DNA of 64,000 bases, taken from Synechococcus sp. CBW1108 (lineage in GTDB: Bacteria; Cyanobacteriota; Cyanobacteriia; PCC-6307; Cyanobiaceae). Below are positions 1 through 64,000 of the stretch, one piece after another. Location: the NCBI RefSeq assembly GCF_015840335.1, contig NZ_CP060395.1, positions 372,001 through 436,000 of the forward strand. The letters run 5' to 3'. A program made the position numbers and the translations under genes. Position 1 is the first letter of the stretch. Each line of letters opens with the position of its first letter. Under the pieces are notes generated by a model. It saw only the letters and a list, made by a program, of their open reading frames with translations. It was not told the DNA's origin and did not search any database.

Positions 1-507
<507 letters not shown>

Positions 508-635
508 TCATAGGGAACCCATCCGCTGCGATTTTGTGGCGAACACCGCTAGGTTTGCCAGCACACTGTGACCGTGCCTCCTTGGCGCAGATCCTTGTAC
601 CGTCGTCGGCCGCCGGTTTTCTGTCCCAAGGGGCA

Positions 636-1184
636 GTGAATGGGCCCGATTTAGCGAGCCAGGCTGATCCAGCTAGCCAGCAGCTCTGCAGCCTCGACAC
701 GATTCAGCAGGAGATGGAGCGGCTCCCCCAGGGGGCCCGGCGGCTGGCGGTGCAGCTGAGCCTGAGCCCCGATCCCCAATGCCTCTGGTCGGTACTTACC
801 GATTACGGCAACCTCAACCGATACATCCCCAACCTGGCCTCCTCCCGCCAGCTCTGGCGTCGCGGCAACGTGGTGGGCCTGGAGCAGGTGGGAACCCAGC
901 AGTTCTGCGGGTTGCGCTTCAGCGCCAGGGTGGAGCTGGAACTGGTTGAAGACCGGGAGGCCGGCGTGCTGAGTTTCTGTATGTGCCGCGGCGATTTCCG
1001 CCGCTTCGAGGGCTGTTGGCAGATCAGCCGGGCTGGGGAGAGCACCCGGCTGCTCTATGAGCTCACCGTGCAGGGCCGGCCAGGCATGCCGATCGGCCTG
1101 ATCGAACAGCGACTGCGCGAAGACCTGGCCAACAACCTGCGCGGCGTGCAGCGCGAAGCCGAACGGCGCACCGCCCAGGCCTGA
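636..1184 (+). CDS. START/SRPBCC (polyketide cyclase/dehydrase-like) family protein
   Basis: The protein has the pattern of the helix-grip SRPBCC fold that binds hydrophobic ligands: WSVLTDYGNLNRYIPN, then GLEQVGTQQFCG, then WQISRAGESTRLLYEL, and a long C-terminal helix rich in Arg/Glu (LIEQRLREDLANNLRG). Similar proteins next to petH are known in picocyanobacteria but their ligand is unknown. The frame is open from 534. I chose GTG 636; ATG 714 (MERLPQG) is the conservative alternative but leaves almost no spacing for a ribosome site. It is divergent from petH, so the roughly 160-bp gap should hold both promoters. Function is not assigned beyond the fold. Confidence 0.7.
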   Translation: MNGPDLASQADPASQQLCSLDTIQQEMERLPQGARRLAVQLSLSPDPQCLWSVLTDYGNLNRYIPNLASSRQLWRRGNVVGLEQVGTQQFCGLRFSARVELELVEDREAGVLSFCMCRGDFRRFEGCWQISRAGESTRLLYELTVQGRPGMPIGLIEQRLREDLANNLRGVQREAERRTAQA

Positions 1185-1239
1185 GCCAGACCTGGCCAGA
1201 ACAGCCAAAAGACTGCCAGAAAGCTGCCAGAAAAAGTAA

Positions 1240-1312
1240 TACCCCCAAGGGGATTCGAACCCCTGTCGCCTCCGTGAAAGGGAGGTGTCCTAGGCCTCTA
1301 GACGATGGGGGC
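1240..1312 (-). tRNA. tRNA-Glu (anticodon TTC)
   Basis: On the minus strand the sequence folds as a 73-nt cloverleaf. The acceptor stem pairs GCCCCCA with TGGGGGT and has an A discriminator; the anticodon stem CCTCC/GGAGG closes a loop containing TTC; the T-arm contains GGTTCGAATCC. CCA is not encoded. In cyanobacteria this tRNA also supplies glutamyl-tRNA for tetrapyrrole (chlorophyll and bilin) synthesis. It lies between the convergent START-like gene and sasA. Confidence 0.95.
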
Positions 1313-1349
1313 CAGGCCACAACGCCCGGAAGCGCTGCTGGTTTGGAAG

Positions 1350-2522
1350 CTACGGGTCAGGGTGACCCTTCGTCAAGGCGGGCTGGCCCTGGCCGCTCCA
1401 GACCGGAACGGTGACATGGAAACAGGCCCCTTCACCGGGCTCGGAGGCCACCCAGATCCGGCCGCCATGAACCTCGGCAATGCGCCGGCACACCGACAGG
1501 CCCACGCCGTAGCCGGAGGTGGTGCCGGAAGTCTGGGGCAAACGCACCCGATCCAGGAAAATCCGCTCCTGCTCGCCCTTGGGAATGCCCGGACCGCTGT
1601 CGCAGATGCTCACCTGCACCCACTGGTCGGTGCGGTGCAGCAGGGCCAGCTGCACCCGACCCTGATCGGGAGTGAATTTGAGGGCGTTTTCCAACAGGTT
1701 GAGCAGCACCTGGCGCATGCGGCGTTGGTCGGCAAACACATCCGGTAGGTCGGCAGGGATGTCGGTGAGCAGCTCCAGGTCGCGGCCGATCCACAATTTC
1801 TCCAGCTCCAAAATGGCCTCGGCCACTACCTCGCCCAGGGCCAGGCGCTGGGGGTTGAACAGGGCCTCCCAGCGGGTGGTGCCCACCTCGAGCAGATCTT
1901 TGGAGAGCTCCTGGATGTCGTCGAGCCGGCGGGTGAGCACGTCGCGGAAGCGGGGCTCGTCGATCTGGCCGAGGGTGTGGCTCTGGAGGGCGAGCTTGGC
2001 GGCGGTGAGTGGGGTGCGCAGCTCATGGGCCACCATCCGCAGCAGCCGCTCCTGCACCCCGAGCCGATCGATCAGGGTTTCGTTTTCCTGTCGCAGCACC
2101 AGCACCTGGTCTTCCAGCTGTAGCTCCCGCCGGGTGCGACTGCCGTCGATCTCGGCGGGCCGCAGGCTCATGCCCAGGCTGGTGACCACCTCCATCTGCT
2201 GCCAGCGCGGCAGCCAGCTGCGCAGCTTCTGGGTGATCCCATGGCCGGCCAACACCTGCTTGGGGAACGGATCGAGCTTCACCAGGGCGGGGGTGGCCAC
2301 CAGCCGATGCAGTTCGAGCAGTTCGGGCTGGCGGGCCGGATCGGCCACCTCCAGGCTCACCTTGAAGCCACACTCCTCGCCCTTGAGAAACTGCAGCAGG
2401 CTGCGCAGGTCCGGGCTGGCCAGGTGGTGGTTGGAGGCCACCAACAGCAACTTCAGCGCCTGGCGTTCCGTCGCTGGCGCGGGCCGTTCGGTGCTGGGCT
2501 GGTCTGGGGTCACGCTGCTCAC
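1350..2522 (-). CDS. sasA: Circadian output histidine kinase SasA
   Basis: SasA binds KaiC and passes clock phase to the response regulator RpaA. The 390-residue protein starts with a KaiB-like thioredoxin-fold domain (about residues 22-110), followed by a coiled linker (about 130-160). The dimerisation/phospho-acceptor helix has the H-box [12 protein letters not shown] with His about 166. The ATPase domain has N-box [10 protein letters not shown]1 ICDSGPGIP and G2 SGYGVGLSV. No transmembrane segment is visible, as expected for a soluble clock kinase. Length and domain order match the family. kaiABC are not in the window. The start MSSVTPDQ is the only reasonable one, and translation ends close to the tRNA-Glu gene. 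Confidence 0.93.
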
Positions 2523-2602
2523 CCTATGGGGATGGGGCCAGTCCGGTCCATCCCCGCTATGACTGAGACAATCAATGCCGTGAGCCCTAGGGCCGGGATT
2601 TC

Positions 2603-3160
2603 ATGAGCAGCCCACCAGTTCCCAGCCCACCAGTTCGGCCCCGCATCCAGCTCGACAGCAATCTGCGCCGCTGGTTTGCCCGCAATCTGGGCCTCTGGCG
2701 CTCGCGCCGGGTGTACTACTTCCTCGATGAAGAGGCCCTGCGCGTCGACATGATGGTGCGGGTGGAGGCCTATCAGGAGCCCGTGGAGGGCGATGCGGCT
2801 TACCGCTTTACCTGGTGGCCAGAGCAGGAGTTCGACTTCTTCGAGAAGAAGCCCCAGTATTCCCGCAGCGGCACCATGGACGCCTACCTGTGCGGGCACC
2901 AACTGCAACGCAGTCGCGGTTTTTTTTGCGGCGCCGCCAACAGGAGCCAGATTCGCCAGGTGGATGAACATGAGCTGACGTTTGAGTCCCACTACGACGG
3001 ATGGGACATCCTCGAGCACTTCCGCCTGGTGGGCCAGGACCGCTACCGCTCCCGCTCGATCTACTCCTGGAAGGAGGGCGTTCTCGAGCTGGCTGAGCTC
3101 CACCACGAGGTGCGCGTCGAGGCGGCCGGCCCTCCCCTGCCGCCTGGAGCTGAGCCCTGA
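2603..3160 (+). CDS. CpcS/CpeS-like beta-barrel protein, possible phycobilin lyase or relative
   Basis: A 185-residue soluble protein rich in aromatic beta-strand segments (FTWWPEQEFDFFEKK, GTMDAYLCGHQLQRSRGFF, ESHYDGWDILEHFRL, YRSRSIYSWKEG). The alternating strands, ending with a strand that closes on itself, resemble the lipocalin-like barrel of the CpcS/CpeS/CpcT bilin lyases, and annotated cyanobacterial relatives are often given that name. I see no decisive catalytic signature, so attachment of bilin to a phycobiliprotein is inference. It is divergent from sasA and followed about 45 bp later by a secreted-protein gene. A poly-T tract inside the gene (8 T at about 2922) encodes Phe-Phe and does not break the frame. 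Confidence 0.5.
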   Translation: MSSPPVPSPPVRPRIQLDSNLRRWFARNLGLWRSRRVYYFLDEEALRVDMMVRVEAYQEPVEGDAAYRFTWWPEQEFDFFEKKPQYSRSGTMDAYLCGHQLQRSRGFFCGAANRSQIRQVDEHELTFESHYDGWDILEHFRLVGQDRYRSRSIYSWKEGVLELAELHHEVRVEAAGPPLPPGAEP

Positions 3161-3206
3161 TGCAGCAGCATGGCCCCATCTGACGCCCCCCACTCCGGCC
3201 CTGACG

Positions 3207-3668
3207 ATGCCACCCATCTCCCCGTCAAGCCCCTACCCATGGCAGCTCCAAGCCCTGCTGGCGCTGCCCCTGCTGGTACTCCCCCTGGTGCTGGCCCCGT
3301 CTGGGGCCTGGGCGGCCCCAGCCACCGAGGCGGAGATGAACCTCTACACCCGGATCGCCGCGGTCAACGTGTGCATCGCCCGCGGCGCGGGGGTGCCCTT
3401 CGACAGGGCGGTGGGCATCGCCGGTGAAACCATCGCCCAGGTGATCCTGGGTCAGCACGAAGGGGTGATCGCCCAGGTGGGGGCCAAGCCCCTGGGCCTG
3501 GAGGACCTGCGCAAGGGCTCGATCAACTCGGCAGTGCTGGGAGCCGCCGAGATATGCCCCAAGGAGGTGCCCGCCGACGTGATGGCGAAGGTGCAGGACG
3601 CCCTCAAACAGCCCCCCGCGGCCAAACCGACTGCGGCGCCTACGGCCAAACCCACCCCTAACAAGTAA
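3207..3668 (+). CDS. Secreted protein of the picocyanobacterial 'cAMP phosphodiesterase class-II-like' family
   Basis: The 153-residue product has a clear Sec signal: hydrophobic stretch about residues 15-31 (LQALLALPLLVLPLVL), then a signal peptidase I type site near SGAWA-AP (about 36). The mature part is helical and conserved (NLYTRIAAVNVCIARG, AGETIAQVILGQHEG, LRKGSINSAVLGAAEICP) with two cysteines that could form a disulfide. The tail is Lys/Pro/Thr/Ala rich. Homologues in Synechococcus and Prochlorococcus carry the historical name of a cAMP phosphodiesterase, but I see no metal-binding or phosphodiesterase motif, so I treat the function as unknown. The start ATG 3207 was chosen because it places the signal peptide at the N terminus. 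It ends 5 bp before pepN. Confidence 0.6.
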   Translation: MPPISPSSPYPWQLQALLALPLLVLPLVLAPSGAWAAPATEAEMNLYTRIAAVNVCIARGAGVPFDRAVGIAGETIAQVILGQHEGVIAQVGAKPLGLEDLRKGSINSAVLGAAEICPKEVPADVMAKVQDALKQPPAAKPTAAPTAKPTPNK

Positions 3669-3673
3669 TCCGA

Positions 3674-6379
3674 ATGCCCCTGGTGCGCCTCGCCGACTAC
3701 CGTCCGGCGCCGTTTCTGCTGGAGCGCACCGATCTGGTGGTGCAACTGCACGCCGACCACAGCGAGGTGGCGGCGCAACTGGCCTTTCGGCCCAATCCGG
3801 CCGCCGAGCCCGGCCCGCTGCTGCTGCAGGGTGTGGATCTGGAGCTGCTGGAGCTGGCGATCGACGGGCGCAAACTGGAGCCAGGGGCCTACCAGCTTGG
3901 GGCTGGCGAGCTGCTGATTGCCGAGCCCCCCACCGGATCCTTCCTGCTGGAGAGCCGGGTGCGCCTCCACCCCCATAGCAACACCACTCTCGAAGGCCTC
4001 TACGTCAGTGGCGGGCTGTTCACCACCCAGTGCGAGGCGGAGGGATTCCGCCGCATCACCTTCCACCCTGATCGCCCCGACCTGCTCAGCCGCTTCCGGG
4101 TGCGGATCGAAGCCGATCGCGCCAGCTGCCCCGTGCTGCTCTCCAATGGCAACTGCGTCGAAACCGGCGAGCTGCCGGCCGATCCCGTCAGCGGAGCGGC
4201 GCGCCATTTCGCCAGCTGGGACGACCCCTTCCCCAAGCCCTCCTATCTGTTCGCCCTGGTGGCCGGGCAGCTGGAAGAGGTCACCGACACCTTCACCACC
4301 GCCAGTGGCCGCCCGGTGGCCCTGCGCATTCACGTGGAGCCCGGCGATGGGCCCTACACCGCCCATGCCATGGCTTCCCTGAAGCGCGCCATGGCCTGGG
4401 ATGGGCAGCGCTATGGCCTCGAATACGACCTCGATGAATTCAACATCGTGGCGGTGCGCCATTTCAACATGGGCGCAATGGAGAACAAGAGTCTCAATAT
4501 TTTTAACTCCAAGCTCGTACTAGCCGATGCGGAAACCGCCACCGATGGCGAGCTGGAGCGCATCGAAAGTGTGATCGGCCACGAGTATTTTCACAACTGG
4601 ACTGGTAACCGCATCACCTGCCGCGACTGGTTCCAGCTGTCGCTCAAGGAAGGGTTAACGGTGTTCCGGGACCAGTGCTTCACGGAGGATCTGCACGGTG
4701 CCGCCCTCAATCGGATTGAAAACGTAGCCCTGCTACGCAACACCCAGTTCCGCGAGGATGCCGGCCCCACCGCCCATCCGGTGCAACCCGATGCCTACCA
4801 GGCGATCGACAACTTCTACACAACTACGATCTACGAGAAGGGATCGGAGCTGATCCGCATGCTCCACACCCTGCTGGGGGAGGAGACCTTCATGCGGGGG
4901 ATGGCGCTCTATGTAAGCCGCCACGACGGCACGGCCGCCACCTGCGAAGACTTTGTGCAGGCCATGGAAGATGGGGCAGCCCAGGGTTGGGCTGCCGATC
5001 CGCTGGCCCCGCGCTTTGATTTTTCCCAGTTCCGCCGCTGGTATCACCAGGCCGGCACGCCCCGGCTGCACATCCAGCGCCACTGGGATGGCGACACCGG
5101 CGTGCTGGAGCTACTGGTACAACAGCACACCCCAGCCACCCCCGGCCAGAGCGACAAGCAGCCCCTGGTGATCCCCCTGGCCCTGGGCCTGCTGGACCAG
5201 GCCGGGGAGCCCCTGGCGGTGCAGTTGGAGGGGGATCCGGCCGCCGCCACGCCGAAAGGGGCGGGCACCCGCCTGCTGGTGATCGACCAGGCCGAGCAGA
5301 GCCTGCGCCTGGTGGGCTTGCCCCGCCAGCACCACCCGCCTGCCCTGTCCCTGCTGCGCCAGTTCTCCGCCCCGGTGCTGCTGGAGATGGGCCGGCCCAC
5401 CGCCGAGCTGGTGCACCTGCTGGCCGCCGACAGGGACCCCTTCGCCCGCTGGGATGCGGGCCAGGTGCTGTTGCGCCAGGCGGTACTGGCCCGGGCCGGC
5501 GGTGGGGGTGATGGGCTGCTGGAGGAGGAACTTATTGACGCCTTCGGCCGGATCCTGGCCGACCCTTCCCTCTCGGAAGCCAGCCGCAGTGTGCTGCTGG
5601 CCTTGCCCGGCATGGCCGAACTGGAGGCTGCCTGCAGCGCAGCCGGCCAGGAACCGGATCCGCCGGCCCTGTTTGCCGCCCTGCTGGCGCTGCAGGGGCG
5701 ATTTGGCACTGCCCTGGCCGAGCCCCTGGCGGCGGCCCTGGAGCGCTGCATGCCCCAGTGGGGCCTGGCCTGGCCCGAGGGCAACGGCGACCGCCTGCTC
5801 ACCGGCACAGTGTGGAGTTGGCTGGTGGCGGCTGGGGGAGAGAGTGGTGGTGCTGCTGCTCGAGCAGCAGTGGCGGCGGTGGGGGGCCCGTCGATGACCC
5901 TGGCCAGGGCCGGGCTGCGGGCCCTGCAATGTCAGCCGATCCCCGAGCGCCAGCAGGCGCTGGATGCCTTCTACCAGCGCTGGCAGCACAGGCCCGTGAT
6001 CCTCGATGCCTGGTTTGGCCTGGAGGCCTCAGCCCCCTTTGCCGATGGTCTGGAGCGGGTGGCACGGCTGCTGGAGCACCCCCGCTTCGATCCGGCCGCA
6101 CCCAATTCGGTGCGGGCCGTGCTGGGCGGCCTGGCCGCCAATGCGCCGGTGTTCCACGCCGCCGATGGCTCGGGTTACAGCTTCATGGCGGAGCGCATCG
6201 CCGAGCTCGACCAGCGCAACCCGATCACGGCCTCGCGCCTGGCCAAGATATTCAGCCGCTGGCAGAGCTACGGCCCGGCCCGCGCCGCGGCCATGCGCGG
6301 GGCCCTCGAGCAGCTGGCTGCCGCATCGCTCTCAACAAACACCGCTGAGGTGGTGGGCCAGTGCCTGGGCGCGAGTTAG
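3674..6379 (+). CDS. pepN: Aminopeptidase N (M1 family zinc metallopeptidase)
   Basis: Removes N-terminal residues from peptides in the cytoplasm. The 901-residue protein has the M1 exopeptidase motif GAMENKSLN (about residue 273 on) and the zinc site HEYFHNWTGNR (HExxH near residue 303) with the third ligand Glu downstream in LSLKEGLTVFRDQ. Substrate recognition and the C-terminal helical repeat region (about 540-900) match the E. coli-type PepN of about 870 residues. The ATG at 3674 follows the upstream stop by 5 bp, suggesting co-transcription with the small secreted-protein gene. No signal peptide is seen. Base composition is the same as the surrounding core genes. Confidence 0.95.
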   Translation: MPLVRLADYRPAPFLLERTDLVVQLHADHSEVAAQLAFRPNPAAEPGPLLLQGVDLELLELAIDGRKLEPGAYQLGAGELLIAEPPTGSFLLESRVRLHPHSNTTLEGLYVSGGLFTTQCEAEGFRRITFHPDRPDLLSRFRVRIEADRASCPVLLSNGNCVETGELPADPVSGAARHFASWDDPFPKPSYLFALVAGQLEEVTDTFTTASGRPVALRIHVEPGDGPYTAHAMASLKRAMAWDGQRYGLEYDLDEFNIVAVRHFNMGAMENKSLNIFNSKLVLADAETATDGELERIESVIGHEYFHNWTGNRITCRDWFQLSLKEGLTVFRDQCFTEDLHGAALNRIENVALLRNTQFREDAGPTAHPVQPDAYQAIDNFYTTTIYEKGSELIRMLHTLLGEETFMRGMALYVSRHDGTAATCEDFVQAMEDGAAQGWAADPLAPRFDFSQFRRWYHQAGTPRLHIQRHWDGDTGVLELLVQQHTPATPGQSDKQPLVIPLALGLLDQAGEPLAVQLEGDPAAATPKGAGTRLLVIDQAEQSLRLVGLPRQHHPPALSLLRQFSAPVLLEMGRPTAELVHLLAADRDPFARWDAGQVLLRQAVLARAGGGGDGLLEEELIDAFGRILADPSLSEASRSVLLALPGMAELEAACSAAGQEPDPPALFAALLALQGRFGTALAEPLAAALERCMPQWGLAWPEGNGDRLLTGTVWSWLVAAGGESGGAAARAAVAAVGGPSMTLARAGLRALQCQPIPERQQALDAFYQRWQHRPVILDAWFGLEASAPFADGLERVARLLEHPRFDPAAPNSVRAVLGGLAANAPVFHAADGSGYSFMAERIAELDQRNPITASRLAKIFSRWQSYGPARAAAMRGALEQLAAASLSTNTAEVVGQCLGAS

Positions 6380-6383
6380 GCCC

Positions 6384-7595
6384 TCAGCGCCGGGGCAGTG
6401 GCAAAGGTGGTGGCGGCCGCAGCGGACCGCTGAGGCTCTGGTGCAGCTGGCGGAAGGCGGCCTGGCGGTAGGCCCCCCCTTCCTCGCCGGCATGCAGGCC
6501 CCACAAGCCCTCCCAGTAGAAATAGATCACCCCGTGGCCGCGGCTGGTGGCCAGCTGGGCTTTCTGGGCCAGGGTGGCCATGGCCGAGGTGCGGCCGCCG
6601 AAGCCCGCCAGGATGCCGATCTCCACCGGCATGCCCCAGCTGCGCGCCTTCACCAGGGCCGGTTGGTTGAGGTCCTTCTCGAACCCCATCAACGAGTAGG
6701 CGTAGTTCTGCACCACCAGGTCGTCGATCAGCTCCCCCAGGGCCCAGAGCTCCCAGTCCTGCAGCCAGTGGTTGTAGGCAAAGCGAAAGGGCCCGGGCGA
6801 GAGGCTGATCAAGGTGCCCGAACGCTTCAGCTGGCTGCGCAGTTCCCGCAGCAGTCCGGTGAGCTGCTGGCGCCGCCAGCGCATCCAGGCCCGTTCGGTG
6901 TGGTCATCGGGCGGTTCGAGGCCCGTTTCGGCGAGGTAGCGGGCACGGCTGAACGGGTCATAGCCCAGCTCCACCGGCCAGGCGAAATGGTCGTCGAGTT
7001 GGATGCCGTCAACGTTGCAACGCTGCACGATCTCGCCGATCAGGCCGAGAAAACGTTGCCGCACCCCCGGGTGGGCGGGGTTAAGCCACACCATCGGCTT
7101 GCCGTGCATCGCCATCTCGCTGCTGCCGTCGCGGCGTTGCAGCACCCAATCGGGATTTTGGGCCACCACCGCGGCATCGGCCGGCTCCATCAGGCCATAT
7201 TCAAACCAGGGAATCACCTGGAGCCCGCGCCGGTGGGCGGCCTGGGTGAAGCGGCAGATGGGATCGAGATTGGGGTTGGCCTTGGCCAGGGCAGGCTCCA
7301 TCGGCGCATGGCGGGAGCTGTGGAAGGTGGCTCCCCGGCTCCACACATTCGGGTAGAGGGTGTTAAAGCCCGCATCGGCCAGCTCCCTCACCGCCCGGTC
7401 TATCCGGGCAGGGTCGTAGTAGAGGGGGCTGGGGCTATTGGTGAGCCACACGCCGATGCGGCGGGATGGGGCCGGCTGGCTCTGGGCCAGCAGAGGTAGC
7501 GGGGCCAGGGCCCAGGGCAGGGTGAGCACCAGGCTCACCGCGGCTGGCAGGAAGGCCTTCAGCCGGGCGAAGCGACGCAGGGGGGCGGGTTTCAA
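6384..7595 (-). CDS. Secreted family-10-like glycosyl hydrolase (GHL10/DUF187)
   Basis: A 403-residue exported protein: basic N terminus, hydrophobic core about residues 15-36 and a likely cleavage after LLAQS. The mature part is a TIM-barrel-like glycosidase: RIGVWLTNSPSPLYYDP, AGFNTLYPNVWSRGAT, AAHRRGLQVIPWFEYGL, CNVDGIQLDDHFAWP (an Asp pair at the end of a strand, a likely catalytic site), and GVIYFYWEGLWG near the end. Members act on cell-surface or wall glycans, but the substrate here is not visible. It converges with pepN, the two stops being only 5 bp apart, and is separated from prs by 21 bp. Confidence 0.82.
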   Translation of the reverse strand: MKPAPLRRFARLKAFLPAAVSLVLTLPWALAPLPLLAQSQPAPSRRIGVWLTNSPSPLYYDPARIDRAVRELADAGFNTLYPNVWSRGATFHSSRHAPMEPALAKANPNLDPICRFTQAAHRRGLQVIPWFEYGLMEPADAAVVAQNPDWVLQRRDGSSEMAMHGKPMVWLNPAHPGVRQRFLGLIGEIVQRCNVDGIQLDDHFAWPVELGYDPFSRARYLAETGLEPPDDHTERAWMRWRRQQLTGLLRELRSQLKRSGTLISLSPGPFRFAYNHWLQDWELWALGELIDDLVVQNYAYSLMGFEKDLNQPALVKARSWGMPVEIGILAGFGGRTSAMATLAQKAQLATSRGHGVIYFYWEGLWGLHAGEEGGAYRQAAFRQLHQSLSGPLRPPPPLPLPRR

Positions 7596-7616
7596 CGGGT
7601 TTCTACGCTGGCGAAT

Positions 7617-8624
7617 TCAGCGGAACATCGAACTCACCGAGCTCTCATCGTGGATACGCCAGATGGCCTCACCCAGCATGTTGGCCACAGAGAGCACCTG
7701 CAGCTGGGGAAATTTGCAGTCTTCGCTGGGGGGAATGCTGTTGGTGACGATCACCTCCTCAAACAGGCCAGGCTCGGACAGCCGCTCGATGGCCGGTGGC
7801 GAAAACACCGCATGGGTGGCGCAGGCCAGCACCCTGATGGCGCCGCGCTGGCGCAGCAGCCGGGCTCCGGCGCAGATTGTGCCACCGGTGTCGATCATGT
7901 CGTCGATCAGAATTGCCGTCTTGCCGGCCACCTCACCGATCACGGTGAGGCTCTGGGCCACGTTGTGGCCGGAGCGGCGCTTGTCGATGATCGCCAGGGG
8001 GGCATCGTTCATCTGCTTGGCGAAGGCCCGGGCCCGCGCCACCCCGCCCACATCCGGAGACACCACCACCAGGTCGGCGAGATTTTTGCTGCGCAGGTAA
8101 TCCACCAGCACTGGCGAGCCGTAGATGTGGTCGCACGGGATGTCGAAGTAGCCCTGGATCTGGGCCGAGTGCAGGTCCATGGCCAGCACCCGGTCGACGC
8201 CGGATTTGGCGAGAAGGTTGGCCACCAGCTTGGCGGTGATCGACTCTCGCCCGGCCGTTTTGCGATCGGCGCGGGCGTAGCCGTAGTAGGGGATCACAGC
8301 CGTGACCTGGCGGGCCGAAGCCCGTTTACAGGCATCCACCATGATCAATAGCTCGATCAGGTGGTCGTTCACCGGAGCGCAGGTGGGCTGGATCAGAAAC
8401 ACGTCGCAGCCGCGGATCGATTCCTGGATCTGGATGTAGAACTCGCCATCGGCGAAGCGTTTGATCACCCGGGGGCCGTCGGGAACCCCCAGGTAGGCGG
8501 CGATTTCCCGGGCCAGGGCCTGGTTGGAGTTGCCACTGAACAGCCGCAGCCGCCGGGTGTCATGGGTCGACTCGATCGGGCTGCCTTGGGGAGCGACGCG
8601 ATCAGCGGTCAGGAAACTGGTCAC
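7617..8624 (-). CDS. prs: Ribose-phosphate pyrophosphokinase
   Basis: Makes PRPP from ribose 5-phosphate and ATP for purine, pyrimidine, NAD, His and Trp synthesis. Class I features are visible: RLFSGNSNQALAREIA and RFADGEFYIQI (N-terminal phosphate and ATP loops), VIPYYGYARADRK, DLHSAQIQGYFD, VVSPDVGGVARA, and the PRPP-binding loop ILIDDMIDTGGT. The reading frame is open far upstream (to 8984), but the GTG at 8624 (MTSFLTADRV) gives 335 residues, the family size. The longer frame is a GC-rich extension antisense to the neighbouring gene. It is divergent from the hypothetical gene at 8693. Confidence 0.95.
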   Translation of the reverse strand: MTSFLTADRVAPQGSPIESTHDTRRLRLFSGNSNQALAREIAAYLGVPDGPRVIKRFADGEFYIQIQESIRGCDVFLIQPTCAPVNDHLIELLIMVDACKRASARQVTAVIPYYGYARADRKTAGRESITAKLVANLLAKSGVDRVLAMDLHSAQIQGYFDIPCDHIYGSPVLVDYLRSKNLADLVVVSPDVGGVARARAFAKQMNDAPLAIIDKRRSGHNVAQSLTVIGEVAGKTAILIDDMIDTGGTICAGARLLRQRGAIRVLACATHAVFSPPAIERLSEPGLFEEVIVTNSIPPSEDCKFPQLQVLSVANMLGEAIWRIHDESSVSSMFR

Positions 8625-8692
8625 GGCGAGCGCGCAAGCGTCGGCTGGCACCTGATCGTAGAAGCGAGACTGGCTACTGAGTGCAAACAACC

Positions 8693-9208
8693 ATGACGCT
8701 TTCCTTGCCTCGGTTGGACCAGCCCCTGGTGGTGGTTGCTGGCGGCGCGGCGATGGCGGTGACGGCACTGCAACACAGGGCCGCACCGGCCCTGGCAGCG
8801 GCCCTCGGGCTGCCCTGGTGGGAGCCCCTCCGGCCGGAAAGCCCCCAAGCGGCCCTGGCGGCCCTGGCGGGCCGGGCGGGCCGGGGCCCCGGCCTGGTGC
8901 CACTGCCGATCGATCCGGGCCTGCCCCTGGAGGGGGGAGCGGGCCACTGGGCCGAGGCTCTCGGCGCCTGGCGCCAGCCGGCATTGCTGCTGCTGGCCGG
9001 GGAGCAGCTCAACAGTGGGCTGCCGGCGGCGATGACGGCCCTACTGCTCCAGTGGCGGGTGCCCCTACTGGGGTTGGTGCAGGCCGATGGCCCCTGGGAA
9101 GCCCCCGCTCGCCGCGGGGATGGCCTGCCCTGGCTGGGGAACCTCACTGGGGCCGAGGGGCTGGCCCTGGCCCTGGAGCTGCGTTGGCGCCAGATCGGAG
9201 CCGACTGA
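8693..9208 (+). CDS. Conserved hypothetical protein, Ala/Leu-rich
   Basis: I do not recognise a family. The 171-residue product is soluble by appearance, with several hydrophobic strand-helix units (PLVVVAGGAAMAVTAL, PALLLLAGEQLNSGLP, VPLLGLVQADGPWEAP) that give a Rossmann-like or flavodoxin-like impression without a nucleotide motif. The start ATG 8693 (MTLSLPRL) is preferred to GTG 8681, which is four codons upstream in the same frame. It lies between divergent prs and a convergent LCP-family gene, 12 bp from its stop. The codon pattern (strong G/C at third positions) supports real coding. Confidence 0.55.
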   Translation: MTLSLPRLDQPLVVVAGGAAMAVTALQHRAAPALAAALGLPWWEPLRPESPQAALAALAGRAGRGPGLVPLPIDPGLPLEGGAGHWAEALGAWRQPALLLLAGEQLNSGLPAAMTALLLQWRVPLLGLVQADGPWEAPARRGDGLPWLGNLTGAEGLALALELRWRQIGAD

Positions 9209-9220
9209 GGCACCAGGCGT

Positions 9221-10216
9221 CTAGGGAGTGGGGGTCACCGCTGGCCAGAGGGGCACCGCCGCGCCGGGGTCGATTTGCCGCAGGGGCGACACACCTGGCC
9301 GGGCAGGTGCTGGCGGACCCGCTTCTGGCGGGGCCTGTGCTGGCTGGGCAAGGGGCACGGCTGTGAATTGCACTGTTTCAGGTCGGCTGAGACCTGCAGC
9401 CAGCAGGCTCAGGGTTTCCGCCTGGGTGAGGTTGGTGGCCATGCCCTCCCTGCTCAGAAATTGGCTCAGGCTGGTGAGCCGGCCCAGGTGCTCGGGCAGG
9501 GCCATTTCCCGCACCAGAGCGCGCAGCACCAACTGGTGGTTTTCCTGGCGGCTCTGCTCCGGGCGGCTGGGATCGCGATAGCGCACCAGCTGCTCCACCT
9601 GGCTACCCCGCAGCCGTTGCAGCCCACCCTGCAGATCGATCGTGAAGCCCTGGCTTTTGTCGCTGTAGCGAAGGGAGCGGCTGGGGTTGGCGGCGATGCT
9701 GCCGAGGCCATCCACCAGGCTGCGCAGGGTGGCTCGACCCAGCACCAGATAGCGATCTGGCTCACCTGGCTCCAGCCTCACCAGGCTGCTCACCGCGTCG
9801 GCGATCAGGGCGGGACCGCCCAGTCGGTAGAGGCTGCCAATGCCCTGGGGACGGCTCTGGCCAGGGATCTGCACCGACAGATTTGCCGGCAGGGTGAGCA
9901 CCTGCAGCGGCCCCTGGGGATTGATCCGCAGCAGCAGCAGGGCATCGGCATTGGCGGGGCCAGGCGGGGCCGCCCGGTTGAGGGGATCGGCGGGGCGTTC
10001 GCTATCCAGGCCGATCACCAGCACGGTGACACTGCGGCTTGGGGCTTTGGCCAGGTCGGCTGGGGTGAGCTGCTGGACCAGCTGGCTGGAGCGGTCAGGT
10101 TCGGGCCAGATCCAGGCAAACAGGCCCAGCCCCACAGCCAGGCCAGCACCGGCCATGGCCAGTCGCAGCAGCACCGGTCCCCGGCGGCGCTTCGGCTGGT
10201 CTGAACTCTGAGCCAT
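9221..10216 (-). CDS. LytR-CpsA-Psr (LCP) family membrane protein
   Basis: LCP proteins transfer undecaprenyl-linked glycans to peptidoglycan or other envelope acceptors. The 331-residue protein has a cytoplasmic basic N terminus, one membrane helix (about 18-36, LRLAMAGAGLAVGLGLFAWIW) and an external LCP domain: VTVLVIGLDSERP, NADALLLLRINPQGPLQVLTLP, GSLYRLGGPALIADAVSSLV, QVEQLVRYRDPSRPEQSRQ with the conserved Arg residues that bind pyrophosphate. The tail is Pro/Ala-rich (about 290-331). The glycan acceptor is unknown. It is divergent from bciB, with about 90 bp between the starts. Confidence 0.8.
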   Translation of the reverse strand: MAQSSDQPKRRRGPVLLRLAMAGAGLAVGLGLFAWIWPEPDRSSQLVQQLTPADLAKAPSRSVTVLVIGLDSERPADPLNRAAPPGPANADALLLLRINPQGPLQVLTLPANLSVQIPGQSRPQGIGSLYRLGGPALIADAVSSLVRLEPGEPDRYLVLGRATLRSLVDGLGSIAANPSRSLRYSDKSQGFTIDLQGGLQRLRGSQVEQLVRYRDPSRPEQSRQENHQLVLRALVREMALPEHLGRLTSLSQFLSREGMATNLTQAETLSLLAAGLSRPETVQFTAVPLAQPAQAPPEAGPPAPARPGVSPLRQIDPGAAVPLWPAVTPTP

Positions 10217-10308
10217 GGTCAGGCGGAGCGACGCCCACTTTGGCCCACCCCCCTGCGGCCCACACCCGATAGGTTGGGCCCCTGCTGATGCCCCAGGGCT
10301 GTCCGGTA

Positions 10309-11505
10309 ATGGCTGTCAGTACTCCCCATGAGCGGGCAAGGCCCCTGGCCAAGGGAAGTACCTATCCTGCCAAAGATCTGTGTAGCCAGTGCGGCCTCTG
10401 CGACAGCCGCTGGGTGGCCTACGTAAAGCAGAGCTGCGCTTTTCTGACCCAGCGCTTTGAGGCGATGGAAACGGCAGCCCACGGCCGCAGCCGCGACCTG
10501 GAAAACGACGACGAGCTCTATTTCGGCGTGCAGCAGCGCATGCTCACGGCTCGGCTGCAGCGGCCCATAGAGGGAGCCCAGTGGACGGGCATCGCCAGTC
10601 GCATCGGCATGCTTGCCCTGGAAACGGGCCTGGTGGATGCGGTGTTGTGTGTGGGCCAGAGCCCTGACGACCGCTTCACCCCCGTGCCCCAGCTGGCCCG
10701 CACCCCGGCCGAGGTGCTCGCCGCCCGGGTGAACAAGCCCACCCTCTCCCCCAATTTGAAGGTGCTCGAGCAGCTGCCCGGCAGCGGCATCCACCGGCTC
10801 CTGGCCATCGGCGTGGGCTGCCAGATCCAGGCCCTGCGGGCCGTGCAGCCCACCCTGCCGCTCGAGCAGCTCTACGTGCTGGGCCTACCCTGCGTTGACA
10901 ATGTGTCCCGCCAGGGGCTGCAGACCTTCCTGGAGAGCACGGTGAGCTCACCGCAGACGGTGGTGCACTACGAGTTCATGCAGGATTTCCGCATCCACTT
11001 CCGCCACAGCGACGGCAGCGAGGAAACCGTGCCGTTTTTCGGGCTCGACACCCCGAAGCTCAAGGACGTCTTCGCGCCCAGCTGCCTGAGCTGCTTCGAC
11101 TACACCAACGCCGGCGCCGACCTGGTGGTGGGCTACATGGGTGCGACCTTGGGGCGCCAATGGCTCACGGTGCGCAACCCCAAAGGCCAGCAACTGCTGG
11201 ATCTGGTGGAGGCGGAGCTGGATGTGGCTCCGGTAACCAGCAGTGGCAACCGCCAGGCGGCGGTGCAGCAGGGCATCGAGGCCTACGACAAGGCCGTGAA
11301 GCTGCCGCTCTGGTTGGCCCAGCTGATCGGCCTTGTGGTGGAGCGCTTCGGACCGAAGGGCCTGGAATACGGCCGCTTCTCGATCGATTCCCACTTCACC
11401 CGCAACGCCCTCTGGTTGCGGCGCAACCACCCTGAAAAGCTGGAGGCCCACATCCCGGCCTTTGCCCAGAAGATCATCAGCCGCTACCGGCTGCCAAAAA
11501 CATGA
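10309..11505 (+). CDS. bciB: Divinyl (proto)chlorophyllide a 8-vinyl reductase, BciB type
   Basis: Reduces the 8-vinyl group to ethyl during chlorophyll a synthesis, using a ferredoxin-like electron supply. The 398-residue protein belongs to the FrhB/HcaR family: an N-terminal Cys cluster CSQCGLCDSRW (about residues 26-36), then the second Fe-S motif FAPSCLSCFDYTNAGADLVVGYMG in two halves near residues 257-280, which together ligate iron-sulfur clusters and FAD. This is the Slr1923-like enzyme of cyanobacteria. ATG 10309 (MAVSTPHERARPL) is preferred over 10288. Its stop overlaps the malQ start as ATGA, so the two are probably co-translated, although the pathways are unrelated. Confidence 0.88.
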   Translation: MAVSTPHERARPLAKGSTYPAKDLCSQCGLCDSRWVAYVKQSCAFLTQRFEAMETAAHGRSRDLENDDELYFGVQQRMLTARLQRPIEGAQWTGIASRIGMLALETGLVDAVLCVGQSPDDRFTPVPQLARTPAEVLAARVNKPTLSPNLKVLEQLPGSGIHRLLAIGVGCQIQALRAVQPTLPLEQLYVLGLPCVDNVSRQGLQTFLESTVSSPQTVVHYEFMQDFRIHFRHSDGSEETVPFFGLDTPKLKDVFAPSCLSCFDYTNAGADLVVGYMGATLGRQWLTVRNPKGQQLLDLVEAELDVAPVTSSGNRQAAVQQGIEAYDKAVKLPLWLAQLIGLVVERFGPKGLEYGRFSIDSHFTRNALWLRRNHPEKLEAHIPAFAQKIISRYRLPKT

Positions 11506-13013
11506 AGGCCCCCGACCTGCGTCGTGCCGGCGTACTGCTCCATCCCACGGCCCTACCGGGCCCCGGGGGCTGCGGCAGCTTCGGCCAGGCCTGTCAGGAC
11601 TGGCTGGCCCTGCTCGGCCGCCACGGCATCGGGGTTTGGCAGTTGTTGCCCCTGGCCCCCACCGACGGCACCGGCTCTCCCTACAGCTCCCCCAGTGGCT
11701 CGGCCCTCAACCCCTGGCTGCTCGACGGTGAGCAACTGGTACAGCAGGGCTTTTTGCAGTGGGCCGACCTGAAGATGCTGCCTGGGGCGGCCGCTGGGGC
11801 AGGCCGCCTGGATCTCGACGCCATGCCGGCCCGCAGCCAGGCCATGGGGGAAGCCCTGGCCCGCCGCTGGCCGGCGCAGCCGACCGAGCAAAAGCAAGCC
11901 TTCGCCCGCTGGCGCCGCCGCCAGCGGGGCTGGTTGGCCGATCACGCCCTTTTCATGGTGATTCGGCGCCTCCAGGGGGGCCAGCCCTGGTGGCTGTGGC
12001 CCGAGCCCCTGGCCCAGCGTCAGGGCCAGGCCCTGCGCCGGATCGCGGCGCAGCAGGCCAGCGGGCTCCTGGCGGAAGAACTGCTCCAATGGCAGCTCCA
12101 GCGCCAGTGGCTGCAGCTGCGCAAGCAGGCCGAGCGCTCTGGTGTGCAGGTGCTGGGTGACCTGCCCTTCTACGTGGCCCACGACAGCGCCGACGTGTGG
12201 GCCCACCCGGCCCTGTTTTCGTTGCAGGGCGATGGACGTCTCACGGCCCAGAGTGGGGTGCCACCGGATTACTTCTCAGCGACGGGCCAGCTCTGGGGCA
12301 CGCCGGTCTATCGCTGGCCCCTGCACCTGTTAACCGGCTTCCGCTGGTGGATGGCGAGGCTGCAGCGTCAGTTTGAGCTGTTTGATCTGTTGCGCCTAGA
12401 CCACTTCCGCGCCCTGCAGGCCTTCTGGAGTGTGCCCGGCGATGCAACCACCGCCGAGCATGGCCATTGGGCCTGGTTCCCTGGCTGGCCCCTGCTGACC
12501 CTGCTCTGGTTGCGCCAGGGTATGCGCCTGCCCCTGATCGCCGAAGATCTCGGCGTGATCACCCCAGCGGTGGAGGCCCTGCGCGACGGTTTCGGACTGC
12601 CGGGCATGAAGATCCTCCAGTTTGCCTTCAATGGGGATTCGACCAACCCCTACCTGCCGGCCAACATCCACGGCCCCCACTGGGTTGTGTACACGGGCAC
12701 CCACGACAACGCCACCACGGTGGGCTGGTGGCAGAGCCTCGATGGAGACTCCCGCCAGAGGCTGGCCGAGGCGGTGGGGGCGCCGATCACGGCACCGGCC
12801 TGGCAGCTGCTCGAGTTGGCCCTGGCAAGCCCGGCCAACCTGGCCGTGGTGCCGCTCCAGGATCTGCTGGAACTGGACGATCGGGCCCGCTTCAACACCC
12901 CCGGCACCAGCTCGGGCAACTGGACCTGGCGGCTGGAGCAACCGATCGCCGACCTGGAGGGCAAGCTGCAGGGCTACGGCGAGATGGCCGCGCGCTACCA
13001 GCGCCGCAGCTGA
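11502..13013 (+). CDS. malQ: 4-alpha-glucanotransferase (amylomaltase, GH77)
   Basis: Disproportionates malto-oligosaccharides during glycogen breakdown. The 503-residue protein shows GH77 landmarks: ALPGPGGCGSFG, LLPLAPTDGTGSPYSS, DLPFYVAHDSADVW, the nucleophile region LRLDHFRAL (Asp), the acid/base region LIAEDLGVITPAVE (Glu) and the third acidic site GTHDNATTVGWW. Length and motif spacing match family enzymes. The start overlaps the bciB stop by four bases (ATGA). The 3' end overlaps the convergent RodZ-like gene by 19 bp. Confidence 0.95.
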   Translation: MKAPDLRRAGVLLHPTALPGPGGCGSFGQACQDWLALLGRHGIGVWQLLPLAPTDGTGSPYSSPSGSALNPWLLDGEQLVQQGFLQWADLKMLPGAAAGAGRLDLDAMPARSQAMGEALARRWPAQPTEQKQAFARWRRRQRGWLADHALFMVIRRLQGGQPWWLWPEPLAQRQGQALRRIAAQQASGLLAEELLQWQLQRQWLQLRKQAERSGVQVLGDLPFYVAHDSADVWAHPALFSLQGDGRLTAQSGVPPDYFSATGQLWGTPVYRWPLHLLTGFRWWMARLQRQFELFDLLRLDHFRALQAFWSVPGDATTAEHGHWAWFPGWPLLTLLWLRQGMRLPLIAEDLGVITPAVEALRDGFGLPGMKILQFAFNGDSTNPYLPANIHGPHWVVYTGTHDNATTVGWWQSLDGDSRQRLAEAVGAPITAPAWQLLELALASPANLAVVPLQDLLELDDRARFNTPGTSSGNWTWRLEQPIADLEGKLQGYGEMAARYQRRS

Positions 13014-13633
13014 CTGGCCGCCTGGCCCCGGGCCGCCAGCTCCAGGGGCCGCAGGTCTGGATAGAGTTTGAGCAGGGCCTGCTCAGGACTGGGCGCTTTG
13101 ACCTGCTCCTGCGGCGGCAGGGGGGGGATGGGTCGCAGGGCCAGCAACCCCTGGGCCGCAATCTTCTGCTGCTGGAGATTCAAGCCGTAGACCAGGGCCA
13201 GGGTGAGCACCCCGTAGAGAACCGTGCCCTGCCAGGTGGTGAACACATCTATGGAGCCTGGGGTGAAGCGCAGTGAATCCCCTTGCCGCTGCTGGCGGGC
13301 CTGCTGCTGGTTGCCCCTGGCCAACATGGGATCCAGGCAGCCGGGGGGCAGGTCCAGGTGCCGTTCAATCAGCGGCAGCATCGTGCGCAGGTAGGTGGCC
13401 TCCGGCAAGCGATCGGGCCAACCCCGCTCCAGGGCCTCCAGCACGGCCGCGCTGACCCGGGTATCGAGGGCCAGCTGCCGCAGGCTCAGACCCCGCTCCT
13501 CCCGCCGCTGCCGCAGCTGACGCCCGGCCGCCAGCAGGGGGTCGAGCTCGGGTTCGGGCGCAGCCGCTGGCTGGGAACGGGATTTTCGCCCCAGCCAGCG
13601 GCCAAGGCGACCCCGCAGGCGCGTAGGTGGCAA
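12995..13633 (-). CDS. RodZ-like helix-turn-helix membrane protein
   Basis: A 212-residue protein. An N-terminal basic/Pro region (1-30) is followed by an XRE-type helix-turn-helix (about 33-95: GRQLRQRREERGLSLRQLA, VSAAVLEALERG, LPEATYLRTMLP), a short charged linker and one transmembrane helix (about 140-158, GTVLYGVLTLALVYGLN). The outside part is about 50 residues. This is the architecture of RodZ, which links the MreB cytoskeleton to the wall machinery; here the external domain is shorter than in E. coli RodZ. The assignment is by architecture and order of domains. It overlaps the malQ 3' end tail-to-tail. Confidence 0.72.
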   Translation of the reverse strand: MPPTRLRGRLGRWLGRKSRSQPAAAPEPELDPLLAAGRQLRQRREERGLSLRQLALDTRVSAAVLEALERGWPDRLPEATYLRTMLPLIERHLDLPPGCLDPMLARGNQQQARQQRQGDSLRFTPGSIDVFTTWQGTVLYGVLTLALVYGLNLQQQKIAAQGLLALRPIPPLPPQEQVKAPSPEQALLKLYPDLRPLELAARGQAASQLRRW

Positions 13634-13661
13634 CTGGGTAGGTTGGGTCAGGGGAGGAGGT

Positions 13662-14408
13662 TCAGGAAAGCAATTTTAATGCCTGCAATTCCTTGTGGTC
13701 GAGGCGGCGCCAGCCACCTTCCGGCAGGTCAGCCAGCCGCAGGGAACCGATCGCCCAGCGCTGCAGGTCCAGCACCGGATGGCCCAGAAGCGCTGCGGTG
13801 CGACGAATCTGGCGGTTACGCCCCTCCCCCATGACCAGTTCAAGCTCGGTTGCCCGGCTGGTTTGCTGGCTGGTTTGCTGGATCAGACGCAGCCCGACGG
13901 GCTGGCTGGGCTGGCCGTCCAGGGGGACGCCGGCAGCCCAGCGCGCCAGGGCCTGGGCCGACGGCCGTCCCTCAACCCAGACCCGGTAGGTCTTGCGATG
14001 GCCGTAGCGGGGATGGCTGAGGCGCAGGGTCAAATCGCCCTGGTTGCTGAGCAGCAGCGCGCCGCGGCTGTCGGCATCGAGGCGACCAACGGGATGGAGC
14101 CCCCGGCCCTGGCGCAGCTCGGCTGGCAGCAGCTCCAACACCGTGGGCCGGCCCCTTGGGTCCCGGCAGCTGCAGAGCACCCCAACGGGCTTGTTGACCA
14201 GTAGCACCATGGGCTCCGGCCTGGCCGCCAGGGCCTGGCCCCGCACGCTGATTCGGTCGGAGGCGAGATCGGCCCGATCGCCGAGCTGGGCCAGGGCGCC
14301 ATTGACCTGGACCAGACCCTGGCGCAGCAGGGTTTCGGCCTGGCGCCGCGAACAGAGGCCGGCGGCGGCCATCAGTTTCTGCAACCGTTCAGCGGCCAAT
14401 TCACCCAT
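13662..14408 (-). CDS. rRNA pseudouridine synthase, RsuA/RluB/RluE/RluF family
   Basis: Converts a uridine of ribosomal RNA to pseudouridine. It has an N-terminal S4 RNA-binding domain (residues 5-60, ERLQKLMAAAGLCSRRQAE), the catalytic motif GRLDADSRGALLLSN with the essential Asp (about residue 113), MVLLVNKPVGVLCSCRD before it, and the family's C-terminal motif MGEGRNRQIRRTAALLGHPV. At 248 residues it is full length. Which rRNA site is modified cannot be told. It is divergent from the sigma-factor gene, with a 77-bp gap that contains the perfect inverted repeat. Confidence 0.9.
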   Translation of the reverse strand: MGELAAERLQKLMAAAGLCSRRQAETLLRQGLVQVNGALAQLGDRADLASDRISVRGQALAARPEPMVLLVNKPVGVLCSCRDPRGRPTVLELLPAELRQGRGLHPVGRLDADSRGALLLSNQGDLTLRLSHPRYGHRKTYRVWVEGRPSAQALARWAAGVPLDGQPSQPVGLRLIQQTSQQTSRATELELVMGEGRNRQIRRTAALLGHPVLDLQRWAIGSLRLADLPEGGWRRLDHKELQALKLLS

Positions 14409-14444
14409 GCGTTACTCCCATGCTGGCTCCCAGCGAAGGATGGT

Positions 14445-14476
14445 AGGGTTGCGAAACGAAAGAGTTTCGCAACCCT
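14445..14476. promoter_or_regulatory. Perfect 13-bp inverted repeat directly upstream of the sigma factor
   Basis: Arms AGGGTTGCGAAAC (14445-14457) and GTTTCGCAACCCT (14464-14476) are exact reverse complements, separated by GAAAGA. The right arm ends 9 bp before the ATG at 14486, so an RNA hairpin would cover the place where a ribosome-binding site is expected, and no other purine-rich site is seen there. As DNA it could equally be a dimeric repressor operator shared with the divergent pseudouridine synthase gene (start at 14408). No poly-T follows, so it is not an ordinary terminator. Confidence 0.75.
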
Positions 14477-14485
14477 GATCAAGCC

Positions 14486-15460
14486 ATGCCCGCATTAGAA
14501 GGCGATCTGGTGCGCAGCTACCTGCGTGACATTGGCCGGGTGCCGCTGCTGAGTCACGAGCAGGAGATCACCCTGGGCCGTCAGGTGCAGGAGTTGGTCG
14601 CCCTCGAGGAGCTGGAGCTGGAGCTGGAAAGCCGCCTTGGCGCCAAGCCCAGCCAGGCCGAGCTGGCCCAGGCCGCCGGTCTGAGTGCTCCCTTGCTCAA
14701 GAAGCGGCTGCAGGCGGGCCGCCGGGCCAAGGAGCGGATGGTGGCGGCCAACCTGCGGTTGGTGGTGAGCGTGGCCAAGAAGTACACCCGCCGCAACATG
14801 GAGCTGCTGGATCTGATCCAGGAGGGCACGATCGGCCTGGTGCGGGGCGTCGAGAAGTTCGACCCCACCCGGGGCTACAAGTTTTCAACCTATGCCTACT
14901 GGTGGATTCGCCAGGGCATCACCCGGGCAATTGCCGAGAAGAGCCGCACGATCCGGCTGCCGATCCACATCACCGAAACCCTCAACAAGCTCAAGAAGGG
15001 CCAGCGGGAGCTGAGCCAGCTGCTGGGTCGCACCCCGACGGTGACCGAGCTGGCCGAAGCGGTGGAGCTGCCGGAGGAGGAGGTCAAAGACCTGCTCTGC
15101 CGGGCACGCCAACCAGTGAGCCTGGAGACCAAGGTGGGCGACGGCGATGACACCGAACTGATCGACCTGCTGGCGGGCGATGGCGAACTGCCCGAGGAGC
15201 GGGTGGATGGGGAGTGCCTCAAGGGCGATCTGCGGGCCCTGCTGGAGCAGCTGCCGGAACTGCAGGGCCGGGTGCTGAAGATGCGCTACGGCATCCCCTG
15301 CGCCGACAATCCCGAGGGCGGCAACAGCGAACCGATGAGCCTGAGCACGATCGCCAAGGTGCTGGGCATGAGCCGCGACAAAACCCGCAATCTGGAGCGC
15401 AAGGCCCTTGATGGGGTACGCGCCAATTCACCAATGCTGGAGAGCTACCTAGTCGCCTGA
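14486..15460 (+). CDS. Group 2 (RpoD-like, non-essential type) RNA polymerase sigma factor
   Basis: Directs RNA polymerase to promoters, probably under stress or clock control as for other cyanobacterial group 2 sigmas. The 324-residue protein has region 1.2 ([22 protein letters not shown]), regions 2.1-2.4 ([54 protein letters not shown]), region 3 ([14 protein letters not shown]) and region 4. It lacks the large region 1.1 of the principal sigma. Region 4.2 reads [22 protein letters not shown], where the usual R-Q-I-E core is R-N-L-E, a departure that may affect -35 recognition or the activator surface. The start MPALEGDL is immediately preceded by the perfect hairpin. Confidence 0.9.
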
Positions 15461-15497
15461 GCTGGGTAGCCCGTCAACTGGTTAACCGATCAACCGA

Positions 15498-16189
15498 TCA
15501 ACTGGTGGCGCTCACGGAGCGTGCGATCAGCAAGGTGAGCATCAGAATTGCCAGCAACACCTGCAATGACATCACCAACTTGGCCGTCCGTGACATCACA
15601 GCTTCGGACGTAGGGCCATAGGTGGAGTTGACATTCAATGAGATAAACAGGTAATCGATGATGTGAGGCCGGGTGGAGCCTGCCCCTCCCGGCTCGGCCA
15701 AACGAAGGCCCCGCCGGAGGTGCTCACATCGAGGAAGATATACACAAACATAAACACCAGCACACTTTCCATATACACGGCCGCCACATCCCAAAGCCCG
15801 CCCAGGCCACCTCCCTGGTGTTGGTCTGCACTCGCCACCATCGATAACACGTTGGTTATCACCTGAACCATGGAAAACAGCAGGTAAACCAGGGCCCAGC
15901 GAAACAATTCGCGCTTGTGGCCGCGAAACAGGCTGATCGCCAGCCCCAGGGTAATGGCGACGAAGGCAATTGTGCCTGCTAAATCAACTGTGTGCACCAG
16001 ATTATCCAGATCCGGGCTGATCAGTTTTCGGTTCTTGAGGTGGCCCACCAGCAACAAATCCACGATCCAAACGCCCGTGGTGGCGGTGATAACCGTCAGC
16101 CGGCCCCCACCGCGGGTGAGCCGATCGCGCTGCAGATCCGCTGCCCCCCCCGGCTGCTTGCTGGGGCTCCAGGGAGCCCATTGGGTCAC
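15498..16189 (-). pseudogene. K-channel-like pore-domain membrane protein, split by one frameshift
   Basis: Two overlapping frames on the minus strand (16189 down to about 15670, then about 15700 down to 15498) make one protein if a single base is restored in the GC-rich stretch at about 15665-15695. The first part has three membrane segments (GVWIVDLLLVG, TIAFVAITLGLAISLF, FRWALVYLLFSMVQVI) and a fourth, ESVLVFMFVYIFLD. The second part looks like a two-helix pore: DYLFISLNVNSTYG, then MSRTAKLVMSLQVLL and a final helix ending LLIARSVS. The segment NSTYGPTSEA sits where a potassium channel has its TVGYGD filter. Either a sequencing error or a true pseudogene; no slippery heptamer for programmed shifting was recognised. 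Stop to start distance from the upstream gene (16221) is about 30 bp, consistent with one operon. Confidence 0.65.
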
Positions 16190-16220
16190 CCTTGGTCATC
16201 GAGCCCAGCCAAAAGGAAGT

Positions 16221-16685
16221 TTAGAAAAACTGGTCGAAGTTGTCGAAGTCCACGGCACTGAAGGTGCCATCCTCCACCTGGCCCATCAGCCGCTCCAGCT
16301 GCACCCAAAGGGCTCCAGCGGTAGCGATCGAGAGCACAAACGACACCAGCAAGGCCACGCCGGCGGAGAAGCCGAACACCTGCAGGCTGCCACCAATGAA
16401 CAGGGTGATGCCAATTACCACCCCGAAGTAGGGGAGGGTGATGGCGTAGCTGCCCAGGGGCAGCAGGGCCAGCCGATCCTGTTTCCAGCCTTCAAGCTTG
16501 TTTTCCACCAATTTGGCGAAGGTGAGGCCGCAGAGAACACCAATTGCCAAGCCCACTCCTGCCACTAGGTAGGGGGGCTGCATCACCACGGCGTATTCCA
16601 GCAGGTATTCGGCCGCATCCAGGTCGCCGTAGTCGCCCTGAGCCAGATCCAGGGCGGCCTCGCTGAGGTTGATCGGCGCGGGCAT
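16221..16685 (-). CDS. Small integral membrane protein of unknown function in the channel cluster
   Basis: A 154-residue protein with three predicted membrane helices: about residues 38-58 (YLVAGVGLAIGVLCGLTFA), 77-97 (ITLPYFGVVIGITLFIGG) and 102-122 (GFSAGVALLVSFVLSIATAG). The N terminus is acidic and the C-terminal tail is acidic and aromatic (AVDFDNFDQFF). I recognise no family. ATG 16685 (MPAPINLS) is preferred to GTG 16700. The gene follows the binding-protein gene by about 60 bp and precedes the pore-like gene by about 30 bp on the same strand, so the three probably share a transcript. The setting suggests an accessory membrane subunit, but that is inference. Confidence 0.65.
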   Translation of the reverse strand: MPAPINLSEAALDLAQGDYGDLDAAEYLLEYAVVMQPPYLVAGVGLAIGVLCGLTFAKLVENKLEGWKQDRLALLPLGSYAITLPYFGVVIGITLFIGGSLQVFGFSAGVALLVSFVLSIATAGALWVQLERLMGQVEDGTFSAVDFDNFDQFF

Positions 16686-16744
16686 CAACGCAGCGAACAC
16701 GGCGGCAGGAAAACAGCTGGGGAGACCCTAGCGGCGCTGCCCGC

Positions 16745-17908
16745 TCAGGGTCCCCAGCGCTGGGACCCCAGGAAGGTGAGCTCCACCAGATCGCTGGCCT
16801 GGTTGTCGCCAGGCTTGAGCCGCAGCCTGAAGCCGCCCAGGTCGAGGTTCGGAAGGTTCCTGAAGGCCGCCGCCACCCTTGCGCGGCTGGGGTTGGGGCC
16901 CGCCTTCTCCAGGGCGGCGGTGAGCCAGCGGGCCGCCAGGAACCCCTCCAGGCTCGAGTAGCCATAGCTGGCCTCCTTCTGCTGCCGCTGCATCAACCGC
17001 TGGTATTGGGCCACCACCGGCACCCTCCGGTTCCAGGGGAAGGGAACCACCTGGGAGATGCCGATGCCATTGGCCTGGCCACCGGGGAGGGCATCCTGCA
17101 GACCCTCGATGCCGACCGGCGAGAGGTTCATCAGCTGGGCCCTGCTGCCGAGTCGGGAAAGGTCGCGGCTCAGGGAGGCGGAGCTGGTGAAGGTGGCGAT
17201 CACCAGCACGGCATTGGCATTGGCAGCGACAACCTGCCGGGCGGCGGCGGCGGTGTTAGTGGAGTTGCGCTTTACGCCGGCAATGGCCACGGGCCGCAGG
17301 TTGTGGCGCGCAAGGGCGGCCTGGCTGGAACGCAGCCCATCTTCCCCATAGGCATCCTGGATATGCACCACCGCCACCTGGTGGCGGCCATCCCGCACCA
17401 GGTGGTCGATCACCTGATCGATCTCCGCCTGGTAGCTGGCCCGCATGTTGAACACCATGGGGCGAAAGGGTTTCAGCAAGGCCCTCGCCCCGGTTCGCGG
17501 AGCCACAAAGGGAATCCCCACCTTCTCCACCAGGGGAAGGATCGCCTTGGAGTTCGCCGTGCCGAAAATGCCGATCAGGGCGATGGCCTGCTGCTGCTCA
17601 ACCAGCCGGCGCGTATTGCCCAGGGTGAGCTGGGGGTCGTAGCCGTCATCCAGGCTCACCAGGCGCAACCGCCGGCCATGGATGCCGCCGCGCCGGTTCA
17701 CCTCGGCAAACCAGGCGAGCAGGCCTTGCTGGTAATCCTTGGCCGTCTGGGCAGAGGGGCCACTGAAGGGGGCCGACTGGCCGATCACCAGCTCCCTGGG
17801 GCCACTGGGAGGCACTCGCGCTGCCGGGGCCGAGCGCACCAGCAGGGGTACGAGCAGGGGTAGCAGCAGCAGGGCAAGTCTGCGTCTTGCGCGTAGGGTC
17901 GACGCCAT
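16745..17908 (-). CDS. Type I periplasmic binding protein (branched-chain amino acid / LivJ-like)
   Basis: The 387-residue precursor has a Sec signal (residues 1-28, RRRLALLLLPLLVPLLVRSAPA). The mature two-lobe fold opens with ELVIGQSAPFSGPSAQTAKDYQQG and continues with NRRGGIHGRRLRLVSLDDGYDP, ALIGIFGTANSKAILPLV, FVAPRTGARALLKPF and VAVVHIQDAYGEDGL. This is the amino-acid/amide-binding family used by Liv-type ABC transporters and by receptor sensors. No ABC transporter gene is nearby; the neighbours are membrane proteins and, divergently, a ligand-gated channel homologue. A strong AGGAGG (17912-17917 on the other strand) precedes ATG 17908; frames upstream of this ATG are antisense to the channel gene. 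Confidence 0.88.
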   Translation of the reverse strand: MASTLRARRRLALLLLPLLVPLLVRSAPAARVPPSGPRELVIGQSAPFSGPSAQTAKDYQQGLLAWFAEVNRRGGIHGRRLRLVSLDDGYDPQLTLGNTRRLVEQQQAIALIGIFGTANSKAILPLVEKVGIPFVAPRTGARALLKPFRPMVFNMRASYQAEIDQVIDHLVRDGRHQVAVVHIQDAYGEDGLRSSQAALARHNLRPVAIAGVKRNSTNTAAAARQVVAANANAVLVIATFTSSASLSRDLSRLGSRAQLMNLSPVGIEGLQDALPGGQANGIGISQVVPFPWNRRVPVVAQYQRLMQRQQKEASYGYSSLEGFLAARWLTAALEKAGPNPSRARVAAAFRNLPNLDLGGFRLRLKPGDNQASDLVELTFLGSQRWGP

Positions 17909-17924
17909 CTGCCTCCTGAAACCG

Positions 17925-19148
17925 GTGCGGAAGCAGCGGCGCTGGAATCTGCTCGCCACTCTGGCGCTTCTACTGGCGGTGATTCTGGCCTTTGTGGCGA
18001 TCACCCGCATCGACATCACCCCGGTGCAGACCCGTGATGCCCTGCGGCTTTCCACCTCAGCGCGATCCCTAACTATCGACCCTCGCCAGCTGCCCCCCAG
18101 CGGCTGGACCACCCTGCGCGGTGAGCTGCTCAATGCCGGCGAAGCCAGGGTGGATCAGGACGCGCTGGAGGCGGCGCCCTTGCACGCCCAACTCGGGGTG
18201 TACGCCAACACCACTTCCGAGCTCGACCTGAGCGTGCCGAGCTATGCCGCCAGCGGCTACATCTGGATGGTCTGGGATGGGGCCCTGCAGGCCTATCTCG
18301 AGGAGGCCGGCATCACGATCGACGAGCGCATCACCCTGCTCAACACCCTGATCACCGATGCCCCGCCGGAACTCGATCCGGTCGGAGATGGGTACGAACG
18401 GCTAGACGATGGGGGCTACTACCAACTATTCACCTATCGGGGCCGCTATCTGCTCGATCAGGCCAGCTTTCGCCACTACCCCTTCATGAGCGTCAGCCTG
18501 CCGCTGCTGATTGAGGCGAATGATCTCGATGGCAGCCTCAGCTACGAGCAGTTTCGGCTCGAACCCGACATCCGCAACAGCGGCATGGGCTTCAACGCCC
18601 GCATCCTTGGCTGGCTCAACCAGGGCTGGTCAATCGCCGAATACCGTCACCAGTACGCCACCAATTTCGGCCAGGGTGGCAGCGAAAGCGATTACAGCCT
18701 GGTGCTGTTTGAGATCTCCTTCGGCACCTCAGCCTGGGCCTCGGTGTGGCGCCTGCTGCTGCCGCTGGTGGTGCTGATGGCGATGGTGCTGCTGGTGTTC
18801 AAGGTGCGCCCCGATGAGCAAGATGCCCGCGCCAGCATTCCGGTGACCGTGCTGCTCACCCTGGTGTTCCTGCAGCAGACCTACCGCAGTGATCTGCCCG
18901 TTCTGCCCTTTCTCACCTTCCTGGACCAGGTGTATGTAGTGGCCTATGTGGTCACCCTGGTGGCCTTCGTGCTGGTGATCTGGATCGGCCGCCGCTACGC
19001 CGACATGGAGGTGATGGAGGATCCCGAGAAGAAAGCACTGGTGAGGGACCGGCTAGAGCAACTCGATAACAGCTGGCCCGTAGTGGTGGTGATCTTCAGC
19101 AGCCTGGCGATCGCCATGGCCTGGTTCACGATTCCGCCCGGAACCTGA
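17925..19148 (+). CDS. Pentameric ligand-gated ion channel homologue (prokaryotic Cys-loop-type receptor)
   Basis: A 407-residue protein with a basic N-terminal signal-anchor (RKQRRWNLLATLALLLAVIL), an external beta-sandwich domain (about 35-265) and a membrane domain in the order of the GLIC/ELIC family. The hallmark Pro-loop is FRHYPFMSVSLPLLIEA; there is a GYIWMVWDGALQAY strand and no Cys pair, as in bacterial members. M1 is about 274-292 (LLLPLVVLMAMVLLVF), M2 about 303-322 (IPVTVLLTLVFLQQTY), then the M2-M3 link SDLPVLPFLTFLDQ, M3 (VVAYVVTLVAFVLVIW) and M4 near the end (VVVVIFSSLAIAMAWF). The GTG 17925 start leaves 16 bp to the divergent binding-protein start; the earlier open frame would cover that gene. 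The ligand is unknown; the paired binding protein is suggestive. Confidence 0.82.
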   Translation: MRKQRRWNLLATLALLLAVILAFVAITRIDITPVQTRDALRLSTSARSLTIDPRQLPPSGWTTLRGELLNAGEARVDQDALEAAPLHAQLGVYANTTSELDLSVPSYAASGYIWMVWDGALQAYLEEAGITIDERITLLNTLITDAPPELDPVGDGYERLDDGGYYQLFTYRGRYLLDQASFRHYPFMSVSLPLLIEANDLDGSLSYEQFRLEPDIRNSGMGFNARILGWLNQGWSIAEYRHQYATNFGQGGSESDYSLVLFEISFGTSAWASVWRLLLPLVVLMAMVLLVFKVRPDEQDARASIPVTVLLTLVFLQQTYRSDLPVLPFLTFLDQVYVVAYVVTLVAFVLVIWIGRRYADMEVMEDPEKKALVRDRLEQLDNSWPVVVVIFSSLAIAMAWFTIPPGT

Positions 19149-19153
19149 GCAGC

Positions 19154-20938
19154 TCAGGCCGCCATCGGGCTGGCCGGCTGGATGGCTCGACCCACCAGTC
19201 GCTGGATCAGTCGTTGGGCCAGGCGCTGGGGACCGAAGGTGCGCTGCAGCAATCTCAGCAGGCTGCGCAGGTCTTCGGTATTGAGCCGATCATCGCGCAC
19301 CAGGGTGAGCAGCAGCCGTTGGCGCAGGCTGCTGCCCTCCTGCCCAAGCAGCAGCTTGAGGCCCGCTCCCGCCACGGGCAGCAGGGCCGTGCCGCCGCTC
19401 TGGTCAGCCTCAACCACTGCCAGCAGGTTTTCCAGCCGTTCAATGCGCAGCCGCCCCTGGGGGTCAAACAGCACTTCGAGCAGCTTCTCGCGCATCTCAC
19501 TGGTGTCGCCCGCCAGCAGCCGCCTGGCCACATAGGGATAGGCCACGTTGATGATCTTGAAGCCCGGGTCGAGGCGCAGGGCCAGGCCCTCCTGGCTCAC
19601 CACGGCCCGGATGATCAAAGCGAAGCGGGCCGGCACCCGGAAGGGGTAGTCGTACATCAGCTCCGAGAAGCGGTCGGTGATCGCCTTGAAATTGAAGCTG
19701 CCCACATTTTCACCGAGGGCCCCGCCCAGAACATCCTCCAGGGCAGGGATGATCGGCTCCAGATCAGCCTTGGGATTGAGGAAACCCAGGCAGATGAAAT
19801 CGTGGGCCAGGGCACGGAAGTCGCGGTTGATCAGGTGAACCACCGCACTGGTGAGGGTGAGGCGGTCGCTGTCACTGATCGAATCCATCATCCCGAAATC
19901 CACGTAGGCCACATGGCCGAGGGCTCCGGTTTTTCCCGTCAGAGCAAAGAGGTTGCCCGGGTGGGGATCGGCATGGAAGTAGCCAAATTCGAGCAGTTGC
20001 TGCAGGCCGGCGATCACGCCGGTGCGGATCAGGGCCGCCGGGTCGAGATTGCGGGCCTCAAGGGCCTGGCGTTCCTGCAGCTTGGTGCCGTTAATCCACT
20101 GGGTGGTGAGCACATGTTCTGAGGAGAGGAGCCGCTCAACGCGGGGCACGGTCACCTCGCTCTGGTTGGCAAAGAGGTCGGCGAACCTTTCGGCGTTGTT
20201 GGCCTCAAGCCTGTAGTCGATCTCCTCAAAAAGGGTGGAGCCGAATTCATCGATGATGTCCCCGAGTCCGAAACCGAGGTTTAGGGGCAGCAGCGGGGCC
20301 GTCAGCACCGCCAGCAGCCGGATGATCACCAGATCCCGCCGCAGAATCAAGGGCAGGTTGGGGCGCTGCACCTTCACCGCAACCCAGTGCCCATCGCTGA
20401 GCTGGGCCTTGTATACCTGGCCAAGGCTGGCGGCGGCCACGGGGAAATCGGGAAACTGCTCAAACAATTGGTCGGCCGGAGCCCCCAGCTCCCTCTCAAT
20501 CGTCGCCAGGGCAATGGCGTGGGGGAAGGGGGGCAGGTTGTCCTGGAGCTGGGTGAGCTGGTCCAGCCAATCGCGTCGTACCAGGTCTGGCCGGGTGGAG
20601 AGGGCCTGGCCCACCTTGATGAAGCAGGGACCCAGGGCAGTGAGGGTATGGAGAATCCTGCGACCCAACTGCTTCTGCACCTCGGCATCCCTGCTGTTGC
20701 CCTGCACCACCAGCACCAGGCCCAGGCTGGAGAGTTGCCAGGCCACAACAAGCAGCCGGCTCACCAGCAGCCAGGGACGCAGCAGCAACCAGCGCAGGTC
20801 CCTGGCCGGATCGTAGGCAGGGTCCGGGCTCTTTCCTGAGCCTTTCCTAGGGCTGGTTTCAGGGCTGGATTCGGCGCTCTTCACAGGCACGGCAGCCGTT
20901 CGCTCGTCAGACTCTAGAAACGCGATCCGCCCACCCAT
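19154..20938 (-). CDS. ABC1/UbiB-family atypical kinase
   Basis: Members (ABC1K, UbiB, plastoglobule kinases) control prenylquinone and photosynthetic-membrane lipid metabolism. The 594-residue protein carries the family signatures: KVGQALSTRPDLV (KxGQ motif), AAASLGQVYKAQL (Ala-rich nucleotide loop), VAVKVQRPNL (Lys), FHADPHPGNLFAL and the metal site YVDFGMM. A hydrophobic pair of helices occurs about residues 50-75 (WLLLRPWLLVSRLLVVAW). C-terminal helical extension about 470-594. ATG 20938 (MGGRIAFLESD) is the family-like start; it overlaps the divergent gene's ATG by two bases. A downstream GTG near residue 17 is a possible alternative. Confidence 0.87.
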   Translation of the reverse strand: MGGRIAFLESDERTAAVPVKSAESSPETSPRKGSGKSPDPAYDPARDLRWLLLRPWLLVSRLLVVAWQLSSLGLVLVVQGNSRDAEVQKQLGRRILHTLTALGPCFIKVGQALSTRPDLVRRDWLDQLTQLQDNLPPFPHAIALATIERELGAPADQLFEQFPDFPVAAASLGQVYKAQLSDGHWVAVKVQRPNLPLILRRDLVIIRLLAVLTAPLLPLNLGFGLGDIIDEFGSTLFEEIDYRLEANNAERFADLFANQSEVTVPRVERLLSSEHVLTTQWINGTKLQERQALEARNLDPAALIRTGVIAGLQQLLEFGYFHADPHPGNLFALTGKTGALGHVAYVDFGMMDSISDSDRLTLTSAVVHLINRDFRALAHDFICLGFLNPKADLEPIIPALEDVLGGALGENVGSFNFKAITDRFSELMYDYPFRVPARFALIIRAVVSQEGLALRLDPGFKIINVAYPYVARRLLAGDTSEMREKLLEVLFDPQGRLRIERLENLLAVVEADQSGGTALLPVAGAGLKLLLGQEGSSLRQRLLLTLVRDDRLNTEDLRSLLRLLQRTFGPQRLAQRLIQRLVGRAIQPASPMAA

Positions 20939-22268
20939 GGGTCTGCCGCTGCACCTACCGGCCCACGGCCGCGGCAGGGGTCTCTCACCGGCCCTGGCTG
21001 CCCTGCTGCGCCAGCGGCCAGGCAGCTGGGACCAGCCGGAATTACCCCAGTTCGGCGGTCCCCTGGTGGATGGCGGCGCCGTGGCCGCGGCCCAGCAGCG
21101 CTGCGCCCGCCAGCTCGGGGCCGATGGGGTGTGGTTTGGGGTCAATGGGGCCACCGGCCTGCTGCAGGCTGGGTTGCTGGCCCTGGCCCCCCCGGGCAGC
21201 CGGGTGCTGCTGCCCCGCAACCTGCACCGCTCCCTGCTGCATGCCTGCGTGCTGGGTCAGCTGCGGCCCCTGCTATTCGACCTGCCCTTCGATCCGGCAA
21301 CCGGCCTCTGGCTGCCCCCCAGCCCGACCCACCTGGCCCAGGTGCTGGACGCCGCCGCAGTCGCTGGCCCGGTGGCTGCCCTGGTGCTGGTTTCGCCCAG
21401 CTATCAGGGCCAGCGGGCCGATCTGCCCGCCCTGGTGGCCCTGGCCCAGCAGCGCGGCCTACCGGTGCTGGTTGACCAGGCCCATGGCCGCGCTGAGGCC
21501 CTCTCTGCCGGGGCCGATCTGGTGGTGCTCTCCAGCCAGAAGGCCGCGGGCGGTCTGGCCCAGAGTGCGGCCCTGTTGCTGCAGGGGCAGCGGGTAGACC
21601 GCCAGGCCCTGGCAAGGGCCCTGCTATGGCTGCAGACCTCCAGCCCCAGCGCCCTACTGCTGGCCTCCGCCGAGGCGGCCCTCACCGAGCTCACTAGCCC
21701 GGCGGGGCTTGGCCGCTGGCGGCAGGCCTGCCGGGTGGGGGAGCGGCTGCAGCGCCACTGCCGGGCGGCCGGGCTGACCCTGGTCGCCAACGACGATCCC
21801 CTGCGGCTGGTGCTCAACACCGCGGCCCTGGGCATCAACGGCCTCGCCGCCGATGCCTGGCTGCTGGAAAGGCAGGTGATCGCCGAGTTACCCGAGCCGG
21901 GGGCGCTCACCTTCTGCCTGGGGCTGGCGCCGCCAGCGGGGCTGGTGTGGCGCCTACCCCGCCAGCTGGAGCGGCTGCGGCATGCCCTGGGTGGCGATCC
22001 CCTGCCACCCTTCAGCGCGCCGCCCCTACCCCTGGTTGGGGAGCCAGAGCTGCCGCTGGGCCTGGCCTGGCGAGCCTCCTGCGAGGTCGTGACCCTGGCG
22101 GCGGCGGTCGGTCGCATCGCCGCCGAGCCCCTCTGCCCCTATCCCCCTGGCATTCCGCTGCTGGTGCCGGGCGAGCGGATCGATCCCGCCCGCGCCGCCT
22201 GGCTCCAGCGGCAGGCCCTGCTTTGGCCCGGCCAGATCGCTGATACGGTGAAGGTTGTGGCCGCATAG
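20937..22268 (+). CDS. Orn/Lys/Arg decarboxylase-like PLP-dependent protein (short cyanobacterial type)
   Basis: Fold-type I PLP protein of 443 residues related to basic amino acid decarboxylases. Visible are GPLVDGGAVAAAQQRCARQ, GVWFGVNGATGLLQAGLLAL, LVLVSPSYQGQRADLPALV and LVDQAHGRAEALSAGADL (the Asp that contacts the pyridine nitrogen). The presumed Schiff-base Lys is in VLSSQKAAGGLAQS, where the common decarboxylase sequence is S-x-H-K; here His is Gln. The C-terminal domain (LCPYPPGIPLLVPGERI) matches the decarboxylase C-terminal module. The substrate is uncertain. The start codon overlaps the divergent ABC1 kinase start; no clear ribosome site can be assigned on either strand. Confidence 0.78.
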   Translation: MGLPLHLPAHGRGRGLSPALAALLRQRPGSWDQPELPQFGGPLVDGGAVAAAQQRCARQLGADGVWFGVNGATGLLQAGLLALAPPGSRVLLPRNLHRSLLHACVLGQLRPLLFDLPFDPATGLWLPPSPTHLAQVLDAAAVAGPVAALVLVSPSYQGQRADLPALVALAQQRGLPVLVDQAHGRAEALSAGADLVVLSSQKAAGGLAQSAALLLQGQRVDRQALARALLWLQTSSPSALLLASAEAALTELTSPAGLGRWRQACRVGERLQRHCRAAGLTLVANDDPLRLVLNTAALGINGLAADAWLLERQVIAELPEPGALTFCLGLAPPAGLVWRLPRQLERLRHALGGDPLPPFSAPPLPLVGEPELPLGLAWRASCEVVTLAAAVGRIAAEPLCPYPPGIPLLVPGERIDPARAAWLQRQALLWPGQIADTVKVVAA

Positions 22269-22278
22269 GGGCCCGGTG

Positions 22279-22914
22279 ATGGACCTGCGTGCACCTGCCG
22301 ATTCCTACCAGTGGGATTTCGTCACTCCCGGCCTGCCGGATAGCTCCTTTGTGGACGCCCCCGGCTTCAGCCCCACCCCGATGGAGCTGCGGGTGATGCT
22401 GCTGGCCCATCTGCGCCCACGGCCCGACTCCCTGGTTTGGGATGTGGGCGGGGGCACCGGTGCCCTGGCCCTGGAGATTGCCCGCCTGATGCCCAAGGGA
22501 GTAGTGCACACCCTCGAGCGCGACCCTGAAGCGATCGAGCTGCTGGAGCAGAACCGGCGCCGCTTTGGGATCACCAACCTGCACATCCACGCCGGTGCCG
22601 CCCCCGACGACCTGGCCCAGCTCCCGGCCCACCCAGACCGGGTGCTGCTGGAGGTGGGGCGCCCCCTCGGCGGGGTACTGCTGGCGGTATGGAAGGCCCT
22701 GGTTCCCAAGGGGCGTCTGGTGATCAGCACCGCCAGCCTCGAGGGTCTGGTGGATGCCACCGATACCCTCAGCCAGCTGGCAGCTACGGACGTGCAGGTG
22801 GTGCAGGCCACCGTGCACCGCATGCAACGGCGCGGCAGCCAGGCCAAGCTGGCTGCGGCAGAGCCCCTCTTTCTGATCGCAGCTGAGCGCCCATCCCCTG
22901 ACGCGCCCTGCTGA
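22279..22914 (+). CDS. cbiT: Precorrin/cobalt-precorrin C15-methyltransferase-like protein (CbiT)
   Basis: SAM-dependent methylation and decarboxylation step of corrin-ring synthesis. The 211-residue protein begins with the CbiT-like entry TPGLPDSSFVDAPGFSPTPM, then SAM motif I LVWDVGGGTGALALEIAR, the acidic motif VHTLERDPEAIELLEQN, and LVISTASLEGL, matching the C-terminal half of CobL. It is a stand-alone subunit as in most cyanobacteria; the C5-methyltransferase CbiE is not adjacent. ATG 22279 (MDLRAPAD) was chosen; GTG 22255 lies inside the preceding gene's end. It is followed about 20 bp later by cdsA. Confidence 0.8.
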   Translation: MDLRAPADSYQWDFVTPGLPDSSFVDAPGFSPTPMELRVMLLAHLRPRPDSLVWDVGGGTGALALEIARLMPKGVVHTLERDPEAIELLEQNRRRFGITNLHIHAGAAPDDLAQLPAHPDRVLLEVGRPLGGVLLAVWKALVPKGRLVISTASLEGLVDATDTLSQLAATDVQVVQATVHRMQRRGSQAKLAAAEPLFLIAAERPSPDAPC

Positions 22915-22934
22915 TTGCCGTTCCTGAATCCCGC

Positions 22935-23795
22935 TTGATTCCCACTCCTCGCACGGCCACCTCCCTGCCCCGACTGCTCAGCGGCTGGGCCGCCGGAGCC
23001 TTCGGTTTCGTGGTGGTGATGCTGGGGGGATGGTGGTTCACGGTGGCCCTGGGCCTGATCGTGCACCTGGGGCTGCTGGAGTTCTTCCGGATGGCCCAGT
23101 TCAAGGGAATCCGACCGGCCATCAAAACCACCCTGGTCGCCGTACAGCTGCTGCTGATCACCACCCAGCTGGCCAGCGGCAGCGCCCTGCTGGGTGGTGA
23201 TTGGTTTGCCGGCGATGTGGCGGCGGCGGTGCTGCCGGCCTCCGGCGCCGTGATCTGCGGCTGGCTGTTGTTGCAGCCGGTAACCGGCACAATCGCCGAC
23301 ATCGCCGCCTCAATCTTCGGGCTCTTCTACCTGGGCTTCCTGCCCAGCTACTGGATCCGCCTGCGGGAGCTGGAGGGGACCGGCCTGGCCCTCACCCTGC
23401 TGGCCTGCTTCCTAATCGTCGCCACCGATATCGGCTCCTACGTGATCGGGCGCCGCCTGGGCCGCCGTCCCCTCTCCCCCATATCACCGGGCAAAACCAT
23501 CGAGGGGGCCCTGGGCGGGGTTTGCTGCGCCATGGCGGTCGGCGCCCTGGGCGGCAGCTGGATCGGCTGGAGTTGGGGCTGGCTGCTCGGCGCGGTGCTG
23601 GGAGCGGTGGTGGCCCTCTTCGCCCTGGTGGGAGACCTCACCGAATCGATGATGAAACGGGATGCGGGCCTGAAGGACTCCGGCGATGCAATCCCCGGCC
23701 ACGGCGGCGTCCTGGATCGGATCGACAGCTACCTGTTCGTGCCGGCGGTGGTCTACTCCCTGGTCACCTTGGTGCTGCCCCTGGTGCAGCGCTAA
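22935..23795 (+). CDS. cdsA: Phosphatidate cytidylyltransferase (CDP-diacylglycerol synthase)
   Basis: Makes CDP-diacylglycerol from phosphatidate and CTP, the branch point for phosphatidylglycerol of thylakoids. The 286-residue protein has about eight membrane segments (for example AFGFVVVMLGGWWFTVALG, FLIVATDIGSYVIGRRLG). The signature SMMKRDAGLKDSGDAIPGHG followed by GVLDRIDSYL contains the conserved Lys-Arg, Asp and HGG residues near the C terminus. The start is a TTG (MIPTPRTAT); no ATG exists before the first membrane segment. The 3' end overlaps the convergent DUF2993 gene by four bases. Confidence 0.93.
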   Translation: MIPTPRTATSLPRLLSGWAAGAFGFVVVMLGGWWFTVALGLIVHLGLLEFFRMAQFKGIRPAIKTTLVAVQLLLITTQLASGSALLGGDWFAGDVAAAVLPASGAVICGWLLLQPVTGTIADIAASIFGLFYLGFLPSYWIRLRELEGTGLALTLLACFLIVATDIGSYVIGRRLGRRPLSPISPGKTIEGALGGVCCAMAVGALGGSWIGWSWGWLLGAVLGAVVALFALVGDLTESMMKRDAGLKDSGDAIPGHGGVLDRIDSYLFVPAVVYSLVTLVLPLVQR

Positions 23796-24442
23796 GCGCT
23801 GACCCGGGCCGCGCCCAGCAGTTGCAGCATGCCCGCCTCCAGGCGGGCAGCGCCGATGGTGATGCCGGGATCCATCGGCAGCAGGTAGCTGGGGCTGCCC
23901 GCCACACAGCGAATCTCCACACTGCCGCCAACGGAGGCAACGGTGGTTTCCTGTTCGATCGGATCGGGGCTGCCCTGGGCCAGGGCTGTCAGCACCAGCT
24001 TGTCGTGGTGGATGCGCACCCCCCCCAGGGGCACGATTCCCAGCAGGGTTTCGCCCAGGCTGTCGGCCAGGGAGCGCCAGCGGGGGTCGCCCAGGGAGCG
24101 GGTCAGGCCAGCAGGGGTGAAACTCACCTGGCCCTGGATCTGAAAAGCCTGCTCCAGCTGAAGGGGCTGGCCCCTGAGCAGGTTGCCGACATGCACCTGA
24201 ATCGGACCACTGGCCAACTCCACCAGCTCCAGGTGGAATTGCTGATACACCACACGCCTGGCCAGCAGCCGCACCCCAGCCAGCCGGCCCCGCAGCAGCT
24301 GCAGGGGCGAGCCCTCCAAGCGGATCTCGAGACTGTCTATCGACTGACACTGCTGGCGAACCCAAAGCTGCAAGCCCCTGGCCAGCAGCTGCATCACCGG
24401 CCGGGAGGGATTGGTATTGGGGGTGTCGCCTGGACTGCTCAT
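23792..24442 (-). CDS. DUF2993 (LmeA-like) lipid-binding protein
   Basis: A 216-residue protein of the DUF2993 family widespread in cyanobacteria and actinobacteria, whose LmeA member binds phospholipid. Visible segments include LQLLRGRLAGVRLLARRVVYQQFHL (in part), IQVHVGNLLRGQPLQL and VSFTPAGLTRSLGDPRWRSL. There is no signal peptide or membrane helix. Its start overlaps the stop of the upstream hydrolase gene by four bases (ATGA), so it is the last gene of a three-gene operon (dehydrogenase, hydrolase, DUF2993) that points away from clpC. Confidence 0.7.
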   Translation of the reverse strand: MSSPGDTPNTNPSRPVMQLLARGLQLWVRQQCQSIDSLEIRLEGSPLQLLRGRLAGVRLLARRVVYQQFHLELVELASGPIQVHVGNLLRGQPLQLEQAFQIQGQVSFTPAGLTRSLGDPRWRSLADSLGETLLGIVPLGGVRIHHDKLVLTALAQGSPDPIEQETTVASVGGSVEIRCVAGSPSYLLPMDPGITIGAARLEAGMLQLLGAARVSA

Positions 24443-25341
24443 AGCCGGGGGGGTGGGGTTAGCCAGCTGGTCACCACGCTGGCGGCTTGGTCAAGGTGGG
24501 GCAGGTGGCCGCAGTTCTCCAGCACACTCACTCGCTCTCCTAACAGGGCCAGGGCGGCCCGTTTGAGCGGTGGCCTCAGGATGCGATCGTCCGCCCCCCA
24601 GAGCACGCTGATCGGCTGCAGGGGCAGGGGTGCTCCGCAGCCGGCAAAGCCGCCCGAGCGGGCGAAGCGTCGCAGGGCCTCGGCCCAGCCGGGGCTCTGC
24701 AGGTGCAGGGAGGCGATTTCCAATTCCGCCGGGCCCACGGCGCTGTCGGGGTCGGCAAAGGCAGCGCGACAAAGGCCCCGGCGCACCCCGGGCAGGGCCA
24801 GAAAGCGTACCCCCAGACCATCGAGCAAGGGCGGCAGCGGCATGGGCCGACCCGTGAGGCCGGCGGGCGCAAGTAACAGCAGCCGCTCCACCTGCTGGGG
24901 CAGGCGCCGGGCCAGCTCCACCGCCACCGCACCGCCCATGGATGCCCCGATCAGGCCCAAGGGAGCTGGGTTGCGCTGGCCAATTGCCCGCACCAGTAAC
25001 TCCAGGTGGCGCAGCACCCCGCTGGGGCCGTAGTCAGCTGCGGCGGGTCGGGGACAGAAACCGAAGCCAAACAGGTCGGGGATGAACAGCTGGGCTCCGC
25101 TGGCAGCCAGCAGCGGGGCCAGCCGCCGGAATTCCAGAAAGGAACTGTCGAAGCCATGCAGCAACAGCACCGGTGGCCCTTCGCCCAGCACGGCCACGGG
25201 CCAGGAGCCCCCATCGCTGGGGCCCAGGCCTGGCAGGTGCCACCACTCCACCTGGGCTGCCAGGGCCCGGCCCTGGGGATCGAGCAGGCTGCGCGCCGCT
25301 TCGCGCACCAGCTCCTGCTCGGGGGCAGCCAGGCTGTTCAA
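24439..25341 (-). CDS. Alpha/beta-hydrolase fold protein
   Basis: A 300-residue hydrolase: oxyanion region VLLLHGFDSSFLEFRRL, nucleophile elbow LIGASMGGAVAVELARR (Ser about residue 140), an acidic residue in VLWGADDRILRP, and a catalytic His in ENCGHLPHLDQAASV near the C terminus. The cap region about 160-225 is helical. The order is typical of epoxide hydrolase/haloperoxidase-like esterases; the substrate is unknown. Translation appears to start at a TTG (25341) that overlaps the upstream gene's stop as TTGA, and the end overlaps DUF2993. Operon coupling is therefore strong. Confidence 0.85.
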   Translation of the reverse strand: MNSLAAPEQELVREAARSLLDPQGRALAAQVEWWHLPGLGPSDGGSWPVAVLGEGPPVLLLHGFDSSFLEFRRLAPLLAASGAQLFIPDLFGFGFCPRPAAADYGPSGVLRHLELLVRAIGQRNPAPLGLIGASMGGAVAVELARRLPQQVERLLLLAPAGLTGRPMPLPPLLDGLGVRFLALPGVRRGLCRAAFADPDSAVGPAELEIASLHLQSPGWAEALRRFARSGGFAGCGAPLPLQPISVLWGADDRILRPPLKRAALALLGERVSVLENCGHLPHLDQAASVVTSWLTPPPRL

Positions 25342-26444
25342 GCTGGCTGGCGCTCACTGCTGCAGGTGCTCACCAGGGCGGCCAGCAGATCCGAGGGGCC
25401 CACGGCAAAGGGCAGGTGGTGCAGGTCGGAATCGGCGCGACAGGCAAAAGCGCAGGCCTGCTCGAGCTCCTGCAGGCTCTCCCCCGCCAGGCCCAGCTGC
25501 TCCAGGTTGACGGGCAGCCCCAGCCGGCGGAACAGGGGCAGCAGCTGGCGGCGGGCCTGGGCTGCGAGCTGGTTTCCGCCCAGCACCTCTTCGAGACGCA
25601 GTTGCACCAGAACCCCGAAACCCACCTTCTCGCCATGCAGATGGCCATGGCTTGCCGGAAGCTGGGTGAGGCCGTTGTGCACGGCATGGGCCGCCACGGT
25701 GCGGCAGCGGGCCCCACCAATGCCACCGATTAGCCCGGCAGTCAAACCACAGGCCTCGACCACCCGCTCCCAGGCGGCACCGTGGGGATCGAGCAGGGCT
25801 GCTTCAGCTTCCAACATCAGCTGATCGCGCAGCACCCGGGCCATCTGCACCGTCTGCTGCACCAGGCCATCGCCGCTGGAACCGCTGCTCACCGAGGCCT
25901 CGTACCACTTGGCCATGGCGTCGGCGATGCCGCTGGCCAAGGTGCGGGGTGGAGCCAGGCGCACCAGGCTGTGGTCAAAGATCAGCAGGTCGGGGCAGCG
26001 GGCCAGGGCGACATCGCCCAGAAAGGCGCCCTCGGGGGTGTAGACGTTGGCCAGGGCCGTCCAGCCGGCACAGGTGGCCGCACTGGTGGGCACGGTGATG
26101 CAGCTCAGGCCGTGACGGTGGGCGAGCAGTTTGCCGGCGTCCAGCACCTTGCCGCCGCCCATGGCGATCACCGCATCACAGCGGCGTTGCTCCAGTTCAG
26201 CGGCGAGGCGAGTGAGGTCGGCTTCGCAGCAGTCGTGGCGGAGCTCGGCTGTGGAAACTTCCAAACCGGCGGCCTCCAGATCGGCCCTGCGGCTCTGGCG
26301 CAGACCAGCGGTGGCGGCACTGCGGCCAAGCAGCAGGGGACTCTGGGCCAGGGCAGCGATGGGCCCTTGCGCCTGGTCCCAAGCTCCCGGGCCCCGCAGC
26401 ACCTGGGCCGGCGCAATCGAGTGGTGATTGACGGGGTTGATCAT
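25338..26444 (-). CDS. Iron-containing alcohol dehydrogenase, glycerol dehydrogenase-like
   Basis: A 368-residue NAD-dependent group III dehydrogenase. It has the nucleotide motif VIAMGGGKVLDAGKLLA, substrate loop TVPTSAATCAGWTALANVY, metal ligands in LASGIADAMAKWYEA (Asp) and TVAAHAVHNGLTQLP with SHGHLHGEKVGFG (His pair), as in glycerol dehydrogenases. The substrate could be glycerol or a sugar-derived alcohol. ATG 26444 (MINPVNHHS) was chosen because an earlier start at 26480 would overlap clpC; from 26444 there is a 16-bp gap to the clpC stop. It heads the operon with the hydrolase and DUF2993 genes, perhaps as read-through from clpC. Confidence 0.87.
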   Translation of the reverse strand: MINPVNHHSIAPAQVLRGPGAWDQAQGPIAALAQSPLLLGRSAATAGLRQSRRADLEAAGLEVSTAELRHDCCEADLTRLAAELEQRRCDAVIAMGGGKVLDAGKLLAHRHGLSCITVPTSAATCAGWTALANVYTPEGAFLGDVALARCPDLLIFDHSLVRLAPPRTLASGIADAMAKWYEASVSSGSSGDGLVQQTVQMARVLRDQLMLEAEAALLDPHGAAWERVVEACGLTAGLIGGIGGARCRTVAAHAVHNGLTQLPASHGHLHGEKVGFGVLVQLRLEEVLGGNQLAAQARRQLLPLFRRLGLPVNLEQLGLAGESLQELEQACAFACRADSDLHHLPFAVGPSDLLAALVSTCSSERQPA

Positions 26445-26460
26445 CCCGGCCCGATCAATT

Positions 26461-28995
26461 TCAGACGCCAGCACCAGCAAGCTCGAGCTCGGCCGACAGG
26501 GCTGTCTGCTTGCAAATCACCACCTGCTTGTCGTCGTTGACGTCCACCAGGGCTGAATCGCCATCGCCGATCCGGCCGCTGAGGAATTCCTCGGCCAGGG
26601 AGTCTTCGAGCAGGCGCATCACGGCGCGGCGCAGCGGGCGGGCCCCGTAGGAGGGGTTGTAGCCCTCTTCCACCAGGCGCTCCTTGAAGGCCTCGGTGAC
26701 AGATAGGGCGATACCTTTCTCCAACATGCGACCGAAGACCTCCTTGAGCATGATCTCGGCGATGATCTTGACCTCGTCACGGGTGAGTTGACGGAAGACG
26801 ATGATCTCGTCGAGACGGTTGAGGAATTCGGGGCGGAAATACTGCTTGAGCTCCTCATTTACAAGGGAGCGGATCCGGTTGTAGTTGGTTTCATCCGCAT
26901 CCCCACCGCCGAATTCAAAGCCAAGGCCACCGCCGCCCTTTTCGATCACCTTCGAACCGATGTTCGAGGTCATGATGATCAGAGTGTTCTTGAAGTCGAC
27001 CGTGCGACCCTTGGAATCGGTCAGGCGACCGTCTTCGAGCAGCTGCAGTAGCAGGTTGAACACATCGGGATGGGCCTTCTCGATCTCATCGAAGAGCACC
27101 ACGGTGTAGGGGCGACGCCGCACCGCTTCGGTGAGCTGGCCACCTTCATTGAAGCCCACATATCCGGGAGGAGAGCCGATCAGCTTGCTGACCGTGTGGC
27201 GCTCCATGAATTCGGACATGTCGAGGCGGATCATTGAGTCCTCGCTGCCGAAGAAGTAAGCCGCCAGGGATTTGGTCAGCTCGGTTTTACCGACGCCGGT
27301 GGGACCGGAGAAGATGAAACTGGCGATGGGGCGGTTGGGGTTCTTAAGGCCGACCCTGGCCCGGCGGATCGCCCGAGAGACTGCCTTGACCGCCTCGTCC
27401 TGGCCGATCAGACGCTGGTGGAGGGTGTCCTCCATGTTGAGCAACTTGGCCGATTCGCTCTCAGTGAGCTTCTGCACCGGCACGCCGGTCCAGGAAGCCA
27501 CGATGTGGGCGATGTCCTCTTCGGTGACCATCGGCGTGCGCACGAGATCAACGGGGGCATCGGTCAGGGCGACGTCAACAACTTCGCTGCTGCCAGCTGG
27601 CTCTTCATCCTTGCGGGCCTGCAAGATCGAGCGGATCTGATCGCGCAGCTCCACCTCCTTGTCGCGCAGTTCACCGGCCTTGGTGAAGTCCTGCTCGCGC
27701 ACGGCATCTTCCTTGTCCTTCTGGACAGAGCGCAACTGCTTATCCACCTCCTTAGCGGCCGGGGGCAGCTTCGAATTCATCAACCTCACCCGGCTACCGG
27801 CCTCGTCGACCAGGTCAATCGCCTTATCCGGCAGGAAGCGGTCGGAGATGTAGCGATCCCCCAGGGTGGCCGCAGCAATCAGGGCCTCATCGGCGATCTT
27901 GAGCCGGTGATGGGTCTCGTAGCGCTCCTTAAGGCCGCGCAGAATTTCGATAGTTTCATCGACGGAGGGTTCGCCCACCATCACCGGCTGGAAGCGGCGC
28001 TCCAGGGCGGCATCGCGCTCGATGTGTTTGCGGTATTCATCCAAGGTGGTGGCGCCGATGCACTGCAGCTCACCTCGCGCCAAGGCTGGTTTGAGGATGT
28101 TGGCGGCATCGATGGCACCCTCGGCGGCCCCCGCCCCGATCAGGGTGTGGACCTCGTCGATCACCAGGATCACGTTGCCGGCGCTGCGGATCTCCTCCAT
28201 GATTTTTTTGAGCCGCTCCTCGAATTCACCGCGGTACTTGGTGCCGGCCACCAGGAGTCCAATGTCCAGGGTGAGAACGCGCTTCTCTTCGAGGATGTCC
28301 GGGACATCGCCGGAGTTGATGCGCTGGGCCAGGCCCTCGGCGATGGCGGTCTTGCCGACGCCGGGCTCGCCAATCAGCACGGGATTGTTCTTGGTGCGGC
28401 GACCCAGGATCTGGATCACCCGCTCAATTTCGTTTTGGCGGCCCACCACTGGGTCGAGCTTGCCGTCGGCGGCCTGCTGGGTGAGGTTGGTGCCGAATTC
28501 GTCGAGGGTGGGGGTTTTGGTGGAACCCTTGCCGCCCCCGCCGCCTGCGCTCACCTCAGCGGTTTCGCCGAGCATACGGATCACCTGGGTGCGCACCTTG
28601 GCCAAGTCGACGCCGAGGTTCTCGAGGACCCGGGCAGCGACCCCTTCGCCCTCTCGGATCAGACCCAGCAGCAGGTGCTCGGTGCCGATGTAATTGTGGC
28701 CCAGCTGGCGGGCCTCCTCGAGGGAGAGCTCGAGCACCCGCTTGGCCCGGGGGGTGAAGGGAATCTCGACGGCCACGAAGCCGGAGCCCCGGCCGATGAT
28801 CTTCTCAACTTCAACGCGGGCATCCTTGAGGTTGACGCCCATCGACTTGAGCACCTTGGCCGCCACGCCGGTACCCTCGCCGATCAGACCCAGCAGAATC
28901 TGTTCAGTGCCCACAAAGTTGTGGCCAAGGCGGCGGGCCTCTTCCTGGGCCAGCATGATCACCTTGATGGCTTTCTCGGTAAACCGCTCGAACAT
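26461..28995 (-). CDS. clpC: AAA+ unfoldase ClpC (Hsp100)
   Basis: Unfolds proteins for the ClpP3/ClpR protease of cyanobacteria. The 844-residue protein has two Clp N-domain repeats (residues 1-145, for example [17 protein letters not shown] and [17 protein letters not shown]), a first AAA module with Walker [14 protein letters not shown], a middle domain with the UVR-like motif [17 protein letters not shown], and a second AAA module with [15 protein letters not shown]. ClpP-binding signals of the VGF type are in the second module. It is full length. The upstream 160 bp to rimI hold no other gene. Confidence 0.97.
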
Positions 28996-29159
28996 GGGCC
29001 GGGGCCTGGTACAAGTTGTTCCAAGCTACCAGGGTTATCGGGTGGGGTGTGGTTTAGGTTCGCTGAAAGCCAGATCCGTTGCTGCTACAGGCAGACTGCG
29101 GGCTTTTGCAAACAACTTGAGCTTCTGATGTAGCGGTTTTCAGCAATAAGAAAAGCCGG

Positions 29160-29651
29160 TTATCCACACCCTGGCTCTTCATCTTTGCTTGCCGTTAGCC
29201 GAAGCCATTGGATCAGGGCATCGTCCCCATTGCGGTAGTAACCGCGACGCAGCCCCGCATCCAGAAAGCCGCAACGGCGATAGAGGGCCACCGCGGCGCC
29301 GTTGCCAGGGGCAACTTCCAGGGTTGCGTGCAGAGCTCCGCTGGCCCGGGCGATCTCCAGCAGGGCCTCCAGCACCCTGCCGCCCAGGCCCCGGCGTCTC
29401 TGCTCCGGAGCAACCGCCACCAGGGTGATGTGCAGTTCATCGAGCACCAGCCAGCCGCAGGCCATGGCCAGAAGGTGCTCCCCCCGCCAGAGTCCCACCC
29501 CCGGCCGGCCCTGATCGGCCAACTCAATCTGCCATTGGCTGGCGCTCCAGAGCCCCCCCAGGCTGGCCCTGTCGAGGTCGAGACAGGGGCGCCAATCGTC
29601 GGGTATCAGCAGGGACTGGCGCAGCGGCGCCAGGGGCTTCCGTACATTCAT
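29160..29651 (-). CDS. rimI: RimI-like ribosomal-protein N-acetyltransferase
   Basis: GNAT-family acetyltransferase of 163 residues, probably acting on the N terminus of S18 or of other proteins. The acetyl-CoA loop is VAVAPEQRRRGLGGRVLEAL (Q/R-x-x-G-x-G), followed by LEVAPGNGAAVALYRRCGF, the RimI C-terminal motif. The frame is open to 29732, but ATG 29651 (MNVRKPLAP) has GGGAG a few bases upstream and gives the normal size. It is divergent from lysA, with only 27 bp between the starts. Confidence 0.83.
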   Translation of the reverse strand: MNVRKPLAPLRQSLLIPDDWRPCLDLDRASLGGLWSASQWQIELADQGRPGVGLWRGEHLLAMACGWLVLDELHITLVAVAPEQRRRGLGGRVLEALLEIARASGALHATLEVAPGNGAAVALYRRCGFLDAGLRRGYYRNGDDALIQWLRLTASKDEEPGCG

Positions 29652-29678
29652 GCTCCCTAGACCCGCGCGGCCCCAGCC

Positions 29679-31067
29679 ATGGTGACCTCCCGTGAGCCCC
29701 TCGCGCAGCCGCTGCCGTTTGAGGTTGACCAAGACCTATCCAGCCCCAACCGCAACCTCACCCCCCTGAGCACCCGACTGGACGAGCAGGGGCGCCTGAG
29801 CCTGGGGAACTGCACCCTCAGCGACCTGGCCCGCCGATACGGCACTCCCCTCTACGTGCTCGACGAGACCACCCTGCGGGCCACCTGCCGGGCCTATCGC
29901 GAAGCCCTGGCCAGGCACTATCCGGGCGAAGCTCTGGCCCTGTACGCCTCCAAAGCCAACAGCTCCCTGGCGATCACGGCCCTGGTGGCCGCCGAGGGAT
30001 TGGGGCTCGACGCGGTCTCGGCTGGAGAACTGCTGACCGCTTTCCAGGGGGGCATGGCAGGCGAGCGGATCGTGCTGCACGGCAACAACAAGAGTCGCGA
30101 GGAGCTGGCCCTGGCCGTGGCCCACGGGGTCACCGTGGTGGCGGACAACTGGCGGGACCTGGAGCTGCTGGCTGAGCTGGCACCGGACTTCCCTGGGCCG
30201 GCGCGACTGATGCTGCGCTTTACGCCCGGCATCGAATGTCACACCCATGAGTACATCCGCACGGGACACCTCGACAGCAAGTTTGGCTTCGATCCCGACC
30301 AGCTCGAGGCGGTGATGCGGCATCTGACGACCTGCCCCTGGGCCCGTCTCACCGGGCTGCACGCCCACATCGGCTCCCAGATCTTCGAACTGCAGCCCCA
30401 CCGCGATGTGGCCGCGGTGCTGGCCGACGCCCTGGCCCTGGCCCGATCCCTCGGCCATCCCGTGGAGGATCTCAACGTGGGCGGGGGCCTCGGGATCCGC
30501 TACGTGGCCAGCGACGATCCCCCTTCAATCGATGCCTGGGTGCGCACGGTGGCAGAAGCGGTGGTGGAGGCCTGCCGGGAGAGGGGGCTCGTTCTGCCGC
30601 GGCTGCTCTGCGAACCCGGCCGCTCCCTGGTGGCAACGGCGGGGGTCACCCTCTACGAGGTGGGCAGCCGCAAACCCATCCCAGGCCTGCGTACCTACCT
30701 CTCCGTAGATGGCGGCATGAGTGACAACCCCAGGCCGATCACCTATCAGTCTCAGTACACAGCCCTGTTGGCCGATCGCCCCATGGCCGAGCCCAACGAA
30801 ACCGTCACCGTGGCCGGCAAGCACTGCGAATCCGGCGACGTGCTGCTCAAGGACCTGGCCCTGCCCCCTGCCACCGCTGGGGATGTGTTGGTGGTATTCG
30901 CCACCGGTGCCTACAATGCCTCGATGGGCTCCAACTACAACCGCATCCCCCGGCCGGCGACCGTGCTGGTTGCGGAGGGATCTGCCGAACTGGTTCAGCG
31001 TCGCGAGCAGCCGGAAGACCTACTGCGCTACGACGTTCTGCCATCCCGACTCCGCTACCTAGGCTGA
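29679..31067 (+). CDS. lysA: Diaminopimelate decarboxylase
   Basis: Last step of lysine synthesis, decarboxylating meso-diaminopimelate with PLP. The 462-residue fold-type III enzyme has the PLP lysine in ALYASKANSSLAI, the glycine-rich phosphate loop NVGGGLGIRYVA, RLLCEPGRSLVATAG, and the active-site Cys region AGKHCESGDVLLKD, plus ATGAYNASMGSNYN. It is full length. It begins a tightly spaced run of genes (lysA, cdaA, uppS, bioB, trhO, GST-DUF952) with gaps of under 25 bp or overlaps, so one long operon is likely. Confidence 0.96.
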   Translation: MVTSREPLAQPLPFEVDQDLSSPNRNLTPLSTRLDEQGRLSLGNCTLSDLARRYGTPLYVLDETTLRATCRAYREALARHYPGEALALYASKANSSLAITALVAAEGLGLDAVSAGELLTAFQGGMAGERIVLHGNNKSREELALAVAHGVTVVADNWRDLELLAELAPDFPGPARLMLRFTPGIECHTHEYIRTGHLDSKFGFDPDQLEAVMRHLTTCPWARLTGLHAHIGSQIFELQPHRDVAAVLADALALARSLGHPVEDLNVGGGLGIRYVASDDPPSIDAWVRTVAEAVVEACRERGLVLPRLLCEPGRSLVATAGVTLYEVGSRKPIPGLRTYLSVDGGMSDNPRPITYQSQYTALLADRPMAEPNETVTVAGKHCESGDVLLKDLALPPATAGDVLVVFATGAYNASMGSNYNRIPRPATVLVAEGSAELVQRREQPEDLLRYDVLPSRLRYLG

Positions 31068-31087
31068 GCTGATTGTCAGGAGGGGCT

Positions 31088-31918
31088 GTGGTCGGGCCGC
31101 AACTTGGGGGGTTGCTTCGCCTCATCGATCCGCGCCTGCCCCTGGATCTGCTGTTTGCAACCAGCCTGGGGGTCCTGGTGCTGGGCCGGATCACCGAGGC
31201 CCGCACCCTCTGGCTGCTGCGCGGCTATCTGCTGCTGGTGGCCCTGGCCTGGGTCGTGCAGAGATACGCCAATCTGCCCCTCACCAGTAAATTGGTGGAG
31301 GCGTTGGTGCTGGCCTGCAGCCTTGCCCTGGCGATTCTCTGGCAGGGAGAGCTGCGGCGCTTGATGGAGCTGCTCGGCACCGGCAGGCTCGGGGTGTTGT
31401 TTGACAACCGCAGCAGCGACCAGCTGGGCTCAGGTTCGGTGGCCATACTCAGCGAGGCGGCAGGGCGCCTGTCCCAGGCCCGTCGCGGCGGCCTGATCGT
31501 GGTGGACCTGGGCTGTGATCTGCGGCCCGAGGATTTTCTCAACCCCGGCATTGATCTCGATGCCAAGTTGACCGTGGACCTGCTGCTCAACCTGTTTGCC
31601 GCCGACACGCCGCTCCACGATGGGGCCGTGCTGGTGAAGGCCAACCGGATTGTGGCCGCCGGAGTGATCCTGCCCCTCTCACGCCAGGGGATCAATCGTT
31701 ACGGCACTCGCCACCTGGCGGCCCTGGGGCTTACCGAGCGCTTTAACCAGTGTCTGGCCATCGTGGTGTCCGAGGAAACGGGCACCCTTTCCCTGGCGAG
31801 CCAGGGCCGGCTGGAGAGGCCAATCACCAGCAGTCGCCTCCACGATCTGCTCAGCAAGGCCCTGGCCTTGCCTGCGGGTCGTACCGTGACCAAGGACACG
31901 CCGGAATTCCGCGGATGA
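31088..31918 (+). CDS. cdaA: Diadenylate cyclase CdaA (c-di-AMP synthase)
   Basis: Makes c-di-AMP, which controls osmotic balance and day-night metabolism in cyanobacteria. Three N-terminal membrane helices (about residues 16-90, for example [15 protein letters not shown] and [10 protein letters not shown]) are followed by the DAC domain: [33 protein letters not shown] (DGA motif) and [14 protein letters not shown]. The last is the RHR motif with Leu in place of the second Arg. GTG 31088 is chosen because AGGAGG lies just upstream; TTG 31073 is in frame as an alternative. The stop overlaps the uppS start as ATGA. Confidence 0.92.
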
Positions 31919-32688
31919 GTCGCGCCTTGGCGACCGACACTGTGACTGCCGCCCAGGCCGGGCTGTCTGACCTGGATGGGGCCAGGCTGCCGCGCCACGT
32001 GGCCGTGATCATGGACGGCAACGGGCGTTGGGCCAAGCAGCGCAACCTGCCCAGGGTGATGGGCCACCGCGAGGGCGTCGAGGCACTTAAACGCACCCTG
32101 CGGCTCTGCAGCGACCTGGGCATCGGTGCCCTCACCGCCTACGCCTTCTCCACCGAAAACTGGAGCCGCCCGGGAGAGGAGGTGAGCTTCCTGATGACCC
32201 TGTTTGAGCGGGTCCTGGCCAGGGAGCTGCACGCCCTGGAGCAGGAGCAGGTGCGCATTCGTTTTCTTGGCGATCTCGAGCCCCTACCCCCGGGCTTGCA
32301 GCGCCTGATCGCCGACGCCACCGAGCGCACCGCCGCCAACTCCGGCATCCACTTCAACGTCTGCACCAATTACGGCGGCAGGGCCGAGTTGGTACGAGCT
32401 GCCAGACGACTGGCCCAGCGCTGCGCCGATGGCGACCTCGATCCGGCCGCCATCGACGAGCAGGCCTTCACCGCTGAGCTCCATACCGCCGGCGAACGGG
32501 ATCCCGACCTGCTGATTCGCACCAGCGGCGAGCTGCGCATCAGCAACTTCCTGCTCTGGCAGCTGGCCTACGCCGAAATCCACATCACCGATGTGCTCTG
32601 GCCGGATTTCGACGAGCCGGCCCTGCTGGGCGCCCTGCTCGACTTCCAGGGCCGCCAGCGCCGCTTCGGCGGAGTCGATCCCTGCTGA
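31915..32688 (+). CDS. uppS: Isoprenyl transferase (undecaprenyl diphosphate synthase)
   Basis: Builds the C55 lipid carrier for wall and surface-glycan synthesis from IPP and FPP. The 257-residue cis-prenyltransferase has [42 protein letters not shown] and [20 protein letters not shown], all the conserved substrate and Mg-binding stretches. Translation is coupled to cdaA by an ATGA overlap, which places the lipid carrier next to the c-di-AMP signal that influences wall turnover. Confidence 0.96.
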
Positions 32689-32704
32689 ATCTGCTGAACC
32701 TTCC

Positions 32705-33652
32705 TTGATCACACGTCACGACTGGTGCCGTTCCGAAATCATGGCCCTGCTTGAGCTGCCCCTGGTGGATCTGCTCTGGCAGGCCCAGCAGGTGCACCGG
32801 GAGGCCAACCCCGGCTACCACGTGCAGCTGGCCTCGCTGCTGAGCGTCAAGACAGGCGGCTGCGAAGAAGACTGCGCCTATTGCCCCCAGTCGCTGCACA
32901 ACAGCAGCGACCTGAGCGGCCGACCGGAACTGGAGGTGGAGCCGGTGCTGGCTCGGGCCCGCACCGCCAAGCAGGCCGGGGCCGATCGTTTCTGCATGGG
33001 CTGGGCCTGGCGCGAGATCCGTGATGGGGCGCCCTTTGAGGCGATGTTGGCGATGGTGCGGGGCGTGCGCGGGCTGGGCCTGGAAGCCTGCGTCACCGCC
33101 GGCATGCTCAGCGATTCCCAGGCGGCACGACTGGCGGAGGCAGGGCTTAGCGCCTACAACCATAACCTCGACACCAGCCCCGAGCACTACGGGCGGATCA
33201 TCACCACCCGCACCTACCAGGAGCGGCTTGAGACGCTGCAGCGGGTGCGAACCGCTGGGATATCGATCTGCTGCGGAGGCATCATCGGCATGGGCGAAAC
33301 CCAGACCGATCGGGCCGGCCTGCTCGAGGTGCTGGCCAACCTGGATCCCCATCCCGAGAGCGTGCCGATCAATGCCCTCGTAGCAGTGGAGGGCACCCCC
33401 CTGGAGGAGCTGCCGCCGGTGGATCCCCTGGAGCTGGTGCGGATGGTGGCCACGGCCCGGATCCTGATGCCCTCCGCCCGGGTGCGGCTCAGCGCCGGCC
33501 GGGAACAGCTGGGTCGGGAGGCCCAGATCCTCTGCCTGCTGGCGGGGGCAGATTCGATCTTCTATGGCGACACCCTGCTGACCACCTCCAATCCGGCGGT
33601 GGAGGCAGACCGGCAACTGCTGGCCGCCGCCGGGGTGCGGGTGGGGGGATGA
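32705..33652 (+). CDS. bioB: Biotin synthase
   Basis: Radical-SAM enzyme inserting sulfur into dethiobiotin. It has the cluster motif [13 protein letters not shown] (CxxxCxxC), [32 protein letters not shown] and the [2Fe-2S]-region [13 protein letters not shown]. The ATG at 32741 would remove the conserved BioB entry RHDW; the TTG at 32705 gives [12 protein letters not shown], which matches the family, so I use it (315 residues). The stop overlaps the trhO start as ATGA. Confidence 0.94.
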
Positions 33653-34554
33653 GCCTGCTGGTGGCGGCTTTCTATCGCTTCGCCGCGCTTGAAAACCTGC
33701 CGGCCTTGCGGGGCGAACTGCTGCAGCTGGCGGAAGCTCAGGGGCTAAGCGGCACGATCCTGCTGGCGGCTGAGGGGGTCAATGGCACGATCGCCGGAGC
33801 AGATGCTGGCGTGCAGGTGCTGCTGGATCGGCTGCGGCAGGTTGCAGGCCTGGAGCGGTTGGAAGCCAAGTTGAGCCGCTCCGGCATTAAGGCCTTCCAC
33901 CGGCTCAAAGTGCGGCTCAAGCGTGAGATCGTGACCATGGGTGAGCCCCAGGTGAGTCCCTATCTGGCCTCGAAGGTGGGCACCCACGTGCCCCCTGGGC
34001 AGTGGGATGCCCTGATCGCCCGCCCCGACACCCTGGTGATTGATACCCGCAACGCCTACGAGGTGGCGATCGGCAGCTTTGAAGGTGCGATTGATCCAGG
34101 CACCGCAACTTTTCGCGAGTTTCCCCAGTGGGTGGAGCAGGAGCTCAGGCCGCTGGTGGCCGAGCGCCAGCCCAAGGCAATTGCCATGTTCTGCACCGGG
34201 GGCATCCGCTGCGAGAAGGCCACCGCCTATCTGCAGCAGCAGGGCTTCGAGGGGGTGCACCACCTGGAGGGCGGCATCCTCCGCTATCTCGAGGAGGTTC
34301 CGGCCCAGGGCAGCAGCTGGTGGGGTGAGTGTTTCGTATTTGACCAGCGGGTGGCGGTGAACCACCAGCTCGAGCCCGGGGAGCACAGCCTTTGCTTCGC
34401 CTGCGGCCTGCCGCTGGCGCCGGCTGATCGCCAGCTACCCAGCTTTCGCGTCGGGGTGAGCTGCCGCCACTGCCTCGAGCGTTTCAGCGATTCCGATCGG
34501 GCCCGCTTCGCCGAACGCCAGCGCCAGATCGAGCATGCCCGGGCCAGTGGCTGA
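33649..34554 (+). CDS. trhO: tRNA uridine-34 hydroxylase TrhO (YceA rhodanese family)
   Basis: Oxygen-dependent formation of 5-hydroxyuridine at the tRNA wobble base. The 301-residue protein has an N-terminal acylphosphatase-like domain ([16 protein letters not shown]), the rhodanese domain with the active Cys in [16 protein letters not shown], and a C-terminal Cys set [10 protein letters not shown] with SCRHC that may bind metal. This is the standard layout. It lies between bioB (ATGA overlap) and the GST fusion gene (20-bp overlap). Confidence 0.9.
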
Positions 34555-35530
34555 CCTCCGGCCGATCCTCTACAGCTTCCGGCGCTGCCCCTACGCGATC
34601 CGGGCGCGACTGGCGCTGGCGGCGGCTGGCTTGCGGCCGGGGGTGAATCTGGAGCTGCGGGAGGTGCACCTGCAGGCCAAGCCCCCCGAGCTGCTGGAGG
34701 CCTCGGCCAAGGGCACGGTGCCGGTGCTGGTTCTGCCCGATGGGCGGGTGCTCGACGAGAGCCTGGGGATCATGCACTGGGCTTTGGGGCGCAGCGCCCC
34801 CCACGGCTGGCTGGGGGGCTGGGGGCCGGCCCAGGTGGCGGCGATGGAGGCGCTGATCACCGCAAACGACGGCCCCTTCAAGCACCACCTCGATCGCTTC
34901 AAATACCCCGATCGCTACCGGGGCGAGGCCGCTGGGGCCCATCGCCAGGCCGGCCTAACCATCTTGCGCAGCTGGAGCCGACGGTTGGAGCTGGGGGGCT
35001 GGCTGCTGGGCCCTCGGCCGTCGCTCGCCGACTGGGCCCTGCTGCCCTTCGTGCGCCAGTTCCGCCTGGTGGATCCGGCGGGCTTCGATGCAGAGCCCCA
35101 AATCGAGGCGCTCCAGGCCTGGCTGGGTAGGTTTGTGGCCGGGCCAGAGCTGGCGGCTGCACTCGAGGAGCCCTGGGCGGCACGGGCTGCCTGGCGCTCT
35201 CCCGGCTGGCTCTATCACCTGGCGCTGGGGCCGGAGTGGCAGGCGGCCCGGGCCGATGGCATGTATCGCCACTCCACCCGGGGTCGCTCCCTGGAGGTGG
35301 TGGGCTTCATCCATCTGAGCAACGCCCACCAGGTGGAGGCTACCGCGGCCCTCTTTTATGGCGACCTGCCCGCCGGGGAGGTGCTGCTGCTGACAATTGA
35401 TCCCCAGCGCCTGGCGGCTGCCGGTTTGGAGGTGCGTCTTGAGCAGGCCGGCAGCGGGGAGCCCTTCCCCCACCTGTATGGGCCCTTGCCCCTGGGGGCC
35501 GTGCTGCGCGCCGAGCCCTGGCTGCGGTGA
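34535..35530 (+). CDS. Fusion of a glutathione S-transferase with a DUF952 domain
   Basis: Residues 1-80 form a thioredoxin-like GST N domain (YSFRRCPYAIRARLALAAAG, with a Cys in the omega/beta-class position, then KGTVPVLVLPDGRVLDES). Residues 90-210 form the helical GST C domain (GPRPSLADWALLPFVRQFR). From about residue 225 to the end is a DUF952 domain (GWLYHLALGPEWQAARADG, VVGFIHLSNAHQVEATA, LYGPLPLGAVLRAEPWL). DUF952 is usually a free protein of about 110 residues and unknown function; its His/Arg residues suggest a nucleotide- or ADP-ribose-type pocket, which is inference. Length is 331 residues. It is the last gene of the lysA run. Confidence 0.82.
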   Translation: MPGPVADLRPILYSFRRCPYAIRARLALAAAGLRPGVNLELREVHLQAKPPELLEASAKGTVPVLVLPDGRVLDESLGIMHWALGRSAPHGWLGGWGPAQVAAMEALITANDGPFKHHLDRFKYPDRYRGEAAGAHRQAGLTILRSWSRRLELGGWLLGPRPSLADWALLPFVRQFRLVDPAGFDAEPQIEALQAWLGRFVAGPELAAALEEPWAARAAWRSPGWLYHLALGPEWQAARADGMYRHSTRGRSLEVVGFIHLSNAHQVEATAALFYGDLPAGEVLLLTIDPQRLAAAGLEVRLEQAGSGEPFPHLYGPLPLGAVLRAEPWLR

Positions 35531-35539
35531 CGACGTTTA

Positions 35540-35553
35540 GTATGCCTTGATAC
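35540..35553 (+). promoter_or_regulatory. Candidate NtcA-binding site upstream of glutaminase
   Basis: GTATGCCTTGATAC is an exact GTA-N8-TAC match, the consensus for the nitrogen regulator NtcA. It is the only such site noticed in this intergenic region and lies 40 bp before the glutaminase ATG. A weak -10-like TTAATC begins 24 bp after it (35578), close to the 22-bp spacing of activated promoters. That would place the transcript start very near the ATG. Not proven. Confidence 0.6.
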
Positions 35554-35593
35554 GATTTGACGCGCTTAAGGTTGGAATTAATCAAGTCCCTTG

Positions 35594-37297
35594 ATGGATC
35601 GCCTCCGAGAACTTTTCGCCCTCGTAGAAGTCAACGGCACCACCACTGCCAAAGCCATTCAGGCTCGCATTGCAAGCAGCGGCATCTGCCTAGACGACTT
35701 TCGCCTGGCCTCCACCATGGCCAAGCTGAAGGCGCTTGGAGAAAGAGCAATCGATTTCGATTGTTTCGCAGCCCTGGTGGGAGAAGAGCTTTTGATGCTG
35801 AGCCGCGCCTTTAAGCGCCAGCTCGTGATCCCCGACTGGCAGGAGTTCTGCACCGACATTGAGACGGTGTTTAAGCATGTGGCCCCCGACCGCAGCGGCA
35901 GCAATGCCGATTACATCCCGATCCTCCGGGATGCCGATCCAGAGAAATGGGGGGTGGCAATCTGCAGTGTCGATGGCCAGCGGATGGGCCTGGGTGATGT
36001 GGATGTTTACCACTCTATTCAGTCGGTTTCAAAGCCGCTCACCTATGCCTTTGGCCTCGCCAGGGAAGGCGTGGAGTTCATCAACCAGTTCGTCGGGGTG
36101 GAGCCCTCCGGCCGCCCCTTCAACTCCCTAGAGCTGCTACCCGATCAACGGCCATTCAACCCCTGCGTGAATGCTGGCGCGATCATGATGGCGGGCCTGG
36201 TGGCCTCGGGAACCCCGGAGCTGGACGCCCGGCAGATCACCCAGACGATCATGGATCTGTGGGCAAATCTCAGCGGCGGGATCGCCCCAGTGCGCTTCAG
36301 CGAAGAGACGATGCTCTCGGAGCGGGAAACCGCAGACAACAATTTTGCGATTGCCTACCTGCTGCGGGGCGGCCGGGGCCTACCCCGCGGCGTTGATCTA
36401 CACAAAATGATGGACGTTTACCTCTCGTGCTGCAGCATCGAGATGAACGCCACGATGCTCTCGATAGCGGCGGCCACCCTGGCCAATGGCGGCGTCTGCC
36501 CGATAACCGGCCAGCAGGTGCTCAGCACAGATGTGGTCAAGAAAACCCTTTCGGTAATGCAGGCCTCGGGGCTCTACGACAATGCCGGCACTTTCACCCT
36601 GGAGGTGGGCCTGCCGGCCAAATCGGGGGTTGCAGGTGCAGTGATGGTGGTGGTCCCCAACCTGATGGGTTTTGCCACCTTCTCGCCGCGCCTCGATGCC
36701 TACGGCAACTCGGTGCGCGGGGTGAGCTTCTGCCAGCAGCTGGTGGATCGCTTCACGTTCCACATCTATGACAGCCTCTCTGGCGGCCGCAGCGGCTGCA
36801 AGCGCGACCCCCGCGCCTCCCAGCACAACCGCAAGCAGCGGGATCTCACCGATCTGCGCTGGGCCGCATCCCATGGCGACCGCTACGCCACCAAAGTGCG
36901 CGATCTGATGCTCAACTGCATGATGGCAATTACCCTCGCCGACGGCGAGATCGAGGCGCCGGAAATCGCCAGCATGGCCGAAGCCTACGCCGAGATCATG
37001 GGCGAGCGGCCAGATCCCCAAGAACTGCAGGCCCTGGCCGAAGCCACCCAGGCCCTGGGAGCCGAAGCCCCCTTCGATGCCCTGCTGGAGCGGCTGCGCC
37101 AAGAGCTGCCCCTGCTCGATGACAACGGCCGCGAGCTGATCCTGGAATCCGCCTTCCGGGTGGCCTGCGCCGACGGCGAAATCGAGCCAGAGGAAGACCT
37201 GCAACTGCGGGCGATTGCCCATGCGCTGGCAATCAATGAGGGGGTGCTGGAGCTGGAAATCGCCCGCTTCCAGAGACAGCTGACGCGTCCTTCCTGA
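35594..37297 (+). CDS. glsA: Glutaminase A with N-terminal helical domain and C-terminal TerB-like repeats
   Basis: Hydrolyses glutamine to glutamate and ammonia. The catalytic domain (about residues 95-400) shows the serine-dependent beta-lactamase-like motifs: SIQSVSKPLTYAFGL (S-x-x-K), NPCVNAGAIMMAGLV, ERETADNNFAIAYLL, YLSCCSIEMNATMLS and GFATFSPRLDAYGNS. Residues 1-80 are an extra helical region and 430-567 an extra helical domain with two acidic ADGEIE repeats (TLADGEIEAPE and CADGEIEPEED) typical of TerB-type domains, which bind metal in other proteins. Bacterial GlsA is normally near 310 residues; this is 567. A GTA-N8-TAC motif precedes it. The IS630 element begins 21 bp after the stop. 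Confidence 0.88.
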   Translation: MDRLRELFALVEVNGTTTAKAIQARIASSGICLDDFRLASTMAKLKALGERAIDFDCFAALVGEELLMLSRAFKRQLVIPDWQEFCTDIETVFKHVAPDRSGSNADYIPILRDADPEKWGVAICSVDGQRMGLGDVDVYHSIQSVSKPLTYAFGLAREGVEFINQFVGVEPSGRPFNSLELLPDQRPFNPCVNAGAIMMAGLVASGTPELDARQITQTIMDLWANLSGGIAPVRFSEETMLSERETADNNFAIAYLLRGGRGLPRGVDLHKMMDVYLSCCSIEMNATMLSIAAATLANGGVCPITGQQVLSTDVVKKTLSVMQASGLYDNAGTFTLEVGLPAKSGVAGAVMVVVPNLMGFATFSPRLDAYGNSVRGVSFCQQLVDRFTFHIYDSLSGGRSGCKRDPRASQHNRKQRDLTDLRWAASHGDRYATKVRDLMLNCMMAITLADGEIEAPEIASMAEAYAEIMGERPDPQELQALAEATQALGAEAPFDALLERLRQELPLLDDNGRELILESAFRVACADGEIEPEEDLQLRAIAHALAINEGVLELEIARFQRQLTRPS

Positions 37298-38407
37298 TCA
37301 CGGGAACCCCACCACCAAGTGTGCCGTCCCGGAGATTTGCGAGCAAAGTCGCTGGAGCTTCTCCAGGATTGAGTCGGCGGTGGCGGTCCACTTGAACGGC
37401 ACCTTGGTCTTGTCGTAGGCCGCCACGAACTGCTCGATCTTGTTGATCAGCTCTTTGACGCTCGAGAAGCTGCCGCGCCGAATCGCCTTCTGGGTGATGA
37501 TCCCAAACCATCGCTCCACCTGGTTGAGCCAGGAGGCGTAGGTGGGGGTGTAGTGGACGTGGAAACGAGGCCGCTGCGCCAGCCAGGCCTTCACTTTGGT
37601 GTGCTTGTGAGTGCAGTAGTTGTCGACGATCAGGTGCAGATCGAGCTCCTTGGGCACCTCCTTGTCGATCCTTCGCAAGAAGCTGAGGAACTCCTGGTGC
37701 CGGTGCCTGGGCTTGCATTCGGCGATTACCGCACCGGTGGCCACATCCAGTGCGGCGAACAGGGTGGTGGTGCCGTGGCGGATGTAGTCATGCGTCACAC
37801 CTTCCACGTAGCCCAGGCCCATGGGCAACAGCGGCTGAGTGCGGTCTAGGGCCTGGATCTGCGTCTTCTCATCAACGCAGAGCACGACAGCGTTCTCGGG
37901 TGGATTCAGGTACAGGCCAACGATGTCGCGGACCTTCTCAACAAAGAACGGATCGGTCGGCAATTTGAAATGCTTCTGCCGATGCGGCTGGACCGAGAAG
38001 GTCTGCAGCCAGCGGTGAACGGTGGTTTTTGAAATTCCTGTGGCGGCTGCCAGAGAACGCGCTGACCACTGGGTGCTGCCATCGGCGGGCTTGGTCTGCA
38101 GGGCCCGGTTGATCACCTCGGCCACCTTGTCGTCCTCGTAGGTGCGCGGCCGGCCGGGGCGGAGCTCGTCGTGCAGACCTTCCAAGCCCAGCTCCCGATA
38201 TCGCTTGCGCCATTTGCCAACGGTCATTCCGGTCAGGCCCATCCGTCTGGCGATAGCGGTGTTGGTTTCACCAGCGCCACAGGCCAACACGATCTGGGCG
38301 CGCTGCACGATCGAATGCGGCAGGGATCGGGAATGGGCAAGGGCCTGCAACTGCTGAACTTCGTCCCCTGTGAGGACCAGCGGCGGCATCGGACGGCCGA
38401 CGGCCAT
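37298..38407 (-). CDS. IS630-family transposase
   Basis: DDE transposase of 369 residues. The N-terminal half has paired helix-turn-helix domains (IARRMGLTGMTVGKWRKRYRE, then SLAAATGISKTTVHRWLQ); the catalytic domain has Asp in VVLCVDEKTQIQALDRTQP, Asp in LDLHLIVDNYCTHK and Glu in SWLNQVERWFGIITQKAI. All three catalytic residues are present and the frame is open, so it may be active. The normal stop is made by the TA target plus the next base; because TA is missing on this side, the frame runs six codons into flanking DNA and stops at 37298. ATG 38407 (MAVGRPMPPL) matches the start of the second copy. Confidence 0.88.
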   Translation of the reverse strand: MAVGRPMPPLVLTGDEVQQLQALAHSRSLPHSIVQRAQIVLACGAGETNTAIARRMGLTGMTVGKWRKRYRELGLEGLHDELRPGRPRTYEDDKVAEVINRALQTKPADGSTQWSARSLAAATGISKTTVHRWLQTFSVQPHRQKHFKLPTDPFFVEKVRDIVGLYLNPPENAVVLCVDEKTQIQALDRTQPLLPMGLGYVEGVTHDYIRHGTTTLFAALDVATGAVIAECKPRHRHQEFLSFLRRIDKEVPKELDLHLIVDNYCTHKHTKVKAWLAQRPRFHVHYTPTYASWLNQVERWFGIITQKAIRRGSFSSVKELINKIEQFVAAYDKTKVPFKWTATADSILEKLQRLCSQISGTAHLVVGFP

Positions 38408-38464
38408 GGAAAGACCCCCCGGGAGACACTTCATGTTCTATCAGTTATTTGCGGGACTGAACAC
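37319..38464 (-). mobile_element. IS630-family insertion sequence, nearly complete copy
   Basis: The ends match as an imperfect inverted repeat: GTGTGCCGTCCCGGAGAT on the left and, read inward from the right, GTGTTCAGTCCCGCAAAT. IS630 elements insert at TA. The right end is followed by TA (38465-38466), but the left end is preceded by AA, so one side of the target is lost or changed. It contains one transposase gene. A truncated second copy lies at 42572-43060 in the same orientation. Confidence 0.85.
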
Positions 38465-38568
38465 TAGGTGGACATCAGGTATTTGCGGACCAGGAAGGCA
38501 TCAAAGTCCTTGGCACCGAGCTGATCGAGATGGTCCATCTCACTGGTGATCGTGGCTGCTTGTGTCAC
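38464..38568 (-). pseudogene. N-terminal fragment resembling BREX protein BrxL, cut by IS630
   Basis: A 34-codon frame starts at GTG 38568, overlapping the PIN-toxin stop as GTGA, and runs into the IS630 end where TAG stops it. Its sequence (EMDHLDQLGAKDFDAFLV followed by RKYLMS) resembles the first residues of BrxL/Lon-like BREX proteins, which start with a short helix and an LVRKDLV-like motif. The similarity is short, so the call is tentative. The rest of the gene is not found on the other side of the element. Confidence 0.3.
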
Positions 38569-38948
38569 GGAAGCACCTCTAACTGCAGCAGCTTGGCGGC
38601 CTGGTTGAGGCGTCGGTCGAAACAGGCAAAGGTCAGCGGAAGGGCTAGATGCTCATGCAACCGATGGGCAGCTGCCAGCTGAACGCTGTCGTAGCCGCGA
38701 AGGCCAAAAGCCTCGGCAAATACACCAGCTTTTTCAACCAGCGGCTGGGTGACATCCGCGATCGCAAAGCCAGGCCAAGCCTGCTCAAACATGGATCGAG
38801 CCTGGTCGAATGCAGCCATCGACGCAGCCCAGGTGATCCTGCAGACCGCGATTCCTTCTGATGAAGAGCTTGCCTTGATCATGCTCTCGCTGCCCTGCTC
38901 GTCGATGAAGAGCTTTAGCAGGGCAGAGGTATCACAAAAAAGGATCAC
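38565..38948 (-). CDS. PIN-domain toxin (VapC-like ribonuclease)
   Basis: A 127-residue PIN protein. The first catalytic Asp is in VILFCDTSALLKLF at the N terminus, an acidic residue follows in the centre, and GLRGYDSVQLAAAHRLHE carries the conserved Asp of the third motif; TFACFDRRLNQAAKLLQLEV is the usual C-terminal strand and helix. GTG 38948 starts directly at this motif and lies 5 bp past the stop of a partial antitoxin frame; TTG 38960 would overlap it. VapC-type toxins cleave tRNA or rRNA; the target is unknown. Confidence 0.82.
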   Translation of the reverse strand: MILFCDTSALLKLFIDEQGSESMIKASSSSEGIAVCRITWAASMAAFDQARSMFEQAWPGFAIADVTQPLVEKAGVFAEAFGLRGYDSVQLAAAHRLHEHLALPLTFACFDRRLNQAAKLLQLEVLP

Positions 38949-38953
38949 AGTTT

Positions 38954-39082
38954 CTAACAACGATCCTCGATCACGATGTCACTCATCAGTGGGCCACCAT
39001 CGTTCAGCTTTACGGGTGGTGGAATCGCAGGATTCTTGCCATTCCAGCTGATCACGCCGGCATCAATCTGGGGAGAAGCCCA
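38954..39082 (-). pseudogene. C-terminal remnant of a Phd/VapB-like antitoxin
   Basis: The frame encodes a short tail (QIDAGVISWNGKNPAIPP, then PVKLNDGGPLMSDIVIEDRC) and ends just before the PIN toxin start. The pattern of Gly-Val-Ile-Ser-Trp, Pro-rich middle and DIVIEDR ending is typical of antitoxins encoded before PIN toxins. The N-terminal DNA-binding part is absent: an in-frame TGA precedes it and no antitoxin start is seen up to 39250. The toxin therefore appears to lack a complete partner here. Confidence 0.5.
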
Positions 39083-39253
39083 TCACTGCTGGAGGAGAAG
39101 TGGAGCCGGCTGGCGGCATGGAGGTGAATAGAGGCAGAAACCAGACCGGGCTGATGCTCAGAGCACCTGCGCCCGGGCTTGAGACCTAAGCACCCGCAGG
39201 AGCTGGCGAACGACTGCGCCGTCAAGCCGGGGCAGCCCCGACCTCAGGTCGAT

Positions 39254-39634
39254 TCAGACGGCCCAGTCCACCAGCTGCAGCCCCTCCACCCGGCTGAACT
39301 CACTGACGTTGTGGCTCACCACAGTGGCGCCGATGGCGAGAGCATGACAAGCGATCCAGAGGTCGTTGGCGTCGATCGGTGTGGCACGGCGCTTCAGTGC
39401 GGTGGCCTGAACGGCGTAGTGCTCGCAAATCCCCGGTCCCTGTGGATAGAGCACCGGCGCCAGCCGGCTCAGGGCTTCGAGATGCTGCAGGGTGGCCTCC
39501 CGCCGCTGGCTGCCCTCTGCGCCGCGCAGCAGCTCGGCCCAGGTGATGAACGACATGGCAATGGAGTCGTCATCGCCGAGGGCATCGATGCGCTGGGCTA
39601 CCTGAGGCGGACGGTTCTTGCTCAGATAGATCAC
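39254..39634 (-). CDS. vapC: PIN-domain toxin VapC, N-terminus truncated
   Basis: A 126-residue PIN protein whose centre and end are normal: SFITWAELLRGAEGS (Glu motif), TPIDANDLWIACHALAIGA (Asp motif) and VVSHNVSEFSRVEGLQLVDW. It starts at GTG 39634, overlapping the vapB stop as GTGA, with MIYLSKNRPPQ. Standard VapC begins with about eight more residues including LLDTNI, whose Asp is catalytic; nothing equivalent is present in any frame upstream. The protein is probably inactive as an RNase. Confidence 0.75.
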   Translation of the reverse strand: MIYLSKNRPPQVAQRIDALGDDDSIAMSFITWAELLRGAEGSQRREATLQHLEALSRLAPVLYPQGPGICEHYAVQATALKRRATPIDANDLWIACHALAIGATVVSHNVSEFSRVEGLQLVDWAV

Positions 39635-39885
39635 AGGGCTTCCCGTTCCTGCACCGGCAGCTTGTTTTGCTGCTCTTGCTCCAGTGCCTCCACAAAGTCA
39701 GCATCGAAGCTGCTGAGGGCCTGCAGCAGGGCCTGGCCCCGCTGGCTTGGACAGGGGTGAATGAGCAGATCGCCTTCTGGGGTGCGGCTGATCTGCACCC
39801 GATCGCTGCTGAGGCGAAACTCGGCGGGGATGCGCACAGCCTGGCTGTTGCCGTTCATAAACACGCGGCTGGGCAGCACATCCAT
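39631..39885 (-). CDS. vapB: VapB antitoxin (SpoVT/AbrB swapped-hairpin type)
   Basis: An 84-residue antitoxin with an AbrB-like DNA-binding domain in the first half (VFMNGNSQAVRIPAEF, DRVQISRTPEGDLLIHP) and an acidic C-terminal tail that would wrap the toxin (FDADFVEALEQEQQN). ATG 39885 (MDVLPSRVFM) is preferred; the frame is open to 39924. Coupled to vapC by GTGA. The antitoxin looks intact even though its toxin does not. Confidence 0.8.
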   Translation of the reverse strand: MDVLPSRVFMNGNSQAVRIPAEFRLSSDRVQISRTPEGDLLIHPCPSQRGQALLQALSSFDADFVEALEQEQQNKLPVQEREAL

Positions 39886-40248
39886 GGGACCAGCCCTGGT
39901 GTGTGTACAGCTCAGTGTAGACATCTTGCGCCTGCTGTCTCAATGCCCCCAGGCGTAGCAGTGCCCAGCGGCTCTGAAGACCCCCAGCAGGGCGATGCCG
40001 ATCACATCGCAGTCAATCCAGTCGTGGTGGCACTTCTGGTTGATCCGATCGGCGATCGTTGTTGCCTCCTCAGGGCGGTGGGATGGAGAAGCGTTTCCGG
40101 AAGCCCTGGGTTAGGCCTTCATCCTGGCCGGCAATAGACGCTCAGCAAGGACACACAACACCAAAGAGAAGCAGTCAACCAATTCCTGCAAGCGCTTAGC
40201 CGATCCATGGTGATCGGCTGGAAGCCAACCTGAGGAAGATCGGAGCGG
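39886..40248. other. Intergenic stretch with no gene recognised
   Basis: About 360 bp between vapB and the small remnant at 40249. I see no conserved frame, tRNA or strong hairpin. Frames that are open here lack codon bias and domain signals. Confidence 0.5.
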
Positions 40249-40363
40249 CTACTTCTGTGCGGCAGCCAGGGACCGGAACCACTCAATCTCCTCGGCCATG
40301 TCGACGAGCTGCAGTGAACTCGGTTTGATAGGTAGCTCAGGCTGATGAATGCAGCAGAAATAA
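40249..40363 (-). pseudogene. Short C-terminal gene remnant of unknown family
   Basis: A minus-strand frame of about 37 codons reads as protein-like (QPELPIKPSSLQLVDM then AEEIEWFRSLAAAQK) and ends in TAG at 40249. There is no start: a TGA lies just upstream. It follows the nucleotidyltransferase fragment on the same strand, where a HEPN-type partner would be expected, but it does not clearly match one. Confidence 0.3.
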
Positions 40364-40396
40364 CATCACAGCCACTCAGGCACTGCACTCCAGGCT

Positions 40397-40632
40397 TCAG
40401 CCATGCAGAACCGTTCCGTGATCGAGGGCTGCACGGATGATCGGATCCCCGCCCAAGTAGCGCTCGGCGATCTCATGGGGCCGCCGCACCAGCAGGTCGA
40501 GGGGGAAGCCCGCATGGCAAGACTTTCGAATTGCGCGGATCTGAGCCAGATGCCTTCCCTGGAATGGCACTACCACGAGGATGTCTGCATCTGAATCCCA
40601 GCGCCCCTCACCGCGGGCATGGGAACCGCCGG
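40397..40632 (-). pseudogene. MNT-type nucleotidyltransferase, N-terminus missing at the intron boundary
   Basis: The frame begins at the 3' edge of the group II intron with GGSHARGEGRWDSDADILVV, the nucleotidyltransferase catalytic motif (GS, then D-x-D). It continues through FPLDLLVRRPHEIAERYL to the normal C terminus. The N-terminal helix and strand (about 25-40 residues) are missing. MNT proteins of this size usually pair with a HEPN toxin. The DNA on the other side of the intron does not encode the missing part. Confidence 0.65.
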
Positions 40633-40704
40633 GTAGCCCCGGGGAACTTCCCCCCGAGGCCCCCACAGATCCGTACGTGACACTCTCGCGTCATACGGCT
40701 CCTG

Positions 40705-41951
40705 TCATCCAGCCACTGCCCGCTCACCGTGCCAATGGGCAAACAGGCCAGGGCGCTGTTGGCCAATCCGCGTCAGGAGCTCACGGCTGCGGCGATGCTT
40801 ACGCCGCAGTCGTTGGTGCTTCTGCCGCAGCCAGGCGCTCAGCTCCTGATTTAGGTAGCTGAACAACTTGGCCCTCAGCTCCGTTGGATAGAACCTGCCG
40901 TAGTACTGGATCCAGCCCCGCAGGATCGGATTCAGTCGTCTGGCAAGCTCCTCCAACGGCAGATAGGTCTGTCGACGCAGATCAATCTGCCGGATCCTGT
41001 CCCGCATGCGCTTAAGCGCCTGCGGACTCACCGCCGGCAGGAAGCTCGTAAAGATCTCCCCATGCCGGTTCTTGGCCATACGCGGCCGGAAGCAATAGCC
41101 CAGAAACGTGAACTGAATCCGAGGAAACTGACCACGACGGCTGCTGTCCTTGCAATAGACCACCTGGGTCTTCTGCGGATGCAGCGTGAGCCCGCAGGAT
41201 GCGAATCGCTCCTGCAAGGCCGCCATGAGCCGTTCGCACTCGGAGAGGCTGTGGCAGTGGCAGATCACATCGTCTGCATAGCGCTCAAACGGGATGTGCG
41301 GAAAACTCCACGCATCCAGGAGTCAAACGCATAATGCAGATACAGATTGGCAAGCAATGGACTGATGACACCACCCTGGGGCGTGCCACTGGTCCGTTCC
41401 TGGAGAGACCCATCCGGCAATTCCACCGGTGCCTCCAACCATCGCCGCAGATACAGCAGCACCCAGCGCTCGGAGGTATGAAACCGGAGGGCCCGCATCA
41501 GGAGGTCATGATCGATCGAGTCGAAAAACCCCTTGATATCGAGATCCACTACCCAGTCATACTTCCAACAGCGCTTACGGCAGCTCTCCACGGCCTGGTG
41601 GGCCGACTTTCCCGGTCTGTAGCCATAGGAGTCCTGATCAAAGATCGGCTCCAACTGGGGCTCCAGCACCTGCTTGACCACCATCTGAGCAACGCGATCA
41701 GCCACCGTGGGAATGCCCAGAGGCCTTGAACCGCCTCCAGACTTGGGAATCTCCACACGCCGAACCGCTGGCGGGAAGTAACTCCCAGATGCCATCCGGT
41801 TCCAGAGCTTATAGAGATTATTCTCCAGGTCTTGGGCAAAGTCATCGAGACTCTGGCCATCCACACCAGCCGCCTTCCCGTTCCGCTTCACAAGCTGATA
41901 GGCCTTCCAGACCATCGCTTTGGTGATCGGTAGCGACTTGTCCGAACTCAC
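40705..41951 (-). pseudogene. Group II intron reverse transcriptase/maturase, one frameshift
   Basis: The first frame (41951 to 41265) holds RT blocks 0-4 (KRNGKAAGVDGQSLDDF, PKSGGGSRPLGIPTVADR, DLDIKGFFDSIDHDLLM, TSGTPQGGVISPLLANL). The second (to 40705) holds the remainder of the RT domain and the maturase domain X (FLGYCFRPRMAKN, LNPILRGWIQYYGRFYP). Between them, at about 41300, one base is missing just before the active-site YADD, which is intact in the second frame. No HNH endonuclease domain is present. Restoring one C would give a full protein of about 415 residues. Confidence 0.8.
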
Positions 41952-42178
41952 CTCCGTCCTCCTGCCGGGGGCAGTTGTGGAGAGTGTTCGAACCGAATGA
42001 CGCAGCCCCTTCGCTCCAGGGCCATTACAGCCCCTTCATCACTACTACGAGCTGCTCCGCCCCTGCCATGGGTCTTGGTAGTCGCCCTCGTGGTTGTGGC
42101 CACTTGAGACTTTCCCTTTACACCCCATGGCAGGTTCCCACGTTCCACACCGAGGCCTGTGATGGACTCATGTCGCCT

Positions 42179-42209
42179 GTAGCCGAAGGCTTGCGCGAAG
42201 CGGTACACC
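42179..42209 (-). repeat. Copy B of a ~26-nt interspersed repeat, inside the intron
   Basis: Read on the minus strand, this copy contains ACCGCTTCGCGCAAGCC followed by TTCGGCTAC. It matches copies at 42301, 42542 and 60126, with a consensus of ACCGCTKCGCGSAAGCC then TTCGGCTAC. The second half is self-complementary around GAA/TTC and could form a small hairpin. Confidence 0.6.
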
Positions 42210-42300
42210 GGCTGCCATGTGGACCGTAAGCAGGTGACGTCCACACTGTTCCGGGTGTCGGCTACCTCCACCCGTTTTGACAGCGACTGAAAGCCTTTTC

Positions 42301-42333
42301 GTAGCCCTTGGGCTTCCGCGCAGCGGTTGCGTC
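42301..42333 (-). repeat. Copy C of the ~26-nt interspersed repeat, inside the intron
   Basis: On the minus strand it reads ACCGCTGCGCGGAAGCCC and then AAGGGCTAC. The stem is kept by compensating changes (GCCC with GGGC, where copy B has GCC with GGC), which suggests selection on the hairpin. It lies in the ribozyme domain I region. Confidence 0.55.
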
Positions 42334-42541
42334 AGCGGCGATTCGCTTGCGCTCATCTTTCCATCACTCACCTGACGGATCACGTCCGCCTTTTCCCCAT
42401 CGCTCACCCACCGCGCCTTTTGAACGCAGCAGCATGGGGTGGTTTGGAGCCTGCCCCTGCAGGCCGGCTCCGGGAGGCCACACTCCCATCCCTGGTGTAG
42501 TTGCGTCAGTGTTCATGGTGAACGTTTGACTCGTGGCACAA

Positions 42542-42571
42542 GTAGCCGAAGGCTTCCGCGCAGCGGTGAGA
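42542..42571 (-). repeat. Copy A of the ~26-nt interspersed repeat, inside an IS630 fragment
   Basis: On the minus strand: ACCGCTGCGCGGAAGCC then TTCGGCTAC. It interrupts the transposase gene directly after the codons for PHRQK. The degenerate IS630 copy at 59766-60340 has the same repeat at the same codon. Confidence 0.6.
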
Positions 42572-43060
42572 TTTCTGCCGGTGCGGCTGGACCGAGAAGA
42601 TTTGCAGCCAGCGGTGAACGGTGGTTTTTGAAATTCCTGTAGCGGCTGCGAGAGAACGCGCTGACCACTGGGTGCTGCCATCGGCGGGTTTGGTCTGCAG
42701 GGCTCGGTTGATAACCTCGGCAACCTTGTCGTCCTCGTAGGTGCGCGGCCGGCCGGGGCGGAGCTCGTCGTGCAGCCCTTCCAGACCGAGATCCCGGTAG
42801 CGCTTGCGCCACTTGCCGACGGTCATCCCCGTCAGGCCCATTCGCTTGGCGATAGCGGTGTTGCTTTCACCGGCGCCGCAGGCCAGCACGATCTGGGCGC
42901 GTTGAACGATCGAATGCGGCAGGGATCGGGAATGGGCAAGGGCCTGCAAATGCTGAACCTCTTCTTCGCTGAGAACCAGCGGAGGCATCGGACGTCCAAG
43001 CGCCAAGGGGCACCTCGGGTGACACTCCGAATTCTATCTGTTATTTCCGGGACGGCACAC
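42572..43060 (-). mobile_element. Truncated IS630 copy (right end and N-terminal transposase)
   Basis: Contains the outer right end (GTGTGCCGTCCCGGAAAT reading inward, next to TA at 43061-43062) and the first ~145 codons of a transposase nearly identical to the 37.3-38.4 kb copy. The frame (start ATG 43006, MALGRPMPPLVL) has both helix-turn-helix units but stops at HRQK, where the repeat replaces the catalytic half. Inactive. Confidence 0.85.
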
Positions 43061-43062
43061 TA

Positions 43063-43637
43063 GCGGATCGATTTAAAACCTAATCATCGCAGATTGGTCA
43101 TCGCCACGGCACCCTGAGGAACAAACATTGCCGACAGGTACCCGATGGTTTAGCAGTTATCGAACCATTGAAGTGGGCATCGTGCCGTGTTCACAGTGCA
43201 ACCGTTTTCAATTCTCCAGCGCATGTACACCTTACACAATAGTGCCGCCTTGAGGCTGTTGCATATAGATCGCCAAGCCCCCCTCCAAAGACACCCATAT
43301 TTCCGCCCGGATCATCGTCACAGCTTTGAATCTACAATAGTTGGATCTACACTTGAAAGCGTGAAACGTAAGTTTAAACCCTCCAACTCCTGGGCTCCGG
43401 GACAGACCTCCCTGCTGCCGCCCTCGCCGAGTGACTGGCTGACAACTGACCACCAGGTGTATTTCCTGCTCGATCGGTAGATAGCCGTTAGGAAGCTGTT
43501 TAGCTAATCAGCTAGCGGCATCTTGATTCAGACCGTTGCCGATTTTCTAGCTGCAATCGGCTGACCCATCCCCGTTGCCGCCAGGCCCCGGTGGGAAAGC
43601 TGAAGGACATCAACACCAATTCGCCCGGAGCCTGCCC
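43063..43637. other. Intergenic region with a fragment of an IS1182/IS5-type transposase
   Basis: Lower GC than its surroundings. At 43370-43480 (+) a frame reads SLLPPSPSDWLTTDHQVY and then FLLD, the typical N-terminal motif of IS1182-family transposases (PP-x-x-RDWLPEDHL), ending at TAG 43478. No start or remainder is present. The rest shows no feature. Confidence 0.45.
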
Positions 43638-44003
43638 ATGCCCCGCACCGCTGCGCGCCGCCAGGGGGACTGGGCTGAGCAGCGGGTTCTGCGCTTGCTG
43701 CAGCAGCGGGGCTGGCGCCTGCTGGCGCGCCAGTGGACCTGCCGCTGGGGCGAGCTGGATCTGGTGCTGGAAAAGGCCGGCCGGCTGCTGCTGGTGGAGG
43801 TGAAGGGCCGCCGCCGCTGCGGACCCGATGGCTGGGGTGTGGCGGCCCTGCATCGGGGTAAGCGCCTGAGGCTGGAGCGGGCCTGGGCCTGCTGGCTGGC
43901 AGCCCATCCCGACTGGGCCGCCAGCGCAGTGGAGCTGGTTTTCGCCCTGGTGCCCCTGGCCCCGGCCAGGGGGCCAGTGCGTTGGCTGCGGCTCGATCAC
44001 TGA
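43638..44003 (+). CDS. yraN: UPF0102 (YraN) family nuclease-like protein
   Basis: A 121-residue protein of the endonuclease-fold UPF0102 family, linked to DNA repair or recombination in some bacteria. Motifs: RRQGDWAEQRVLRLLQQRGW, LARQWTCRWGELDLVLE (G-E-x-D), LLLVEVKGRRRCGPDGWG (E-V-K). The fold resembles Holliday-junction resolvases. ATG 43638 (MPRTAARR) is chosen, since the frame upstream is non-conserved. It lies upstream of rsmA. Confidence 0.8.
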   Translation: MPRTAARRQGDWAEQRVLRLLQQRGWRLLARQWTCRWGELDLVLEKAGRLLLVEVKGRRRCGPDGWGVAALHRGKRLRLERAWACWLAAHPDWAASAVELVFALVPLAPARGPVRWLRLDH

Positions 44004-44090
44004 TGGGAGGGTCACCCACGAGCCCAGTTGCATGCTTTGAGCTTCGCTTGGGATGCTGAACTGCAGGGCCCAGAGACAGCGGCCAGATCC

Positions 44091-44931
44091 ATGAGTTTTG
44101 CTGCCCATCGCGTCCGTAAGCGCTTCGGCCAGCACTGGTTGATTGACCAGGGGGTGCTAGGCCGCATCGTGGCGGCGGCAGAGCTGGGCAGCGGCGATCG
44201 GGTGCTGGAGGTGGGGCCCGGCCGGGGATCCCTGACCGAGCGGCTGCTGGCCTCCCCGGCGGCGGCGGTGCTGGCGGTGGAGCTCGACCGCGACCTGGTG
44301 GCTGGTCTGCAGCTGCGCTTTGCAGACCAGCCCCGTTTCAGCCTCACATCGGGTGATGTGCTCGCCGTGGAGCTGCCGGCGGCCAACAAGGTGGTCGCCA
44401 ACATTCCCTACAACATCACCGGGCCGCTGCTGGAGCGCCTGGTGGGCCGGCTCGACCGTCCCGTTGCCCGGCCCTACGAGCGCCTGGTGTTGCTGGTGCA
44501 AAGGGAGGTGGGCGAGCGCATCCGCTGCCTGCCGGGCTCCAGTGCCTATTCGGCCCTGAGCGTGCGGATGCAACTGATGGCCCGCTGCCAGCTGGTCTGC
44601 GCCGTACCCCCCCCGCTGTTTTCAGCCGCCACCAAAGGTGCACTCCGAGGTGATCCTGATCGAGCCCCTGGGGGCCGATCAGCAGTTGGAGTCAGGGGTG
44701 GCCCGCACGGTGGAGATGCTGCTCAAGCGCTGTTTTGGCGCCCGGCGCAAGATGCTGCGCAACACCCTGGCGGGCCTGCTGCCCGAACCTCAGCTGGCTG
44801 CCCTGGCGGCCGCGGCGGGCATCGGCATGCTCCAGCGGCCCCAGGAGATCGCGCCGGGGGCCTGGGTGGTGCTGGCGGGCAGCTTGAATCAAGCGTGCAA
44901 AGCGCCCGCCCAGGCCGATTCCCATGGCTGA
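44091..44931 (+). CDS. rsmA: 16S rRNA dimethyladenosine transferase, with a probable homopolymer frameshift
   Basis: Dimethylates two adjacent adenines near the 3' end of 16S rRNA. Visible motifs are [18 protein letters not shown] motif [15 protein letters not shown], and [17 protein letters not shown] (catalytic NIPY). After LVCAVPP the frame breaks. A run of eight C at 44607-44614, read as seven, gives [16 protein letters not shown], the family's C-motif, and joins the second frame that runs to the stop at 44931 ([18 protein letters not shown]). The gene is nearly universal, so a sequencing error is at least as likely as a real mutation. Its 3' end overlaps ispE by 8 bp. Confidence 0.88.
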
Positions 44932-45868
44932 TCTCTGTGTGCGGGCGCCCGCCAAGATCAATCTGCACCTGGAGGTGTTGGGCCTCCGGCCCGACGGCTT
45001 CCACGAGCTGGCAATGGTCATGCAGTCGATCGATCTGGCCGATCGCCTCTGGTTGCGCCCCAGCGCCGACGGCCAGATCAGCCTCCGCTGCGACCAACCA
45101 GAGCTGCCCACCGATGGCACCAACCTGATCGTGCAGGCGGCGGAGCTGCTGCGGGCCCGCTCGGGCCTGGTGGAGCTGGGGGCGGAGCTGGTGCTGGAGA
45201 AGCGCATCCCCATCGGCGCCGGCCTGGCAGGGGGCTCCAGCAACGGGGCGGCCGCCCTGGTGGGTCTCAATGCCCTCTGGGGCCTGGGCTTTCGGGCAGA
45301 GGCCCTCCAAGCCATGGCGGCCGAGCTGGGTTCGGACATGCCGTTCTGCCTCGATGGCGGCACCCAGTTCTGTTTTGGCCGGGGCGAGCGGCTGGAGCCG
45401 CTGGAGCTCCAGGCCCCCCTGAAGCTGGCGCTGCTGCTGGTCAAACATCCCCAGGTGAGTGTCAGCACGCCCTGGGCCTATGGCCGCTGCCAGGCGCTGC
45501 GGGGCGACTTTTACCTCCAAAGCGAAGGTGAATTTGAGCAGCGCCGCCAAGCCCTGCGCCAGGGGCCGCTGTCCCAATCCCTCCTGCGGGGCCTGGTTCA
45601 GGGCACGCCATTGCCGCCCCTGCGCAACGATCTGCAGGCAGTGGTCGAAGCCGAAGTGGAGAGCGTGCGCCAGGGCCTGGCCCTGTTGCGCCAGGCACAG
45701 CCTCTAGCCGTGGCGATGAGCGGCTCGGGGCCCAGCCTGTTTGCCCTCTTCCCCAGCCTGGAGCAGGCCCAGGCGGCCCATGCCGCCCTGGCTGACGAAC
45801 TCGGGCAGGGCGGTTTTAGGGCCTGGTGCTGCAGCTTCAGCAGCCGGGGTGTCAGCCTGGAGCGGTGA
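44924..45868 (+). CDS. ispE: 4-diphosphocytidyl-2-C-methyl-D-erythritol kinase
   Basis: ATP-dependent step of the MEP isoprenoid pathway that supplies carotenoids, phytol and quinones. The 314-residue GHMP kinase has [22 protein letters not shown], the ATP loop [22 protein letters not shown] (in two pieces), [14 protein letters not shown], and [13 protein letters not shown] near the C terminus. Complete. Overlaps rsmA at the 5' end and the DUF3082 gene at the 3' end (GTGA). Confidence 0.95.
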
Positions 45869-46200
45869 TCGATCCTGCCCCCAGCGCCGCCCCCCCTGCC
45901 GAGCGACCCCGCAAGGGGCCGCTGAGCTTCCTGTCGGGTTCGCTGACCGCCGGGTTGCTGGCCTGGCTGGCCCTGGGACTCAGCCAGAGGCTGGTGGGCT
46001 ACTACGCCCTCCACCCCCCCCGCTACAGCTCGGCGATTGCCCAGAGCATCGCCACTGCCCTCAAAACCCTGATTGTGGGCATGTCCTTTCTGGCCACCTT
46101 CAGCTTCGCCTTTATCGCCCTGGGCCTGGCCCTGGTTTTCCTGCGCAGCCTGGTGCCGGGATCGGCATCAAGCGCTGGCGAAGTTGAGAAAAGTCCCTAA
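45865..46200 (+). CDS. DUF3082 small membrane protein
   Basis: A 111-residue protein with a Pro/Ala N terminus and two membrane helices (about 24-43, [19 protein letters not shown]; about 70-98, [19 protein letters not shown]). This matches the DUF3082 family found after ispE in cyanobacteria. Function unknown. The GTG start 45865 overlaps the ispE stop (GTGA), so translation is coupled. Confidence 0.75.
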
Positions 46201-46209
46201 TCTCTCGCC

Positions 46210-46305
46210 ATGACCCCCCACGATCTGGGCCTGCTGGTAACGCTGCTGTTGCCCGGCATGTTGCTTTCAGTGCTCCTCCTTTCCACCTTCGCCGCCGGCG
46301 GCTGA
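46210..46305 (+). CDS. Possible 31-residue single-span membrane peptide
   Basis: ATG 46210 to TGA 46305 encodes MTPHDLGLLVTLLLPG and then MLLSVLLLSTFAAGG: one hydrophobic segment with a short polar N terminus. The size and topology recall small photosystem or NDH subunits, but no known one is matched. There is only a weak ribosome site. It lies 9 bp after the DUF3082 stop. Coding status is uncertain. Confidence 0.35.
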   Translation: MTPHDLGLLVTLLLPGMLLSVLLLSTFAAGG

Positions 46306-46310
46306 GAAAC

Positions 46311-47348
46311 CTGAAACCCGAGCCCAGCGCCATTTCAGTAGCCCTTGCCAGTTTCAACGGCGAGCGTCACCTGGAGTCCCAACTGGACTCCCTGGCTCGC
46401 CAGAGTGCACTGCCACTGGAACTGGTCATTGCCGATGACCGATCCACGGATGGCACCGCGGCGATCGCGGCCGAATTTGCGCGCACAGCGCCATTTCCAG
46501 TTCACTTCACCGTGAACCCCGAGCGTCTTGGCTACACCCGCAACTTTCTCGCAGCGGCCCGCTCCTGCCGCGGTTGCTATATCGCTTTCTGCGACCAGGA
46601 TGACATCTGGGTGCCTGAGAAGCTCGCGCGGGTGGCGGCTGCACTTGCCAGATCCCCCCGTCAGCTGGATCTGGTCCTCCACACCTGCAGCCTGCTGCGC
46701 GGAGAGGAGGTGGATCCTGAAATTTTCCCGGCCTACCTGCAGCGCCCGGGCACCTTTGCCCCCCTGGAGCTGAATCCCCTATGCATTGTTCCGGGTCATT
46801 CGATCGTGGCCCATCGTCACCTGGTCGAACTGGCTAGCCGTTTTCTCGACCTGCTGCCAGAAGGTGTCTTCGTGGGGCGCGGCCATGACGACCTCACCTA
46901 TTTTCTAGGTACGGTTGCAGGTACTACCGAGGTGTTGGATGCTCCGCTTGTGCTGTGGAGGCAACATTCTGGCAACACCTGTGGGGTGCCCAGATCTGCG
47001 GGCCTCACCAGGCCAGAGGTCCAACCCCACCTGCAATTTTTAACGAGTCACGCAGCCAAATGGTCAGCCCTCGCCCAGGCGCTGGGCGAGCTGGCAAATA
47101 ATGGCGATGCCACCTTCTCAAGCGGTTTGGCCAGAGCCTCAGGCTTTTTTGAGTCTCGGGCCCGGTTTTTCACGATGAGGGGCCACGTCAGTGACCCTGC
47201 TGTCGCCTATGGCTCCCGCATCAAGGCCCTGTTTGGCGCCCACCTGACTTCGAGACGCGTGCGTGGGTCGGGGCGCCGCGAGGGACTGCGGAACCTTCTG
47301 CGCGATCTGGCGTCCCTGCTGCTTGGCCCCCAGCGACTGGAGCGTTAG
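46311..47348 (+). CDS. Family 2 glycosyltransferase (rhamnosyltransferase-like)
   Basis: The GT-A fold is complete only if the frame is read from near 46311: ISVALASFNGERHLESQL, LVIADDRSTDGTAAIAAEF, then LGYTRNFLAAARSCRGCY, IAFCDQDDIWVPEKL (DxD-like) and WRQHSGNTCGVPRS. The first in-frame GTG (46512) would lose the nucleotide-binding half, and no ATG or GTG exists upstream in frame; CTG at 46311 or 46302 is the best guess for the start, or the gene has lost its original start. It likely adds a deoxy-sugar to a surface polysaccharide. Confidence 0.75.
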   Translation: MKPEPSAISVALASFNGERHLESQLDSLARQSALPLELVIADDRSTDGTAAIAAEFARTAPFPVHFTVNPERLGYTRNFLAAARSCRGCYIAFCDQDDIWVPEKLARVAAALARSPRQLDLVLHTCSLLRGEEVDPEIFPAYLQRPGTFAPLELNPLCIVPGHSIVAHRHLVELASRFLDLLPEGVFVGRGHDDLTYFLGTVAGTTEVLDAPLVLWRQHSGNTCGVPRSAGLTRPEVQPHLQFLTSHAAKWSALAQALGELANNGDATFSSGLARASGFFESRARFFTMRGHVSDPAVAYGSRIKALFGAHLTSRRVRGSGRREGLRNLLRDLASLLLGPQRLER

Positions 47349-47407
47349 TTCAGTTTTGGACGTTCCTGGCTGGGATAGGTTGGCAGCCATAAGGCGCATG
47401 GCCCCCC

Positions 47408-48391
47408 GTGGCAGAAACCCTGCTGTTCAATGCCCTCCGCGAAGCCATCGACGAGGAGATGGCCCGCGACCCCCACGTCTGCGTGATGGGTGAGGACGTC
47501 GGCCAGTACGGCGGCTCCTACAAGGTGACCAAGGACCTCTACGAGAAGTACGGCGAACTGCGGGTGCTGGATACGCCGATTGCCGAAAATTCCTTCGCCG
47601 GCATGGCCGTGGGCGCCGCCATGACGGGCCTGCGCCCGATTGTGGAGGGAATGAATATGGGTTTCCTGCTGCTGGCCTTCAACCAGATCTCCAACAACAT
47701 GGGCATGCTGCGCTACACCAGCGGCGGCAACTTCACCATTCCCACCGTGGTGCGCGGCCCCGGCGGGGTGGGTCGCCAGCTTGGGGCTGAGCACAGCCAG
47801 CGGCTCGAGGCCTACTTCCACGCGGTGCCAGGCATCAAAATCGTGGCAGTTAGCACCCCCACCAATGCCAAGGGCCTGATGAAGGCGGCGATCCGCGATA
47901 ACAACCCGGTGCTCTTCTTTGAGCACGTTCTGCTTTACAACCTCTCTGAAACCATTCCCGAAGGGGACTATATCTGTGCCCTTGACCAGGCTGAAGTTGT
48001 TCAGCAGGGCAGCGATCTGACGATTCTCACCTACTCCCGCATGCGCCACCACTGTCTCAAGGCCGTCAAGCAGCTGGAGCAGGAAGGTGTGTCAGTTGAG
48101 CTGATCGATCTGGTCAGCCTTAAACCCTTTGATATGGAGACGATCTCTCGCTCTATCCGCAAGACCCACCGGGTGATCGTGGTGGAGGAGTGCATGAAAA
48201 CCGGTGGCATCGGCGCCGAACTGCTTGCCCTGATCACCGAGCAATGTTTCGATGATCTCGATGGCCGACCGATCCGCTTGTCCTCCCAGGACATACCCAC
48301 CCCCTACAACGGCACCCTGGAAAACCTCACGATCATCCAGCCCCATCAGATTGTTGAGGCTGCCCAGCAACTGATCGCTGGTCGGCTCTGA
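47408..48391 (+). CDS. pdhB: Pyruvate dehydrogenase E1 component, beta subunit
   Basis: Works with the alpha subunit and TPP to decarboxylate pyruvate to acetyl-CoA. The 327-residue protein is typical: [56 protein letters not shown], and the C-terminal transketolase domain ([19 protein letters not shown]). GTG start at 47408. The secD gene starts 1 bp after the stop, so the genes are likely in one transcript, although the functions differ. Confidence 0.96.
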
Positions 48392-48392
48392 G

Positions 48393-49823
48393 ATGGCCCG
48401 CCAACAAGGGTGGTTTGCCCTGATCCTGGCGCTGACGATTGCCGCTGGATCCCTGCTGTTCAGCTGGAATACGCCCGAGACCCCCCTGGGCCAACGCCTG
48501 GGCCTGGACTTGCGCGGTGGCAGCCAGTTGACCCTGCAGGTGCTGCCAGCCGGCAGTGTCAAGGTGGTGCAGAAGGAGCAGCTTGATGCCGTCAAGGAGG
48601 TGCTCGATCGCCGCATCAATGGTCTGGGTGTGGCCGAGTCAACCCTCCAGACCGTGGGCGACAACCAGCTGGTGCTACAGCTGCCCGGAGAGCAGGATCC
48701 AACCCGGGCTGCCACCGTGTTGGGCAGCACCGCCCTGCTCGAGTTCCGCGCCCAGAAGCCCGGCACCGAGCAGCGCATGCAGGAACTGCTGGGCCTCAAG
48801 CGCCAGGCAACAGCCCTGCTGGCGAGCCTCAAAGCTCCTGCAGCAGAAGCCAAGCAGGCCGATCGCGACCAGCTGGAGGCCGACCTCAGCCGCATCAATA
48901 CCGACATCATCAGCCTCTATGAGCCCGCCCAGCTCACCGGCAAGGATCTGGTCACAGCCGGTCGCCAGCAGCAGCAAAGCGGCAGTTCCTGGGAGGTAAC
49001 CCTCAGCTTCAACAAGCAGGGGGGCGACCGCTTTGCCCAGCTCACCCAGTCGATCGCCGGCAGCGGACGGCTGCTGGGCATCGTGCTGGATGGCCGCTCC
49101 ATCAGTGAGGCCAGCGTGGGCCCCGAGTTCAAAGCCGCTGGCATCAGTGGTGGTTCGGCCAGCATCACCGGCAACTTCAGCGCTGAGGAGGCCCGCGATC
49201 TGGAGGTTCAGCTGCGCGGAGGCTCCCTGCCCCTGCCGGTGAAGATCCTCGAGGTGCGCACCGTGGGGCCCTCCCTTGGTGCTGAAAATATCCGCACCAG
49301 CCTGCTGGCTGCCCTCAGCGGCCTGCTGCTGGTGGCCGTTTTCATGGTGGTTGTCTATCGCCTGGCAGGTGTTGTGGCCGTCTTTGCCCTCTCCCTCTAC
49401 GGCCTGTTCAACCTGGCCGCCTACGCCCTAATTCCGGTGACCCTAACCCTGCCAGGAATAGCAGGCTTCATCCTCTCGCTTGGTATGGCGGTTGATGCCA
49501 ACGTGCTGATATTTGAGCGGATCAAGGAGGAGCTGCGCTCCGGCAACACCCTGATCCGCTCGATCGAAACGGGCTTCTCCCTGGCTTTTTCATCGATCCT
49601 TGATGGCCAGGTAACCACCTTGATCAGCTGTGTGGCCCTATTTGCCCTAGGCACCGGTTTTGTTAAGGGTTTTGCGGTGACCCTGGGCATCGGTGTGCTG
49701 CTCAGCCTGTTCAGCGCCCTCACCTGCACCCGCACCCTGTTGCGCGTGGTGTTGAGCTATCCGGCCCTACGCCGGATTGATTATTTTCTGCCCCTGTCGC
49801 AGCGTTCCGAGGGAGTGGCCTGA
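48393..49823 (+). CDS. secD: Protein translocase subunit SecD
   Basis: Membrane part of the Sec accessory complex that uses ion gradient for protein export. The 476-residue protein has the N-terminal helix (WFALILALTIAAGSLLF), GQRLGLDLRGGSQLTLQV, the large external P1 domain, and five C-terminal helices including SLGMAVDANVLIFERIKEEL. No truncation. The secF gene starts immediately after (ATG 49825). Confidence 0.96.
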   Translation: MARQQGWFALILALTIAAGSLLFSWNTPETPLGQRLGLDLRGGSQLTLQVLPAGSVKVVQKEQLDAVKEVLDRRINGLGVAESTLQTVGDNQLVLQLPGEQDPTRAATVLGSTALLEFRAQKPGTEQRMQELLGLKRQATALLASLKAPAAEAKQADRDQLEADLSRINTDIISLYEPAQLTGKDLVTAGRQQQQSGSSWEVTLSFNKQGGDRFAQLTQSIAGSGRLLGIVLDGRSISEASVGPEFKAAGISGGSASITGNFSAEEARDLEVQLRGGSLPLPVKILEVRTVGPSLGAENIRTSLLAALSGLLLVAVFMVVVYRLAGVVAVFALSLYGLFNLAAYALIPVTLTLPGIAGFILSLGMAVDANVLIFERIKEELRSGNTLIRSIETGFSLAFSSILDGQVTTLISCVALFALGTGFVKGFAVTLGIGVLLSLFSALTCTRTLLRVVLSYPALRRIDYFLPLSQRSEGVA

Positions 49824-49824
49824 G

Positions 49825-50766
49825 ATGCTTGCTTTTCGCGTCAACCGTCAGCGTCGCCTGCTCTGGCTGCTTTCGCTAGTGGCCCTGCTGCTCAGCCTGC
49901 TTGGCATGGCGATCAGCTGGAGCAGGCCCGGCATTGGCGCTCCGCTGCGGCCAGGCCTGGATTTCACCGGCGGCACCCAGATCCAGATTGAGCGCCGTTG
50001 CGAATCCAGCTGCCCTGCCCTCAGCGTGGCAGCCCTGGAGGGATCCTTGGCAAGCCTGAAACTTCCAGCCGAGCCCGGCCAGCTGGCCCCTTCCCTAGCT
50101 GGAGGGGCGGTGCAGTTGCTCGATGGAGGCCGATCGGTGGTGCTGCGGCTACCCAGCCTGAGCCCGGATCAGGCCCAGGTTGTGCTGACCAACCTGGAGC
50201 GCCAGCTAGGAGACACGGTGCCAGGCGGACTGTCGGTGGACACCATTGGCCCCTCCCTGGGCCCCCAGCTGCTGAGGGCGAGTTTGATATCACTGCTGGT
50301 GAGTTTTATGGGCATTTCCCTATACATCAGCTTTCGCTACGACCGCATCTACGCCCTGCTGGCTCTGCTGTGCCTAGCCCATGACGTGCTTATAACCTGC
50401 GGTCTGTTTGCCTGGCTGGGTCTGCTGGCGGGGGTTGAGGTCAATAGCCTTTTCGCCGTGGCCCTGCTCACCATCGCTGGCTACTCGGTGAATGACACGG
50501 TGGTGATCTTTGATCGAATCCGTGAAAAGCGCTCCCAGCTCAAGGATCTACCCCTGGCAGACCAGGCCGATGAGGCCGTGATCAGCACCCTGACCCGATC
50601 GATCTACACCTCGCTTACCACCCTGCTGCCCCTGCTTGCTTTGATCTTCTTCGGGGGTAGCACCCTCTTCTGGTTTTCAGTAGCCCTCAGCTTTGGCATC
50701 ATGGTGGGTGCCTGGTCGAGTATCGCTGTAGCACCTACCCTCCTGCCGGTTTTGAGCCGTCGCTGA
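49825..50766 (+). CDS. secF: Protein translocase subunit SecF
   Basis: Partner of SecD. The 313-residue protein has RPGLDFTGGTQIQIE after the first helix, and the membrane domain SLYISFRYDRIYALLALL, YSVNDTVVIFDRIREKR and FFGGSTLFWFSVALSFGIM. Full length. The order secD-secF is standard. It is followed by a small membrane-protein gene within 5 bp. Confidence 0.95.
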   Translation: MLAFRVNRQRRLLWLLSLVALLLSLLGMAISWSRPGIGAPLRPGLDFTGGTQIQIERRCESSCPALSVAALEGSLASLKLPAEPGQLAPSLAGGAVQLLDGGRSVVLRLPSLSPDQAQVVLTNLERQLGDTVPGGLSVDTIGPSLGPQLLRASLISLLVSFMGISLYISFRYDRIYALLALLCLAHDVLITCGLFAWLGLLAGVEVNSLFAVALLTIAGYSVNDTVVIFDRIREKRSQLKDLPLADQADEAVISTLTRSIYTSLTTLLPLLALIFFGGSTLFWFSVALSFGIMVGAWSSIAVAPTLLPVLSRR

Positions 50767-50770
50767 GCAA

Positions 50771-50998
50771 GTGCCCAAATCCTTCGGTTTGCATCAACGT
50801 CCCGGAGGCTTTTGGTATGGGGTGCCCTTGTTGCTGGGCCTTTTGGCCCTGCTGGATCTGCGGGTTGAGTTGCAGCTACTGGCAGACCACTTCACTCTTG
50901 CGGCAGTTGGGGCCGCAGTTCGAGCCCATCTGTTGGCGGTGGCGGTGCTGCTGCTGCTACCTTCTTTGATAAATCACTATCGTGGCAAAATAGTTTAA
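50771..50998 (+). CDS. Small conserved membrane protein downstream of secF
   Basis: A 75-residue protein with two membrane segments (YGVPLLLGLLALLDLRV and AHLLAVAVLLLLPSLIN), from GTG 50771, four bp after the secF stop. Similar small genes follow secF in picocyanobacteria; function unknown. It is the last gene with the high GC of the core region before the AT-richer island. Confidence 0.6.
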   Translation: MPKSFGLHQRPGGFWYGVPLLLGLLALLDLRVELQLLADHFTLAAVGAAVRAHLLAVAVLLLLPSLINHYRGKIV

Positions 50999-51034
50999 CC
51001 AAGAGAGATAAGCTACACATGAGAGCTGAGCCAT

Positions 51035-52177
51035 ATGCGTTTCAGTAAAAATAATCAGCCCCTGTATCCGCAAATGACCAACATACGCGTCCTGATACTA
51101 AACAATTACCCGATGGATAGGGTTGTTCAAGAGGTCGATCTAAAGGAGACCCCGGATCAAGTCTTGTTCGGTGTGAACCGAATACATGAATACGGATTCG
51201 AGCCCATCTTCCTACCCTATCCAGCCATCGGAAGATGGTCAAAATTTCAAACACTGCTAGGTAGATTCCGCATACCACTAGAGCTTGGTGATCTGCAACA
51301 GCAGATGCTGGCACTGCAGCTTTCATCCCAAGCCGATTTAGTTTATGCACCATGCGGCTCCCAGACCCATTTGCTTCAATATTTACGCGCCTTGGGGCTA
51401 TATAAAGTACCGATCGTTACATTAATGCACCATAGCTTTCTCAAAGGAAAGCTTGATTTTCTGCGAAACTGGCAGAGAAGCCTGTTCATCCGTGGAGCTG
51501 ACAAGTTACCTTGCCTAAGCAAGGCGCTTACGAAAGACTTGAGGGGAATAGGCGCCAATCATACTAAGTTAGCGCTATTGGAATGGGGTACTGATCTCGA
51601 ATTCTACGGGCCTTGGCAACCGCCTGGTTTTGGTGTAATCGCAACAGGGCGCACTGGCCGTGATTTCTTGACCTTTGCAAAAGCAATAGCCCAATCCCGT
51701 TGCCATGGAACGGTGATTGGCCTGCAAGGCCAGCTTGATAATCCGATTTTCCATACTAGCTCAAATCTCAAGATAATAGAGGCCCGTAACGAACAGCCTG
51801 TTCCTGGGGAGAATCGGGGTTGGCTAAAGTATCCAGAACTTTGCCAGCACATGCGAAACCATGGGGCAATTGCAATTCCATTATTTGCCCAGCGCAACCT
51901 CGCAGGGCTAACGAGTCTCATGGATGTTCTTGGCCTAGGGAGGGCGGTTCTGATGACACGCAACCGTCACATTGACATTGATATCGAAGCAGAAGGCATT
52001 GGCTTTTGGCTGGAACCAGGGGATGTTGACGGCTGGGTGCAATGCCTCAACTGGGTACAGGACCATCCAGGCGAGATACAGGATATGGGAAGGAGGGCAA
52101 GAAAGATGGCAGAGGGAAAATATGGATCACATCATTTTTCGACCCGATTGGCAAAGCTCCTAAAGTCTGTCCTCTAG
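51035..52177 (+). CDS. GT4-like glycosyltransferase
   Basis: A 380-residue protein with a GT-B layout: N-terminal domain (IRVLILNNYPMDRVV, DLVYAPCGSQTHLLQYL, VTLMHHSFLKGKL) and a C-terminal domain (VIATGRTGRDFLTFAKAI, GAIAIPLFAQRNLAGLTSL, GLGRAVLMTRNRHIDI). The final E-rich loop is typical of donor binding. ATG 51074 (MTNIRVLILN) is an alternative start. Codon use and GC are lower than in the secDF genes, a sign of transfer. Probably acts in surface polysaccharide synthesis. Confidence 0.75.
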   Translation: MRFSKNNQPLYPQMTNIRVLILNNYPMDRVVQEVDLKETPDQVLFGVNRIHEYGFEPIFLPYPAIGRWSKFQTLLGRFRIPLELGDLQQQMLALQLSSQADLVYAPCGSQTHLLQYLRALGLYKVPIVTLMHHSFLKGKLDFLRNWQRSLFIRGADKLPCLSKALTKDLRGIGANHTKLALLEWGTDLEFYGPWQPPGFGVIATGRTGRDFLTFAKAIAQSRCHGTVIGLQGQLDNPIFHTSSNLKIIEARNEQPVPGENRGWLKYPELCQHMRNHGAIAIPLFAQRNLAGLTSLMDVLGLGRAVLMTRNRHIDIDIEAEGIGFWLEPGDVDGWVQCLNWVQDHPGEIQDMGRRARKMAEGKYGSHHFSTRLAKLLKSVL

Positions 52178-52476
52178 AAAGCTCAAGTACGAACAACGAA
52201 TGTTGTATAGGCAAGGACGACATTGAATACACCACGCAAGATTCATGGAAAAGAAAATGTTGCTACGCAATAGTAATTAGGCGTGAGGGCGCCAACTCAG
52301 CTGCGCAGTTGAAACAGACAAGCTTGCGCAAATTCATTTACCTGAGCTTGGCCCTAGGCCGAGAGTAGGGGTATGATTATATGTGTTGAAAATACTGACA
52401 GGACAATTGATTGCCTAACAGTACTATCAATCATATATTTCAATCAGACTTGATAGTCTAAAATCCTCATCTTGGC
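52178..52476. other. AT-rich spacer with no gene recognised
   Basis: About 300 bp of low GC sequence between two glycosyltransferase genes. No domain-bearing frame or clear hairpin is seen; the promoter of the next gene may be here. Confidence 0.5.
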
Positions 52477-53670
52477 ATGAGAATACAAAGAGGTCTGCTT
52501 CTAAGGCGGCTTATACGCTTTTGTGTTCGCCCATTTGCATTTTTATTATTTCCAAGAATCCCTGGATCGTCGCTTAAATTTGGTCCACCTAGGCATTTCT
52601 CGGAAACCTTTAATGAGTGGCTTGCAAACAATCGCAGCGATATTAACGCCAAGTATCTAGAAATTTTCCCGTCAATTACATACAAATTAACAAAAGCCCT
52701 ATGCATTACTCAAAAAAAGCCCAAGAATCTTGAAAAAAGACATCAAATTACATTAAAAAAGCAGTTTGTAGCCGAGATTCCTAAGGGGAGGGTTGTGGGA
52801 ATAGAACCCTTTGTTATTACAGGTGATGATACGATCCTAGGCGATCTATCTATGGCCTATAAACCTTATATGTATGACATCTTCTTCGCTTCTAAACTGC
52901 CAAGACTGGTAAAGATAGCAGGGCCCGTTCTAGTTTTAGCAGGTGCACCTGGATCAAATTATGGCCACTGGCTCCATCAGATGTTGCCTAGACTCGAACT
53001 TGCATGTAAAGCTGGCTGGAAGCCAAGGGATTTTGAAAAAATTATCATAAATTCAACTAGCAATAACTTTGCAATTGAAAGTCTGTTAGCTGTAGGCTGT
53101 GACGAAAATCAACTTATACAGACCTTTCCAGATATGCATTTACAGTCAACACATTTGGTAGTGCCATCAGTCCCCGAAGCGGGAAATCCTCCGGAATGGA
53201 TATCTGACTATTTGAGAAGAACTTATGGAAAACCAGTATCCAAACCAAGTCGCCGTATTTACACAAGTCGTGCTAACGCAAAGTGGAGAAGGATTGTAAA
53301 TGAAGCACAATTATATCCGATTCTTAGTGAATTCGGATTTGAAATAATATTTCCAGAAAAATTTAATTTTATCGATGGAGTTAGGCTTTATGAGAACGCA
53401 GAAGTCGTATGCGGCATGCATGGAGCAAACTTAGCAAACATATCATTTTGCCTGCCTGGAGCCAGATTAATTGAAATCTATAACCCTCAGCATCCAGAAA
53501 CCTATTACTGGGCTACAGCAACAGGCGCAAAGCTTAATTATTCTTTTCTCCTGGGAGAAGGTCCGGTAGAAGATTGGCCTGATAACGCCCAATGGGCGAG
53601 TGGGAACCGTCTAGATACAGTTGTGTGTCCGGAGAAACTTAGGGATACATTAATTGCATGCGGACTCTAG
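52477..53670 (+). CDS. GT61-family glycosyltransferase (DUF563)
   Basis: A 397-residue AT-rich gene. The GT61 domain shows GSNYGHWLHQMLPRLELA, then RIYTSRANAKWRRIVNE (the conserved R-x-Y-I/T-S-R motif), and CGMHGANLANISFCLPGA with LIEIYNPQHPE, the family signature. Members transfer xylose, arabinose or N-acetylglucosamine in surface glycans; the donor is unknown. N-terminal ~110 residues are less conserved with a hydrophobic patch (RPFAFLLFPRI). Strongly different base composition from core genes. Confidence 0.85.
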   Translation: MRIQRGLLLRRLIRFCVRPFAFLLFPRIPGSSLKFGPPRHFSETFNEWLANNRSDINAKYLEIFPSITYKLTKALCITQKKPKNLEKRHQITLKKQFVAEIPKGRVVGIEPFVITGDDTILGDLSMAYKPYMYDIFFASKLPRLVKIAGPVLVLAGAPGSNYGHWLHQMLPRLELACKAGWKPRDFEKIIINSTSNNFAIESLLAVGCDENQLIQTFPDMHLQSTHLVVPSVPEAGNPPEWISDYLRRTYGKPVSKPSRRIYTSRANAKWRRIVNEAQLYPILSEFGFEIIFPEKFNFIDGVRLYENAEVVCGMHGANLANISFCLPGARLIEIYNPQHPETYYWATATGAKLNYSFLLGEGPVEDWPDNAQWASGNRLDTVVCPEKLRDTLIACGL

Positions 53671-53688
53671 GAATAGCGTCCCATGGAG

Positions 53689-55085
53689 TGGTGTAACTCA
53701 GGGGGGTCAGCCCCGGCTACGCCGGGGCTGACGGTTCGCCTCCCTCAGACATCAGCTGTGGCAATGGGTGGGCCGGTCTGTGACCCTGTTTGGAGCACTA
53801 CCACCAAACCGAACACAGACCATGACCCTTACCCATAGTGGCGCCTCCAAGCTGGCTCAGCTCATGGAGGGCACCACCGCTGGCGCCCTGATCCCTGAAA
53901 TCGTGCGCCGGGGCTTCCAGGATCTGCTGGAAGCCGAGGTTTCGGCCCTTACCGGTGCTCAACTCCATGAGCGCTGTCATGATCAGCGGTCTACCCACCG
54001 CAACGGCTATCGCCACCGGCTGCTCACCACCCAGGTAGGCGACATCAGCCTGGCCATCCCCAAACTGAGGCAGGGCAGCTTCTTTCCCGACTGGCTCGAG
54101 CCTCGCCGCCGGGTCGACAAGGCCCTCTACGCCGTGGTGATGGAGGCCCTGGGCGGCGCCAGCGGCATCTCCAAATCGGAGGTGAGCCGCATCTGCCAAG
54201 GCACAGGTGAGCAGGTGAAAGCCTTTCTGGGACGGCCGTTGGACCATGCCCGCTACCCGTACGTCTTCCTCGATGCCACCTACCTCCACGGCCGTCTGGG
54301 GCAGAACATGCAGGTGGTTTCACGTGCCGTGGTGGTAGCGATCGGCATCAATGACCTCGGCTACCGCGAGGTGCTGGGGATCGCCGTGGGTGACAGTGAG
54401 GCCGAGGGCTTCTGGCGGCAGTTCCTCGGCAGCATCAAGGAGCGTGGCCTGACTGGAACCAGGCTGGTGATCTCAGACGCCCACCTGGGCCTGACGGCAG
54501 CGATCAGGCGGATGTTCCAGGGCAGTAGCTGGCAGAGGTGCCGGGTGCACTTCCTGCGCAACCTGCTCAGCCATGTGCCCAAAGCGGGCCAGGACATGGT
54601 GGCAGCGGCCATGAAAGCAGTATTCGTCATCCAGGCACCTGAGCAAGTGCGCTCCCACTGGCAGCGGGTCACCGAGATGCTGCGCAAGCAGTTCCCGAAA
54701 GCTGTCCCGGTGATGGACGCCGCCCGCGACGACGTACTGGCGTTCCTGCACTTCCCGCAGGAGCACTGGCGCAAGATCTGGAGCACCAACCCGCTGGCGG
54801 CTCAACAAGGAGATCAAGCGCCGCACCAACGTGGTCGGGATCTTCCCCAACGACGCTGCGATCGTGCGGTTGGTGGGCAGCCAGCTGCTGGAGCAGCAGG
54901 AGGAATGGCAGCTGGAACGCCGGCGCTTTTTCTCTGAAGCCACCATGGCCAAGATCCCGGATCCAGAAGAGGCCCTGGAGCTCACCGATGCTGATCCGTC
55001 TGCCCAGCCGGCAGCAAACATCAGCTGAAGCGCACCAGCTCCTCCCTCGATTAACACAGAACAACTCAATCGCTGAGTTGCCCCA
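53689..55085 (+). mobile_element. IS256-family element, degenerate
   Basis: The ends show an imperfect inverted repeat: TGGTGTAACTCAG (53689-53701) and, on the right, CTGAGTTGCCCCA (55073-55085). A perfect hairpin (GTCAGCCCCGGC, loop TAC, GCCGGGGCTGAC, 53706-53732) lies just inside the left end; it could act as a terminator protecting the transposase from outside transcription. End positions are approximate. Confidence 0.6.
53822..55028 (+). pseudogene. IS256-family transposase, frameshifted and internally deleted
   Basis: ATG 53822 (MTLTHSGASKLA). The protein has IS256 motifs HRNGYRHRLLTTQVGD, YPYVFLDATYLHGRLG (first Asp), TRLVISDAHLGLTAAI (second Asp). Between VVMEA and LGGASGISKSEVSRIC, about 17 residues that family members have are missing in frame. 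At about 54795 two bases are absent, exactly in the codon of the Glu in the N-P-L-E-R-L-N-K motif; the downstream frame (IKRRTNVVGIFPNDAAIVR) is intact to TGA 55028. The third catalytic residue is therefore lost. Confidence 0.85.
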
Positions 55086-55284
55086 CCCATCTCAGAGAGA
55101 AAGCGCTCCCGCTTGGTGCGTTTTTTGGCCGTCGACTACTCGTAATCACCGAAACCGAGCTGATTACCGCCCATGACCCCCAGGGCTGGCTCAAAGTATC
55201 TACACGTCTTGGGCCCTGGCTGACGCATCGTCATCGCCAGCAGCGCGGTGATGACGCGCATCACCGCCTGCATCCACCTTCTAA

Positions 55285-56314
55285 TCATAGCAGGTTGAGT
55301 GGTGCAGTTCGCAGGCTGGCCAATGCACCAGCGCCATTGCCGCGGTAGCGGTGGGCGTCCTCGTGGAACTGGGTGTCACGGATCCAGAGCCAGCACTCAA
55401 TGCTCCATCGGTTCCCGCACTAGTTGAAGCAGAGCCTCTGGGGTGGTGCGCAGGGTTGGTTTCGCACCGATCAGGTGCGGCTGGTGAACAAACACAGGTG
55501 CTGCGCCTGAAGCGGCTTCCCGTCTCTGGTGCCGGTAGCGGTCATCTCCAGAATCCAGCTGGTGCCAACCCAGCTCTCGCGGATGTGCTGCGGTGCCTAC
55601 TTTGCCCGCAGCGTCCAGGTAATGTCGCGGCCATGGCTGATCTCCTGATCCGATGCCACAAAAGGGATCTGACGCTTTCCCTGAAACTGCCTGCGGATCT
55701 GACGATGCGGTGTTTTCTGATTGGCTTTCACCGTCAGAAGGAAGTTGGCCCCCTGCTCCTGGAGGAGTTGAAAACGGTCGCTGGGTGTGCAGCGCATCTG
55801 CCTGGATCAGCACACCCTCGAGATCCAGCTCACCAAGCAGCTTCTGGAGCACGAAACGCTAGTGGTTTTCACCGGTGGCGTAGCAGGCCTGGCTGATCGC
55901 CACACCCAGAGCGGCCAAATACAGCGTGACCTGGGCAATGAATGCGGAGCCCCCGCCAGCCGTGAGCTCGATCGATCCCCTCAAGGTTTTGCCGTCAAAC
56001 ACCAGCTGATCGAGATCCGCTGCACCACCAGGGATCTGGGCGATCGACCAGTCACGGATCGCGGCGCATAGGGCTGACACATACACCTGCTGGAAGAAAT
56101 AGCGGAACGAATAATCCGATGACGGCCGCCGCAGCTCCAGGCCCAGCGCCTTGGTGAGCACGGCGTGGTGGCGGATGGCGAATCGCTCCAGATCTCGCAA
56201 GCTCTGGCAGCCACTCAGGATTCCCAGCACCGTGGCCAACAGCACATACCAGGCTGGTAACCGAACCCGGCGCCGCATCCGCGCATCGGGGTTCGACCTC
56301 AGGTAGCTGATCAA
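55285..56314 (-). pseudogene. ISAs1-family transposase, several frameshifts
   Basis: The N-terminal portion (56314 to about 55860) is open: LRDLERFAIRHHAVLTKALG, AQIPGGAADLDQLVFDGK and TLRGS (catalytic Asp region). After about 55860 the match moves between frames: LIQADALHTQRPF, then FQLLQEQGANFLLTVKANQK, HGRDITWTLRAK, and the C-terminal part FHEDAHRYRGNGAGALASL ending at 55285. At least three frame changes make it inactive. No inverted repeats were identified. Confidence 0.8.
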
Positions 56315-56844
56315 GTCGAGATCGGTTGCGGGAAAAGCGGTCTCGGGTATGGGCAGGGCGCGATTCCGCCGACCTCAACCCATACTCGCAGCCCCGGCCA
56401 GGGAGCTTGTGACACACTTTGAATCAGCCCTTCCATGACCCCAGTTCGCGACTGCGATTACATGGGGATTTTCGCGCAGCTGGCCTGGATTCTCCAGAGT
56501 CTCCCTAGCACAATTTGAGACCTTGAATACTATATTCGGTGATCAATTCGTATGTAGATACTTTGCAGGCCTTCCGATGAGGCCATTGTTACCATACCAG
56601 CACCGAACCGGTTAACGCAAGCTTCCCGTCCCCGAGATGGCGTAAAGTCAAAGAAGGTATGCAATGAAAATCACCTTCAACCTGGCAACCTTTAATGGAT
56701 ACTTCAATAGAACAGTTTATCTAACTTGCAATTTAGAACTTTGTCAATACAGCATTTAATGGCTGCTAAAACAGTAACTTGCAGTTTATTCATGCTAAAA
56801 TGGGCTCTCGCTTGCATCCGCTCTAGTTTATCAAGCTGAAAGCC
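56315..56844. other. Intergenic stretch, AT-rich on the right, with no gene recognised
   Basis: About 530 bp between the ISAs1 relic and the next glycosyltransferase. Short frames here lack codon bias. The right half is strongly AT-rich and may contain the promoter of the gene at 56845. Confidence 0.5.
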
Positions 56845-57624
56845 ATGTCTTCAATTACAGTTCTGACTACTGTCTACGTCAACGCTCCCGAAAGGCTGAA
56901 TTATTTTAATAGCACGATTGAATCGTTTTACAGATGCATACAATTTCCAGGTGAGATCATCCACTACGTAATGGATGACAGGTCTCCAATGCATAGCGAC
57001 GAGATAAAAGAAGTATGCGACAACAGAGGCCTAGTATACATCAATAGCAGTTCAATTAATCGAACTTGTTTCCACGACGTTTTTAATGCACTATGTGCTC
57101 GAGCAGAAACTGAATATTGTCTTTATCTTGAAGGTGATCATTACTTTTACTTGCCTTATGACTTTGTAACACCTGCGCTCGCGCTTTTTCATTTGGCGCC
57201 TGGGCTGCACCAGCTTTATCTCCGAGCCCCTATCGTCTACGAACCTTTTTGTCTTGTTGGGGACGACTTGGTAACCCTCGACGGAAGCGTTCTGCACGCA
57301 ATAAGAATTGACAACGAAAACGTCGGCTGGGTGGGACGCGGTGTAATGCATGAGAGCTTTTCTTTAATGCCCTCAATTTTTCGGACAAATACATTAAAGC
57401 ATACGGTTTGCCATCACAAAACAATCCTTGGAGGCCCAACGGAACTTGAGCAAGTAATCTCAAAGGATTGGGATAATAAATATCTTACGGGATATCTTAA
57501 TGCCCAAGCTTTCTGTTATCATATTGGTGATATTGGGAAGAAGGGCCCTGGTGGCTTTCTTAAGATTGGCGATAGTGTTTACGAATCGGTCTGGTCCCAA
57601 AAAGTTCTCCCTTATTCATGGTGA
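56845..57624 (+). CDS. Glycosyltransferase-like protein, GT-A type
   Basis: A 259-residue AT-rich gene: ITVLTTVYVNAPERLNYF at the N terminus, IHYVMDDRSPMHSDEIKE (DD motif), CLYLEGDHYFYLPYDF (acidic E-x-D in the metal-binding position) and GWVGRGVMHESFSLMPSIF. The overall plan is that of family 2-like GT-A enzymes; donor and acceptor are unknown. It ends in TGA, after which the same frame stays open for 62 further codons. Composition sets it apart from the core genome. Confidence 0.65.
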   Translation: MSSITVLTTVYVNAPERLNYFNSTIESFYRCIQFPGEIIHYVMDDRSPMHSDEIKEVCDNRGLVYINSSSINRTCFHDVFNALCARAETEYCLYLEGDHYFYLPYDFVTPALALFHLAPGLHQLYLRAPIVYEPFCLVGDDLVTLDGSVLHAIRIDNENVGWVGRGVMHESFSLMPSIFRTNTLKHTVCHHKTILGGPTELEQVISKDWDNKYLTGYLNAQAFCYHIGDIGKKGPGGFLKIGDSVYESVWSQKVLPYSW

Positions 57625-57813
57625 TATGTCCAAACCGGTATTCTTCTAGGAGGGGAGCTACCCACTAAAAATGCACTTCTAAAAAATGAGAGTAATTGCG
57701 ATGTAATCCTAGAGTACCGTTCCGGAGATAACAGCTGGAAGCTGGAGTGTATTTGTTCCCTCCGTGATCCATTGACGTCTAAAGAGTTTGCCGACATAGC
57801 CGCACAATACTAA
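57625..57813 (+). pseudogene. In-frame continuation after the glycosyltransferase stop
   Basis: Directly after TGA 57622-57624 the same frame runs 62 codons to TAA 57811-57813, with a protein-like sequence (GGELPTKNALLKNESNCD, then EYRSGDNSWKLECICS, LRDPLTSKEFADIAAQY). It has no start codon of its own in the first 30 codons. It could be a lost C-terminal domain behind a nonsense mutation or the tail of another gene. Its stop lies in the target repeat of the IS5 element. Confidence 0.35.
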
Positions 57814-57816
57814 CTA

Positions 57817-59573
57817 GGGCTTGCTGAATTTCATTCGCGGGTTTTTCGTCCGCGCCAAGGGCCGCGACTCAGCCTGCAGCGCCAAGCGCTGGTGACCTCA
57901 ATTTTACTCCTAGAAGCTGACTAAGCAGCCCACAGAAGCGCTGGACGGCGCCAGGAGGCGAGCAAATAGAGCATCAGGATGTACACAGAGACAAGAATAG
58001 ATAATAAGAGGCGCAGTAGCCTGAGAACCTTCTCGGCATTCATCACAAAGAACGCCATCGTGATCACCGTTCTTGATGTTTCAATCAGCTTGGTCATGAT
58101 CCGATCCAGTCCATATTTCCGTTTGCTCGTTCCGATTCTTCCCTCGATCACGGAACGCTTTCTCAAGTCTGATTTAAAAAGCTCTTGTTGCTCTGCTGTC
58201 TGCACCTCGGCCTCTACCTGCTTCTTGCGTGGACGGCCACTGAGTCTGATGTTATTTTCTGCGCAGAACTTCTTGTTGCCTAATGTCATATAGATTGAAT
58301 CGGCACAGATTCGTGCTGGATAGTACCCTCGCTCTTCCTTGTATTGCTTGGTACGTGCGATCAGGTCGTTGGCTTCATTGTAGTTGTCCCAGCTGATTCG
58401 ATCCACATCGACAAAGCCATTATCATCTGATATTGAGATCTTCGCACCGAACTCTGTTCGCCTTCCCGCCTTGCCCCTCACGATCGGCCGCACGTGTGGT
58501 TTTGACAAATTGACAATCCGATCGTCGATGCGCCGGCTATCAGCGTCATACATCTCCTGCTGCTGCCGGTACAGTTCACTGGTGATCAGCAGCTTGCGGT
58601 AGAGCTGGGTTCCAAGCTCCAAAAGCATGGCACCGCAATGGATCATCTGATCAATTGCTCTGAGGTTTCTCCGGATCTCGTTGAGCTGAAAGCGCTTGAC
58701 TTCACGGATCTCGGCGCATTTGGGCTTTTTCTTCTTGATGATCGCCAGAAACCGATTCCGAGCTTTATCCCGGTTGCAGCGGGGTTTACGATTGATCTTT
58801 CCCTGCAACTGCTTGAACAGTTCGTCGATGATCTTCTCAGTGGCCTCTCTCGCTTCGTTGAGCAACCTCAGATCTACTGGGTAGGGAATGTCATCAGGCA
58901 CGCAGGTTGCATCAAGAATCAGAGTACCCCAGTTACTTTCAGGATCCAACGTTGCAGGCTTCACCCCTAGCGCTTCGTCGATGGCAGCAAGCTGTTGCTC
59001 CTCTTCTTGTTCGCTATCATCCTCCTCCGCCGAAACCAGCATCTCTTTAATCATCGCAATGCCATTGGCCTTGGTCATGTCATTGCAGATCTTGATCAGA
59101 TCAGGGCCAATGCGCTTACGAAAATGCACCATCATCGATGGATCAAACGGGGGCATTGCCTGGTATGCACTCAAGCCAATGAAAAATTGTAGATACGGTG
59201 ATTCCGTGATCAGCTGAACTGTTTCGCGGTCTGTCACTCCCAGGCGTTGCTGGATGTACAGCGCACCGAACGCCATCTGAAACGGCTTGGCCGGTGCTTC
59301 TGTCTTGGCACTGAATTGGGGTGCATACTGGCTTTCCAGCGGCATCCATGGAATCAGGTTACGAAGCAGAAGCCAGCGATTATTAGGATCTAGTTTGCCG
59401 CCGAAGGGCGTGTAAAACTCCTCGATCGATAGCTGACCTGCGTGCTGAAAAACGTACATTGGCGTGTCAGCAGATTATTCTAAGCCAGGAATGGCTACAT
59501 TTGGCTCATTTTAACGTGAGACCACCCCTGGAATCAACTGCAGCGCAATGGATATTGGTTCCTCAGCAAGCCC
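57817..59573 (-). mobile_element. IS5-superfamily insertion sequence, apparently intact
   Basis: Terminal inverted repeats GGGCTTGCTGA (57817-57827) and TCAGCAAGCCC (59563-59573) flank the element, and the 6-bp sequence TAACTA is repeated on both sides (57811-57816 and 59574-59579), as expected for a target duplication. Length 1757 bp with one transposase gene. The exact repeat flanks suggest recent insertion. Confidence 0.85.
57921..59459 (-). CDS. IS5-superfamily transposase (DUF772 type)
   Basis: A 512-residue transposase. The DUF772-like N-terminal domain has KPFQMAFGALYIQQRLG and AMPPFDPSMMVHFRKRIG; the catalytic part has the Asp in LILDATCVPDDIPYP and later GAKISISDDNGFVDVDR and the Glu region KRSVIEGRIGTSKRKYGLD. 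An acidic insertion with many Glu follows residue 150. The frame is complete from ATG 59459 to TAA 57921. Confidence 0.85.
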   Translation of the reverse strand: MYVFQHAGQLSIEEFYTPFGGKLDPNNRWLLLRNLIPWMPLESQYAPQFSAKTEAPAKPFQMAFGALYIQQRLGVTDRETVQLITESPYLQFFIGLSAYQAMPPFDPSMMVHFRKRIGPDLIKICNDMTKANGIAMIKEMLVSAEEDDSEQEEEQQLAAIDEALGVKPATLDPESNWGTLILDATCVPDDIPYPVDLRLLNEAREATEKIIDELFKQLQGKINRKPRCNRDKARNRFLAIIKKKKPKCAEIREVKRFQLNEIRRNLRAIDQMIHCGAMLLELGTQLYRKLLITSELYRQQQEMYDADSRRIDDRIVNLSKPHVRPIVRGKAGRRTEFGAKISISDDNGFVDVDRISWDNYNEANDLIARTKQYKEERGYYPARICADSIYMTLGNKKFCAENNIRLSGRPRKKQVEAEVQTAEQQELFKSDLRKRSVIEGRIGTSKRKYGLDRIMTKLIETSRTVITMAFFVMNAEKVLRLLRLLLSILVSVYILMLYLLASWRRPALLWAA

Positions 59574-59765
59574 TAACTATTGTGAAATCATGTGCTCCCC
59601 GCGACTCTGTTGATATTTGTGCAGGCTGTAAGCCTCGCGGGGTTGGAATTTCTTGTCTCGTCCTTGTGCTTCGGGCGATCGTACGCTCAGAGGGTTTTAC
59701 AGCGAACTCCAAATGCCGCAGCTGCTACTCAGTGATGCGTAAGTTCAGCATCGTTAGGGAATCGC

Positions 59766-60340
59766 CGGTTCACGCTCGCTTCCCGACTGAGCCTTCGTAT
59801 CCCCAGATCTTACGGGCCTCCGGTGCTGGCAAAACCAGTACATCAATTGCCAAGCCCATGGCCCTAACGGGAATAGCCGACGGCAAGTGGCGCATCCGAG
59901 AGCTGGGACTGGATAGCCTGTCCGATGAACTCCGGCCAGGCCGGCCCCGCACTGACGAGGTCCACAAGGTGGCCGAGGTGATCAACCGGGCCTTGCAGGC
60001 CAGGCCTGACGATGGCAGCACCAAGAGGGATGATAAGACGTTAGCTGCAACGACTGGAATCTCCAGATCCACGGACCACTGCAAGCCGGCTGCAGCTTCT
60101 CGGTGCAACCTCACAGGCAAAAATCCCACCGCTTCACGGATGCCTGTCGGCTACAGGGCTCTCAACCGATTCGTTCTTTGTGGAGAAGGTTCGTGACATC
60201 CTAGGCTTCTCTTAATCTGCCCCGCCAAGACGATGGAGCTATGCGTCGATGAGAAGTTCCAGATCAATACTCATTAGCGCACCAAGCCGGTGTTGCCCAT
60301 GGGGCTGGGGTACCTAGAGAGTGTTACCCACGGTGCCCGG
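59766..60340 (+). pseudogene. Strongly decayed IS630 transposase copy
   Basis: Traces of the IS630 transposase appear in order on the plus strand: SRSLP (59768), then ALTGIADGKWRIRELGLDS, LSDELRPGRPRTDEVHKV, AEVINRALQARPDDGSTK, ATTGISRSTDH, the ~26-nt repeat at 60126-60154, then DSFFVEKVRDI-like and LPMGLGYLESVTHG-like pieces near 60300. Many frameshifts and stops are present. The repeat interrupts the gene at the same codon as in the 42.5-kb fragment. Confidence 0.75.
60126..60154 (+). repeat. Copy D of the ~26-nt interspersed repeat
   Basis: Reads ACCGCTTCACGGATGCC then TGTCGGCTAC on the plus strand, i.e. the same orientation relative to its IS630 gene as copy A. More diverged than the other three. 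Confidence 0.5.
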
Positions 60341-60410
60341 TGTCAACTACGTAAGCGGGCGCCCACCTAATTGTCGCCGCGCACGTAGGAGGCCAGGGAA
60401 ACGCTGCACT

Positions 60411-61782
60411 CTAGGAGTTTGCTGAAAAACCACGCCTGCGCGAAAATGGACCAGCTGCCCAGTCCAGATGCGAGGTCACCGGGAGCGCAGCGGCTCCCTG
60501 TTCTCCTACGTGTCGATCGAGGAGCGGATCCCGGCCAGCCATCCGCTGCGGCGTATTCGGAAACTGGCCGATCAGGCCCGATCGTCTCAATCCCACCTTC
60601 TGTGAGCTCTACGCCGCAGAAGGTCGGCCCTCGGTGCCGCCAGAACAGCTGCTGCTGGCCTCGTTGCTGCAGGCTTTCTATGGGATCCGCTCCGAGCGGC
60701 TGTTGCTGGAGCAGCTCCACTACAACCTGCTCTACCGCTGGTTTGTAGGGCTGAGCCCGGATGATCCGATCTGGCACCCCACCACGTTCACCAAGAACCG
60801 CGAACGGCTGCTCAATGACGACGTCATGGGCCGCTTCCTGGAGAAACTGATGGCTGCCCCGGAAGTCAAGCCGCTGCTCAGCGACGAACACTTCTCAGTG
60901 GATGGCACCCTGCTGCAGGCCTGGGCGTCCCATGCCTCACTGGAGCGGACCGATGGTCAGCAGGACCCACCGCCACCGTCGTCAGGCCCTGGCGAGGGCT
61001 TTGGCGCTCCAAAGCCCGGTAAGAAGCGGGCCAAGGGTGACTTCCGCGGCATCAAGCTCAGCAACAAGACCCACCGCTCCAGCGTCGATCCAGACGCCTT
61101 GCTGGCCCGCAAGTCCAATTCCCACCCGGCCCAACCCAGCTACCGGGGCCACGTGCTCATGGACAACCGCCATGCCCTGATCGTCGATTGCCGCGTTACC
61201 CAAGCAGTGGGTACCGGGGAGCGGGATGCCGCCAAAGCGATGGCGGCTGACATCCCCGGTGCCCACCAAAAAACCATCGGTGCCGACAAGAACTACGACA
61301 CCAAGGGCTTTGTCGCCGAGATGCGTCGCATCGCCGTGACGCCGCACGTCGCTCAGAACACCGCCCGCTCTGGTGGCTCCGCCATTGATGGCCGCACCAC
61401 GCGCCACGAGGGCTACGCCAAGTCGATCAATGCCCGCCGCGGTATCGAGAAGGTGTTTGGTTGGATCAAACAGTGGGGCGGTCTGCGCCAATTCAAACTG
61501 CGCGGCACCGACAAGGTGAGTGCGGTGTTTGGCCTGCACGTGATCGCCTACAACCTGATCCGGCTGGGCAACCTGCTCAAACCGGCGATGGCGGCGGCAT
61601 GAACAGGTGGTTGCCCAGAGGTGTGCCAATGAGGCGGCCTCCAGGAAGCCCCAACGGGGCAAAACGCCTGAAATCGGGCGTTCTGAACCGCTGAAACGCA
61701 TCATTTCAGCCCGAACGGAGCACAATCAGCTCTCTGGAGGGAAAAACGCGGCCTTTCAGGCAGTTTTTCCGCAAACTCCTAG
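60411..61782 (+). mobile_element. IS5-family insertion sequence, frameshifted transposase
   Basis: Inverted repeats CTAGGAGTTTGCTGAAAAA (from 60411) and its counterpart TTTTTCCGCAAACTCCTAG (to 61782) differ at one position. The target duplication is probably CTA/TAG, which cannot be separated from the repeat. The element cuts a GH3 beta-glucosidase gene remnant at its right side. Confidence 0.8.
60468..61602 (+). pseudogene. IS5-family transposase with a two-base deletion near the start
   Basis: ATG 60468 begins RGHRERSGSLFSYVSIEE, then IPASHPLRRIRKLADQA. At about 60577 two bases are missing; the second frame resumes with VPPEQLLLASLLQAFYGIRS and is complete to 61602: DEHFSVDGTLLQAWAS (Asp), TIGADKNYDTKGFVAE (Asp), ARRGIEKVFGWIKQWGG (Glu). 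The catalytic triad is in the second frame, from which a shorter protein could start at 60634, but the DNA-binding N-terminus would be lost. Confidence 0.82.
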
Positions 61783-62216
61783 GAGAGGGAGGGGAGGCGG
61801 CGGCCTATCCGTTCGGGTTCGGGCTCTCCTACAGCAGCTTCTACCTGACAGAGATCGCAGCCACTATCAAGCCTGACTCGCTGGCAGCAGAGGGCTCGGT
61901 GGAGCTGACCTTGTGCGTTGGCAACAGCGGCCAGATGGAAGCAGCCGAAGTGGTGCAGGTGTATCTGGAGCCGCCGGGTGAGTTACTGGAGCGGCCACGG
62001 CGCACCTTGGCAGCCTTTAGACGACTCACACTCCCTGCCCAAGGGCAGCGGCGGCTGACACTTGCCATTCCAATGCGCCAGCTTGCCTGTTTCGATCCGG
62101 CGCGGGATGCCTTCGTGCTCGAAGCTGGCGTTCACAGGCTGGTGGTGGCCAGCCATGCGGAGGATCCGGGCCTGGCGGTAGACGTTGAGCTGCAGGAGGC
62201 GGTGCTGGGCCCCTGA
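61783..62216 (+). pseudogene. C-terminal remnant of a GH3 beta-glucosidase
   Basis: The frame opens at the IS5 edge (LLGEGGEAAAYPFGFGLS, then YSSF), the signature that joins the GH3 catalytic part to its fibronectin-III-like C-terminal domain. It continues LTLCVGNSGQMEAAEVV, QVYLEPPGELLERPRRTL and LAAFRRLTLPAQGQRRLTL to a stop at 62214-62216. The 500-600 residues that carry both catalytic domains are missing on the left of the element. Non-functional. Confidence 0.8.
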
Positions 62217-62276
62217 GCTCCAACCCCTGAGCTGCAGGCCCTAATCAGAACTGATTTGGCTTGACGAACCAACCTC

Positions 62277-63356
62277 TCAGCGAAAGGGCGGCGACTGGAC
62301 CAATCCCCCCTGAACCGAGAGCCGATTCAGCCCCCGCTCAAGCCCCAGGCTTGAACGGGGGCCCACGTTGCGCTCCAGCAGTTCGCCGTAATTGCCCACG
62401 GCCGCCACGGCCCGGGCGGCGAAATCGGCCGGCAGGCCCAGCTGGCGACCCAGTTCCCCCTCCACACCCAGCAGGCGGCGCAGCTCAGCCGCTCCCGGCC
62501 GGGAGCGGCCCTCCCGCATAAGAGTGGCCACATTGGCCTGGCTGAGACCCAGCTCCTCGGCCCTAATCAGGGCAAAGACAATCCAGCGCACGGCGTCACT
62601 CCAGGCAGGGTCAACCTGGGCAGTGACAGGAGCCAACGGTTCCTTGCTCAGCAGCTCCGGCAGCAGCCCATGGGCCCTGGGATCGGCAAACAGGCTGCGG
62701 CGGGCCGCCAGGCCAGTTCGGTCGCTCGTAATCGCGCTGCAGCGGCCTCTCTGATAGGCGTAGAAGGCTTGATCCGCATCCTGAAAGCGCAGCGGTTGAA
62801 AGGCGAGCCCCAGTTGCCGCATGCGGTCGCTCATGACCGACTCGTTGGTGGATCCCCCCACAACGCAGATCGGCCGACCCGCCAGATCTGGCAGTGATCG
62901 CACCCCTCCACTGGCTGGAACCATCACCCCACCGGCGTCGTAATAGACGATCGGGGCAAAGCTGAGCGCGTTACCTCCGGGAGCGTCCCGGGTGAGCGCC
63001 AGGGTGGTGTTGCGCGACAACAGATCCACCTCGCCGCTGGCGAGGGCCGCAAAGCGCTCGTTGCTACTAAGCGGGCGCAACTCCAGTTTTGCCCCATCCC
63101 CCAGCACGGAGGCCGCCACGGCTTTGCAGATGTCAACATCGAGGCCGGTGTAGACCCCATTGGCCTGCAGGGCACTGAAGCCGGGCAGCTGGCCATTGAT
63201 GCCGCAGATGAGTCGGCCGCGGGAGCGGATCTGGGCCATGCGAGCACTGACAACAGCACCGGCGTCGCTGGCCTTGTCCTTGGCGCACGATGCCAACAGG
63301 GCCGTCAGCAAGCCCAGCAGCAGGGCAGAGGCCAACCCCCTGGAGGAAACTGGCAT
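62277..63356 (-). CDS. Amino-acid ABC transporter substrate-binding lipoprotein (AapJ/PBP type II)
   Basis: A 359-residue exported binding protein. Lipobox LLASC (Cys about residue 23) marks it as membrane-anchored by lipid. The domain matches general L-amino-acid-binding proteins: RSRGRLICGINGQLPGFS, GLDVDICKAVAASVLGD, GEVDLLSRNTTLALTRD, ICVVGGSTNESVMSDRM, GRCSAITSDRTGLAARRS. ATG 63356 (MPVSSRGLAS) is preferred over a start at 63470 because it places the signal first. No permease or ATPase gene is in the window. Confidence 0.88.
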   Translation of the reverse strand: MPVSSRGLASALLLGLLTALLASCAKDKASDAGAVVSARMAQIRSRGRLICGINGQLPGFSALQANGVYTGLDVDICKAVAASVLGDGAKLELRPLSSNERFAALASGEVDLLSRNTTLALTRDAPGGNALSFAPIVYYDAGGVMVPASGGVRSLPDLAGRPICVVGGSTNESVMSDRMRQLGLAFQPLRFQDADQAFYAYQRGRCSAITSDRTGLAARRSLFADPRAHGLLPELLSKEPLAPVTAQVDPAWSDAVRWIVFALIRAEELGLSQANVATLMREGRSRPGAAELRRLLGVEGELGRQLGLPADFAARAVAAVGNYGELLERNVGPRSSLGLERGLNRLSVQGGLVQSPPFR

Positions 63357-63533
63357 CACTGGTTCCCGCGCCGCAGCTGCACGCCCCTGACCACCAGCGC
63401 CCAGCCATGAATTGGCCTCCACTACGGCGCCAATCATGTTGGGGAGGCCTTCAACAAACGGCTGGCTCAAGGCTGGCTCAAGAGAAAATCCTGGATTCCA
63501 GGGTGATTAGGCTAAACGTGGCTAACCAATTCC

Positions 63534-64000
63534 ATGCGGCTGCACATCCCAGAGAAGGTTCCAATTCCGAGTGCTCCCGCGCCCACCCAGCCGGCCCTCT
63601 CCCCCTGGAACAACCTGCTGAGATGGCGGCAGCAACTCACCGTGCCCCAGTTCACGGTCGTCACCGGCGCCCTGGTGATCGTGATCGGCACCGTGGTGCT
63701 GGCCAGCCCGCTCTGCTCCAGCGATGACGTGGGGCTGTGGCAGGCCCTGTTCACCGTAACCTCCGCCATCACGGTGACCGGCTTATCGATCATTGACGTG
63801 AGCCGCGACCTCACCGCCTTCGGCCAGGTGACCCTGGCCGCCCTGATCATCATGGGCGGCCTGGGGCTGATGGCGATCACCACCTTTTTGCAGGGTTTCG
63901 TGCAGGGCCACTCGGGCCTGCGCCACCGGCTGGACAAGGGCCGCGCCCTGGACGAATTCGGCGTTGGCGGCATTGGCCCCACCTTCAACAGCATCCTGAT
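63534..64000 (+). CDS. KtrB/TrkH-family potassium or sodium transporter (N-terminal part, cut by edge)
   Basis: ATG 63534 opens a frame that runs past the window end. After about 40 polar residues come membrane segments QFTVVTGALVIVIGTVVL, LWQALFTVTSAITVTGLS (first filter-like TVTGL) and LAALIIMGGLGLMAITTF, the TrkH/KtrB repeat pattern. A regulatory KtrA-type subunit would be expected downstream, outside the window. Divergent from the binding protein, about 175 bp apart. Confidence 0.85.
   Translation, partial: MRLHIPEKVPIPSAPAPTQPALSPWNNLLRWRQQLTVPQFTVVTGALVIVIGTVVLASPLCSSDDVGLWQALFTVTSAITVTGLSIIDVSRDLTAFGQVTLAALIIMGGLGLMAITTFLQGFVQGHSGLRHRLDKGRALDEFGVGGIGPTFNSIL

Follow-up and report, generated by a model that had tools for sequence, protein, structure and literature searches.

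In the window, the whole 64,000-nucleotide stretch of Synechococcus sp. CBW1108 DNA analysed here, a divergent gene pair at positions 16745-19148 probably encodes a two-part receptor, in which a liganded periplasmic binding protein would dock on a pentameric ligand-gated ion channel (pLGIC) homologue and alter the opening of its cation pore. The computed basis of this reading consists of the homologies of both proteins, the channel fold, an acid at position -2' of the pore helix, the co-inheritance of the two genes, the lack of an adjoining permease gene and the pairing of relatives of the binding protein with other membrane receptors or channel-like proteins. The binding protein would be exported and catch a small solute in the periplasm, and the channel, presumably a homopentamer in the inner membrane, would turn its beta-sandwich domain toward the periplasm. 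Docking of the liganded binding protein on this domain would change the open probability, upward or downward, and the putative cation pore would read out solute concentration as membrane potential or ion influx. The joint inheritance of the two genes suggests that the binding protein takes part in sensing an extracellular cue and in controlling the channel; an amino acid or amide as the ligand is a family-level guess.

The channel homologue is encoded at 17925-19148 on the forward strand by a 407-codon open reading frame (407 aa) with a GTG start. The initial annotation had assigned it to the pLGIC family and named placement outside the family as the result that would speak against this; the homology check placed it inside. 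A profile of the window channel and 29 relatives matched ELIC at E=1.6e-12 and GLIC variants from 8.8e-7 (wild-type GLIC entry 3eam, 1.6e-5), and phmmer with the single channel sequence found ELIC at 1.2e-6 over residues 79-360. Matches to NCBIfam TIGR00860 (8.8e-08) and NF033918 (6.8e-06) were both below cutoff, as was that to Pfam Neur_chan_memb (2e-4). The AF2 model, of middling confidence (mean pLDDT 70.9, pTM 0.62), consists of a beta-sandwich extracellular domain (ECD) followed by four transmembrane helices. Foldseek with this model matched 1103 PDB chains at E<=0.001 (top 1.5e-16), with probability 1.00 for GLIC, sTeLIC and ELIC; among the 50 matches listed, the TM-score by target was at most 0.67.

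The pentameric-channel plan that had been read from the sequence is present, with the Pro-loop FRHYPFMSVSLP (18468-18503, forward strand; residues 182-193), four C-terminal helices and an LPVLPF link. The fold and the order of ECD and M1-M4 are common to the window channel and ELIC, GLIC and sTeLIC; ELIC also shares the Pro-loop proline, T6' and L9' of M2 and an LP-x-LP link. The Pro-loop proline, P186, is invariant in 30 of 30 aligned channel sequences, and, according to a passage of one source, this proline of the beta6-beta7 loop tip is conserved more strongly than any other position in the superfamily (PMC4795631). The pore helix M2 lies at 18810-18893 on the forward strand (residues 296-323) and carries an acid at -2'; this position is D or E in all 39 cyanobacterial sequences that cover M2, whereas ELIC has S in the same column.

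The window channel differs from ELIC, GLIC and sTeLIC in an extra conserved N-terminal helix, in its stand-alone binding-protein partner and in the lack of two residues: the acid usual after PF in the Pro-loop (position 188 is M, T, L or I in 30 of 30 sequences) and, in the closest sequences, a pre-M1 base (segment 264-271 has no K or R in 27 of 27, and 2 of the 30 overall carry one). Pairing of a Pro/Cys-loop acid with a pre-M1 base is said to appear universal in the relevant part of PMC549065, and the residues missing here call that in question. Because more distant cyanobacterial channels vary at these positions too, the pair was treated as common rather than defining for pLGICs; in its absence, gating is not simply transferable from ELIC or GLIC. 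The N-terminal hydrophobic helix (17931-18005, forward strand; residues 3-27) is gapless and conserved, and AF2 confidence is low there. It is probably a retained signal anchor forming an extra helix, 'M0'; the comparison with signal peptides rests on binding-protein start codons picked by the analyst.

The partner gene, at 16745-17908 on the reverse strand, encodes the LivJ-type binding protein that had been announced: a type I periplasmic binding protein of 387 aa, matching Peripla_BP_6 (PF13458) well above the curated cutoff (179.4 bits against 31.7; E 2.1e-52). Its nearest PDB structures by sequence profile include 3lop (4e-70), 4kv7 (1.2e-69) and also 4m88, and its model has a mean pLDDT of 69.4. 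The N-terminus reads as a signal peptide, by eye and without a predictor. LivJ-type Peripla_BP_6 proteins of ABC transporters belong to the same family, but no permease or ATPase gene adjoins the window copy, and the locus is not organised as an ABC (LIV/urea) locus. Of the four Peripla_BP_6 matches in this genome the window copy alone has no permease genes beside it, and the permease match nearest to it is about 59 kb off (G000:C1:329386-330183). The absence of an ABC transporter beside the pair was thus read correctly; one flank carries a sigma-70 factor and the other an ABC1 atypical kinase, itself no transporter. The start codons of the two divergent genes bracket a spacer of 16 bp, as first counted (17909-17924). 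This is too short for two promoters and we infer that the promoters of both genes must lie in or beyond neighbouring coding sequence. Both genes are under purifying selection, with dN/dS values of 0.15 and 0.30 against the relative L002.

Judged by its distribution, the divergent pair is a real unit, with the channel gene inherited together with the binding-protein gene. In a survey of 151 family genomes, the binding protein adjoins 19 of 20 close channel matches (E<1e-200), the exception being G047. Seven of the 19 pairs stand in other genomic contexts, in which the sigma, 3-helix and ABC1-kinase genes are absent from the stretch examined (L032, L040, L042, L044, L045, L048, L049), and a diverged pair, L056, is oriented tail to tail. 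Two genomic loci, L003 and L005, hold two pairs apiece, and every channel type keeps its own binding-protein type. Over 34 pairs, the channel and binding-protein trees agree with a Mantel r of 0.912, a value reached in 0 of 5000 permutations, and splits with support of at least 0.9 show 0 conflicts. With the ABC1-kinase gene controlled for, the partial r is 0.92 (20 pairs); the kinase gene by itself gives r of 0.58 and 0.42 (20 pairs). In that set two pairs from one genome share a kinase distance of zero, and the kinase of L004 was substituted for that of L017, from the same strain, whose contig stops short of the gene. The tree set omits loci in which the channel or the binding protein is truncated or disrupted (L011, L015, L026, L027, L030, L031), loci with no binding protein (L023, L028), duplicates, and L029, where a distant channel was wrongly paired and the close one runs off the end of its contig; L051 was included manually. 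The arrangement of channel and binding protein is far beyond chance, and the other two genes of the locus are ordinary. Agreement of trees also arises from shared history without physical contact between the products.

Some intact-looking channels have no adjoining binding protein, namely those of G047 (L023, L043) and L028, and the channel may therefore be able to work alone. A search of 292 cyanobacterial genomes returned 22 with a channel at E<=1e-10, of which 11 lie outside the family; beside nine of these 11 (L080-L088), an ORF profile search at E<=1e-5 found no pair-type binding protein.

Relatives of the binding protein indicate the kind of partner it may serve. All 26 matches at E<=1e-40 in the family survey adjoin a gene of one of two kinds, a family channel (21) or a Bestrophin-like gene (5; Pfam was run on four of these neighbours). 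Outside the family, four matches at the same threshold adjoin an MCP (L076), a PilJ/HAMP protein and two sCache/PAS/SpoIIE proteins. Because its relatives adjoin membrane receptors or channel-like proteins and the window copy has no permease genes, the window binding protein probably acts as a sensor subunit. UrtA-like proteins beside distant channels (L026, L068) cluster with a transporter-linked binding protein; the split between receptor-linked and transporter-linked forms is thus not strict, and the L068 protein may serve urea transport. A wider proposal, possible but tentative, is that in cyanobacteria one clade of free-standing type I binding proteins serves as a sensing subunit that can be exchanged among unrelated membrane receptors. 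Such a subunit would have been coupled twice to ion channels in picocyanobacteria, once to pentameric channels that keep an N-terminal membrane helix and have a modified coupling loop and once to Bestrophin-like proteins. Gating would then depend on the binding protein as a whole, not on a small ligand occupying a site in the channel, which would make this a binding-protein-gated ion channel. That the two proteins work together, as the initial annotation held, is well supported by adjacency across contexts, by trees that match more closely than a neighbouring gene accounts for and by the membrane-receptor or channel-like partners of relatives.

The same annotation extended the unit to a complete four-gene sensor, with a 3-helix protein and a K-channel-like pore protein modulating the channel or adding a second conductance. 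When conservation of this neighbourhood was checked, the channel and binding-protein pair was conserved and the other two genes were not. The small conserved membrane protein of three helices is indeed encoded on the reverse strand (16221-16685 from an ATG, or from a GTG at 16700), and among the 19 genomes with a close channel its gene adjoins that channel in 12. The two are apart in the other 7, and the gene is widespread and mostly unlinked, occurring in 102 of 151 family genomes as against 41 of 151 with any channel match. An identification of its product as TctB was rejected as sub-threshold (21.3 bits against a curated cutoff of 29.1). The supposed K-channel-like gene (15498-16189, reverse strand) has no single open frame in the window, where its parts lie in two different frames (15638-16189 and 15501-15794). 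Because four relatives (L002, L003, L017, L019) carry one intact frame of 227 aa, the window copy is read as frameshifted near 15670. K-channel identity was discarded; there is no TVGYG-type K+ filter, and the corresponding segment is NVNSTYGPTSE in all four relatives, each of which gives a sub-threshold Pfam match to DUF1345 (best 4.3e-4). Profiles of the 3-helix and DUF1345-like proteins found no match in the PDB at E<=1. The DUF1345-like gene is present in 8 of 151 genomes at E<1e-30 and beside the channel in 3 (G000, G126, G143), all of the window's genus, and also in L003 and L017. Contiguity of the four genes here and in the same four relatives follows the general synteny from the sigma factor to an OrnDC-like gene. 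A four-gene sensor is hence very improbable, and both membrane proteins past the binding protein are bystanders.

Among readings confined to the pair, the strongest competitor treats the binding protein as a buffer or carrier that raises the local concentration of a ligand, which then binds the channel's own site without docking. Such a role was proposed for periplasmic binding protein (PBP) and Cache partners in a part of Tasneem et al. (PMC549065), and small amines open ELIC directly, according to a portion of PMC3119659. Adjacency and co-inheritance are explained equally well by it, but the unrelated receptor folds beside relatives (MCP, SpoIIE, Bestrophin-like) are more easily explained by docking, and the buffer reading is considered somewhat unlikely. 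Less likely again is that the binding protein delivers its solute to an ABC permease of LIV/urea type from another locus, with the channel gated independently by ligand or proton and the pair sharing only regulation. Clear Peripla_BP_6 membership, two sets of permease genes of the appropriate family and an additional lone match in the genome, and channels without a binding protein in L023 and L028 are in its favour. However, the other three Peripla_BP_6 matches of the genome each already have permease genes, the pair trees agree far better with each other than either does with a neighbouring gene, and relatives stand beside MCP, PilJ/HAMP, SpoIIE and Bestrophin-like membrane proteins. An input to chemotaxis or phototaxis, a role suggested for such bacterial channels in part of PMC549065, is quite improbable for the pair: three MCP signalling domains occur in the genome and one relative adjoins an MCP, but those domains are located elsewhere, and neither motility nor chemotaxis genes were identified in the scanned window neighbours or in the part of the relatives' neighbours inspected. 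Docking on the channel stays the preferred reading.

Binding-protein-dependent chemoreceptors and LuxP-LuxQ work by docking of a soluble periplasmic protein on a receptor in the membrane; there the receptor is linked to a kinase, whereas in the proposed window system it would be a channel. Closer in kind are the channels described in the relevant part of Tasneem et al. (PMC549065), in which a small-molecule-binding PBP is likewise tied to the channel, either as a PBP-I domain fused to it, in alpha-proteobacteria, or as a PBP-II neighbour, and a sensing role was proposed. The fused forms are one polypeptide, whereas in the picocyanobacterial window and its paired relatives the PBP-I and the channel are encoded by two separate, divergently transcribed genes. 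Cyanobacterial forms are given there a simple architecture, and the stand-alone neighbours named are PBP-II and Cache (PMC549065, in part). According to a portion of PMC12664993, a N-terminal periplasmic domain modulates DeCLIC, a bacterial channel of this fold; that domain is jelly-roll-like, calcium-binding and in the same chain, whereas the window partner is a separate PBP.

A search of one literature collection found no paper joining ligand-gated ion channels with picocyanobacteria, nor one joining a ligand-gated ion channel, histidine decarboxylase and cyanobacteria. To our knowledge, the cellular role of bacterial relatives of neurotransmitter receptors is largely open, and the window offers a picocyanobacterial relative of these animal receptors whose candidate sensing partner is soluble, encoded separately and of a familiar fold type. 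Should the binding protein gate the channel, the pair would be a natural two-part form of the action presumed within one chain in NMDA/AMPA receptors and in PBP-fused bacterial channels. With such a partner, a ligand screen can begin with the binding protein and its hits can be tried on the channel afterwards.

The gene at 17925-19148 (plus strand, 407 codons, GTG start) encodes a pLGIC homologue, as the initial annotation had held, because sequence profile matches and the Foldseek matches of its structural model both lead to this family. Pfam Neur_chan_memb (2e-4) and two NCBIfam channel models (8.8e-08 and 6.8e-06) scored below cutoff, and phmmer matched residues 79-360 to ELIC at 1.2e-6. 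A profile of the window channel and 29 relatives reached ELIC at 1.6e-12, GLIC variants from 8.8e-7, and 3eam at 1.6e-5. In the AlphaFold2 model, made from 30 sequences (mean pLDDT 70.9, pTM 0.62), a helix at the N-terminus (3-27) is followed by a beta-rich domain and then by four long helices. At E<=0.001, Foldseek matched it to 1103 chains, the lowest E being 1.5e-16 (prob 1.00), with GLIC chimeras, GLIC, and sTeLIC at the top ranks and ELIC also among the best 50 of 1103.

In this 3.23-Mb genome, a single contig of which the window covers positions 372001-436000, the binding protein gene (16745-17908, minus strand; 387 aa, ATG start) lies 16 bp from the channel gene. A 3-helix membrane protein (16221-16685; about 154-159 aa) and a DUF1345-like membrane protein (15498-16189; two overlapping partial frames) are also encoded on the minus strand. 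The locus is flanked on one side by the gene for a sigma-70 factor and on the other by that for an ABC1 atypical kinase. The relatives used were Synechococcus and Cyanobium strains and cyanobacterial MAGs, one of them titled Bifidobacterium and presumably mislabelled. Among 151 Cyanobiaceae genomes, any channel match was found in 41 and any binding-protein match in 25. Channel hits below 1e-200 numbered 20, from 19 genomes, and a binding protein adjoins 19 of them; the exception is genome G047, and the channel of one relative (L028) likewise has no adjoining binding protein. In seven of the 19 genomes (L032, L040, L042, L044, L045, L048, L049), the fetched stretch contains the pair without the 3-helix, sigma, and ABC1-kinase genes. 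L056 has a more diverged pair, 37% and 42% identical to the two window proteins, with its genes arranged tail-to-tail. Two relatives (L003:2645-9218 and L005:889-7416) have two pairs each, one on either side of the ABC1 kinase. The window pair is of the type found there on the far side, yet sits at the near site; therefore, the pair seems to move or to be replaced as a unit. Apparently degraded copies can also be observed: the channel frame is split in L027:8001-9184, and both pair genes are in pieces in L030:1234-3186 and L031:1992-2745.

Patristic distances of channel and binding protein were correlated over 34 pairs (r 0.912), and none of 5000 permutations was as high (maximum 0.575). Splits with support >=0.9 numbered 22 and 16 in the two trees, of which 15 were common and none conflicting. 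In a control set of 20 pairs beside the ABC1-kinase gene (one kinase was borrowed from the same strain's other contig), r was 0.924 for the pair, 0.576 for channel and kinase, and 0.420 for binding protein and kinase, and the partial r of the pair was 0.92. Between the window and L002, dN/dS was 0.147 for the channel and 0.295 for the binding protein; the ABC1 kinase and the 3-helix gene gave 0.11 and 0.084.

By Pfam, the binding protein belongs to Peripla_BP_6 (2.1e-52), and its closest solved structures are 3lop, 4kv7, and 4m88. At E<=1e-40 it had 26 hits in the Cyanobiaceae genomes, 21 of which adjoin a channel of the same family as the window channel. The remaining five are paralogs directly before a membrane protein gene (L072:5079-7090, L073:3527-5469, L074:4503-6552, L075:4354-6402, and L089:3020-4161). 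This membrane protein is Bestrophin-like by Pfam PF14023 in all four scanned (E 5.5e-16 to 2.7e-26); that of L075, outside the scan, has a start much like that of L074. A PBP_like_2 gene comes next in L073 and L089, both loci where the following gene was scanned. Outside the family, four hits at the same threshold adjoin an MCP (L076), a PilJ/HAMP protein (L077), and sCache/HAMP/PAS/SpoIIE proteins (L078, L079). In the tree, 41 of 42 receptor-linked binding proteins form a clade (support 1.0) apart from the three transporter-linked proteins of the own genome; the MCP-linked one joins this clade only through a weak node (0.14). The varied receptors beside these relatives, together with the tree grouping, give the strongest hint that this is a sensor clade. 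The transporter-linked UrtA is joined in the tree by two UrtA-like Peripla_BP_5 proteins encoded beside distant channels. One (E 2.9e-126; locus L026:5037-7471, minus strand) overlaps a same-strand channel by 4 bp; the other (E 6.4e-147; locus L068:5063-7523) overlaps its channel tail-to-tail and may be the urea protein itself, because it shares 84% identity with the own genome's UrtA.

We consider it fairly probable, and the likeliest reading, that the ligand-bound binding protein would dock onto the channel's periplasmic domain and thereby alter gating. A role as buffer or carrier is considerably less likely. That the binding protein serves ABC transport and shares only regulation with the channel is unlikely: the own genome has four Peripla_BP_6 hits, three of which (1279235 and 514148-516460) adjoin permease genes, whereas permease genes are absent beside the window's copy. 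The pair as a taxis input is quite improbable. These readings are not mutually exclusive, and their likelihoods do not add up to one.

A complex of all four genes is the most improbable reading. The initial annotation had proposed such a ligand-to-ion-flux sensor; its core of channel and binding protein is well supported, and this pair, rather than the four genes, is the conserved unit. Counting G047, 12 of the 19 genomes have the 3-helix gene next to the channel, and its spread over 102 of the 151, far commoner than the channel, rules it out as a part. The DUF1345-like gene, formerly called K-channel-like, has strong matches (E<1e-30) in eight of the 151 genomes and was rejected since it lies beside the channel in only three, all of the window's genus, and is frameshifted in the window near 15670. 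This break is either real or an assembly error; the gene is intact in L002, L003, L017, and L019. Its dN/dS between window and L002 (N-terminal part 0.32, C-terminal part 0.15; 0.10 in two comparisons between intact copies) would fit relaxed constraint, by a weak test.

The channel has several unusual features. Its N-terminal hydrophobic stretch (residues 2-27) is gapless in the 27 closest sequences with 56% mean pairwise identity, comparable to M4 (52%), and W7 and N8 are invariant in 30 of 30; model confidence is low here (block means 48-68). The binding proteins' signal-peptide region cannot be aligned in this way, with 35% of its columns in common, a figure partly dependent on the choice of start codons. 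We infer that the channel stretch is a retained signal anchor, which would place the N-terminus in the cytoplasm. All 30 aligned channels have M, T, L, or I behind the Pro-Phe of the Pro-loop; in a broader, overlapping set this residue is T or N in 10 sequences at 35-45% identity and D, E, Q, or G in the 14 most distant. Lys or Arg at 264-271 is absent from all 27 closest channels, and one is present in two of 30 overall. In M2, position -2' is D or E in all 39 cyanobacterial sequences reaching it, whereas ELIC has S in this column; position 6' is T or A, and 9' is L. We take the -2' acid to number onto the acidic ring of GLIC, and by that likeness the pore is predicted to be cation-selective.

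Tasneem et al. (PMC549065), in the part accessible, describe alpha-proteobacterial channels fused to PBP-I, channels whose neighbours are stand-alone PBP-II or Cache proteins, and a simple architecture for the cyanobacterial channels; the window, in contrast, has a stand-alone divergent PBP-I. That part contains neither such a pair and its picocyanobacterial extent, nor its cousins paired with Bestrophin-like proteins or receptors, nor the change in the coupling loop. None of the literature matches listed, among which subscription journals are thinly covered, concerned the pair, its cousins, or the loop.

Distant channels (35-42% identity; 38-42% in the five relatives named next) end a same-strand cluster in five relatives (L008:9891-15506, L029:890-6571, L031:3426-9044, L053:1816-about 7250, and L052:2048-7098), in the order PLP decarboxylase, membrane sensor-like protein, MFS transporter, and channel at the 3' end. 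The decarboxylase is over cutoff for NCBIfam histidine decarboxylase in all three scanned, and the nearest PDB chain to that of L008 is a serine decarboxylase; no protein of the own genome passes the histidine decarboxylase cutoff. The transporter is MFS_1 in both scanned, and was not recognised in L052; the sensor-like protein of L053 shows a weak dCache. L054 stops at a contig end, with the MFS gene and channel only. Since ELIC is opened by primary amines, according to the accessible part of PMC3119659, the analogy suggests the testable idea that the cluster may make, export, and sense an amine. The most distant channels (28-31%; L059-L061, L063, L067) lie near dnaJ-like, hemB-like, or mutS2-like genes, so named from reading the sequences, with partly conserved gene order; no PBP was recognised among the neighbours scanned. 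At L055:5204-7298, the genes for a 39% channel and a Tll0287-like protein (E 1.6e-40) are oriented divergently.
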